From NCBI GenBank assembly GCA_003389215.1, contig QQVP01000032.1, positions 1-40,591 of the forward strand: a stretch of 40,591 nucleotides of DNA, read 5' to 3'. The DNA comes from Planctomycetota bacterium. Its GTDB lineage: Bacteria > Planctomycetota > Planctomycetia > Pirellulales > UBA7805. Numbering within the stretch: position 1 is the first letter of the stretch; each line of letters opens with the position of its first letter. The translations under genes were made by a program, and so were the position numbers. Positions 1-40,591 of the stretch are shown piece after piece. A model generated the notes under the pieces. It searched no databases, had not been told where the DNA came from, and saw nothing but the letters and a program-made list of their open reading frames with translations.

Positions 1-950
1 TCGTCCTCGTCGAAGTCCTCGTCCTCGTCTTCGTCTTCGTCGTAGTCCACGGACTCCTCGCGCGGCACTTCGTCGGTCGCCGTGGCGGTCGCGACAGCCG
101 TTTCGGCAGCGGTTAACTCGGCGGCGGCTTCGGCCCCAGTCTCGGCCGGCGACGTCTCCACTTCGACCTCCTCGAAATAGGTGCGCCGGAGCTGTTCGGC
201 GCGGGGCATCTCTTCCAAGGCCTTCAGTCCAAACGTCTCCAGGAAGGCCCGCGTCGTGCCGTAGAGAATCGGTCGCCCTAGTTCTTCTGCGCGTCCCACG
301 ATTCGCACCATGCCTCGCTCCATCAACTGTCGCAATATCTCTCCACACTGAACCCCGCGCACCGACTCCACCTCGGCCCGCAGCACCGGTTGACGATACG
401 CCACCACGGCCAAAGTTTCTAGCGCCGGTTGCGAAAAACGCAACCCCGTTCCCGTTCCCGTCAGCCTGCGCAACCAGGGGGCAAACTTCGACCGCGTGAG
501 CAGATGATAGCCGCCGGCCACCTCCTCGATGCGAAACGCCCGGCCCGCCTTGTCATACTGTTGGTTCAGCTTCCGCATCAGCGTGCGGGCTTCGGTACCG
601 TCGGCCAGGCTGGCAAGTTGGGCGAGCTTGCGGCTCGCCAGCGGCTCCCGAGCCAGGAACAGGACCGCCTCGAGCCGCGCGAGACGACCCGCGGCCCCAG
701 GCTCGGCGGCGGGACTCGTCGAGGTGCGACCCCACCAGATCCGCGGGCGGGGGCCGGGCGCCTCCGACGCTCGACCGCCGACGAGTGCCGTTCGATAGCG
801 ACTCGACACACTCTGCAATTGGATCGCCGGGTGGGAAACGTGGCTACGCATGACCAACATCGTTGTTCGCGAAGGCTCGCGAACCCTTCGAGAATCCAGT
901 TTGGATCGCCAGTTCGAATCGAACATCGCCTGCGCTAAACCATCGGCCAT
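1..950 (-). CDS. scpB: ScpB, chromosome segregation/condensation protein (C-terminus cut by window edge)
   Basis: Translating the minus strand from the ATG at 950 gives 316 residues and runs off the left edge without a stop. ScpB is the winged-helix subunit that bridges SMC and the ScpA kleisin in the bacterial condensin complex. Residues about 87-165 contain the first winged helix (LEAVLFLAREPLASRKLAQL). Residues about 176-245 hold the second (ALETLAVVAYRQPVLRAEVE, then GRPILYGTTRAFLETFGL, the ScpB signature). A poorly conserved extension of about 85 residues precedes the core, and a long Asp/Glu tail follows it, encoded by GTC/CTC-rich DNA at 1-60. The start is uncertain: ATGs at 860 and 851 are alternatives, and 950 has only a weak AAAGG upstream. 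The family call is firm. Confidence 0.9.
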   Translation of the reverse strand, partial: MADGLAQAMFDSNWRSKLDSRRVREPSRTTMLVMRSHVSHPAIQLQSVSSRYRTALVGGRASEAPGPRPRIWWGRTSTSPAAEPGAAGRLARLEAVLFLAREPLASRKLAQLASLADGTEARTLMRKLNQQYDKAGRAFRIEEVAGGYHLLTRSKFAPWLRRLTGTGTGLRFSQPALETLAVVAYRQPVLRAEVESVRGVQCGEILRQLMERGMVRIVGRAEELGRPILYGTTRAFLETFGLKALEEMPRAEQLRRTYFEEVEVETSPAETGAEAAAELTAAETAVATATATDEVPREESVDYDEDEDEDEDFDED

Positions 951-1034
951 CGGCGGACCTTTGGCAAGGCCGCCTGACGAGCGGTGCCTCGGGGGCATAA
1001 GACGGGTGGGGCGGGGAGCTCGCGGGAGCGTGCG

Positions 1035-1631
1035 TTACGGCGCGGTCGACCCCGGAAACTGCCGCCAGCGACGCACTTGTTCGACGACCTGCCGCAGTGC
1101 TTCGACCGGCTCGGCGGCGACCGCCTGGAAGTTCTGGTGCTTGTCGCTGCCGCCGGGCAGGGCGGCCTTGCAGAAGAAGCGGAAGTTGCCGCCTTCGGCC
1201 CCATACGATTCGAGCAGGCTGTAGCTGACGCCCAACTCGCGGAGCTGACGTTCGAGGGCGACGTAGCCGACCTCTGCCGGGGGTGCCGTCGCGCCAGGGG
1301 CCAGGGGCGCTTCGTATCCGGCGGGCTGGGCGGCGTACTGTTGCGGTGGTTGGTCCGCCGGCACGGTCGACGGCTGTTCGCCGGGCGAAGCCAGTGGCGT
1401 TCCCGCCACCCCGTCAGCCTGGCCGTAAGACGGCGCCGAACCGCCGCCCCAGTCGTAATCCGTGGGGGTCTCACCTGCGGACTGCGCGATCAACTCCCAC
1501 TCGACCAGCTTGTCGTGGGCGATCTCCAGAATCGGCGTATGCTTCACCGCCAGATAGCCCCCGCCACCGAGAATCACCAACATCACCAAGGCACGAAACG
1601 CCGAGGCAATCGAATCGAAGAGCTGCTTCAC
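1035..1631 (-). CDS. Small membrane-anchored protein of unknown function
   Basis: The chosen start is GTG at 1631, because GGAGA lies about 6 bases upstream. An in-frame ATG at 1763 would add 44 basic residues with no ribosome site. The 198-residue product begins with a short amphipathic stretch (VKQLFDSIASAFRALV). One membrane helix follows at about residues 13-30 (ALVMLVILGGGGYLAV). Next comes a Pro/Ala/Gln-rich low-complexity linker of about 70 residues, and a C-terminal module (VGYVALERQLRELGVSYSLL) ending in VRRWRQFPGSTAP. The C-terminal module looks folded and may be extracytoplasmic. I do not recognise the family. It lies 84 bp upstream of scpB in the same direction, so co-transcription is possible. 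Confidence 0.65.
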   Translation of the reverse strand: MKQLFDSIASAFRALVMLVILGGGGYLAVKHTPILEIAHDKLVEWELIAQSAGETPTDYDWGGGSAPSYGQADGVAGTPLASPGEQPSTVPADQPPQQYAAQPAGYEAPLAPGATAPPAEVGYVALERQLRELGVSYSLLESYGAEGGNFRFFCKAALPGGSDKHQNFQAVAAEPVEALRQVVEQVRRWRQFPGSTAP

Positions 1632-1782
1632 AGGTCGTCTCCGCGGGAAGAGAATTTCTGGGCGGCGGATGATAGCGAGCGTTTCCCGGCGGCAGCAATG
1701 GCAATTCGGCGGCGAAACGGGCTCGAGGGTTCCCGCCCACCGGTCCCCGACCACCGGCCGCACGGGAACGAGGCCCGACTTC

Positions 1783-1788
1783 TATAAT
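1783..1788 (+). promoter_or_regulatory. Candidate -10 box (TATAAT) of the cysteine desulfurase gene
   Basis: A perfect TATAAT overlaps the first ATG (1787) of the cysteine desulfurase frame. If used, transcription would begin near the second ATG (1796) and the message would be nearly leaderless. No good -35 is visible 17 bp upstream, so support comes from the -10 alone and from similar CTATAATG contexts at 34623 and 38750. Confidence 0.4.
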
Positions 1789-3031
1789 GCAGCGTATGCA
1801 GCCCGAGCCGATCTATCTCGACAATAATTCGACGACACGGCTGGCCCCTGCCGCGCTCGAGGCGATGGCCGCGGCGGCCCGCGAGTTTCCCGGCAATCCG
1901 GCCAGCCAGCATGCCGCGGGTCGCCTGGCACGACGCCACTTGGACGAGCTCCGCGAGCGACTGGCCGCCCACCTGGGCGTGAACGTCACGCGGCGACCGG
2001 AGGACGAGATTGTCTTTACGAGCGGGGCCACCGAGGCCAACAACCTGGCCCTGCGGGGTCTCCTCGGCCCGGCGCCCAGTCGGCTGCTCGTCTCCGCGAT
2101 CGAACATCCAAGCGTGTTGGAGGTCGTCGACCAGCTCGCCGCCGCGGGGCACGACGTGGTGCGATTGCCGGTCGACGAGCGGGGCGTCGTCGCGCTCGAC
2201 GTGCTAGCAGCGCAGCTCAAAACCCCCACGCGGCTCGTCAGCGTCATGCTCGGCAATCACGAAACGGGCGTGCGGCAACCGCTCGGTGAGATCGCCGAGC
2301 TTTGTCGCGACGCGGGCGCCCTGCTGCATACCGACGCCTCGCAAGCGGTCGCCAAGACGCGAGTCCATTTCGGCGAGCTGGGCGTCCACGCGCTGACGCT
2401 CTCGGCCCACAAGTTTCACGGGCCGTGCGGCGTCGGGGCCTTGGTGCTGGCCGCGGGCGTGCGTCCTCTGCCGATGCTGGTAGGCGGAGCTCAGCAAGCC
2501 GGGCTGCGGGCCGGTACCGAGTCGGTGGCCCTCCCGGCAGGCCTGGTCGCGGCGCTCGACGCCGTGTTGGCAGTCGAAGGGGTGAAAACAGAGGGTGACG
2601 CGTATCGCGAAGTCGAAGCGAAATTGGCCCGCTTGCGCGACGCCTTCGAGGCCGAGCTGGTCGCCGCCCAGCCGGAGATCGTGATCGTCGGGGCCGACGC
2701 CGAACGACTGCCGCAGACGTCGTGCGTGGCCTTTGAGCCGCTCGAACGACAGGCGTTGTTTCTGGCCTTGGACCTGGCCGGCGTCGCCTGTTCGACCGGC
2801 AGCGCCTGCGAAAGTGGCTCCAGCGAGCCGTCGCCCGTGCTGCGCGCGATGGGGCTTCGGGAGGGGCAAATCTCCAGCGCCCTGCGGTTCTCGCTGAGCC
2901 GGCTCACGACCCCCGCCGAAACGGCTTCGGCGGCCCGCCGTATCCTGCGGGTCTATAACGATTTGCGACACCGCTTCGAGGCGACGAAATCGGCCGTCCC
3001 CGCTACTGGAAAGACCTGGAAAAAGGTATAA
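1787..3031 (+). CDS. Cysteine desulfurase (NifS/IscS family)
   Basis: The 414-residue PLP enzyme takes sulfur from cysteine as an enzyme persulfide and passes it to Fe-S cluster or tRNA-thiolation machinery. The N-terminus IYLDNNSTTRLAP (residues 9-21) is the family's substrate-loop motif. H107 (EHPSV), D183 and Q186 are the expected cofactor contacts. K209 in SAHKFHGPCGVGAL is the Schiff-base lysine. C341 in CSTGSACESGSSEPSPVL is the persulfide cysteine. Length is normal. Two ATGs, 1787 and 1796, are possible starts, and neither has a clear Shine-Dalgarno. The gene stands alone ahead of dnaA with no isc/suf neighbours. MnmA, a typical sulfur acceptor, is encoded about 31 kb away in this window. 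The exact subtype (IscS, NifS or other) cannot be settled here, so no symbol is given. Confidence 0.93.
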   Translation: MQRMQPEPIYLDNNSTTRLAPAALEAMAAAAREFPGNPASQHAAGRLARRHLDELRERLAAHLGVNVTRRPEDEIVFTSGATEANNLALRGLLGPAPSRLLVSAIEHPSVLEVVDQLAAAGHDVVRLPVDERGVVALDVLAAQLKTPTRLVSVMLGNHETGVRQPLGEIAELCRDAGALLHTDASQAVAKTRVHFGELGVHALTLSAHKFHGPCGVGALVLAAGVRPLPMLVGGAQQAGLRAGTESVALPAGLVAALDAVLAVEGVKTEGDAYREVEAKLARLRDAFEAELVAAQPEIVIVGADAERLPQTSCVAFEPLERQALFLALDLAGVACSTGSACESGSSEPSPVLRAMGLREGQISSALRFSLSRLTTPAETASAARRILRVYNDLRHRFEATKSAVPATGKTWKKV

Positions 3032-3032
3032 T
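3027..3032 (+). promoter_or_regulatory. Candidate -10 box (TATAAT) for dnaA
   Basis: TATAAT overlaps the stop codon of the upstream cysteine desulfurase gene and lies 78 bp before the dnaA GTG. The -35 region is poor (TACTGG at a 17-bp spacing), so the call is tentative. Confidence 0.35.
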
Positions 3033-3035
3033 CAC

Positions 3036-3059
3036 GGCTTGCTTTCGAGCCCCTTTTTT
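3036..3059 (+). terminator. Candidate intrinsic terminator after the cysteine desulfurase gene
   Basis: A short hairpin (GGCTTG paired with CGAGCC including one G-T pair, 3036-3051, loop CTTT) is followed by CC and six T at 3054-3059. It sits 5 bases after the stop codon and is the best rho-independent terminator shape in the window. The stem is short, so strength is uncertain. Confidence 0.5.
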
Positions 3060-3109
3060 CAGGCATTTTGCGCAACGTAGTGCGCTCGCTTTAGTCGGAC
3101 GGAGCCAGC

Positions 3110-4216
3110 GTGGTCAGCGGCGTTTTTTCTATCCCGCTTTCGAGTTCAAGTGGCGATTCCGCGGCCTCCGCTGCGCACTCGCGACGCTCGAAAAATGCGA
3201 CCGAGAATCGGCTAGCTGCGTTCTTCGGTGGCGGTGAAAACCGCTTGGTACAAGCCGCCGTCGAGGAGCTGCTGCGCAGCAGCAACCCGCCCTACAACCC
3301 GCTGGTCCTCTGCGGTCCGAGCGGTTCCGGCAAGAGCTTGCTGGCCGGTGGCATCGCGGGCCGCTGGACCGAAAGCCCCGCCGCCCGCGCGGGCGAAGTG
3401 TTTTGCCTGGAGGCTTCAGCTTGGGCCGAGGAGTTTGCCCGCCGACGCGCCCCACGTCGCTTGGCGGCTTGGCGCGAGCACTACCGCGGGGCGTCGTTGG
3501 TCGTGCTCGATCATCTCGATGCCCTCCCGACCAGTCGTGCCGTCGCCCATGAGCTGGCAAGGCTTATCGACGCGCTCACCGCGATCGATGGGAAAGGTCG
3601 GCACGGACAGCTTATCGTGACCATGCGCGATCGCCCGGAGGCGACGGCGAACTTGTCGTCGGACGTGGCCGCACGACTGAGCGGCGGCCTGGTCGTTCCG
3701 CTGGCGTCCGCGGGCAGCGAGGCCCGCAGGGCCTTGATCCTGGCCAGCTGCGAGAAACACGAGCTGACGTTGAGCGACTCGGCCCTCGAGTACCTGGCCG
3801 CCGGCACGGAGCCTCCCATGGCGGAGCTGCCCGCTCTGGTGGAACGCCTTGCTCGGCGGGTCGCGGCCGGACAGATCGGCGATCTGGACCTGGTGCGTGA
3901 GTTCGCTCCGCGCGGCGTCAACCGGCGGACTGTGCGTATCGACCGCGTGGCCCGTTGTGTGGCCCGCTACTACCAGCTGAGCGTGGCGGATCTGAAGAGT
4001 TCATCGCGGCGACGAAATGTCGCGGTAGCCCGGCGGACTTTCATCTACTTCGCCCGCGAGGTGTGCGGCAAGAGTTTCGCCCGAATCGGAGCCTTTCTGG
4101 GCGGCCGCGACCATACGACCGTGTTGTACAACTATGGCAAGATTTGTGAATTGCAGGAGAGCGACCCGGCGACGCGGTTGGCGATCGCGGAGATCCAGAG
4201 GAAGCTGCTGGCTTGA
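3110..4216 (+). CDS. dnaA: DnaA, chromosomal replication initiator (short form)
   Basis: The start is GTG at 3110 with GGAG about 6 bases upstream. The 368-residue product has the AAA+ core and the DNA-binding domain of DnaA but only about 40 low-complexity residues ahead of them, so the usual N-terminal domain I is missing (typical DnaA is about 450 aa). Walker A is GPSGSGKS (69-76). Walker B is LVVLDHLDAL, with H135 where most DnaA proteins have a second Asp. AARLSGGL (187-194) aligns with the arginine-finger SRFxWGL box. The C-terminal helix-turn-helix and the signature GGRDHTTVLY (331-340) are well preserved. Its place ahead of dnaN, a DciA-like gene and gyrB supports the assignment. It initiates replication by binding DnaA boxes and melting the origin. 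Confidence 0.93.
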   Translation: MVSGVFSIPLSSSSGDSAASAAHSRRSKNATENRLAAFFGGGENRLVQAAVEELLRSSNPPYNPLVLCGPSGSGKSLLAGGIAGRWTESPAARAGEVFCLEASAWAEEFARRRAPRRLAAWREHYRGASLVVLDHLDALPTSRAVAHELARLIDALTAIDGKGRHGQLIVTMRDRPEATANLSSDVAARLSGGLVVPLASAGSEARRALILASCEKHELTLSDSALEYLAAGTEPPMAELPALVERLARRVAAGQIGDLDLVREFAPRGVNRRTVRIDRVARCVARYYQLSVADLKSSSRRRNVAVARRTFIYFAREVCGKSFARIGAFLGGRDHTTVLYNYGKICELQESDPATRLAIAEIQRKLLA

Positions 4217-4560
4217 ACCAACGCGCGGCAGGCCGTGCCAAGTGCCGGCTGTGGAAAGCCGGTCGACGGAATGTCGACAACGACAGAATCGGCCAGCCAC
4301 TCGAATGAGCAACCAGGAGCCTGCTCCGCGGCGCGACATCGGCTGAGACACGATCGACCACCTGGCGACGGGCAATGAACGCGAATTCCACACTGCGACG
4401 GATACCGATTTTCGTCGCTAGCGGTTTGGCAGCCGCGACTTGAGTCATCGCCGGGGCCGGAACGACGAACACGCGCGGCGGATCACTATTACTGCTGCTA
4501 AAGAAATAAGAAATTATTGCAAAGGATGAACTGGAGACATCCCACGGGAAGGAAATTCAA
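4217..4560. other. dnaA-dnaN intergenic region, candidate oriC
   Basis: This 344-bp gap holds no credible gene. It contains a hairpin (CCGGCT/AGCCGG, 4245-4262) whose loop and right arm carry TGTGGAAAG (reverse complement CTTTCCACA), a DnaA-box-like 9-mer. It also has an inverted pair of GTCGAC (4262-4267, 4273-4278), a weaker box-like AATTCCACA (4384-4392), and a DnaA-trio-like array followed by an A/T-rich stretch (4486-4526). The gene order suits an origin. Perfect TTATCCACA boxes are absent, so the call rests on layout and the unwinding-type motif. Confidence 0.4.
4486..4526 (+). other. DnaA-trio-like repeat plus A/T-rich tract (candidate unwinding element)
   Basis: The top strand reads CTA TTA CTG CTG CTA (4486-4500) and is followed by a purine-rich A/T tract (4501-4526). 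On the bottom strand, read 3' to 5', this is GAT AAT GAC GAC GAT. It resembles the repeating 3'-G(A/T)(A/T) DnaA-trio described at the Bacillus subtilis origin. It lies 60 bp before dnaN in an otherwise G+C-rich region. Confidence 0.35.
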
Positions 4561-5676
4561 ATGAAGGTCAAGTGTGAACGGACAAAGTTACTCGAGGCGT
4601 TTCAGACCGTCGCGAGCGTGGTGCCCAGCCGCAGTCCGAAACCGGTGTTGCAGAATGTCAAACTCGAGGCGAGCGCCGATGCCGCGATTTTGATGGCCAC
4701 CGACCTGGAGGTCGGGATCCGCGCAGTGGTGCCGGGCGTCGAAGTCGAGGTGCCCGGCAGCGCATTGTTGCCGCTGAGCCAGTTCGGCCCGATCTTGCGT
4801 GAGTCGCCCGATGAGACTCTGTTCCTCGAGGCCGATCCGCAGGGTACCCTGGTCCGCGGCGAGCGGAGCCAGTTCAATCTGGCCGGCGCGAATCCGGACG
4901 AGTTTCCCTCGGTGGCCGCGTTTACCGAGTCGGCCTATCACGAGGTTCCGGCTCGCTTCTTGCGCGAAGTGATTCGCCGCACCGTCTTCGCGACCGACAC
5001 CGAGAGCAGCCGCTATGCCCTGGGCGGGGTCCTCTTCGAGTTGGACAAAGACAAGCTCACCGCCGTTGGCACCGACGGTCGTCGCCTGGCCAAGATGGAA
5101 GGTCCGGCCCTCTCGGTGGGCGGGCAAGAGACGGGCGATCAGACCACGATCGTGCCGACCAAGGCACTCACGCTGATCGAACGGGCGCTGAGCGACGCCG
5201 ACGCGGAAATTCAGATGGCGGTCCAGCCCAACAATGTGCTGGTGCAGAGCCAGCGCGTGACGGTATTTTCGCGGCTCGTGGAAGGTCGTTTTCCGAAGTG
5301 GCGTGAGGTGCTGCCGCAACGCAGCGATTTTCACGCGATCGATATTCCGGTCGGGGCGTTTCTCTCCGCCGTGCGACAAGCGGCCGTGGTCACCAGCCAG
5401 GAGAGTCGCGGCATCGACTTTACCTTCGGTTCGGGGTCGGTCGTGTTGGCCGCACAAACGGCGGAGATCGGACAATCGCGGATCGAAATGCCGATTGCCT
5501 TCGACGGCGAACCGATCACCACGGTGCTCGATCCACGCTATATGAGCGACTTCCTCAAGGTGCTCGATCCGGAAAAGACCTTCCGCTTGGAAGTGAAGGA
5601 CTCGGAAAGTGCCGTGGTCACCAGCACCGACGACGGCTATGCGTACGTGATTATGCCGATGACACGCGATCGATGA
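4561..5676 (+). CDS. dnaN: DNA polymerase III beta sliding clamp
   Basis: The ATG at 4561 has GAAGGAA about 7 bases upstream. The 371-residue product is full length for the ring-shaped processivity clamp, which is a dimer of three-domain subunits tethering polymerase III to DNA. It begins MKVKCERTKLLEAFQTVASV, contains PVLQNVKLEA and TDLEVGIRA typical of domain I, and ends YAYVIMPMTRDR, matching the conserved C-terminal YVIMPM tail that forms the partner-binding pocket. The stop codon overlaps the next start (ATGA), indicating coupled translation with the DciA-like gene. It is the second gene of the dnaA-dnaN-dciA-gyrB order. Confidence 0.97.
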   Translation: MKVKCERTKLLEAFQTVASVVPSRSPKPVLQNVKLEASADAAILMATDLEVGIRAVVPGVEVEVPGSALLPLSQFGPILRESPDETLFLEADPQGTLVRGERSQFNLAGANPDEFPSVAAFTESAYHEVPARFLREVIRRTVFATDTESSRYALGGVLFELDKDKLTAVGTDGRRLAKMEGPALSVGGQETGDQTTIVPTKALTLIERALSDADAEIQMAVQPNNVLVQSQRVTVFSRLVEGRFPKWREVLPQRSDFHAIDIPVGAFLSAVRQAAVVTSQESRGIDFTFGSGSVVLAAQTAEIGQSRIEMPIAFDGEPITTVLDPRYMSDFLKVLDPEKTFRLEVKDSESAVVTSTDDGYAYVIMPMTRDR

Positions 5677-6017
5677 GCAAGGGAGGAGTTGGAGCGATTG
5701 CCGGGAAATCGAAGTCCGGTCCGCGGGGACCTCAGCATGTCGGCGAGTTGGTGAGCGAGCTGTTGGCCCGCCGCGGAGTTGGCCGCCGGCTGGCGACGGC
5801 CGATCGTCTGGCTGCCTGGCGCAAAGCGGTCGGAGCCGAGTTCGCCGAGATGACGCGACCCGGCGCCGTGCGACGCGGTGTGTTGGAAGTGACAGTGGCC
5901 CATTCGGCCCTCGTCCAGGAATTGACTTTTCAAAAGATGGAACTGCTGCAGCGAATTCAGAAATGTTGGGGCGAGATTCGTGACCTGCGCTTTCGCGTGG
6001 GTTCGATCGAATCGTGA
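5673..6017 (+). CDS. DUF721 / DciA-like protein
   Basis: The 114-residue protein starts at an ATG overlapping the dnaN stop by 4 bases. After a basic Gly/Ser-rich N-terminus of about 20 residues it has the DUF721 fold: HVGELVSELLARRGVGRRL, a conserved Trp (AAWRKAVGAEFAEMTRP), then GVLEVTVAHSALVQEL and ending LRFRVGSIES. DciA is the ancestral loader or regulator of the replicative helicase in bacteria that lack DnaC/DnaI. Its position between dnaN and gyrB, next to the candidate origin, fits that role. Family membership is seen in the sequence; helicase loading in this organism is inferred. Confidence 0.82.
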   Translation: MSKGGVGAIAGKSKSGPRGPQHVGELVSELLARRGVGRRLATADRLAAWRKAVGAEFAEMTRPGAVRRGVLEVTVAHSALVQELTFQKMELLQRIQKCWGEIRDLRFRVGSIES

Positions 6018-6067
6018 GCGGCACGGCGGGCGCGGCCCGCAGTGCGACGCAGGAAACAGGTTGTTAG

Positions 6068-8573
<2,506 letters not shown>

Positions 8574-8579
8574 GGGCAC

Positions 8580-8639
8580 GATCTTCATGTACGGATAACC
8601 GCAATTTGTCATGTTCTCGCATACGGACAGATGAAGATC
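8580..8639. repeat. Inverted repeat GATCTTCAT ... ATGAAGATC beside the left junction
   Basis: Perfect 9-bp arms at 8580-8588 and 8631-8639 are separated by 42 bp. The pair starts 7 bp inside the element. It could be a protein-binding site, part of a recombination site, or a loose hairpin after gyrB. Confidence 0.4.
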
Positions 8640-8650
8640 TTTGCGCTGTC

Positions 8651-8668
8651 TGATATAACGCATTGACA
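8651..8668 (+). promoter_or_regulatory. Candidate promoter elements for the Dcd-like gene
   Basis: Two overlapping possibilities are visible. One is an extended -10, TGATATAAC (8651-8659), without a matching -35. The other is a perfect TTGACA at 8663-8668, followed after 19 bp by TTGCAT (8688-8693). The ATG is at 8711. Neither is a complete consensus promoter. Confidence 0.35.
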
Positions 8669-8710
8669 TTGTGCGCGATGTTCGATGTTGCATAAATCCA
8701 TTCGATAGTT

Positions 8711-9730
8711 ATGTATCTGCCTGACCACGAACTCGAAGAAGTGCTGCCGCAGCTGAAGATTCAGTCTCTTTATGCAAAGCATCCGTTCGAGGCAGACGAG
8801 CAAGTCCAGCCATCATCAATTGATCTTCGATTGGATTACGTTTTCTGGCGACCGCGTAAACATCGGCCGATCGATCTGAGGCGAGCGGCTCTATCGGAGC
8901 TTGATCCCCGTAGGTATTGGGAGAAAGTCGAGATTCCCTTTGGTCAGGCGATTACGCTTAGAAAGGGGGAAATGCTCTTGGGTCGCACGGTGGAAACATT
9001 CACAATTCCGCCCCAGTACGCGGGAAAATTAGAGGGTCGAAGTTCGTTTGCACGGATGGGACTGGCTATCCACTGTTCGGCCGACTTTATCAATCCTGGA
9101 TATCGCGGCAACATGCCCCTTCAGCTAATCAACTATGGCCCCAGTTCCATCAAGCTGATTCCACTTATTCCCATATGTCAATTGGTCATTGTCAAGCTAT
9201 TGTCAGCTGCAAGCCGGCCATACAACGAGCGTCAGCCGTTTAGCAAATACATGGATGATGATGGAGGTCCGACGTATTGGTGGCGCGATCATCGAATCAA
9301 GAAACTGCAGGAATCGCTTGGTCGTCATCACGTTGAGTTGAGCATTCAAGACGAGATTTTGAAGCTCATAGGACCATGCGAGCCAGACTTGATCGAGCGA
9401 TTTGAGAGTACGGTAGAGCAACTTCGCATTGGCCAGCTAGCTAACGCCCGAGAGTTACTCGATCTTTTTTCCCAAGCAGAGAATACTGCGCGGAAATGGG
9501 CCAAATTCAAGCGAAATGCGTGGCATTGGGTAGGATTAACATTTCTTGCCATATCGATCGGCAGCTTTTTCGCCCCCCTGCCATCTTGGCACTTCTATGC
9601 CTCGCTCTTGGCCCTAACAGCTGTTTTCCTGAGCATCAGCGCTTGGATCTACTTTTGCTCCGAACCGCCGGGAGATTACCTTGGTGAGGCTGAACTAGGT
9701 GCGTTGATCCGGCAAAAAGATGGCACCTAA
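8711..9730 (+). CDS. dCTP-deaminase/dUTPase-fold protein with two C-terminal membrane helices, probable pseudoenzyme
   Basis: Residues about 30-180 of this 339-residue protein match Dcd: QPSSIDLRLDYVFW (33-46), then LEGRSSFARMGLAIH (107-121) and YNERQPFSKY (171-180). Alignment with E. coli Dcd is gap-free around the active site. R110, S111 and R115 are kept, but the Asp of IDPG is N128 and the catalytic Glu138 is Q138 (NMPLQLIN). Loss of both acidic groups predicts binding without deamination or hydrolysis. Residues about 195-265 are helical and charged. Two membrane helices follow (about 271-289 and 294-316, split by FAPLPSWHF), then a short polar tail. Known Dcd enzymes are soluble trimers of about 190 aa, so the helical linker and membrane part are additions. 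The start has no clear ribosome site. It is the main cargo of the gyrB-linked element. A nucleotide-sensing membrane effector is an inference. Confidence 0.8.
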   Translation: MYLPDHELEEVLPQLKIQSLYAKHPFEADEQVQPSSIDLRLDYVFWRPRKHRPIDLRRAALSELDPRRYWEKVEIPFGQAITLRKGEMLLGRTVETFTIPPQYAGKLEGRSSFARMGLAIHCSADFINPGYRGNMPLQLINYGPSSIKLIPLIPICQLVIVKLLSAASRPYNERQPFSKYMDDDGGPTYWWRDHRIKKLQESLGRHHVELSIQDEILKLIGPCEPDLIERFESTVEQLRIGQLANARELLDLFSQAENTARKWAKFKRNAWHWVGLTFLAISIGSFFAPLPSWHFYASLLALTAVFLSISAWIYFCSEPPGDYLGEAELGALIRQKDGT

Positions 9731-10002
9731 CGTGATGTCCTTACGCCATTCACTTCGTGAACGGCCCTACCGGAATCATCCCCTACGAATTCAAACCGCG
9801 GGACATCTTTACCGTTGACGGATACCTTTTCAAGGAAATCCACTAATGGTCGGGCCATTCGGCTTGGCGAACCATACAACGGAATGTAGATCACGTACTC
9901 TTCTGCGGTATCGACGTGTGTTGCCACACCCTCAACTCGATACATCCCCCCTTTAAAGTGCCGATACCGTCCACGTCGGAGTTGTTCTGCACAACGAGTC
10001 AT
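9727..10002 (-). CDS. DUF1653 family protein
   Basis: I start it at the ATG at 10002, because AAGGAG lies 8 bases upstream. A GTG at 10011 is in frame but would sit on that ribosome site. The 91-residue product matches DUF1653 along most of its length: RGRYRHFKGGMYRVEGVATH, then EEYVIYIPLYGSPSRMARPL and VPRFEFVGDD. DUF1653 proteins are small all-beta proteins of unknown function found widely in bacteria, often as stray genes. Its stop codon overlaps that of the convergent Dcd-like gene (CTAA shared), so the two are packed tail to tail with no room for a terminator. The low G+C matches the rest of the element. No role is assigned. Confidence 0.8.
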   Translation of the reverse strand: MTRCAEQLRRGRYRHFKGGMYRVEGVATHVDTAEEYVIYIPLYGSPSRMARPLVDFLEKVSVNGKDVPRFEFVGDDSGRAVHEVNGVRTSR

Positions 10003-10284
10003 GCCGGTCACTCCTTAAGTAGCAACGGGGCCAACGCATAAACATGCGTATAGATAAATACATGATAACGGATGGTTATCGCCTGGGCGCGTTTCACCAT
10101 AAGTTTTCAAAGTAAGCTACATGGTGCGGCATTTCTGGGCAGAATATACCTATCGTGGGATGCTGTCAACCACCTCGTTTGCCTATATAATCTAGGAGGC
10201 TCGAACACATAGACTGATATTTATGGGCGGGCTATACCTATCCGAGGCATCGAGCAAGCTATCCAGCGAGAGTTGGGCCATCAC
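10003..10284. promoter_or_regulatory. Divergent A/T-rich control region inside the element
   Basis: This 282-bp stretch separates the DUF1653 gene (minus) from the MraZ-like gene (plus). It contains a dyad GATAAC-GGATG-GTTATC (10064-10080), a direct repeat TATACCTATC (10145-10154 and 10233-10242) placed either side of a promoter, and a purine-rich AGGAGG (10194-10199) not followed by a start codon. No gene is credible in it. It looks like the regulatory centre of the element. Confidence 0.5.
10164..10191 (+). promoter_or_regulatory. Sigma70-like promoter for the MraZ-like gene
   Basis: TGTCAA (10164-10169), 16-bp spacer, perfect TATAAT (10186-10191). Transcription would start near 10198, about 87 bp before the ATG, leaving a leader that includes the second TATACCTATC repeat. 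Confidence 0.5.
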
Positions 10285-10830
10285 ATGGGCAAGCCTCAAA
10301 GAAAAAAACTTGACGAGGAAAGGCCAGGTCCTTTTGATTCGTGGATATTGACAGTTGATTCGCAACACAGAATCCGTGCGCCCGCCGAACTATCCTTGAT
10401 GACTGGTTGGCTACGTAAGCACGCAAAGAGCGTCGCATGTCGTTGCTTTGTTGGGCCTATCGGCGGAATTCGAATCGTACCAACGGACGGGCAGAACATG
10501 GTCGAGCACCGTCGCGTCTTGACGATGCTGGCTAGAGACGCGTCGCCATTGGATGAGCCAACGAGTGAGTTAACGGCATATGCTAGATACTTTTCGACAA
10601 GTGCAGAGGTTTCTATTCGACTGGAGAATAATCGACTCAGCTTCACGATTCCGGAACGTGTCAGGAAGCTTCGCGTAGCCCCAAGCAGTGGAGAGACGGC
10701 CGTAGCATTCGCCACAAGAAACATGCTGGAGATATGGCCGTGTGAGCAATGGTTGAGTCATGTACGAGCCTTCGCGGGCGAGTACGCCGATCAAATTGCC
10801 GTGCTAGCGGAACGTGCTGAAGAGCATTAA
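10285..10830 (+). CDS. MraZ/AbrB-like putative DNA-binding protein
   Basis: The start is ATG at 10285; a TTG at 10273 is in frame and possible. The 181-residue product has two segments resembling the SpoVT-AbrB halves of MraZ. The first is [18 protein letters not shown] near the N-terminus. The second, in the C-terminal half, reads [20 protein letters not shown] and then [18 protein letters not shown]; the LEIW motif is typical of MraZ. True MraZ is about 150 aa, sits ahead of division genes and is a repressor, whereas this gene has no such neighbours. The last base of its TAA stop is the first base of the right gyrB repeat, so the element's coding content runs exactly to the junction. A role as element regulator is likely but inferred. 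Confidence 0.6.
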
Positions 10831-10971
10831 CGCTGCTGCAGGTCACCATGGACGACGTCTCGGCGGCCGACGACCTGTTCCGCGTGTTGATGGGCGACAA
10901 GGTCGAACCGCGCCGCGAATTCATCGAGCAGCACGCCCTCGACGTGACGAATCTCGACGTGTAGGGCGGCG
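10830..10971 (+). repeat. Right copy of the 142-bp direct repeat (orphan gyrB 3' end)
   Basis: It is identical to 8432-8573 and contains the last 45 gyrB codons with stop, but lacks any upstream gyrB sequence or start. It is a gene fragment marking the right junction of the inserted block. Confidence 0.97.
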
Positions 10972-11294
10972 TTGCCGACTTCGGGTTCTTGCGGTCGCTG
11001 CACACGCTCTCGCGTGCGGGTTGTAGCGACGGATCCGTTTCTGACGGCCAGCGCCGTGTCGAACCGGGCCGCCTCGTAAGTCTTCGGCCGGTCAGGACCT
11101 GGATTGCCTCGCCCAGGGCCGGACCGCGCCCCCTCTGCGACCTACTCTTTGACTAGAGGGTCTCATGTTTATTAAGGGGACTCAGGCGCGCGGGGTGCCG
11201 AAATCGTCGGTCGCCGCGGGCGCGTTGGTGCGGGTTCTTGTCCCCCCTGTTGCTCGCCAGGAAACAGCTGGTCGCGATGAGAGAGCGGGTCGCC
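10972..11294. other. Intergenic stretch after the right junction
   Basis: This 323-bp stretch has host-like G+C and no convincing gene. A two-part hairpin at 10994-11030 (GTCGCT with AGCGAC; inner CACGC with GCGTG) could be the original gyrB downstream terminator, though no T-run follows. TTGACT at 11149-11154 could be a -35 for the next gene, but no good -10 is seen. Confidence 0.4.
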
Positions 11295-14207
11295 ATGAAA
11301 GACATTCAAGAAATCTGCGGGTCCCTGGTCGCCGTGTTGCGGGCGGCCACTTTGGTGTTCGTGGCGGCGTGCCTGTGGTCGCTGACCGGCGTGGCCGTGG
11401 CCGCCGACGTCTCGCCCATCACCTCCTGGACGACCGGCACCACGGGACCGAGTCGCACGACTTCGGGCGACGATCGGCTGCTGATCTTCACCGCCGGCAT
11501 GGAAGACGGGGCCACCGAGACCGTGACCTCGGTGACTTACGGCGGCCAGGCGCTGACGGAAATCATCGGCCAAACCACCGGCTCGGGCTTCTACGGCGGC
11601 GCGCAAATCTTCTACCTTGACGAGGCGGGCATTTCCGCGGCCACCAGCAACACCTTTTCGGTGACCTGGTCGGGGAACGTCAACGTCTCGTTCTACGCCG
11701 CGCGGATGTACGAGAACGTCGACCAGACGACGCCGATTCGCGACTCCGATCAGGGCAACAGCCCTTCCTCGTCCCCCAACCCGATCACCACCCCGGCGAT
11801 GACCGTCGTGGCGGGCGATTACGTGGTGGCGGCGGCTCAGTGCGGCAACCAGAACAGCTACACCTGGAACAACAGCTTCACCGAGGGCACCGACTCCGGC
11901 AGCGGCTCGGCCCAACATTCGACGGCGGACAAGTTGATCACTTCGAGCGGCACCCAGGTCGCTTCGGCAACCAACGGAGGCCCGAATCGCCAGGTCATCT
12001 TGGGCGCCGTCTTGCAAAGCGTCCCGGAGGTTGCGGAGATCTTCTATGTGCGGCCCGACGGAAACGACACCAATTCGGGAACCGGTTCGTCGGCCAGCGA
12101 GGCCTGGGCGACGTTGGCCGCAGCCGTGGACAAGACCGCGCTCGGCCCGGCCGACATTGTGTACGTCATGACAGGGACCTACACGGGCGAGATTACGCCC
12201 AGCGTCGACGGCAGCTCGTCGCAACCGATCCAGTTCATTGCCGACACATCGGGGGCCCAGTTCGGCACGGCCGGTGCGGTCACGATAACGACCACCGGCG
12301 GCAACGAGGTGTTCGACTTGAACGACGATGACTATCTGGAATTTGTCGGCTTTACGATCCAGGCGGTCGACAACGGTTCGGGGCAGCAAGCGATCGAACT
12401 CGACAACTCCGACGGGATCGCCTTTCGCCAGTGCGAGATCTACGACGCCGACCGCCACGGCGTCGACGTGGGCAACAATTCGTCGTTGGAACTGGAAAAT
12501 TGCCTCATCCGCGACAACGAGAGTGACGGGATTCGCTTATCGAGCGGCACGCTCGTGGTGATGAATTGTACGATCGTCAATAGCGGGAGCGACGGTATCG
12601 AGCAGGACGGCGGGTCCTCGACGATCACGAACTCGATCATTGCCAATAACTCATCCGATGGTCTCGATCGCGACGGCGGGACGATGACGCATACGTACAA
12701 CTGCGTCTTTGGCAGCGGCGACCAGGACTTCGAAGGCGTGAGCCAAGCGACCGGCGAGATCACGTCCGATCCGTTGTTTACCTCCGCCAGCGACTTTCAT
12801 CTGCTGTCGAGCTCCCCCTGTATCGATACGGGAACGGCCAGCGGCAGCCCGCCGAATGTCGATCTGGAGAACGTCGAGCGACCCGCCGGCAGCGGCTACG
12901 ACATGGGTTGTTACGAATTCAGGTCCGAGAAAGGCCACTGGGCCCTCGACGAGACGAGCGGCACCACGGCTGCCGATTCTTCCGGGGCCGGCAACGACGG
13001 CACGCTCAGCGGTACCACGTTCACCAGTAGCTCGGTCAGCGTTTGTCCCACCGGTAGCACGGGTCTCTCGCTGGACGGCACGAACGACTATGTCGACTTG
13101 CCCGATCTCGACTTCGATTACTCGGGTGGCTTCAGCATCGCGATGTGGATCAAACCGACGGCGACCCCGTCCACGCACTGCGCGCTGCTCGGCATTTCGA
13201 ACGGCCAGGACGTCGACGACATCTGGTTCGGCTGGGTGCCGGGCACGGGATTGGAAATCTACATCTCCGATACCACGGACGGCGGGACGACGCGCTGGCT
13301 CGACGACCTGAACGATCCGACGCTCGATGTGTGGCACCATGTCGCGGTGACGGTCGACGGCTCGGGCAATGCCACCATGTATCGCAACGGAATCTCCATT
13401 GCGACGGGGTACTTGAGTTTGCCGGCCAATACAAATCGCACGGAAAACCACATCGGCGACTCGGTGTGGCTCGATCATTTTGAGGGCGAGATCGACGACG
13501 TCCGCTTCGAGGCGGGCGTCTACACCGCGGCCGAGGTCAGCGCCCTGTACGGCTTGCTGGCCCACTGGAAGTTCGACGAAACGAGCGGCACCACGTTCGT
13601 CGATTCGTCGGGCAACGGCCACGACGGCGCCTTCGCAGGGGGCACGCCGACCTGGGTAGATGGCAAGGTCAACAACGCCGTCGACTTCGACACCTCGGGC
13701 GACTATGCCGACACCGACGCCAACTTCACGCCACCGGCGACCGGCACGATCGCCTTCTGGATGAAGGTCGACGGGGCGCCCTCGGCCCGCGAGCGAATCC
13801 TGGGCCTGGGGGGCGACTGGGAAATTCGTCACGAACCGAACGGAGAGCTCACGTTCGATATCAATGGCGAGGGTGGCTCGGACGTGGGTGCCTTTTTCCA
13901 CTCCAACACGAAGGTCACCAGCTCGTCGAGGTGGTACCACGTCGCCGCCGTGTTCGACGACGTCACCGATACCTTCGAGGTCTACATCGACGGGGTGCTC
14001 GACAACAGCGGCACGAACACCATGACGGCCCAGTCCGCCAACATCCTCTCTTTCGGCACGCGGACCGGATCGACCGAGTACTGGGTCGGAAAGCTGGACG
14101 AAGTGCAGATCTTCGATCGCATGCTCTGCAGCGACGAGATCCAGGAGATCTACAGCTCCGCACCCACGACCACGCTCCGCATCATCCGCTGGCTCGAACA
14201 ACGGTAG
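11295..14207 (+). CDS. Large exported beta-helix/LamG protein
   Basis: I start at ATG 11295, which gives a clean signal peptide (MKDIQEICGSLVAVLRAATL, hydrophobic core, VAVAA) and has GAGAG about 10 bases upstream. ATG 11277 is an alternative. The 970-residue product has a beta-rich N-terminal domain of about 230 residues (VTSVTYGGQALTEI) known from other planctomycete surface proteins. Next comes a right-handed beta-helix region starting YVRPDGNDTNSGTG with repeated DGI/NNSS turns. Two LamG/concanavalin-like domains follow, each starting HWALDETSGTTAADSSG or HWKFDETSGTTFVDSSG. It ends TTTLRIIRWLEQR without a recognised anchor. Such proteins usually bind or act on polysaccharides at the cell surface. 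No catalytic residues can be named. It is the first gene to the right of the gyrB insertion. Confidence 0.8.
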   Translation: MKDIQEICGSLVAVLRAATLVFVAACLWSLTGVAVAADVSPITSWTTGTTGPSRTTSGDDRLLIFTAGMEDGATETVTSVTYGGQALTEIIGQTTGSGFYGGAQIFYLDEAGISAATSNTFSVTWSGNVNVSFYAARMYENVDQTTPIRDSDQGNSPSSSPNPITTPAMTVVAGDYVVAAAQCGNQNSYTWNNSFTEGTDSGSGSAQHSTADKLITSSGTQVASATNGGPNRQVILGAVLQSVPEVAEIFYVRPDGNDTNSGTGSSASEAWATLAAAVDKTALGPADIVYVMTGTYTGEITPSVDGSSSQPIQFIADTSGAQFGTAGAVTITTTGGNEVFDLNDDDYLEFVGFTIQAVDNGSGQQAIELDNSDGIAFRQCEIYDADRHGVDVGNNSSLELENCLIRDNESDGIRLSSGTLVVMNCTIVNSGSDGIEQDGGSSTITNSIIANNSSDGLDRDGGTMTHTYNCVFGSGDQDFEGVSQATGEITSDPLFTSASDFHLLSSSPCIDTGTASGSPPNVDLENVERPAGSGYDMGCYEFRSEKGHWALDETSGTTAADSSGAGNDGTLSGTTFTSSSVSVCPTGSTGLSLDGTNDYVDLPDLDFDYSGGFSIAMWIKPTATPSTHCALLGISNGQDVDDIWFGWVPGTGLEIYISDTTDGGTTRWLDDLNDPTLDVWHHVAVTVDGSGNATMYRNGISIATGYLSLPANTNRTENHIGDSVWLDHFEGEIDDVRFEAGVYTAAEVSALYGLLAHWKFDETSGTTFVDSSGNGHDGAFAGGTPTWVDGKVNNAVDFDTSGDYADTDANFTPPATGTIAFWMKVDGAPSARERILGLGGDWEIRHEPNGELTFDINGEGGSDVGAFFHSNTKVTSSSRWYHVAAVFDDVTDTFEVYIDGVLDNSGTNTMTAQSANILSFGTRTGSTEYWVGKLDEVQIFDRMLCSDEIQEIYSSAPTTTLRIIRWLEQR

Positions 14208-14315
14208 ATCGACGCGACGCCGGCGTCGGCTCTTGCCTTTTTCGAGCAACTTTCGAGAATCACAGTCGCTTTGGCCAACCCGCTGCGGGTGGCTGTCCTT
14301 GGCCCCCCGTCTTAG

Positions 14316-16175
14316 GTGCTTCGCTTGGAAAGCCCGGAAAAGATTCTTGTCGCCCTGGCCGCGGTCTTCGTATTGGGCATCGGCGGCCAGTGGCTCGCCT
14401 GGCGGGTCCGCGTACCGTCCATCCTGCTGTTGATGGGTCTGGGCGTGGTGGTCGGCCCGGCCACGAATTGGATCGTGCCTGACGAACTGTTTGGCAGCGT
14501 TCTGCTGCCCACCGTGTCGCTGGCCGTGGCGGTGATTCTTTTCGAGGGGAGCATGAACCTGCGGCTGGCCGACCTGCGCTCGATCGGTTGGCCGCTCGGC
14601 AGTCTGCTCACCGTGGGCGTGGCGATCACCTGGGTCCTGGTGACGGCGGCGGCCCGCTATGTGCTGGCTCTTGACTGGGCCACCTCGCTGCTATTGGGGG
14701 CGCTGTTGGTGGTCACGGGACCCACGGTCATTGGACCGCTGCTGCGCCACATTCGGCCGCTCGGTCGCGTCGGCCCGATCGCCCGTTGGGAAGGGGTCGT
14801 GATCGATCCGATCGGGGCGGTGTTGGCCGTGCTCGTCTACGAAGCCCTCTTCGTGCACAACGCCCCCGATTTCGGTTCCGCCTGGCAGATCGGGGCCTGG
14901 GGTCTGATGCTGACGCTGATCGTCGGTATCGGACTCGGCGGTGGCGTGACGATCTTGTTGCTGTTCGCCTTGCGGAAGCATATGGTGCCCGACCACCTGC
15001 AAAGTCCCGTCACGCTGATGGTCGTGCTGGGGGCCTTTGCGGCTTCGAACGTGATGCATGAAGAAACGGGGCTGGTCACGGTTACCGTGATGGGCCTGGT
15101 GCTGGCCAATCAAAAGAAGGTCACCGTCAAGCACATTCTCCAGTTCAAGGAGAATCTTACCGTCCTGTTGATCTCGACCCTGTTCATCGTACTCACGGCA
15201 CGGCTCAACTTCGCCGACATCGCGCAGCTCTCGTGGCGGGGTCCGCTCTTCGTGGCGGTGCTGATCGTCTTCGTCCGCCCGCTATCGGTGTACGTGGCCA
15301 CGATCGGCACGGGCTTGAAGCTGGCCGAGCGAGCCTTTCTCGGCTGGCTGGCTCCGCGCGGCATCGTGGCCGCCGCGGTCGCCAGCGTGTTCGCCCTGCA
15401 ATCGGCCGGGGGAGAGCGGCCCCTCGGGTCCGAGTTCGTGGCCGCCACGTTTCTCGTCATTGCCGGCACCGTGCTCGTCTACGGATTGACGACCGGCTAC
15501 GTCGCCCGGCGGCTGGGCCTGAGCGTGCCTGATCCGCAGGGCGTGCTGATTGCCAGTGCGCATCCGGCGGCCCGGGCCATTGCCCACGCCCTCGGCAAGC
15601 AGAACATCGCCGTGCAGGTGGTCGACACGAATCGCGAGAACATTCGGATCGCGCGGATGGAGGGACTGTCGACGCTTTACGCGAATGTGCTTTCGGAAAC
15701 GACGCTGGAGAAACTCGACCTGGGCGGCATCGGGCGCATGATGGCCCTGACGCCGAACGACGAGGTCAACTCGCTGGCCGCCGAGCACTTCAGCGAATTG
15801 TTCGGTCGATCGCAGGTCTATCGCCTTGCTCCGCAACAGGGCGCCGGCGACCGCAAGGAAGTGTCGGAGGAGTTGATTTTCGGCCGCAAGCTGTTCGGCG
15901 ACGAGGTCACCTATCCGGCCCTCGATCACCGTTTCGAGGAAGGGGCGATCGTCAAGGCGACGCGGCTCACCGAAGAATATCCCTGGTCCGAGTTTCTCGA
16001 GAAGTATGGAGAATCGGCCCTGATCCTGTTCAAGGTCGACGAGCTCGGCAAGCTGACGATCTCGACGACCGACTCGCCGCTGAAGCCGCGTCCGGGAGAT
16101 ACCGTGATCGCCCTGGTCGACCCGAGCGAAGGGGACAAGTCGGCCGTCGTCGAGGGAACCGCGCCCGCAGGCTAG
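14316..16175 (+). CDS. CPA1-type Na+(K+)/H+ antiporter with RCK-like C-terminal domain
   Basis: The likely start is GTG 14316 with no clear ribosome site; TTG 14325 is possible. The 619-residue product begins with about 12 membrane helices (residues about 10-400). Signatures of the monovalent cation:proton antiporter-1 family include VAVILFEGSMNLRLADL, LLVVTGPTVIGPLLRHIRPL and EGVVIDPIGAVLAVLVYEAL. Residues about 405-520 form a Rossmann-type TrkA-N/RCK-like domain (GVLIASAHPAARAIAHALGK, then VQVVDTNRENIRIARMEG), followed by a TrkA-C-like tail. It exchanges Na+ or K+ for protons across the inner membrane, and the RCK part usually gates transport by binding nucleotides or ions. It stands between unrelated genes, so ion specificity cannot be inferred from context. 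Confidence 0.87.
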   Translation: MLRLESPEKILVALAAVFVLGIGGQWLAWRVRVPSILLLMGLGVVVGPATNWIVPDELFGSVLLPTVSLAVAVILFEGSMNLRLADLRSIGWPLGSLLTVGVAITWVLVTAAARYVLALDWATSLLLGALLVVTGPTVIGPLLRHIRPLGRVGPIARWEGVVIDPIGAVLAVLVYEALFVHNAPDFGSAWQIGAWGLMLTLIVGIGLGGGVTILLLFALRKHMVPDHLQSPVTLMVVLGAFAASNVMHEETGLVTVTVMGLVLANQKKVTVKHILQFKENLTVLLISTLFIVLTARLNFADIAQLSWRGPLFVAVLIVFVRPLSVYVATIGTGLKLAERAFLGWLAPRGIVAAAVASVFALQSAGGERPLGSEFVAATFLVIAGTVLVYGLTTGYVARRLGLSVPDPQGVLIASAHPAARAIAHALGKQNIAVQVVDTNRENIRIARMEGLSTLYANVLSETTLEKLDLGGIGRMMALTPNDEVNSLAAEHFSELFGRSQVYRLAPQQGAGDRKEVSEELIFGRKLFGDEVTYPALDHRFEEGAIVKATRLTEEYPWSEFLEKYGESALILFKVDELGKLTISTTDSPLKPRPGDTVIALVDPSEGDKSAVVEGTAPAG

Positions 16176-16253
16176 CACGGGTGGCGCCCCCGCTTGTTGG
16201 CGACCGCACGGGCAACGCACCGCGGACACTCTAATCTGCCCCGTGCCGTCGGG

Positions 16254-16259
16254 GTACAA
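16254..16259 (+). promoter_or_regulatory. Candidate -10 box (TACAAT) upstream of the GSDH/heme lipoprotein gene
   Basis: TACAAT lies 40 bp before the ATG at 16300 and within the open frame upstream of it, which supports 16300 as the true start. No convincing -35. Confidence 0.35.
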
Positions 16260-16299
16260 TGAGCCGGTTGCTCGTTTTACCTCTCGGATCGCCGCGCGT

Positions 16300-19200
16300 A
16301 TGTTCTCGGAGCGCTCTCTCGTCGGCCCGGCCCTGACGCTTTGGCTCGTGGCGTCGCCGCTCATCGCCGGCCTGGCCGGCTGCCATTCGGCAACCGCCGA
16401 TTCGCCGTCCGCAGAGGCATTGGCCCAGACCGACGAGGCGACACCGGTAGCGGCCCGCCCCGACGCAGACGCGTTCGACCCCCTGCGCTACGAGAAGGAG
16501 ATCCTCGTCCGCGGGCTGCACGACCCGATGCAGATCCACGTCCTCGACGACGGGCAGATCTACTTTCACGAGATTCACGGCAAGCTCAAGCACTACGACC
16601 CGCAGAGCGGCGAGGTGACCGTCGTCGGCGAAATGCCGTCGGTCCGCTATGGCGAGGTCGGTTTCATGGGCCTGGCGCTCGACAACGACTTCGCCACCAA
16701 CGGGCGGATCTACACTCTTTATTGCCCGCGGGCGAAGCGCGATCATCTGCGGCTCTCGCGGTTCGAGATCCGCGCGGGCCGGCTCGAGCTCGACAGCGAG
16801 CGGATGCTGTTCGAGTACCCGATCGATCCGCAGAGCGCGGCGCACATGGGGGGCGGCATGATGATGACGCCCGACGGATTGCTCTACATCGGCACGGGCG
16901 ACAACTGCACGCCGATTCCCGAGCTGCCGGTCGATCAGCGCGACGGGTTTGCGCACAACGACGCGCTCCGCTCCTCGGGCAACTCCCGCGATCTGCGGGG
17001 CAAGGTCCTGCGCATCCGCCCGACGGACGACGGCGGCTATGAAGTCCCGGCGGACAATCTCTTTCCCGACGGCAAACAGGGCCGCGCAGAGATCTACGCC
17101 ATGGGCGTGCGCAACGCCTTTCGGCTCTTCGTCGACCCGCAGACCAAATGGGTTTACTGGGGCGACGTGGGGCCCAACATTCGGCTCGACTTCGAGGTCG
17201 GCCCCAACGGCTACGACGAGGTGAACCAGGCCCGTGCCGCGGGCAACTTCGGTTGGCCGATGTTCACCGGGCCCAACGAAGCATATCGCTGGTGGGACTT
17301 TGCCACGCGGACACGCGGTCGCTGGTTCGAGGTCGACAACCCGGTCAACGATTCGCGCAACAACACGGGCCTGCGGCGATTGCCGCCTCCGCAGCCCGCC
17401 TTTATCTGGTATCCGACGACTGAGTCGCCCGAGTTTCCCGAGCTCGGTAGTGGGGGTCGCGCGGCGATGTGCGGTCCGATCTATCGTTACGACGCGGCGC
17501 TCGACTCGCCGGTCAAATTGCCCGCCGCGCTCGATGGCCGATTGCTGATTTACGACTGGACCCGCAACTGGATCAAACAGGTCGTGCTTGACGACGAAGG
17601 ACGCATCGAGCGGATCGAACCGTTTCTCGATCACATGCTGTTTCGCAAGCCGATCGACATGAAGTTCCGCAGCGACGGGACGCTCTACGTCATCGAGTAC
17701 GGCGATCGCTGGGGTGGCAACACCGATGCCCAGATCGTGCGGATCGTCTATCGCCGCGGCAATCGTCCGCCGGTGGCGGTTGTTCGGGCCGATCGCAGCG
17801 CGGGCAAGGAGCCGCTCACGGTGCGGCTCGACGCCGGCGACTCGCACGATCGCGATCGCGACGATCGGCTGCGTTACGAGTGGCGCGTCGGACCCCTGCC
17901 TGAGGTCGTTTCGACCGCGGCCAAGTTCGAAACGACATTTTCCGAGCCGGGCGTCTACGACGTCGAGTTGACCGCGATCGACGCGATGGGCGCACAGAGC
18001 ACCGCGAAGCTGGAGATCCGCGTCGGCAATACGCCGCCGGTGGTGCGGATACTCGAACCGCCACACGGCAGCTTCTTCGAATGGAAGGAGCCGCTGCTCT
18101 ATGCCGCCGAGGTCGACGACGCCGAAGACGGCTCGACCGCCGCAGCAGAGGCGAGCGGCCGCCGCATCGATCCGGCGCGACTCGTCGTGCGGACGAAGTA
18201 TCAGCAGCGGCGGGCCTCGACGGACGTCGATGCTCTGGGTCAGCAACTGGTCAACGACGACGCCACACTCGAGCCGGGGCTGGCGATGATGCGGCGCACG
18301 ACTTGTTTTGCGTGCCACATGGCCCGCAACGCCTCGGCCGGTCCGCCGTATGAACAGGTCGCGCGAAAGTACCAGGGCGACGCCTCGGCACGCGAGCGGC
18401 TCGCGAAGAAGATCATCAGCGGGGGCGTTGGCGTTTGGGGCGTCAAGCCGATGCCGCCTCATCCGCAACATACGCTGGCCGAGACGCGGCAAATGGTCGA
18501 CTGGGTCTTGTCGCTGGCCCATTCGTCGAGCAGCGCTCCGCTGGCTGGCACGCGCGGCGCGTTTCGCGCGATCGATTTTCCCGACATCCGGGCCGACGCG
18601 GGCGTTTACGTGATCACGGCCAGCTACACCGACGAAGGTGCCGCCGGCGTGCCGCCGTTGACCGGCCAGGCGGTGCATCTGCTGCACTCGCGAAAGAAGA
18701 AGGCGGCGTTCTTCGACACCCGTCGGGGCGCGGAGATTGTCGACGAGTACGAAGGCGAACACACGATCGTGGGCCGCTTTGCCGATGGCGACTACGTCAG
18801 CTTCGCGCAGATTCGCCTAACGGACGTGGCCGAGGTTTCGTTTCGAGCCGGCGCGCTCGGCGACGTGGGGGGGCGATTCGAGATTCGTCAGGACGGACCC
18901 GAAGGACCGCAACTCGCCGCCGCGACGATGAAGCCTTCGGTCGGCTACCAGTATCAGAAGGTGCCGATTCGCGATCCGGGCGGCGTGCACGATCTGTATG
19001 TGGTGGCGGTCGTGGATGAGGCTCTGCCAGGCGACAAGAGCCAGCCGGCCGAGGGTGCGACCGGCAAGACGTCGAGCAAACCAGATCGAGGTCACGCGGA
19101 CAGCGCAAAGGTGCTGGGGCTCAACTGGATCGGCTTTCATTTGACGCCCGCAGCCCAGGCGGCCCGCGAAGCGCGGATTGCCCGGGCCGAGGCGAAGCTG

Positions 19201-19830
19201 GCCGAACAGGCGGAGCTGGCCCGTCGCCAGACGCCACCGCCGCGGCCGTTTGTAAAGAACTGGGTGCGCGACGATCTGATCCGCGACGTGCGCGATCTGC
19301 ACAATCGCGTTGGCGAGATCGAGGCGCTCGACCAAGGCGGCCGACTGTTCCGCGAGCTGGCCTGCGCCGCGTGTCATCGCGCGGCAGACGTCGAGCAAGC
19401 CGCCATCGAGCAAACCGCCATCGGGCAAGCCGCCGCCGAGCGAGTCTGGCCCGGCCCGGCGCTGACCGACATCGCCAAGAAGTACCAGCAGGCCCCACAA
19501 CCCGGCCTGTCGGTGCTCGACGCGGTGCTCGAGCCGTCGGCCCAAATCGACGAGCGCTTTCGCACACAGATGTTCTTCTTGGAAAGCGGGCGCCAGGTCG
19601 TCGGCATGGTCGTGGCCGACGACGACGAGACAATCACGGTCGTCGAGAATCCGCTGGCCACGGACCGCCTCACGGTGATCCGTCGCGCGGACATTGAAGA
19701 GCAAACCCCGTCGGCCGTCTCCTTGATGCCGGCCGGCCTGTTGACGACACTGTCGCGGGAAGAGATCGTCGCTTTGTTGACCTATGTGCTCGCAGGCGGT
19801 GCGGACGAGGCCGCCGGGAGAAGTCCCTGA
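16300..19830 (+). CDS. Multidomain lipoprotein: GSDH-like propeller, PKD, two heme c motifs, CBM6-like
   Basis: Starting at ATG 16300 gives a lipoprotein signal with lipobox LAGC (residues 25-28); a start further upstream would bury it. The 1176-residue product has a glucose/sorbosone-dehydrogenase-type six-bladed propeller (about 50-480; GFMGLALDNDFATNGRIYTL, GNFGWPMFTGPNEAYRWW). A PKD-like domain follows (about 490-570). Next are a cytochrome c site CFACH (C669, C672, H673) and a carbohydrate-binding-module-6-like region. Last is the planctomycete/verrucomicrobial C-terminal heme domain with CAACH (C1022, C1025, H1026). Such proteins probably oxidise sugars in the periplasm and pass electrons to their hemes. 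PQQ dependence and substrate are inferred. It overlaps the ThuA gene by one base and heads a likely four-gene unit. A short AIEQTAIGQAA-type repeat lies just after the second heme site. Confidence 0.85.
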   Translation: MFSERSLVGPALTLWLVASPLIAGLAGCHSATADSPSAEALAQTDEATPVAARPDADAFDPLRYEKEILVRGLHDPMQIHVLDDGQIYFHEIHGKLKHYDPQSGEVTVVGEMPSVRYGEVGFMGLALDNDFATNGRIYTLYCPRAKRDHLRLSRFEIRAGRLELDSERMLFEYPIDPQSAAHMGGGMMMTPDGLLYIGTGDNCTPIPELPVDQRDGFAHNDALRSSGNSRDLRGKVLRIRPTDDGGYEVPADNLFPDGKQGRAEIYAMGVRNAFRLFVDPQTKWVYWGDVGPNIRLDFEVGPNGYDEVNQARAAGNFGWPMFTGPNEAYRWWDFATRTRGRWFEVDNPVNDSRNNTGLRRLPPPQPAFIWYPTTESPEFPELGSGGRAAMCGPIYRYDAALDSPVKLPAALDGRLLIYDWTRNWIKQVVLDDEGRIERIEPFLDHMLFRKPIDMKFRSDGTLYVIEYGDRWGGNTDAQIVRIVYRRGNRPPVAVVRADRSAGKEPLTVRLDAGDSHDRDRDDRLRYEWRVGPLPEVVSTAAKFETTFSEPGVYDVELTAIDAMGAQSTAKLEIRVGNTPPVVRILEPPHGSFFEWKEPLLYAAEVDDAEDGSTAAAEASGRRIDPARLVVRTKYQQRRASTDVDALGQQLVNDDATLEPGLAMMRRTTCFACHMARNASAGPPYEQVARKYQGDASARERLAKKIISGGVGVWGVKPMPPHPQHTLAETRQMVDWVLSLAHSSSSAPLAGTRGAFRAIDFPDIRADAGVYVITASYTDEGAAGVPPLTGQAVHLLHSRKKKAAFFDTRRGAEIVDEYEGEHTIVGRFADGDYVSFAQIRLTDVAEVSFRAGALGDVGGRFEIRQDGPEGPQLAAATMKPSVGYQYQKVPIRDPGGVHDLYVVAVVDEALPGDKSQPAEGATGKTSSKPDRGHADSAKVLGLNWIGFHLTPAAQAAREARIARAEAKLAEQAELARRQTPPPRPFVKNWVRDDLIRDVRDLHNRVGEIEALDQGGRLFRELACAACHRAADVEQAAIEQTAIGQAAAERVWPGPALTDIAKKYQQAPQPGLSVLDAVLEPSAQIDERFRTQMFFLESGRQVVGMVVADDDETITVVENPLATDRLTVIRRADIEEQTPSAVSLMPAGLLTTLSREEIVALLTYVLAGGADEAAGRSP

Positions 19831-20705
19831 TGAAGTTTTTCGATCGCTACCGGCTCACGGCACGCGCGCCTTCCACGATGCGTCGAGCCGTGCTGCTGTT
19901 TGTCGTGTCGTTGCCGGCGATCGGCGGCTCGCTGTTCGCCGAAGAGGCCGACTCGCCCGCCACCACCACGAAGATCGTGCTGATCGGCCACGAGCTCGAT
20001 CACCCCTGGGCGACGCACATGTACTTGCCCACCTGCCAGTTGTTGGCCATGTGTCTGGAGCAGACCGAAGGGGTCGAGGCGATCGTCTCCGACGGCTGGC
20101 CAACCGACGAGTCGGTGCTCGACGGCGTGTCCGCCATCGTGATGTACTCCAGTCCCGGGGCCGAGCTGATGCTCGACGGGCCGCATGCCCGCGCGGCGCA
20201 AGAGCTCATGAAGGACGGCGTTGGCTTGGTGGCCATCCACTGGGCCACCGCGGTCAAGGAAGCCAACAAGGAGCGCCTCGGTCGCCGGTACCTGCAATAT
20301 CTCGGCGGCATGTGGGTGCACTTCGTCGGGCTGACGATCGGCGATTCGACCCTGGCACAACTGCAGCCGGATCATCCGATCTGTCGCGGCTGGCAGCCGT
20401 ATGAGTTGAACGACGAGTTTTATTTGAATCCGACCATCTCCGAGGCCGCCACACCCTTGCTTCAAGTGCAAGCCCAGGGCAACGATCTCGTCGTCGGTTG
20501 GGTTCACGAACGTCCTGGCGGAGGCCGCTCATTTGGCACGACGCTGGGCCACTTTCATCGCAACTTCAAGATCGAGGCCTTTCGCCGCATGATGGTCAAC
20601 GGCGTGCTTTGGTCGGCCGGGGTCGAGGTGCCGGAGGAGGGAGCGCCGGTCGACGTCACGGCGGCCGACGTGGCCCTGCCGCCGCGTCCGGAAGAAGACC
20701 GGTAA
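19830..20705 (+). CDS. ThuA-like (trehalose-utilisation-type) exported protein
   Basis: The ATG at 19830 shares its A with the upstream stop (TGATG), indicating translational coupling. The 291-residue product has a signal sequence (AVLLFVVSLPAIGGSLFAEE) and a ThuA-type flavodoxin/glutamine-amidotransferase-like fold. Matching segments are KIVLIGHELDHPWATHMY, VSAIVMYSSPGAELML, GVGLVAIHWATAV and GGGRSFGTTLGHFHRNF. ThuA-like proteins are common in planctomycete sugar-degradation clusters, and some take part in keto-sugar metabolism; the exact reaction is unsettled. Coupling to the GSDH/heme lipoprotein suggests both act on the same carbohydrate outside the cytoplasm. Confidence 0.85.
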   Translation: MKFFDRYRLTARAPSTMRRAVLLFVVSLPAIGGSLFAEEADSPATTTKIVLIGHELDHPWATHMYLPTCQLLAMCLEQTEGVEAIVSDGWPTDESVLDGVSAIVMYSSPGAELMLDGPHARAAQELMKDGVGLVAIHWATAVKEANKERLGRRYLQYLGGMWVHFVGLTIGDSTLAQLQPDHPICRGWQPYELNDEFYLNPTISEAATPLLQVQAQGNDLVVGWVHERPGGGRSFGTTLGHFHRNFKIEAFRRMMVNGVLWSAGVEVPEEGAPVDVTAADVALPPRPEEDR

Positions 20706-20928
20706 GCGACCGGTCAAGACGTCGTAAACATTTGTAAAAAAACGAGTTGCGTAGCCGCGATAATTCTAGACAGAAATTCCCGCCCCCCTTAAACTGAAAG
20801 TGCCAGCAGGTTGCCTGCCGAAGAGACTTCGGCCGGCCGGTTTGATCACCGGGAAGTGCAACTTGTCCGGCCCCGATCGAGCAGGAAGCTCGGCCCCACG
20901 CCCTCCCACCTAAGCCGCCCTCCGCGCC
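20706..20928. other. Leader region ahead of the PSD1 gene
   Basis: The 223-bp gap begins with an A/T-rich stretch (TTTGTAAAAAAAC, near 20738) and TAATTC at 20760. A perfect 7-bp hairpin GCCGAAG-AGA-CTTCGGC (20817-20833) follows. This looks like a promoter plus a structured leader. No complete -35/-10 pair can be assigned. Confidence 0.3.
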
Positions 20929-23900
20929 ATGACGAAGTGTCTGCGTGCCATTGCCGCTTCGCTGCTGCTAACGGGCGCGGCTTTCGTAATTTCGCCCGCG
21001 ATTCTGATCGCCGCAGAGGGCCCCACGTTTTCGCCGCGCGACCTCGAGTTCTTCGAGAAGCAGGTGCGCCCGCTGCTGGTCGCCCGTTGCTATGAGTGCC
21101 ACAGCGAGACGTCGGACGAGGTTGGCGGCGGGTTGCGACTCGATGCGCGCTCTTTGGCCCTGGCCGGTGGCGACTCGGGTCCGGCGTTCGTGCCGCACGA
21201 AGTCGAAGGCAGCCTGTTGATCGAGTCGATTCGCTATGGCGGCACCTATGAGATGCCGCCCGACTCGAAATTGCCGGAGAGCGAAATTGCGATTCTCGCC
21301 CGCTGGGTGGAATTGGGCGCCCCCTGGCCACCAGAATCGATCAACGATCGCGCCGACGCGAGCGAGGCCTTCTCGATCGACGATCGTAAAGCGCGTCACT
21401 GGGCCTGGTCGCCGATTGCCGATCCCGGCGTGCCGCAGGTGCGCGACGAGGATTGGGCCCGCGACCCGATCGACAACTTCGTCCTGGCCGAGCTTGAGGC
21501 CCGCGGTCTGCAGCCGACCACCCGGGCAGATCGGCATCGCTGGTTGCGGCGCGTGACGTTCGATCTCACGGGCCTGCCGCCAACGCTCGACGAGATGGAG
21601 GCCTTTCTGGCCGATGACTCGCCGCAGGCGCACCAGCGGGTGGTCGATCGCCTGCTCGTCTCGCCGCGCTACGGCGAGCACTGGGCGCGGCACTGGATGG
21701 ATCTGATTCGTTACGGCGAAACGAAAGCCCATGAGAGCGATTACGCGATGCCGTTTACCTGGCGGTATCGCGACTACTTGATTCGCGCACTCAACCGCGA
21801 CGTGCCGTTCGACCAATTTGTGCGCGAGGCGATCGCCGGCGATTTGCTCGCCGAGCCGCGCACCAATCCGGACGACGGCTCGAACGAATCGGCCAACGGT
21901 CCCGGCTTCTTCCAGATGACGGACGGCCATCACGGTCCGCCCGACATTCACATGGAAGAGGCCCGTGTGTTCGACGGCATGATCGACACCACGGGCAAGG
22001 CCTTTCTGGGAATGACGGTCGGCTGTGCCCGTTGTCACGACCACAAGTTCGACGCCGTGAGCACGGAAGACTACTACGCCCTGTACGGTATTCTGGCCAG
22101 CTCGCGGCTCGATTATCCCAACGTCGTCTCGGCCGAGTTGCTCGCGGCCAAGCGGGCCGAGCTGGAGGCCCAGCAAGAGCGGGTGAAGCGCGCAGTGCTG
22201 GTCGCCGCGCGGCAGAAGATCGCCACGTTCTCGGCCGACGCCTTGGCCGATCACAAAGCCGCGCACGACCCGGCGCATCCGCTCTATCCGTTGTGGCGAA
22301 GTCTTTCCGCGACGCCTCGCGACGAAGCCTCCGAAAACGAAGAGCCCGTGGTGGCCGCGGTGACGTCTTCCGATCCGGACGCGGCCGCCGCGCCGATCGA
22401 TCTGGGCGGCGCCGACTTCGCCGGTTGGAAGACCAGCGGCATCGGTTTCGGTACCGCGCCTCGCTCGGCCGGCACGTTCGTAATCGCCCGCACCGGCGAC
22501 GATGTGTTGCAGACGTTTGTCGGCAGCAGCGCGGCGGCCGGGCATCTCAGCTCGCGGATCGACGGTTCGATCAAGTCGCCCATGTTCGTGCTCGCCGATC
22601 GCGTCAGCCTGCGGGTGAAGGGATTGGGCGGCCGGGCGCGCCTCTACATTCAGCATTACGACCTGGTCGGCCACGGCCCGACGACGCAGAAGCTCGACGT
22701 GGCGATCAACAAGGATCACTGGCATTGGGTGCACTTCGACACGCGTTACTGGCAGGGCCGGCGGGCGTATGTCGAGGTGCTGCACAACGGCCACGAAATG
22801 GTTTTCCCGATGAACGCCCAGCACAAGCCGCGGCATCACAACGGTGCCTATGTGGCGGTCGATCGGGTGTTGCTCAGCAGCGAAGGCGAGCGGACGCCGC
22901 GCTGGCAGGGACAGTACGACGGGGTGTGGGGCCTGTTGAGCGTGGCCGGCGCGGCCGCGTCGGATGAAGAGTCCGCTCGGGGCGCCGGGGCAACGCCAGA
23001 CGGCGAGCCATCGCCGGACGTCGTCGAGGCGGCCCGCGGGCAACTGACGCGACTGCTCGACCGCTGGCAGTGGGATCAACTCTCGTCGGCCGAGGGCGAC
23101 GTCGTCGAAGCTCTATTAACGGCGGGGGGTCCGCTCGCGGTCACCACGGCCGACGCGCCGGAACTCGCCGCCGCGGTCGAGCAGTATCGGGCCATTTGGC
23201 GCTCGATTCCAGAGCCGGTCTATGTCCGCAGCATGACCGACGGTTTTGGCACCAACGAGCCGGTCTACATTCGCGGCAATCCCCACGCGACCAGCTCCGA
23301 GGCGGTGCCGCGGCGTTTTCTCGCGGCGCTCGACGGTCGGCCTTTTGAAACCCGCGAGAGCGGGCGGCGCGAGTGGGCCGAGGCCCTGGTGGCCGACGAC
23401 AACCCGCTGGTGGCCCGCGTCATCGTGAATCGACTTTGGCAGCGGATGTTCGGTCGCGGCATCGTGGCCACGGTCGACAACTTCGGCGAGATGGGCGAGC
23501 GGCCGAGTCATCCCGAGTTGCTCGACTACCTGGCTCGCGAGTTCGTTCGCGACGGCTGGTCGCGCAAGCGGCTGCTGCGGCGCCTGGCGCTTTCCAGCAC
23601 CTATCGACTCGGTACGACGCCGTCGACCGCGGCCGCGGAGCTCGATCCGGAGAACCTGTATCTGCAGCGGATGCCGATTCGTCGTTTGCTGGCCGAGCCG
23701 ATTCGCGACGCGATCCTGGCAGCCAGCGGCAGTTTGCGGCATGAAATGTACGGACCGAGCGTGCCGGTAAATCTCGATCAGGCGCCGCCGAGTCGCTCGA
23801 TTCCCGAAATTAACGGCCCGCTCGACGGCGACGGCCGACGCTCGGTGTACCTCGAGATGCGGCGCAACTACCTGCCGGGCTTTTTGACCGCCTTCGATCT

Positions 23901-24243
23901 TCCCACCTCGGCCGAACCGCGCGGTCGGCGCGACGTGACGAACGTGCCGGCCCAGTCGCTGGCCATGATGAACGATCCCTTTGTGATCCAGCAGGCCACC
24001 GCATGGGCCGAGCGTTTGCTGGCCGACGAGCGGTTGAGCTTGGAGCAGCGCATCGACCGCGCCCATCGCCTGGCCTATAGCCGACCGGCCCGCGAAGGCG
24101 AGATCGAGCGGGCGCGCCGCCTGCTCGGCGATCTGGCGGCCGCGTACGACGTATCGCTCGACGACATGTACGACGACGTGCGGGTTTGGAAAGACTTTTG
24201 CCACCTGATGCTCAATCGCAAAGAGTTCATTTTCATTTACTGA
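20929..24243 (+). CDS. PSD1 protein: planctomycete cytochrome c (PSCyt1), DUF1549 and DUF1553 domains
   Basis: The 1104-residue exported protein has a signal peptide (about residues 1-28). A PSCyt1 domain follows with heme motif CYECH near residue 48 and the family's EMPPDSKLPESEIAILARWV. DUF1549 contains RYGEHWARHWMDLIRYGETK and a second heme-type motif CARCHDHK. The middle insert of about 300 residues, with a jelly-roll-like part (GRARLYIQHYDLVG), is longer than usual. DUF1553 closes the protein (NPLVARVIVNRLWQRMFGRG, LLRRLALSSTYRLGTT). These proteins are hallmark planctomycete redox proteins almost always paired with a DUF1501 gene, as here (110 bp downstream). They are thought to act in the periplasm; substrate unknown. 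Confidence 0.93.
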   Translation: MTKCLRAIAASLLLTGAAFVISPAILIAAEGPTFSPRDLEFFEKQVRPLLVARCYECHSETSDEVGGGLRLDARSLALAGGDSGPAFVPHEVEGSLLIESIRYGGTYEMPPDSKLPESEIAILARWVELGAPWPPESINDRADASEAFSIDDRKARHWAWSPIADPGVPQVRDEDWARDPIDNFVLAELEARGLQPTTRADRHRWLRRVTFDLTGLPPTLDEMEAFLADDSPQAHQRVVDRLLVSPRYGEHWARHWMDLIRYGETKAHESDYAMPFTWRYRDYLIRALNRDVPFDQFVREAIAGDLLAEPRTNPDDGSNESANGPGFFQMTDGHHGPPDIHMEEARVFDGMIDTTGKAFLGMTVGCARCHDHKFDAVSTEDYYALYGILASSRLDYPNVVSAELLAAKRAELEAQQERVKRAVLVAARQKIATFSADALADHKAAHDPAHPLYPLWRSLSATPRDEASENEEPVVAAVTSSDPDAAAAPIDLGGADFAGWKTSGIGFGTAPRSAGTFVIARTGDDVLQTFVGSSAAAGHLSSRIDGSIKSPMFVLADRVSLRVKGLGGRARLYIQHYDLVGHGPTTQKLDVAINKDHWHWVHFDTRYWQGRRAYVEVLHNGHEMVFPMNAQHKPRHHNGAYVAVDRVLLSSEGERTPRWQGQYDGVWGLLSVAGAAASDEESARGAGATPDGEPSPDVVEAARGQLTRLLDRWQWDQLSSAEGDVVEALLTAGGPLAVTTADAPELAAAVEQYRAIWRSIPEPVYVRSMTDGFGTNEPVYIRGNPHATSSEAVPRRFLAALDGRPFETRESGRREWAEALVADDNPLVARVIVNRLWQRMFGRGIVATVDNFGEMGERPSHPELLDYLAREFVRDGWSRKRLLRRLALSSTYRLGTTPSTAAAELDPENLYLQRMPIRRLLAEPIRDAILAASGSLRHEMYGPSVPVNLDQAPPSRSIPEINGPLDGDGRRSVYLEMRRNYLPGFLTAFDLPTSAEPRGRRDVTNVPAQSLAMMNDPFVIQQATAWAERLLADERLSLEQRIDRAHRLAYSRPAREGEIERARRLLGDLAAAYDVSLDDMYDDVRVWKDFCHLMLNRKEFIFIY

Positions 24244-24352
24244 GATTCGATGCGGCGTGACGCGCGAGCGCGTCGGATTGCTGAAACACGAACGCTGAAA
24301 CACGAACAGTGGCAGAGCCAGAGCCACCCTTTACCACACTGAGAGAACGAAC

Positions 24353-25765
24353 GTGACGATCACGCGACGCCAACTCTTGACGCAAGCCGGCTTGGGCCTG
24401 GGGGCGCTGGCCCTGGGCGACCTGGTCGGACGCGAGAGCGCGGCCGCCGCTCCGGCAGCGCGGGCGCCCGGTTCGTTGGCTCCGCGGCCTCCGCATTTTC
24501 CGGGGCAGGCCAAGAGCGTGATCTTCCTCTACATGGACGGCGGCGTCTCGCAGGTCGACTCGTTCGACCCGAAGCCACTACTGGCGAAGGAGCACGGCAA
24601 GAAGCCGAAGTTCAAGATCGACGCGACCGTGTTCAACAACATCGGCACGCTGTTGAAGAGTCCCTGGCAGTTCGCGCGGCACGGCGAGTGCGGGATGCCG
24701 GTCAGCGAGTTGTTTCCGCACATTGGCAGCTGTGCCGACGACCTGTGCGTGATTCGCTCGATGCAGGGTCCCGTGCCCGATCATCCGAATGCGAACTACG
24801 CGCTGCACACCGGCTACGCCATGCACGGCAAGCCGTCGATGGGCGCCTGGATCTCCTACGGGCTGGGCACCGAGAATCAGGACCTGCCGGGCTTCGTCGT
24901 GATTCACGGCGGCCGCGTCCCCTCGGGCGGGGTCGCGTGCTTCAGCAACGGTTTCTTGCCGGCCAACTACCAGGGTTCCATCTTTCTGCCGACGAAGCCG
25001 CGGGTGCGCAACATCGCCTCGCAGGAAGCTTCGGAAGAGGTTCGCCAGCGAAAGCTCGAGTACCTGCGACAGTTCGATCGCGAGCTGGCCGATTCGTTGG
25101 CCGCGGGCGAGGCGATCGAGGCGGCGATTCGCAACTACGAGTTGGCTTTCCGCATGCAGAGTGCCGTGCCCGAGGCGATGGACCTCTCGCAAGAGACCCA
25201 GGCCATGAAGCGTTTCTACGGTATGGAAGAGAGCTACAAGTTCACGCAGCTCTACGCCACGCAGTGTCTGCTGGCCCGGCGGCTGGTCGAGCGTGGCGTG
25301 CGATTCGTGCAGCTGACGATTCCGCAGAAGCCGGGCGTCGATCGTTGGGATCAGCACAGCAATCTCGTCGACGGCCACACGCGGAACGCCCGCATGGTCG
25401 ACCAGCCGATCGGGGCCTTGATCAAGGACCTGAAGCAGCGGGGTCTGTTGGAGTCGACGTTGATCGTGTTTAGCGGCGAGTTCGGCCGCACGCCCTTCGC
25501 CCAGGGTGCCAACGGTCGCGATCACAATCCGCAGGGCTTCAGCCTCTGGATGGCCGGCGGCGGTGTCCGGGGCGGCACCGTGTACGGAGCGACCGACGAG
25601 TACGGCTATCGGGCGATCGAGAACAAGATGACGCTACACGATCTGCACGCCAACCTGCTGCATCTGATGGGCATCGACCACGAGCGGCTCACCTTCCGAC
25701 ACAGCGGACGCGACTTCCGTCTGACCGACGTCGAGGGTCGGATTGTGCCGGAGATTCTGGCCTAG
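24353..25765 (+). CDS. DUF1501 protein with Tat signal
   Basis: The start is GTG 24353 with GAGAG about 7 bases upstream. The first residues MTITRRQLLTQAGLGLGALA form a twin-arginine signal, so the 470-residue product is exported folded. The body matches DUF1501, a sulfatase/alkaline-phosphatase-superfamily relative: VIFLYMDGGVSQVDSFDPKP, the GYAMHGKPSMGAWISYGLG block, LIVFSGEFGRTPFAQG and NGRDHNPQGFSLWMAGGGVR. It is the standard partner of PSD1 proteins and lies directly after one. Acidic and His residues in those blocks suggest a metal site. Activity on sulfated or phosphorylated substrates is inferred from fold only. Confidence 0.93.
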   Translation: MTITRRQLLTQAGLGLGALALGDLVGRESAAAAPAARAPGSLAPRPPHFPGQAKSVIFLYMDGGVSQVDSFDPKPLLAKEHGKKPKFKIDATVFNNIGTLLKSPWQFARHGECGMPVSELFPHIGSCADDLCVIRSMQGPVPDHPNANYALHTGYAMHGKPSMGAWISYGLGTENQDLPGFVVIHGGRVPSGGVACFSNGFLPANYQGSIFLPTKPRVRNIASQEASEEVRQRKLEYLRQFDRELADSLAAGEAIEAAIRNYELAFRMQSAVPEAMDLSQETQAMKRFYGMEESYKFTQLYATQCLLARRLVERGVRFVQLTIPQKPGVDRWDQHSNLVDGHTRNARMVDQPIGALIKDLKQRGLLESTLIVFSGEFGRTPFAQGANGRDHNPQGFSLWMAGGGVRGGTVYGATDEYGYRAIENKMTLHDLHANLLHLMGIDHERLTFRHSGRDFRLTDVEGRIVPEILA

Positions 25766-25831
25766 AGCGGTCTTGGATAGGTGTCGCGTTCTTGGTGTGG
25801 GCGCGGCAAGTTTGGCCACCAGACCGAAGCA

Positions 25832-25851
25832 GACGAATTGGTAAATTCGTC
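25832..25851. terminator. Hairpin between convergent genes
   Basis: Perfect 8-bp stem GACGAATT/AATTCGTC with GGTA loop, midway between the DUF1501 gene and the convergent membrane gene. There is no T-run, so a bidirectional terminator is plausible but unproven. Confidence 0.4.
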
Positions 25852-25884
25852 GATGCACCTTCGTCGCCCCCATCCTATGGGCCG

Positions 25885-26175
25885 CTATTCGCTGAACATG
25901 GCCGCCATGTCGGCGCCCCAGGCGTTCACGCTGTAGCTGGCCCGCGCCGAGAGCTTATCGGTCGAGACGACCCCGCTGAGCAGGAACCAGCCGGCCGCGA
26001 GGACCAGAAAGATGGTCGTCGCCGAGGCGATCGAACGGGCGTAGCCGAGCATGCGGTCGGCCAGCTTGGGATCGGTCTTGGAACAGAGATACGCGGCCAC
26101 GCAGATAGCCGCGCCGATGGCGGCCAGATTGATCAACAGATCGTTCGTCTGCATGGGCAGCAGGTCGACGAACAT
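25885..26175 (-). CDS. Small two-helix membrane protein, unknown
   Basis: The start is ATG 26175 with GGGAGA 6 bases upstream; the frame is open to 26226 but without a ribosome site. The 96-residue protein has two membrane helices (LLINLAAIGAAICVAAYL at about 12-29 and IFLVLAAGWFLLSGVV at about 56-71), with a basic segment between them (KTDPKLADRMLGYARS) likely in the cytoplasm. I do not recognise the family. Its upstream region carries overlapping perfect palindromes (26199-26220), which suggests a dedicated regulator. It is convergent with the DUF1501 gene and divergent from the HD-GYP gene. Confidence 0.65.
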   Translation of the reverse strand: MFVDLLPMQTNDLLINLAAIGAAICVAAYLCSKTDPKLADRMLGYARSIASATTIFLVLAAGWFLLSGVVSTDKLSARASYSVNAWGADMAAMFSE

Positions 26176-26704
26176 GCGTATTCTCCCGCGAACTAATGAA
26201 CGTTTAAACGTTGGCCAACGCTCCAAAACTTAGCGCTGCAATGGAAACATAGCTTGCCAACGACAGGAATGTTGGCGGAAATCGCACGTCAGGAACATCC
26301 AGAATCGACATAACCGGTACGACCGACGCCGGCGACCGATACCCACGCGGATGTGGGTCGGCGGTCCGCACGTTGGCGGAGCGGGACCGCGCCCGTTCGC
26401 ACATGTCCCCGGCATACCTGCACGCGACAACCGACATGCGCGGCTTTCGGGGTGTGGATGGCCGTTGTCCGCGAGATTTCCCGCGGCGCGGGGCCGGCTG
26501 CGAACTACCCTTGGAAAGCCCTTTATTGAGCCCTGCGCAGCCAATGAACCAGGCCGACCAGCGGGGGGCCGGCATTCCAGCTATCACCGCCGCGGCGAAG
26601 GGCTCATTGACAACGCAGCCATCAAACCATCGGCGGATGCCACGCGAGGTTCGTTCCGTCGATCGTGGGGCCAGAGAATTCATACGAAGTTGGGCGGACG
26701 CGAT
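26176..26704. other. Long intergenic region between the divergent membrane-protein and HD-GYP genes
   Basis: The 529-bp gap has palindromes near its left end. The rest is G+C-rich and shows no convincing gene; the HD-GYP reading frame is open through part of it but without a supported start or conserved motif. No clear -35/-10 pair for the HD-GYP gene was found. Confidence 0.45.
26199..26220. promoter_or_regulatory. Two overlapping perfect palindromes, candidate operator
   Basis: AACGTTTAAACGTT (26199-26212) and CGTTGGCCAACG (26209-26220) share four bases. They lie 24-45 bp upstream of the small membrane-protein ATG on the minus strand, in promoter position. Confidence 0.5.
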
Positions 26705-27673
26705 ATGACAGCGACGACCGAAGGTGCCTGCGAGTACGGTCTCTTTCCGATCGCCACGAAGACGCTCTGCGACGGCAGTCCGCCGGACGTGGAGATCTTC
26801 TTGAAGGGTGGCAAGGGAGCCCGGCCGACGCTGTTTCACAAGCGGGGGACGCCGCTCGATCAACCGGCGCTCGAGCGGCTGCTGGACAACGGCGTTCGCA
26901 CGCTCTACGTTTCGTCGGCTGAAATCGATCAATACAACGACTATCTGTTGGCCGAGGTGATGGCCAACGAAGATCGCCCGCCGTTGGAGCGCTTCGAGTT
27001 GCTGCGCGACGCTTCGCAGAGCGTTGTGCTCAACGCGATGGTCAGCGGTCACGCGGAGAGCGTGCTGCAGGTGACGGGCGAGTTCGCGGAGCGTCTGGTC
27101 GACGTCATCTGGGACCGGCAGGTCGTGTTGATGGACCTGTTCGGCGTGATGGCCCACGACTACACGACCTTTACGCACGCGTCCAACGTGTCGACCTACT
27201 GCCTGATTTTGGCCGAAGCCCTCGGCATTCGCTCGGCTCAGCAGCTGGTGTCGATCGCGCAGGGCGGTCTGCTGCACGATCTGGGCAAACGCCACGTGCC
27301 GAAGAAGATTCTCAACAAGAAGTCCCAGCTCTCCGAGACCGAGTGGAGAGAGATGCAGAAGCATCCCACGCTCGGCTTTCAAGAACTGTGCGGGCAGGAC
27401 GACGTCGACCTGGGCCAGTTGATGATGGTTTACCAGCATCACGAACGCTGGGACGGCAAAGGCTATCCCGTAGGCATTCCCGCGGAAGAGACGCATCTGT
27501 GGGCCCGCATTTGCGCCGTGGTCGACGCCTTCGACGCGCTGACGACCGATCGGCCCTACCGACGCGGTTACGTCGCCGAGAACGCGATCAACTATCTCGA
27601 CATGCAGGCTGGAAAATCATTCGACCCGGAGATCGTCCGATGCTGGATTGCGATTCTCAAAGAGAACAGCTAG
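26705..27673 (+). CDS. HD-GYP domain protein (c-di-GMP phosphodiesterase-type)
   Basis: The 322-residue protein starts at ATG 26705. Residues about 1-135 are a non-catalytic N-terminal region (VEIFLKGGKGARPTLFHKRG, TLYVSSAEIDQYNDYLLAEV), a DUF3391-like sensor often seen before HD-GYP. The HD-GYP domain covers about 140-315. Metal and substrate residues are intact: H158, H191-D192 with K195 (LLHDLGKRHVP), H220, and HHERWDGKGYP (245-255). The family hydrolyses cyclic di-GMP. The downstream PilZ gene starts 34 bases before this gene's stop, so the pair is translated as a unit and probably forms a c-di-GMP turnover and readout module. Confidence 0.92.
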   Translation: MTATTEGACEYGLFPIATKTLCDGSPPDVEIFLKGGKGARPTLFHKRGTPLDQPALERLLDNGVRTLYVSSAEIDQYNDYLLAEVMANEDRPPLERFELLRDASQSVVLNAMVSGHAESVLQVTGEFAERLVDVIWDRQVVLMDLFGVMAHDYTTFTHASNVSTYCLILAEALGIRSAQQLVSIAQGGLLHDLGKRHVPKKILNKKSQLSETEWREMQKHPTLGFQELCGQDDVDLGQLMMVYQHHERWDGKGYPVGIPAEETHLWARICAVVDAFDALTTDRPYRRGYVAENAINYLDMQAGKSFDPEIVRCWIAILKENS

Positions 27674-28080
27674 AGACGGCGATCCGCGGTCTCAAGTGCC
27701 TGTTGTCGCTGCCGCCGGAGTATACCGGCGACGTGCTGGGCGATGTGCAAATGCCGTCGGTGCCCGGGTGCGAGCGGCGCTTTTCCCGAATCTATTGCCC
27801 CGGGCCGCTGGTGCCCGCGGGTTTTCGCTATCAGCCGTCGATTGCGGCGGTCGCCCGCGAGCCGGAATGGTATCGCGTCTACATGGTGAATCTTTCGCGC
27901 GGCGGTTTGCAGATCTTGCACCACGAGCAGGTGTTTCCCGGCGAGCATTTCGAAATAGGACTGCTCGACGGAAGCCGACGTTTGTGCCGCGCGGCGTGGT
28001 GCCACTACTTGAATCACTGCTGCTATCGCGTGGGGGCTGCGTTCGTCAAAGAGTCGAGCGAAGCGTCGGCGGCGGACTAG
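27640..28080 (+). CDS. PilZ-like domain protein
   Basis: The 146-residue frame starts at ATG 27640 inside the HD-GYP gene and overlaps it by 34 bases. The N-terminal 50 residues are of unknown type. The C-terminal part fits a PilZ c-di-GMP-binding barrel (YRVYMVNLSRGGLQILHHEQ, the NxSxxG motif, then PGEHFEIGL). The canonical RxxxR would sit near FRYQPSIAAVAREPEW, but only scattered Arg residues are seen, so c-di-GMP binding may be altered. Pairing with HD-GYP supports second-messenger signalling. The stop overlaps the stop of the convergent downstream gene by 4 bases. Confidence 0.75.
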   Translation: MLDCDSQREQLETAIRGLKCLLSLPPEYTGDVLGDVQMPSVPGCERRFSRIYCPGPLVPAGFRYQPSIAAVAREPEWYRVYMVNLSRGGLQILHHEQVFPGEHFEIGLLDGSRRLCRAAWCHYLNHCCYRVGAAFVKESSEASAAD

Positions 28081-28502
28081 CGATTCGACTTGAGCCGCTC
28101 ACAAAGTCGCCGCACCTCGCGCTGCAGCTCGGTACTGTTCCAGCCCGCCGCGTCTGCCTTGGCCAGCATCCTGCGTTGCTCTTCGTGGGGCAATCGCGCG
28201 ACCGCGGCGTGGGCCGACCAGGAGAGGTCGGCTCGGCGATTCTCGGGCGGCACCCGGCGGGCCACCGACTCGTAGCGCTGCAGCATCTCGGCCGAGACGT
28301 GGCCCTCGCAAACCTGCGAGAACATCTCGCCGAAGTGAGCGTCGCCGGCGTTGAGCATGTCGCCGATCCACCAGGGGCTGGCCCGCTGACACCAGAGGGC
28401 AAACTGCAGCGGTCCCGCCCAATCTTCGATCGGCGGTTTCCCCTCGATCTGTACCGCGCTGGGGAGGAAGCGGAAATTTCCCAGAGAGACGCTCGGTTCC
28501 AT
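28077..28502 (-). CDS. Conserved hypothetical protein with LSWS-type motif
   Basis: The start is ATG 28502; the upstream open frame is Arg/Pro-rich low complexity. The 141-residue product is soluble. The N-terminus FLPSAVQIEGKPPIEDWAGP leads into ALWCQRASPWWIGDMLNAGD and then VARRVPPENRRADLSWSAHA with AVARLPHEEQRRMLAKADAA. The segment RxxLSWSxHxAVAxLPxEEQ resembles a motif I associate with ParB-like, phage or mobile-element proteins, which hints at a nucleic-acid role, but I cannot name the family. It ends WNSTELQREVRRLCERLKSN, a basic helix. It overlaps the PilZ gene stop tail to tail. Confidence 0.65.
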   Translation of the reverse strand: MEPSVSLGNFRFLPSAVQIEGKPPIEDWAGPLQFALWCQRASPWWIGDMLNAGDAHFGEMFSQVCEGHVSAEMLQRYESVARRVPPENRRADLSWSAHAAVARLPHEEQRRMLAKADAAGWNSTELQREVRRLCERLKSNR

Positions 28503-28891
28503 CGGCCTGCTTCGTAACCTGTCTGACTCGTAACAATCTTCTCGTCGTGGGCCGGCTCGCTTGGCGGCACGGGAACGGACCACGCCGGCACGGGGATGCA
28601 CCGGCACGGGGATGCACGGGCACGGGGCCGGCGGGCTTTGGCGATTTTTACCACACCCGGCCGTGCTCTCCCTAGGCGACCCGGCAAGACGCGGCCTTCT
28701 GCGGCCAAACAGGTTCCGGCCAAACGGCACCCGGCCGCACGGGGTCGGGCCAATCGGGCTGCCGCTGCGGGCGTGGCCCCGAGTGGCTACACGACCGGCC
28801 GGCCGCGCGTTATGCTAGTTGGCCCGCGGCAGCGGATCAGGCGGTTGCCGCCTGTGGCCCTGTCGGGCATCTCTTCTCAAAGAGGAACACG
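28503..28891. other. Intergenic region with 16-bp tandem repeat, upstream of floA
   Basis: The 389-bp gap is G+C-rich and holds no convincing gene. It contains the tandem repeat at 28587-28631 and a possible -10 (TATGCT, 28811-28816) for floA without a clear -35. Confidence 0.4.
28587..28631. repeat. Short tandem repeat, 16-bp unit, about 2.8 copies
   Basis: Units GGCACGGGGATGCACC (28587-28602) and GGCACGGGGATGCACG (28603-28618) are followed by a partial GGCACGGGGCCGG. It lies in the gap between a minus-strand gene start and floA. Confidence 0.75.
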
Positions 28892-29863
28892 ATGGATCTG
28901 ATCTGGATTGGACTGGCCGTCGTCGGTCTGGGCATGCTGGTGCTGGTCATCATCTTGATGGCCTACGGCAAACTCTGGTTTCAGGCCTACATGTCGCGCG
29001 CCCCGGTCAGCTTTACCAGTCTGATCGGCATGACCTTTCGCCAGGTCCACGCGGCCACGATCGTGCAGGCCCGCATCATGGCCGTCCAGTCGGGCATTGG
29101 CGCCGATCCGTCGTCGGGTATCGAGACCGATCGTCTCGAGGCGCACTACCTGGCCAACGGCAACGTGCCGAACGTCATCCGTGCCTTGATCGCGTCGCAC
29201 CGCGCCGGCATGGATCTTGACTTCGATCGCGCCGCGGCAATCGACCTGGCGGGACGTGACGTCTTGGACGCTGTGCGCACCAGCGTCGATCCCAAGGTCA
29301 TCGACTGTCCCGATCCTCACAAGTCGGGTAAGTCGACGCTCAGCGCCATTGCCCGCAACGGGGTGGAACTGAAGATTCGCGCCCGGGTCACGGTGCGCAC
29401 GAATCTCGAACAACTGATCGGCGGAGCGACCGAAGACACCGTCATCGCCCGCGTCGGCGAAGGAATCATCACCTCGATCGGTTCGGCCGAAGATCACCTG
29501 GCCGTGTTGGAGAATCCCGACCGGATCTCGCGTGCGGTGCTCGAACGCGGACTCGATGCCCAGACCGCCTTTCAGATCGTCTCGATCGACATCGCGGACA
29601 TCGACGTGGGCGAGAACATCGGTGCCCGGCTGCAGGTCGATCAGGCCGAGGCCGACACCCGCGTGGCCCGTGCCAAGGCCGAACAGCGGCGTGCCGAAGC
29701 GGTTGCCCACGAGCAGGAGATGAAGGCCGCCGTGGCCGACAATCGGGCCAAGGTAATTCTGGCCGAGGCGGAAGTCCCCATGGCCATGGCCGAGGCGTTT
29801 CGGGCCGGAAATCTCTACTCCGGCGAACCGCGCGAGGGCGGCAACGGACCGATCCCGGGATAG
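28892..29863 (+). CDS. floA: Flotillin-like protein FloA
   Basis: The ATG at 28892 has AGAGGA about 6 bases upstream. The 323-residue product starts with a membrane hairpin or helix ([20 protein letters not shown], residues 5-24). The FloA/YqfA core follows: [59 protein letters not shown] and [21 protein letters not shown] Glu/Ala-rich coiled-coil stretch lies near the C-terminus (about 255-310). FloA proteins scaffold functional membrane microdomains and affect lipid order and membrane-protein assembly. The usual partner NfeD is not present next to it. Length is typical. Confidence 0.93.
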
Positions 29864-29933
29864 AGCGCTCTTCGTTTCCCTGTCGGGTCTCGGCGGGCTA
29901 CGACCGTGATTGACGTTGTCGAGGGTGCATCGA

Positions 29934-29950
29934 CGAATCTCCTGGATTCG
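29934..29950. terminator. Hairpin between convergent floA and TPR genes
   Basis: CGAATC-TCCTG-GATTCG, a perfect 6-bp stem, lies in the 167-bp convergent gap. There is no T-run. Confidence 0.3.
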
Positions 29951-30030
29951 CCTGCTTCGGCCTCCTTGTCAAACTTGCCTCGCTATCCGCCGAAGACCCT
30001 ACATCGATCTGAAAAACGCTCTAGCCGCGT

Positions 30031-31296
30031 TTATTCATCGCCGAAATCGACGTCATCAAAGTCGGCGTCGTCGAATTCGTCTCCCGAGTCGCTGTCTCCC
30101 GAGTCGCTGTCGCCGGAATCGCTGTCCCCAAAATCGTCGTCGCCGAAGTCATCCGCTTCGCCCGCGCCGTCCGCTTCGTCGAAGCCGCCGCCGGCGTCCG
30201 CCGCGCCTGCGTCGGCAGCCCCGTCCCCAGCGTTCCCGTCCCCAGCGTTCCCGCCCCCAGCCTTCCCGTCGCTGCGATTGCCGCCCAGCCCGAACAGCTT
30301 GAGCACGCCGCGGCCGACCGCGTTGGCTCCATCCTTGCCGAGTTTTGTTTGCGGAGGCGATGTCTCCTCGGACGTCTCGTCGTCGGTCGTGTCGCTTCCT
30401 ACGGCGGCGGTTGCCACGCGGGGCGTCGGTTCGTCCGCCGTCGTCTCGTCGGCCGCGAAGTCGTCGCCAAAAAAGTCGTCGCCCTCGTCGGTCGTATCTT
30501 GCGTATCTTCGTCGGCGGCATCTTCGCCGGTCGCTTCTTCGTCTGCCGCTTCGTCCTCGTCCCCGAAGAGATCGTCGGCCGAGGCCTCGTCTGGCCTCGC
30601 TTCGTCGGCAGGAGCCGCTGCCGCGCCCCCCTCGTCCTCGACGGGATCATCCACGAAGGGATTGCCCTCGGCCTTGAAATCGTCGCCCGCGTCAGCCCCG
30701 TCGCCCGCAACAGCCCCGTCGTCCGCAACAGCCCCGTCGCCCGCAACCGGGGCAGGATCGGCATCGTCGCTCGGGGGTAGCGGCAAAGGCTCGCCGCGCA
30801 GGGGTGGGGGGATGGGACGCTCGGTGCCGAAACGTTGGCGGCGGCGCTGTTGCGCGTCTTGATACTGCTGCAGACGTGCCTCACTCCGATAACGTTCCAG
30901 GATGAGGCGTTGGCCACCTTGAATTCGTTGCAGGGCACGACCGACCGGATAGTAGTTATTGACGTCGGCCACCTCGAGCTCGGCCCCGCGGGTCAGGTCC
31001 GCCGCCGCCTCGTCGGGTCGACCGAGTTGCTGATAGGTCAACGCGCGAAAGAAGTAGACCCGCGGATCGGCCGTGCCGCCGTCGACCGCATCGGTCAGAT
31101 AGCGATGAGCGGCCTCGAAGTCGCCGTCGAAATAGGCGTGCACCCCGCGTCCGTAGAGCTGCGCGAGAATGCCGTCCTGGGCGGCTGCCGGCTCCGCCGC
31201 GACGCCCAGCGATAGCGCCGCCAGGCTAACCACCAGAGCGCAGGCCAGGCGAGCGCAACGATTCGATTGGGCGGGCCGTGATGCGGTGATCCCCAT
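30031..31296 (-). CDS. Exported TPR protein with long acidic repetitive tail
   Basis: I start at ATG 31296 (MGITASRPAQ), which gives a good signal peptide (ACALVVSLAALSLGVAAEPA); the longer open frame has no ribosome site. Of 421 residues, about 45-110 form TPR-like helices (GRGVHAYFDGDFEAAHRYLT, YFFRALTYQQLGRPDEAAAD). The last 250 residues are low complexity: Ala/Gly/Asp runs of VAGDGAVADDG type, NAGDGNAGDG repeats and a terminal series of DSGDS units (30071-30130, 15-bp period). The TPR part likely mediates protein contacts in the periplasm, and the tail may bind cations. It belongs to a type common in planctomycetes, and no specific role is known. Confidence 0.75.
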   Translation of the reverse strand: MGITASRPAQSNRCARLACALVVSLAALSLGVAAEPAAAQDGILAQLYGRGVHAYFDGDFEAAHRYLTDAVDGGTADPRVYFFRALTYQQLGRPDEAAADLTRGAELEVADVNNYYPVGRALQRIQGGQRLILERYRSEARLQQYQDAQQRRRQRFGTERPIPPPLRGEPLPLPPSDDADPAPVAGDGAVADDGAVAGDGADAGDDFKAEGNPFVDDPVEDEGGAAAAPADEARPDEASADDLFGDEDEAADEEATGEDAADEDTQDTTDEGDDFFGDDFAADETTADEPTPRVATAAVGSDTTDDETSEETSPPQTKLGKDGANAVGRGVLKLFGLGGNRSDGKAGGGNAGDGNAGDGAADAGAADAGGGFDEADGAGEADDFGDDDFGDSDSGDSDSGDSDSGDEFDDADFDDVDFGDE

Positions 31297-31372
31297 AGTT
31301 CTTCGCCGCCTCGGCGGCGTCCCTCGAGAGACATCGGTCAACGGGGTTCGACGCCGAACCCGTGCGGCTTCG

Positions 31373-31403
31373 ATTATACCAACGGCCGTGTGGCGAGTGA
31401 CAA
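31373..31403 (-). promoter_or_regulatory. Sigma70-like promoter for the TPR gene
   Basis: On the minus strand TTGTCA (31403-31398), 19-bp spacer, perfect TATAAT (31378-31373). It lies about 77 bp upstream of the chosen ATG at 31296, supporting that start over the longer frame. Confidence 0.5.
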
Positions 31404-31445
31404 TTCGCAATGGGGCCGGAGGGGGCTCCTCAGGCCCTGGCGCAG

Positions 31446-33101
31446 CTAGTCCGCCGCGGTGTTCAGCGGCCGATTCGGGTCGCCCGCCAGGAACAGGGTC
31501 TGGGTCGGGAAGGCGAACTCGATCCCCTCGTGATTGAAGCGGTGCAGGATCTCGAAGTTGACCCACTGCGAGAAGGCACAATACGCCCAGTAATCGGCCG
31601 GGTGATACCAGTAGATGACCATAATCGACAGCGCCGTGTCGGTCATGTCGTTGAAGTAGACTCGCGGCGGAACATCGGGGTCCATGCCCTCGTGCTCGTG
31701 GAGAATCTCGCCCAGGATTTCGGTGGCCCGCTGGACCTTTTCCGGCGGCGTGTCGTAGGTGACCGTAACGCTGAACGAGCGCTTGATGTTCGGTCGGGCG
31801 GCGATGTTGCGGATGGGGCTGTTGGCCAGATCGCCGTTGGGGAAGGTGACCAGGTGGCCGTCGAGCGTACGGATTCGCGTGCTGCGAAAACCGACCATCT
31901 CGACGCTCCCGTCGACGCTGTCGACCACGATGCGGTCGCCCAACTGAAACGGCTGATCACCGAAAATCATCAGCGAGCCGAAGAAATTCTTGATCATGTC
32001 CTGGGCCGCCAGGCCGATCGCCAAACCGCCGACACCCAAGCCGGCCAAGACCGACGTCATCGGCTTGTCGCTCAGAATCGTAGCCACCTGTACCAGCGCC
32101 AGGACGACGATCGTGCACCGCGCCGTCGTGGTGACCATCGGCGCGAGCATGTCGTCGAGCTTGCTATCGGTCTTCTGCGCCATGTTGTCCAGCCAGGTCG
32201 CCACCACGTCGACCAGGCAGTAGAGCGCGTAGGCAATCGACAGCGCGTAGAGCACCGCCACCACGGTTTCGACGATCTCGCGCACCGTGGCGTTGAGCCG
32301 CAGAAACTGCATGCCGATTGAGAAACCGACGACCAGTGCCAGCGGAATGACGGCGCGGGCCAGGGCGGTGAGCGTGGCGGCCACGTAGACGCTGTTACGA
32401 CGCTCCAGCGAGGCCCCCGTCGACAGCAGCATCGACTTGACGATGCGGCCGACGATCCAGGCAATCAACAGGGCGAAGAAGAGTGTGCCGAACTTCCACA
32501 GCTCGGTGCCCAGAAACACCTGGCGATACCAGGGCAACACGACCGGCTTGTCCTGCCACACTTCCCACAGCGCGTCGAGACTGGCCACCATCTCCGCCCC
32601 GAAGCGCCATTGACCGTCGTCACCACGTTCAATGGCGATCGGCTGATTGTCCTGCTCGGCCGGCCAGCGATACACGAGTCCCGGATAGTTCTCCGGGATT
32701 TCCTCGTAGACGACCCGCTCCAGCCGATCCATGATCCCTTTGAGTTGTTCCACCGCCGCAAAGCGAGCCACGTCGTCGGGCGGCGGCACCATCTTGGAAA
32801 AGTCGAGACACGCGGCGGCGCGGTCGAAGTCGCTGTCGTGATAGGCAAGCAAGAACGTCTGCATCACCGCCCGCGGACTGTCCAGCCGCGGCGCCTCGGA
32901 CGACGACTGGGAAGACCCGTCGGCATCTTCGTCGCCCGAGCTCTCGGCGGAGTCGGCGTCCGGCTCGGGCTCGTCTTCGGCCACGGCGACGACGGGCGTC
33001 AACCAGAGCAGGGCGGTCGTCGTGGTGGCCGCCGGCAGCAGCCAGCCGGCGAGGACGAAGAACAAACTGAACAGACCGTGCCCAAGCGTGCGCAACATCA
33101 T
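31446..33101 (-). CDS. Mechanosensitive channel of the MscS family
   Basis: The ATG at 33101 has GGGAG 5 bases upstream. The 551-residue product has an N-terminal signal or first helix, and an acidic, Ser-rich linker and periplasmic domain (about 40-195). Several membrane helices follow (about 205-350). The MscS pore and beta domain comes next: VLAGLGVGGLAIGLAAQDMI, then NFFGSLMIFGDQPFQLGDRI, VEMVGFRSTRIRTLDGHLVT and FPNGDLANSPIRN, all classic MscS motifs. It releases solutes on membrane tension during osmotic downshock. The periplasmic domain is an addition seen in larger MscS relatives. The gene is separated by about 150 bp from the downstream TPR gene and by 200 bp from mnmA upstream. Confidence 0.93.
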   Translation of the reverse strand: MMLRTLGHGLFSLFFVLAGWLLPAATTTTALLWLTPVVAVAEDEPEPDADSAESSGDEDADGSSQSSSEAPRLDSPRAVMQTFLLAYHDSDFDRAAACLDFSKMVPPPDDVARFAAVEQLKGIMDRLERVVYEEIPENYPGLVYRWPAEQDNQPIAIERGDDGQWRFGAEMVASLDALWEVWQDKPVVLPWYRQVFLGTELWKFGTLFFALLIAWIVGRIVKSMLLSTGASLERRNSVYVAATLTALARAVIPLALVVGFSIGMQFLRLNATVREIVETVVAVLYALSIAYALYCLVDVVATWLDNMAQKTDSKLDDMLAPMVTTTARCTIVVLALVQVATILSDKPMTSVLAGLGVGGLAIGLAAQDMIKNFFGSLMIFGDQPFQLGDRIVVDSVDGSVEMVGFRSTRIRTLDGHLVTFPNGDLANSPIRNIAARPNIKRSFSVTVTYDTPPEKVQRATEILGEILHEHEGMDPDVPPRVYFNDMTDTALSIMVIYWYHPADYWAYCAFSQWVNFEILHRFNHEGIEFAFPTQTLFLAGDPNRPLNTAAD

Positions 33102-33301
33102 GTCGACTCCCGATCTCGTTCGCGTGATTCCTTTCGTGGCCGCTGCCAGCTGACCGGCAATCGCCAGAATGCCGATCTTGCCAGCGCGGCTGGCGACTTA
33201 AGCTGCACAGTCTGCCACAACTGTGGAAATCGGCAAAGCGCAAATCAGGCCGTACAGAATCGCAGAGTTGCCCCGACCCCCATCAACAAATAAGCACTCA
33301 C

Positions 33302-34474
33302 TTACTCAATCCAGCCGCCACCGAGCACCTGCTCGCCGTCGTAGCAGACCACCGCCTGGCCCGGCGCCACGCCATGACACGGTGCGTCGAACTGCACGCT
33401 CAGCCGACCGTCATTGAGTCGCTCCATCACCGCCGGTTGCGCCGAGCTGTTGTAGCGGATCTGGGCCAGGCAAGGCCGCGGCCCGATGGGCACATCGCCG
33501 AGCCAATTGCATTCGCTAGCCGTCAGGTCGGTGCGGGCCAGGTCTTCCCTTTCGCCAATCACCACGCGACGGGTGTCGTGCTCGATGCGAACCACGAACC
33601 GCGGATCGCCCAAGGCGACGCCGAGCCCCCGTCGCTGTCCGATCGTGAAACCCTCGATGCCCGGATGTTCGCCGACGACCGTGCCGTCGGTGGTGACGAT
33701 CTCGCCCGCGGTGTCGATCTCCGAGTCGCGGCGTCCGCGGACGAACTCGTCGTGCTTGCCCGAGGTGACGAAGCAGATCTCCTGGCTGTCCCGCTTGTCG
33801 GCCACACGAAGCCCCAGCTCGGCCGCGCGGGCGCGAATCTCGGGTTTGCGAAACCCGCCCACCGGCAGCAGCATCCGCGCGAGTCGCGCGCGTTCGATTC
33901 CGAACAGCACGTACGATTGGTCCTTGTCGACGTCGATCCCGCGCACCAGGCGCGGCGTGCCACTCCGATCGGATTCCAGGGCCGGCTCGAGCTGTGCGTA
34001 GTGCCCCGTCGCCACGAAGTCGGCACCCACGCTGTCGGCATAGTCGAACAGCTTGCCGAACTTGATCCAGTTGTTGCACATCACGCAGGGATTCGGTGTG
34101 CGGGCGGCGGTATATTCGTCGACAAAGTAGTCGATGATGCGGGCGAATTCCTCTTCGAGATTCAAGGCGTAGAACGGAATGCCCAAGCGGTCGGCCACCC
34201 GGCGTCCGTCTTCGGCGTCGGCCGCGCTGCAGCAGCCCTGCTTGTGATCGAGTCGCGTGGAGACGATCGGCAGGCTGACGTTTCCCGCCCCTCCGCTGCC
34301 GCCGTTGTCGCTGCCACCCGGTTCGCTGGTGCAGGAAGCGGCCGCCGTGGCCAACGGCGAGGCGACCCCGTGCCGCATGAAGACGCCGATCACTTCGTGC
34401 CCCGCCTCGCACAACAGGTGCGCAGCGACACTGCTGTCGACTCCGCCCGACATGGCCAGCACGACCCGCGCCAT
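33302..34474 (-). CDS. mnmA: tRNA-specific 2-thiouridylase MnmA
   Basis: I start at ATG 34474 (MARVVLAMSGGVDSSVAAHL), where the PP-loop SGGVDSS follows at once, as in all MnmA. The longer frame upstream has no conserved content. The 390-residue enzyme puts sulfur on U34 of Lys, Glu and Gln tRNAs using ATP and a persulfide relay. Catalytic cysteines are C130 (NPCVMCNNWIKFG) and C234 (DSQEICFVTSG). TIGQRRGLGVALGDPRFVV is the C-terminal signature. Residues about 41-70 are an unusual Ser/Gly insert between the PP-loop domain and RLDHKQGCCSAADAEDGRRV. The cysteine desulfurase at 1787-3031 could feed it. Confidence 0.95.
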   Translation of the reverse strand: MARVVLAMSGGVDSSVAAHLLCEAGHEVIGVFMRHGVASPLATAAASCTSEPGGSDNGGSGGAGNVSLPIVSTRLDHKQGCCSAADAEDGRRVADRLGIPFYALNLEEEFARIIDYFVDEYTAARTPNPCVMCNNWIKFGKLFDYADSVGADFVATGHYAQLEPALESDRSGTPRLVRGIDVDKDQSYVLFGIERARLARMLLPVGGFRKPEIRARAAELGLRVADKRDSQEICFVTSGKHDEFVRGRRDSEIDTAGEIVTTDGTVVGEHPGIEGFTIGQRRGLGVALGDPRFVVRIEHDTRRVVIGEREDLARTDLTASECNWLGDVPIGPRPCLAQIRYNSSAQPAVMERLNDGRLSVQFDAPCHGVAPGQAVVCYDGEQVLGGGWIE

Positions 34475-34622
34475 CAGGTTCTCGCAGAAGGGGTTGAAAC
34501 GAACACGACTGATTCCGATGAGCGGCGAAGCCAGAAAAATGCCTTGCGCCGCTAACGAAGTGTAGCGCCGCGGCCGACCGGGTGACAAGTCGCGCGGCCT
34601 GCCCGCAACGGGTCCGCGGCCC

Positions 34623-34628
34623 TATAAT
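34623..34628 (+). promoter_or_regulatory. Candidate -10 box (TATAAT) of prfB
   Basis: Perfect TATAAT, 57 bp upstream of the prfB ATG, between the divergent mnmA and prfB. No consensus -35 is seen at 17 bp. Confidence 0.45.
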
Positions 34629-34684
34629 GGCGGGTCGCGGACGTGTCGCCCGGCACGTGCGATCCGATCCCTGGGGAGTTCGAG

Positions 34685-35789
34685 ATGGAAAAAGAAGTCG
34701 TCGATCGAGCCGATGCGATTCAGCAGCGCATCCTTCAGCTGCGAGACTCTCTTTGACTACGCCTCGAAGACCGCCGAGGCGGCCGCTGTTGAAAAACAGA
34801 TGGCCGAGCCCGGCTTCTGGGACAATCAGGAAAAGGCTCAGGCCACGGTCGGCAAGCTGAAGTCGCTGACCGCGGTGATCAAGCCGCTCGAGCAAATGCT
34901 GGCTGCGGGCGAAGATCTGGGCGCGATGCTCGACATGGCCGACGAGGACGAAGAGCTCGCCGCCGAGTTGCGGACCGAGCTCGATCGCCTCGAGAAGCTG
35001 CTCGAAGAGCAAGAGCTCAAGACGCTGCTCAGCGGATCGTACGACGACCGTGGGGCGATCATCACGCTGCATGCCCGCGACGGCGGCACCGACGCCAACG
35101 ACTGGGCCGACATGCTGCTGCGAATGTACATTCAATGGGCCTCGCGAAACGGCTACGACACCGAGATTCTCGATCGCCAGGAAAACGACGAGGCAGGCAT
35201 CAACACGGCCACCTTGGCCGTCCGCGGACCGATGGCCTACGGCTATCTGAAGGGCGAGACGGGTCAGCATCGGCTGGTGCGAATCAGCCCGTTCAACAGC
35301 GAAGGCAAGCGGCAAACCAGCTTCGCCGCCGTCGACGTTTCGCCCGAGGTGACCGACGACGTGGAGATCGAAATTCAGGACAAGGACATTCGCGAAGATA
35401 CCTATCGGGCCAGCGGCGCCGGCGGACAGCACGTCAACAAGACCGACAGCGCGGTACGCCTGACCCACGAACCGACCGGCATCGTGGTGCAGTGTCAGAA
35501 CGAGCGCAGCCAGCACAAGAACCGCGCGGCGGCCTACAAGATGCTCCGCGCCCGCCTGGCTCGTGTCGAAGAAGAGAAGCGCGAAGCGGAGCAGGCGGCC
35601 AAGTACAAGGACCAGGCCCGCATCGGCTTCGGCTCGCAGATCCGCAATTACTTTTTGCATCCCGACCAGCGGGTCAAAGACGCGCGAACGAACCTGCTGA
35701 TCGGCAACTTTCAGGACGTGATGGACGGCAACATCCAGCCGTTTCTCGACGCCTATCTGCGGTGGCGGGTCGGGGCGGAAGAGAATTAA
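34685..35789 (+). CDS. prfB: Peptide chain release factor 2, expressed by programmed +1 frameshift
   Basis: The gene begins at ATG 34685 (GGGGAG 6 bases upstream) and reads 23 codons, MEKEVVDRADAIQQRILQLR-DSL, up to CTT TGA C at 34751-34757. This is the RF2 autoregulatory site. A +1 slip at CTT gives L-D-Y and continues to 35789, making 367 residues. RF2 recognises UGA and UAA, so low RF2 favours the slip. The RF2-specific SPF tripeptide is at 201-203 (VRISPFNSEGKRQTSFA) and the catalytic GGQ at 246-248 (ASGAGGQHVNKTDSAVRL). The usual strong Shine-Dalgarno-like AGGGGG three bases before CTT is not present; only GCGAGA is nearby. A plain ORF call would miss the first 23 codons or start too late. 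Confidence 0.95.
34751..34757 (+). promoter_or_regulatory. RF2 +1 programmed frameshift site (CTT TGA C)
   Basis: An in-frame UGA follows codon 23, and the downstream frame resumes RF2 homology at once with Asp-Tyr. This matches the conserved recoding site of prfB. Confidence 0.93.
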
Positions 35790-35935
35790 TCGGGGACCGA
35801 TGGGACGCGAGTTGATTAGACAAGCGTGAGCGTTAGCATGGGTTGGCACTGGCTCTGCCAGTGCATCGTTCGTTGGGAGGGCGAGGCTCCGTTCGGCTGA
35901 GCTCACGACCGAAGCCGGCCGAGCCGTACTGCTTC

Positions 35936-36505
35936 ATGACCGAACCCGTAATTCTCTCCGGCGGCGGTTTCTCGATCCGCTTTCAATTCTTTGGCGATCG
36001 CATCGGCCATACGATCGCGGCGCTCGAGGGCGAACAGACGCTTCCGCTGGCCGCCTCGCGCGAAGGCACGGCCGACGATCTGTGGCCGGCCAGCCCGCCG
36101 CTGGTCGAGATCAACACGCAGTCGGCGGCCAACGGCGAGGTTGCCATGCTGGTCGGCCGCACGACCGTGGGTCACTGGTCGCTGACGGTCGAGTTCGACG
36201 CCCGCCGGGGCTCGGCCCGCTTCGACGTGGCGTGTCGTATTCTCGCGCCGCCCGACGAGGGCGTGCGGTCGCTCGGCAGCTGCTACCGCACGATGATCGC
36301 ACCCACCGCGGGACCCGCCGGCGAGCCGTCGCGAGCGCGTCTCGCGCTCGGGCAGAGCGTGGTCGAGTTAGTCGGTTCGGTCGACGAGGCCACCGCCGCG
36401 CGGCTCGAACGGGACGACGACGGCCTGACGATTGGCCCGACCTGCCCGCTTGGGGACGTTCCGCAAACGGTCCGCTGGGCCTATACGGTCGAGCGCGCCG
36501 GTTAG
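35936..36505 (+). CDS. Conserved-looking hypothetical protein
   Basis: The start is ATG 35936 (MTEPVILSGGGFSIRFQFFG) without a clear ribosome site. The 189-residue product has no signal peptide or membrane helix. It is rich in beta-type sequence: GHTIAALEGEQTLPLAASRE, VEINTQSAANGEVAMLVGRT and WSLTVEFDARRGSARFDVAC, ending VPQTVRWAYTVERAG. The pattern suggests a single beta-sandwich domain of cytoplasmic type. I do not recognise it. Codon use matches the host. It lies between prfB and the motif-repeat protein on the same strand. Confidence 0.65.
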   Translation: MTEPVILSGGGFSIRFQFFGDRIGHTIAALEGEQTLPLAASREGTADDLWPASPPLVEINTQSAANGEVAMLVGRTTVGHWSLTVEFDARRGSARFDVACRILAPPDEGVRSLGSCYRTMIAPTAGPAGEPSRARLALGQSVVELVGSVDEATAARLERDDDGLTIGPTCPLGDVPQTVRWAYTVERAG

Positions 36506-36624
36506 CGGGCGGCTGCCTTGTTTTTCGGGCGTCGATGCGGGAAAATCGCGTTCTGCGCAGGGTGCCGTGTCGTTGCACCGGGCCTTCGCCAGCGTCACGA
36601 ACTCGTAGAGGAAGAAGCAGTCGC

Positions 36625-37395
36625 ATGGTCTTCGAGCACGTCGAAAAACTCAAGAAGGAATACACCGACAAGTACGTCAAGGTTGACGAGTCGCGGCCCG
36701 AGCTGGGTCGCTTCAAGGAACTTTACGGGGTGGTGAAGACCGTCAACATGAGTGGGCGGGCCCTGGTCGAGTTTGCCCGCGGCAACGACATCGGCTGGTA
36801 CGACATCGACGTCGACTTCCTCTCGATCGTCGACAAGCCGCCCGAGAAGGCGCCTGAAAAGAAGGCCGAGAAGAAGGCCGCTCCGGCCAAGAAGCCCGCC
36901 ACGGCGGCGGCTGGCGGCGGCAAGAAGATGTCGCCGCTGGAGATGGCTCGCGCGCAAGGCGCCGCCGGTTCGGGTGCCGCAGCGGCCAAAGAGGGCGGCG
37001 ACAAGAAAATGTCGACGGCCGAAATTATGGCCGCCGCGCGCAAGCCCAAGGGCGAAGGCGCAGCCGCGGCCGAAGCAGCACCGGCCTCCGCAAAGAAAGC
37101 CGCAGAGAAAGCGGCCCCGGCCGGCGGTGGCAAGAAGCTGAGCGAGATGTCGACCGCCGAAAAGCTGGCCATGATGCGGGGCGAAAAGAGCGCCGCCGCC
37201 CCGGCACCCGCGGCTCCCGCGGAAGAGGCCGAAGCGGCCGAAGAAGAAGAAGCGCCCGTGGCGGTCGCCGAAGAACCGGCGGCGGAAGAGGTCGCCGCAC
37301 CTGCCGCGGCAAGCGGCGACGGCGATAAGCCCAAGGCGGGCGAGCTCAGCGTGCCCGACATTCTCGCCTGGTGCCGCGCGCACGACGCAGGGTAG
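36625..37395 (+). CDS. Ala/Lys-rich protein with four copies of a short helical motif
   Basis: The start is ATG 36625 with GAGGAAGAAG about 10 bases upstream. The 256-residue product has a folded N-terminal domain (1-70; YTDKYVKVDESRPELGRF, VVKTVNMSGRALVEFARGND, GWYDIDVDFLSIV) that looks SH3/KOW-like. A long Ala/Lys/Pro/Glu linker follows. Embedded in it are KKMSPLEMARAQ (100-111), KKMSTAEIMAAAR (127-139), MSTAEKLAMMRGEK (175-188) and, at the C-terminus, LSVPDILAWCRAHD (241-254). The repeats are variants of [ML]S-x-x-[ED]-[IKM]-[LM]-A, spaced by disordered sequence. This resembles a protein that presents several docking peptides to one partner. The family is not known to me. No signal peptide, so cytoplasmic. 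Confidence 0.75.
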   Translation: MVFEHVEKLKKEYTDKYVKVDESRPELGRFKELYGVVKTVNMSGRALVEFARGNDIGWYDIDVDFLSIVDKPPEKAPEKKAEKKAAPAKKPATAAAGGGKKMSPLEMARAQGAAGSGAAAAKEGGDKKMSTAEIMAAARKPKGEGAAAAEAAPASAKKAAEKAAPAGGGKKLSEMSTAEKLAMMRGEKSAAAPAPAAPAEEAEAAEEEEAPVAVAEEPAAEEVAAPAAASGDGDKPKAGELSVPDILAWCRAHDAG

Positions 37396-37501
37396 GGTCC
37401 GACGGTTGTTCTATTGGCAAACGTGCGGCTACCCGCATGCGCAGCGCTTTCCGTGCCACGCCGGCAATGAGTGTGTGTCAGGCAAGCGCACGCGTTTCTG
37501 G

Positions 37502-37530
37502 TTGACAGCTCCACGAGACCCCCGCACAAT
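37502..37530 (+). promoter_or_regulatory. Strong sigma70-type promoter for the GAF-like gene
   Basis: Perfect TTGACA (37502-37507), exact 17-bp spacer, CACAAT (37525-37530). The predicted start of transcription is near 37537, 24 bp before the ATG at 37561. It is the best complete promoter match in the window. Confidence 0.65.
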
Positions 37531-37560
37531 GACGACATCGCAGCGCGGGGTTCGTCGTCG

Positions 37561-38373
37561 ATGGAAAAACTAGACTTCGTCTTCTGGGCATTTCGACAGG
37601 CTGCAAAGTTTCTTCGATGGATACGCCTTCATGGCGTAATTCGTGCATGCCGCGATCGAGTAATGGTGGGCTCGCTGCGTACGATGCACCTAGCGGTTTT
37701 GCATAGGCTGCGGAGGCTGGCGTTTGAGGTCGAAGAGCCAGGCAAGAACCTGGATGCGTCATCTCAACTGGCATTGCAGATCTGCACAGAATGCAGAAAA
37801 CTGATTAGTCGATTCTATGAACTAGATGACAACCATCTACACTGTTGTTTCAAAGTATTTGTTCCGCAGCCAGACGAAGAAGGCAAAAGCGGCGACAGTG
37901 TTGAGACGTGGGTGCGATCGGAGCCTTTCGACGATCGCCCCGCGGAGACAGGCGATGGTTTTCCACACTACGTGACCGACAATACGGTTTGGTCAGCGCT
38001 GCTCGGCGAGTATGACGGGAATTACAACTGGCGCGTTTTTCGATGTTTCGCGTGCAACGATCTCACAGCATACCCAAAGGACTTTCGTTGTGATCGCCAA
38101 AACTGGCAGCGATATTATAGATCGACGGTAGTCGTTCCGATCCGCTACCCTCTGGACATCCATGGTCAGGAGTACAAATACTGGGGGTTCCTTGCCTTTG
38201 ACTCACCTCGGACGAAGGCGTTTCCCGATCTTCCTGACATATTTGCATATCGCGACGATCCGCATGCCTATAGTGACTTACTGGAGAAATCGGCGGCGTT
38301 TCATTTGATCGGAATTCTTGCGGACATTATGGGGACATTCCTAAGGAATGTTGAAACAACGAGGGGAGCGTAG
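37561..38373 (+). CDS. GAF-like domain protein in low-G+C patch
   Basis: The start is ATG 37561, 24 bp after the promoter's predicted start point; no strong ribosome site. The 270-residue product has an amphipathic basic N-terminus (FVFWAFRQAAKFLRWIRLHG) and a helical stretch (about 45-85). The rest looks like a GAF-type sensor barrel: HLHCCFKVFVPQPDEEGKSG, TWVRSEPFDDRP, YYRSTVVVPIRYPLDIHGQE and YWGFLAFDSPRTKAFPDLPD. Four Cys lie in CFACNDLTAYPKDFRCDRQN and nearby, so a metal or redox role is possible. G+C and codon use are clearly lower than in neighbours, suggesting transfer. A 59-codon gene follows 3 bases after its stop. Resemblance to GAF is by pattern only, and function is unknown. Confidence 0.7.
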   Translation: MEKLDFVFWAFRQAAKFLRWIRLHGVIRACRDRVMVGSLRTMHLAVLHRLRRLAFEVEEPGKNLDASSQLALQICTECRKLISRFYELDDNHLHCCFKVFVPQPDEEGKSGDSVETWVRSEPFDDRPAETGDGFPHYVTDNTVWSALLGEYDGNYNWRVFRCFACNDLTAYPKDFRCDRQNWQRYYRSTVVVPIRYPLDIHGQEYKYWGFLAFDSPRTKAFPDLPDIFAYRDDPHAYSDLLEKSAAFHLIGILADIMGTFLRNVETTRGA

Positions 38374-38376
38374 CGC

Positions 38377-38556
38377 ATGACGTCCGAAGACTTGAAGAGA
38401 TCTGAAGACTTGAACTTCGGGACTTCCGACATTCGAATTAAGAGAGTCGCTCTGCCGATCGACCTCGTTCGCGCCGGACAGAAACTGGTGATCCGCAAAC
38501 AGCAGGAGTCCGTGATGGGAAAAGGTTCCTCCGAGCCCTCTCGAGCGGCCAATTAG
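38377..38556 (+). CDS. 59-residue protein co-encoded with the GAF-like gene
   Basis: A small frame begins at ATG 38377, 3 bases after the upstream stop, with GGGGAG 9 bases before it. It encodes 59 residues: MTSEDLKRSEDLNFGTSDIR, then IKRVALPIDLVRAGQKLVIR, and a tail KQQESVMGKGSSEPSRAAN. The N-terminal SEDL is duplicated by an 18-bp-period DNA repeat (38386-38396 and 38404-38414). There is no membrane segment. The tight spacing and good ribosome site argue for a real gene in the same transcript as the GAF-like gene. Small partner, antitoxin-like or adaptor roles are all possible. I know no family for it. Confidence 0.6.
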   Translation: MTSEDLKRSEDLNFGTSDIRIKRVALPIDLVRAGQKLVIRKQQESVMGKGSSEPSRAAN

Positions 38557-38749
38557 GGATCGTCTTCACTCTTGCCCCCCAAATTCTCATTGCTGCGTAG
38601 TGTAGTGTGGCACACGCGGGGCACCGCTCCACAACAAGCCGTTCCGCTTCTGCACGCTCTCTGGCGAAAGCGTCTCGCACCGCCGCATCCCGCGACGCCG
38701 TTTTCTCGCACGATTTGCTCGCAGTTTCTCATGCTTGGTGCGCGTTTCC

Positions 38750-38755
38750 TATAAT
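38750..38755 (+). promoter_or_regulatory. Candidate -10 box (TATAAT) of the acidic/His-rich exported protein gene
   Basis: Perfect TATAAT about 98 bp upstream of the ATG at 38853, in a CTATAATGCG context like those before the cysteine desulfurase and prfB genes. The -35 is unclear. Confidence 0.45.
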
Positions 38756-38852
38756 GCGCCCACCTGTCGAATTTGGGCAGCGCGGCCATTCGCGCCCGAC
38801 GTCTTCTTGTCGCTGCCCGGTTGTTCAACCATGAACCGAAGAGGAGGTTGCC

Positions 38853-39344
38853 ATGAAACGCGCCGTCTTGTTGTTGGTGGGCATGGTCGCGGTGGTGGTC
38901 GTGGGCGTGTCGGCGATGGCCGTCGAACGCGAGGCATCGGAACCATTAGAGCGAGCAGGTCGCTTTGCCGTCGCTCCGGCCGGGGAGACAGCCGTGTTGA
39001 TCGACACGGCGACCGGTGAGTCGTGGGTGATGATGGAAGAAGACGGGATCGGCGTCTGGGTGGCCGCTCCGCGTTTCGATCGCCGCGACGAAATCTGGGC
39101 CTGGCTCGAAGATCTGGAGGAGGAAGAGCACCGGCGTGAAGAGCTGTACGAGGACGAAGGCGACAGGCTCCACGAGCACGACGAAGAAGAGCAGCACGAA
39201 CTGGACCACGAATTGGACGAAGATGACGAGCACGACGAAGAGCTCGACGTCGAAGTCCACGAAGATCATGAAGCGCACGAGGCCGACGAGGATGACGACC
39301 ACGACGAAGTCGAGGTTGACGACGTTGACGTCGAAGAAGTGTAA
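38853..39344 (+). CDS. Exported acidic, His-rich protein, possible metal binder
   Basis: GAGGAGG lies 6 bases before ATG 38853. The 163-residue product has a signal peptide or N-terminal anchor (MKRAVLLLVGMVAVVVVGVS) and a small folded-looking domain with a Trp (ETAVLIDTATGESWVMMEED, GIGVWVAAPRFDRRDEIWAW). The last 75 residues are almost only Glu, Asp and His, e.g. HEHDEEEQHELDHELDEDDE. About 12 His among about 50 acidic residues suggests binding of divalent metals (Zn, Ni, Cu or Ca) outside the cytoplasm. That is inference from composition. No family is recognised. It is convergent with the last gene, 30 bp apart. Confidence 0.75.
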   Translation: MKRAVLLLVGMVAVVVVGVSAMAVEREASEPLERAGRFAVAPAGETAVLIDTATGESWVMMEEDGIGVWVAAPRFDRRDEIWAWLEDLEEEEHRREELYEDEGDRLHEHDEEEQHELDHELDEDDEHDEELDVEVHEDHEAHEADEDDDHDEVEVDDVDVEEV

Positions 39345-39374
39345 GTCGGCGGCCGCGTGGCGGCGGACACTGAT

Positions 39375-40550
39375 CTAACGTCGCGCCTCAGTCGAGTTGC
39401 CCGCTACGCCCGGCGGCGAAAGCTCTCCGCACGCCGCCAGGGCGGCCAGGGGGTACATCGAGCCGGTGTAGGTGATGTAGTGGTAGCGGTCGCTGCTGAG
39501 CGAGCGCGTCCACCAGCGTCCCGACTCGCGCTGATTGCTCTTCAGCCAGGTGACCGCCCGCTCGATCCGCTCGTCGTCGGCGGACACGCCCGCCGCCCGC
39601 AGCACGATCACCGCCAGTCCGGTCATGTGACCGTCGCTGGCGGTCCGGGTGGCGTCGTCTTCGGCCTTGAGTCGTTCGGCGCGGTTGCCGCTACCCCAGG
39701 TCTCGGGCGTGGCGAAGCTCCGCAACGACCAGCCGCCGTCGTCGTTCTGATGCGAGAAGATCATCGCACGGGTCTCGGCCGCCGCCTCGTCGGCGAGCAG
39801 CCCGTCCACGCGGGTCGAGGTCCACAACAACAGCAGCCGGCCATAGTCGTGGGGCGGCTCGGTATCGCGCAGGAACGACTTCATCCGCGCGATGCCCTCG
39901 CGCACCGCTTCGCTATCGGTGTCGTCGGTCGCGGCCGAGACCTGTTCCAACCAGCCGGGCGCGGTGGCCGTGGCCATGGCGGCAACCGTGGCGGCGTGAT
40001 AGGCACTCGACTCGATGGGCGGCCAGCAATCTTCGTTGCTCCACGAACCGTCGTCGGCCTGGGCGGCGAACATCAGTCGCAGCGCGGCGTCCGTCTCGGG
40101 CGAGAGCTGACCGGCGACGTGCCGGTCCCACTCGGCCAGACCGGCGGCCAGGTAGGCCGTGATCGTGGGGCGGATGTTCTTCTTGAGTTGCTTCTCTTTG
40201 AGCTTGACGAGTTTGTCCATCTCGGCGAGGAACAGCTCGCGAACTTCGCCCGAGGGAGCTCCGAGCAGCGGCGTCAGGGCGGGCCGCATCCGCAGATACG
40301 ATCCGTTGGTGTGGCAGCTGACGCAACTGTTGGCTTTGCCCCAGGCGACCGCGCCGTCGGTGACATAGTCGAGCGCCGCCGCCGCGGAAAACTCGGCGCG
40401 GATCGGTTCGTCGGCCGAGGCCGGTCCGATGTGGACGTCCTCGTGGACGTACTGCGGCTTGGCTGGGTTGGTTTTCTCGGGCTCGGCGGCAGAGATCGAC
40501 GTGGCCAACAATATGAAGAGTGTCACCCAAGAAAGAGAACGCACGAACAT
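39375..40550 (-). CDS. Exported heme c plus alpha/alpha-toroid (prenyltransferase/squalene-cyclase-like) protein
   Basis: The ATG at 40550 has GAGG 9 bases upstream. The 391-residue product has a signal peptide (SLSWVTLFILLATSISAAEP), then a heme c motif CVSCH (C76, C79, H80) in GKANSCVSCHTNGSYLRMRP. Helical-toroid repeats typical of squalene-cyclase and prenyltransferase relatives follow: QADDGSW (164-170), QNDDGGW (268-274) and a weaker NQRESGRWW. The catalytic DxDD of true squalene-hopene cyclases is not seen, so cyclase activity is unlikely. A toroid with an attached heme, exported, is a planctomycete-type arrangement of unknown role, perhaps periplasmic electron transfer or binding of large substrates. 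Confidence 0.85.
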   Translation of the reverse strand: MFVRSLSWVTLFILLATSISAAEPEKTNPAKPQYVHEDVHIGPASADEPIRAEFSAAAALDYVTDGAVAWGKANSCVSCHTNGSYLRMRPALTPLLGAPSGEVRELFLAEMDKLVKLKEKQLKKNIRPTITAYLAAGLAEWDRHVAGQLSPETDAALRLMFAAQADDGSWSNEDCWPPIESSAYHAATVAAMATATAPGWLEQVSAATDDTDSEAVREGIARMKSFLRDTEPPHDYGRLLLLWTSTRVDGLLADEAAAETRAMIFSHQNDDGGWSLRSFATPETWGSGNRAERLKAEDDATRTASDGHMTGLAVIVLRAAGVSADDERIERAVTWLKSNQRESGRWWTRSLSSDRYHYITYTGSMYPLAALAACGELSPPGVAGNSTEARR

Positions 40551-40591
40551 CGTGAAATACCTCAGAGGTGTATGAGTATGGGAGGGCGAGG

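Follow-up and report, generated by a model that had tools for sequence, protein, structure and literature searches.

The closest described relatives of the protein reported here, DCD-2TM, are the dCTP deaminase Dcd and the bifunctional Dcd-Dut of the dUTPase superfamily, with which it shares the fold, residues S111, R115, Y171, K179 and Y180, and the HxxA/G loop. When Dcd binds a thymine nucleotide, the so-called allosteric loop (HVTA) moves cooperatively into the channel at the centre of the trimer (PMC4827122); dUTPases use a conserved Asp to position the water for catalysis (PMC3905902). Compared with Dcd, the DCD-2TM family has Asn for D128 in every listed row and mostly Gln for E138, and where Dcd has a short C-terminus it carries the DDDGGPSYWWRD signature, a helical linker and two predicted membrane helices.

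In the Clover system (CloA/CloB), cellular dTTP is read directly by a defence protein, which senses phage-driven rises of this nucleotide (PMC12265719). Clover is a precedent for dTTP sensing in defence, with CloA a dGTPase enzyme. CloA carries an HD-type dNTPase domain, and no Pfam match to such a domain was obtained for the protein studied here. CBASS Cap15 and type III CRISPR Cap1 and Csx23 combine, as DCD-2TM does, a cytoplasmic nucleotide-binding domain with membrane helices, and the Pycsar membrane effector is a two-helix membrane effector of nucleotide-signal defence. As far as the accessible descriptions go, the CBASS and CRISPR effectors read cyclic or oligonucleotide messengers made by a partner enzyme, whereas the putative sensor of DCD-2TM is the DCD fold; a scan of seven window proteins from around the gene recognised no cyclase. 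AvcD-type anti-phage deaminases share with DCD-2TM the deoxycytidine nucleotides and the proposed role in phage defence, but AvcD is described, in the partial text available, as an active deaminase. The AvcD fold is zinc-dependent and unrelated to DCD; anti-phage deoxycytidylate/dCTP deaminases were reportedly described by Tal et al. in 2022. Finally, the WYL domain is an Sm-like SH3 barrel proposed, in the accessible text, to be a nucleotide-binding regulator of defence systems (PMC4012209).

The window, that is, the whole 40,591-nucleotide stretch of DNA analysed, carries the DCD-2TM gene together with the features collected in Table 1. The original prediction had read from the letters alone a dCTP-deaminase fold in which Asn128 and Gln138 occupy the catalytic positions, followed by a helical linker and two membrane helices. 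This observation is confirmed. The protein matches the Pfam DCD family (PF22769, E = 3.9e-33) and the NCBIfam model dCTP_deam (TIGR02274), whose cut-off of 92.8 bits it passes with 112.5. In an AlphaFold2 monomer model (pLDDT 86.1, pTM 0.73) a DCD-like beta domain precedes the helices, and a Foldseek comparison of this model with the PDB ranks Dcd structures first (4a6a, 3.6e-16; 1xs1, 3.6e-15). The DCD domain is mostly confident in the model, with weaker stretches at residues 51-70 and 171-180, and is followed by helices 187-205, 210-220, 225-237, 246-285, 293-316 and 326-338; the linker is predicted by the model, the two membrane helices by model and hydropathy alike.

Table 1. Features of the DCD-2TM locus (window coordinates)
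Feature	Position	Strand	Evidence or remark
142-bp direct repeat, left copy: gyrB 3' end and 7 bases beyond	8432..8573	.	
Low-GC island between the repeats, 2,256 bp	8574..10829	.	50.4% GC
DCD-2TM gene, 339 aa	8711..9730	+	ORF, family matches, model, fold search, homologs
DCD-2TM make-up: inactive-looking dCTP-deaminase domain, helical linker, two predicted membrane helices	8711..9730	+	
DCD domain, residues 23-161	8777..9193	+	Pfam PF22769 match
Asn128 codon AAT (Asp in Dcd)	9092..9094	+	alignment
Gln138 codon CAG (catalytic Glu138 of E. coli Dcd)	9122..9124	+	alignment
Signature DDDGGPTYWW, residues 182-191, in place of the Dcd C-terminal segment after the KY motif	9254..9283	+	
Helical linker, residues ~187-270	9269..9520	+	model
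Predicted membrane helix 1, residues 274-292	9530..9586	+	hydropathy; model helix 246-285
Predicted membrane helix 2, residues 299-317	9605..9661	+	hydropathy; model helix 293-316
DUF1653 gene, 94 aa, convergent, 4-bp overlap with DCD-2TM	9727..10011	-	PF07866, 4.4e-22
185-aa ORF in the island	10273..10830	+	no family match
142-bp direct repeat, right copy, 100% identical to left	10830..10971	.	

When the protein is aligned to the Dcd of E. coli (1xs1) and that of M. tuberculosis (2qxx), N128 aligns with the Asp of the IDPG motif and Q138 with the Glu, opposite D128 and E138 of the E. coli enzyme as predicted. R110, S111, R115, Y171, N172, R174, K179 and Y180 are all present in the window protein; we take R110, S111, R115, Y171 and K179/Y180 to be nucleotide-contact residues of Dcd. 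The loop equivalent to HVTA reads HCSA here and HCTG in the family consensus, with the His kept. Since the window's genome encodes a D/E DCD (Asp and Glu at the two positions) elsewhere (L001, contig C5), a housekeeping Dcd role for the window gene is unlikely.

A homolog search of 5.8 billion proteins returned 403 relatives, and the conservation counts refer to the 120 listed, query included, most of them 320-350 aa long and 42-59% identical. The window protein is a member of a large family without a name, in which the pairing of a dCTP-deaminase domain with membrane helices, first noticed in one sequence, is conserved and widespread. Asn128 is found in all 120 listed proteins, and its presence is not a matter of chance. 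The loss of both acids, as claimed originally, and the conservation of N128 and Q138, which was to be checked in homologs, thus hold at position 128 only in full: position 138 is Q in 83 listed proteins and E in 37, with I or L at two loci (L035/L004 and L044), so amidation of both acids is not universal. S111, S112, R115, Y171, Y180, D183, D184, G185, P187, W190, W191 and D193 are invariant among the 120; 119 of them have R110, 116 have K179, and the motif DDGxPxxWW is found in 114. In 117, however, Gly stands in place of N172, and no more than 29 retain R174; the binding frame that had been described as kept is complete in the window protein, but this part of it is not conserved in the family.

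Among the matches listed, 17 distinct N128 loci were collected from 16 genomes and one viral contig; as a sample, they are neither complete nor random. The fetched loci hold 128 distinct DCD ORFs: 105 with D/E, these 17 with N128 (10 N/Q, 5 N/E, 1 N/I and 1 N/L at positions 128/138) and six others (four H/E, one D/Q and one Q/E). All 17 N128 ORFs are at least 311 aa long and extend past the DCD domain. In a tree of 127 rows, built from 22 or 23 rows per subfamily (the second is described below) and, of the L050-L112 loci, roughly one in four, the 60 N128 rows all fall on one side of one branch (support 99/98, with the bootstrap unsettled and several long branches). The split repeats without columns 128 and 138 (42 of 80 rows, SH-aLRT 96), in a tree that excludes the long-branch L006, L064, L134 and L136 and rows with <130 filled columns. 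This supports, at the level of sequence, that N128 marks a separate group of DCD proteins. A separate long-branched group is formed by Planctomycete DCD proteins with His128 and Glu138 (L005, L006, L007 and L008).

A second N/Q subfamily emerged from L045 (Prevotellaceae) and L089 (Eubacteriales), whose DCD domains carry N/Q and whose tails are unlike those of the first. A search with both gave 272 proteins, and the 120 listed all have N128 and Q138 with G124, while the DDGGP motif is in none of them. The most hydrophobic stretch of the tail stays below a Kyte-Doolittle (KD) value of ~1.25 in 100 of the 120 and reaches ~1.5 in 20. The tails (L045, L089, P0123-P0242) are helical and of at least two looks; a model of one is poor in parts (pLDDT 75.2, pTM 0.44), the 50 PDB matches shown are all of DCD/dUTPase fold, and Pfam gives only DCD/dUTPase families. 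The dead-looking sensor would accordingly occur with at least two kinds of output. DUF1653 is present at both second-subfamily loci seen, and P0230, in a cluster of 34 sequences, is a single ORF joining DUF1653 to an N128/Q138 DCD.

The two sets of counts bear on whether these proteins are still enzymes. The chief finding that weakens a complete loss of catalysis is that a third of the listed first-subfamily proteins retain E138, and some of these could be enzymes. DCD-2TM would in that case be an active or altered-specificity membrane-anchored enzyme that processes a pyrimidine nucleotide, perhaps a modified phage one, through E138 or another residue. Such an enzyme would be compatible with the intact fold, with several intact nucleotide-contact residues, with the dCTP deaminase name still given by the NCBI equivalog model, and with a nucleoside 2-deoxyribosyltransferase-like gene that overlaps downstream at L042. 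N128, however, is present in 240 of the 240 listed rows of both subfamilies, position 138 is mostly Q (I or L at two loci), and structure titles record the variants E145Q of M. jannaschii and E138A of E. coli as crystallised with ligands. Both variants are said to be inactive, and the water-orienting Asp of dUTPases is presumably the equivalent of D128. We consider an enzymatic role quite unlikely. The window protein and two tested second-subfamily members all score above the TIGR02274 cut-off, so automatic annotation would call them dCTP deaminases.

At a lenient threshold, two hydrophobic stretches are seen in the tails of 106 of 115 first-subfamily rows and one in the other 9, five further rows being too short; at a strict threshold (19 residues, KD 1.5), 43 of 120 tails have two, 58 have one and 19 none. 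The mean number of K+R is 5.7 before helix 1, 0.5 in the loop and 3.6 after helix 2, a distribution that favours a predicted topology with both ends in the cytoplasm (N-in/C-in). At L033 the N/Q domain is kept and the hydrophobic stretches are gone from the tail. A search with the tail alone found five proteins, each with a DCD domain, which gives no sign of this tail on other sensors within the little reach of a single-sequence search.

Members with N128 occur in at least ten phyla, including two candidate phyla; the named ones are Planctomycetota, Actinomycetota, Acidobacteriota, Bacteroidota, Ignavibacteriota, Spirochaetota, Pseudomonadota and Bacillota. Within 392 Planctomycetota genomes, a list from which the gene-bearing G056 is absent, the N128-family motif is found in one, the window's own. 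In five of the 16 genomes (G447, G451, G454, G455 and G456) a short, dUTPase-like match is all that was found of DCD besides the N128 gene, so a housekeeping role is formally possible there. One viral contig in about 2.9 million carries the signature, no plasmid record covers 80% of P0001 and no phage record covers 80% of the homolog P0094; the gene was accordingly discarded as a phage gene.

In the window, the gene lies in an island of 50.4% GC, against 62.5% in gyrB, 63.3% downstream and 64% in the window overall. With its duplicated ends, the island looks like a recent insertion at gyrB, or possibly an assembly artefact; no second copy was found in the window's genome among the matches listed. 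The 185-aa ORF reaches just into the right repeat, whose first base is the last of its stop codon. This ORF has no relative in 53 other genomes, a possible resemblance to MraZ/AbrB is backed by no family library, and its membership in a DCD-2TM system is unsupported. A large ORF right after the island, at 11238-14207, has matches of two kinds, beta-helix and laminin-G-like (Laminin_G_3). In PADLOC, the window DCD-2TM protein matches no family at E 1, and neither the DUF1653 protein nor the 185-aa ORF matches any at E 0.01.

Two small genes recur beside N128 genes; like the second subfamily and the island, they had no place in the original prediction. A WYL-like gene of ~67-81 aa, which differs from known WYL regulators in that its product is free-standing, lies directly upstream of the DCD gene at 11 of the 17 N128 loci, and a DUF1653 gene lies within 271 bp at 9, adjacent or one gene away; one or both partners are found at 15 loci and both at 5. 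The gene order DUF1653, WYL-like, DCD-2TM is seen at three Streptomyces loci. From this three-gene set the window departs, its DUF1653 gene being convergent and a WYL-like gene being absent from its whole genome in a profile search. One of the two loci with no partner, L036, is cut by a contig end, the single WYL-like match of its genome lying near another contig end; the other, L042, belongs to a genome with no WYL-like or DUF1653 matches. At L042 (Bacteroidetes), the nucleoside 2-deoxyribosyltransferase-like gene occupies 10978-11508, with a 4-bp overlap with DCD-2TM.

The association was examined genome-wide. DUF1653 is found in 9 of the 16 genomes, in single copy and each time beside the N128 gene, the window's own being the sole match in its genome; the WYL-like profile matches once in each of 11 genomes, 10 times adjacent to the N128 gene. 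Neither partner was found near D/E genes at 106 loci, among which haloarchaea and viral contigs are over-represented, nor at the 13 loci fetched for other DCD/dUTPase genes of the same genomes (a control of 13 loci plus L001, the 16 genomes having 29 such other matches). Of 392 Planctomycetota genomes, 28 contain DUF1653 (the window's and 27 others), and no N128 DCD lies within ~1.5 kb on each side at 28 loci of these 27 others; DUF1653 is thus not specific to N128 genes. At L037, the small protein encoded upstream matches PF13280 at the borderline (E 3.4e-4, 21.0 against a cut-off of 21.8), and the WYL-like profile found no relative among solved structures (one match, E 0.41), while a DUF1653 protein matches 3be3, an uncharacterised solved protein (E 1e-4). 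Both partners would be small barrels.

WYL-like and DCD ORFs are separated or overlapped by 1-22 bp in 9 of 11 loci, the distances at L033 and L041 being 82 and 114 bp with uncertain ORF starts. Such tight spacing, together with the predicted membrane hairpin, could reflect a toxin-antitoxin-like unit, in which DCD-2TM would be a membrane-active toxin held by the WYL-like and DUF1653 proteins. The partners are dispensable, however, with 6 of 17 loci lacking an adjacent WYL-like gene and 8 of 17 lacking DUF1653. In the second subfamily, moreover, the DUF1653 gene accompanies proteins that mostly have no hydrophobic tail, as judged from the two loci seen. A toxin-antitoxin arrangement is in our view highly doubtful.

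Defence-like neighbours were seen at three loci. At L043 the gene is embedded in a type I restriction system, with an hsdM-like gene on one side and an hsdS-like gene on the other, and a helicase gene resembling GajB is also present; the flanking genes of L038 match PDC-M51A and Ppl, as they are called in PADLOC; and an OLD-like ATPase lies near L036. The defence neighbourhood is clear at L038 and L043 and suggestive at L036; because the neighbours scanned were hand-picked, these are examples and give no rate. In a second hand-picked panel of 10 neighbours, PADLOC matched only a Crp-like cNMP-binding protein and an ATPase that we read as ClpB-like. About 1 kb past the Streptomyces DCD-2TM cassette at L037, positions 12168-13826 hold a cNMP-binding Crp-like gene and an unassigned 280-aa gene.

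Since no recognised defence neighbour is present at most loci, among the proteins scanned, and the ligand would be a core metabolite, DCD-2TM could also be a metabolic or regulatory sensor of the nucleotide pool with no part in defence, tuning for example the membrane or replication to dNTP supply. The patchy distribution over at least ten phyla argues against such a role, as do several signs at individual loci: the window's low-GC island with its duplicated ends, a low-GC3 gene amid GC-richer genes at L034, a serine-recombinase gene preceding the DCD gene at L033, a phage terminase on the viral contig L113, and the defence genes at L036, L038 and L043. We regard a sensor confined to metabolism as unlikely.

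Our preferred reading, to which we give a probability of about 0.5, is a nucleotide sensor that would act on the membrane upon a change in pyrimidine dNTPs, probably within an anti-phage cassette. A pyrimidine-dNTP sensor with a membrane output is favoured because of the loop precedent in Dcd, the largely kept pocket, the Clover system and the WYL regulators; a sensor/effector system would also be in keeping with the two recurrent small partners and with the defence-type genes around three of the loci. Mechanistically, we infer that DCD-2TM would assemble as the usual DCD homotrimer, each inter-subunit pocket taking a pyrimidine dNTP, with dTTP or dCTP as the leading candidates, and that in the absence of the acids the ligand would not be turned over. 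As the conserved DDDGGPSYWWRD segment after the KY motif runs directly into the linker, a change in binding could pass through signature and linker to a six-helix membrane bundle and gate it. The part of the two small partner proteins would be to fix the threshold or to bring in a second ligand, and a role of the whole in defence is likewise inferred.

Taken more broadly, these elements may form a new, as yet unnamed anti-phage cassette of DUF1653, WYL-like and DCD-2TM genes, in which a dead dCTP deaminase would read the pyrimidine dNTP pool of the cell and open the membrane with no second messenger. Hundreds of proteins scored as dCTP deaminase would then be such sensors, with a sister branch wiring the dead sensor to mostly non-membrane tails. 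We put this wider proposal forward tentatively, at somewhat less than even odds. Nucleotide-responsive membrane systems are known; in the open-access literature, which leaves most subscription papers outside, no description was found of this sensor fold in that role, whether under DCD-like sensors, DUF1653, COG4728/COG0717 or their combination with WYL or 2TM, which accords with the original remark that no described system with this pairing was known.

If the preferred reading is true, an enzyme of DNA precursor metabolism became a sensor through acid-to-amide swaps and an added tail, and bacteria would sense phage through changes in dNTP levels by means of a one-protein membrane switch. The curated model TIGR02274, above whose cut-off all three tested proteins score, would mislabel such proteins as active enzyme, and DUF1653, hardly mentioned in the open-access literature as far as it was covered, would gain its first functional setting.
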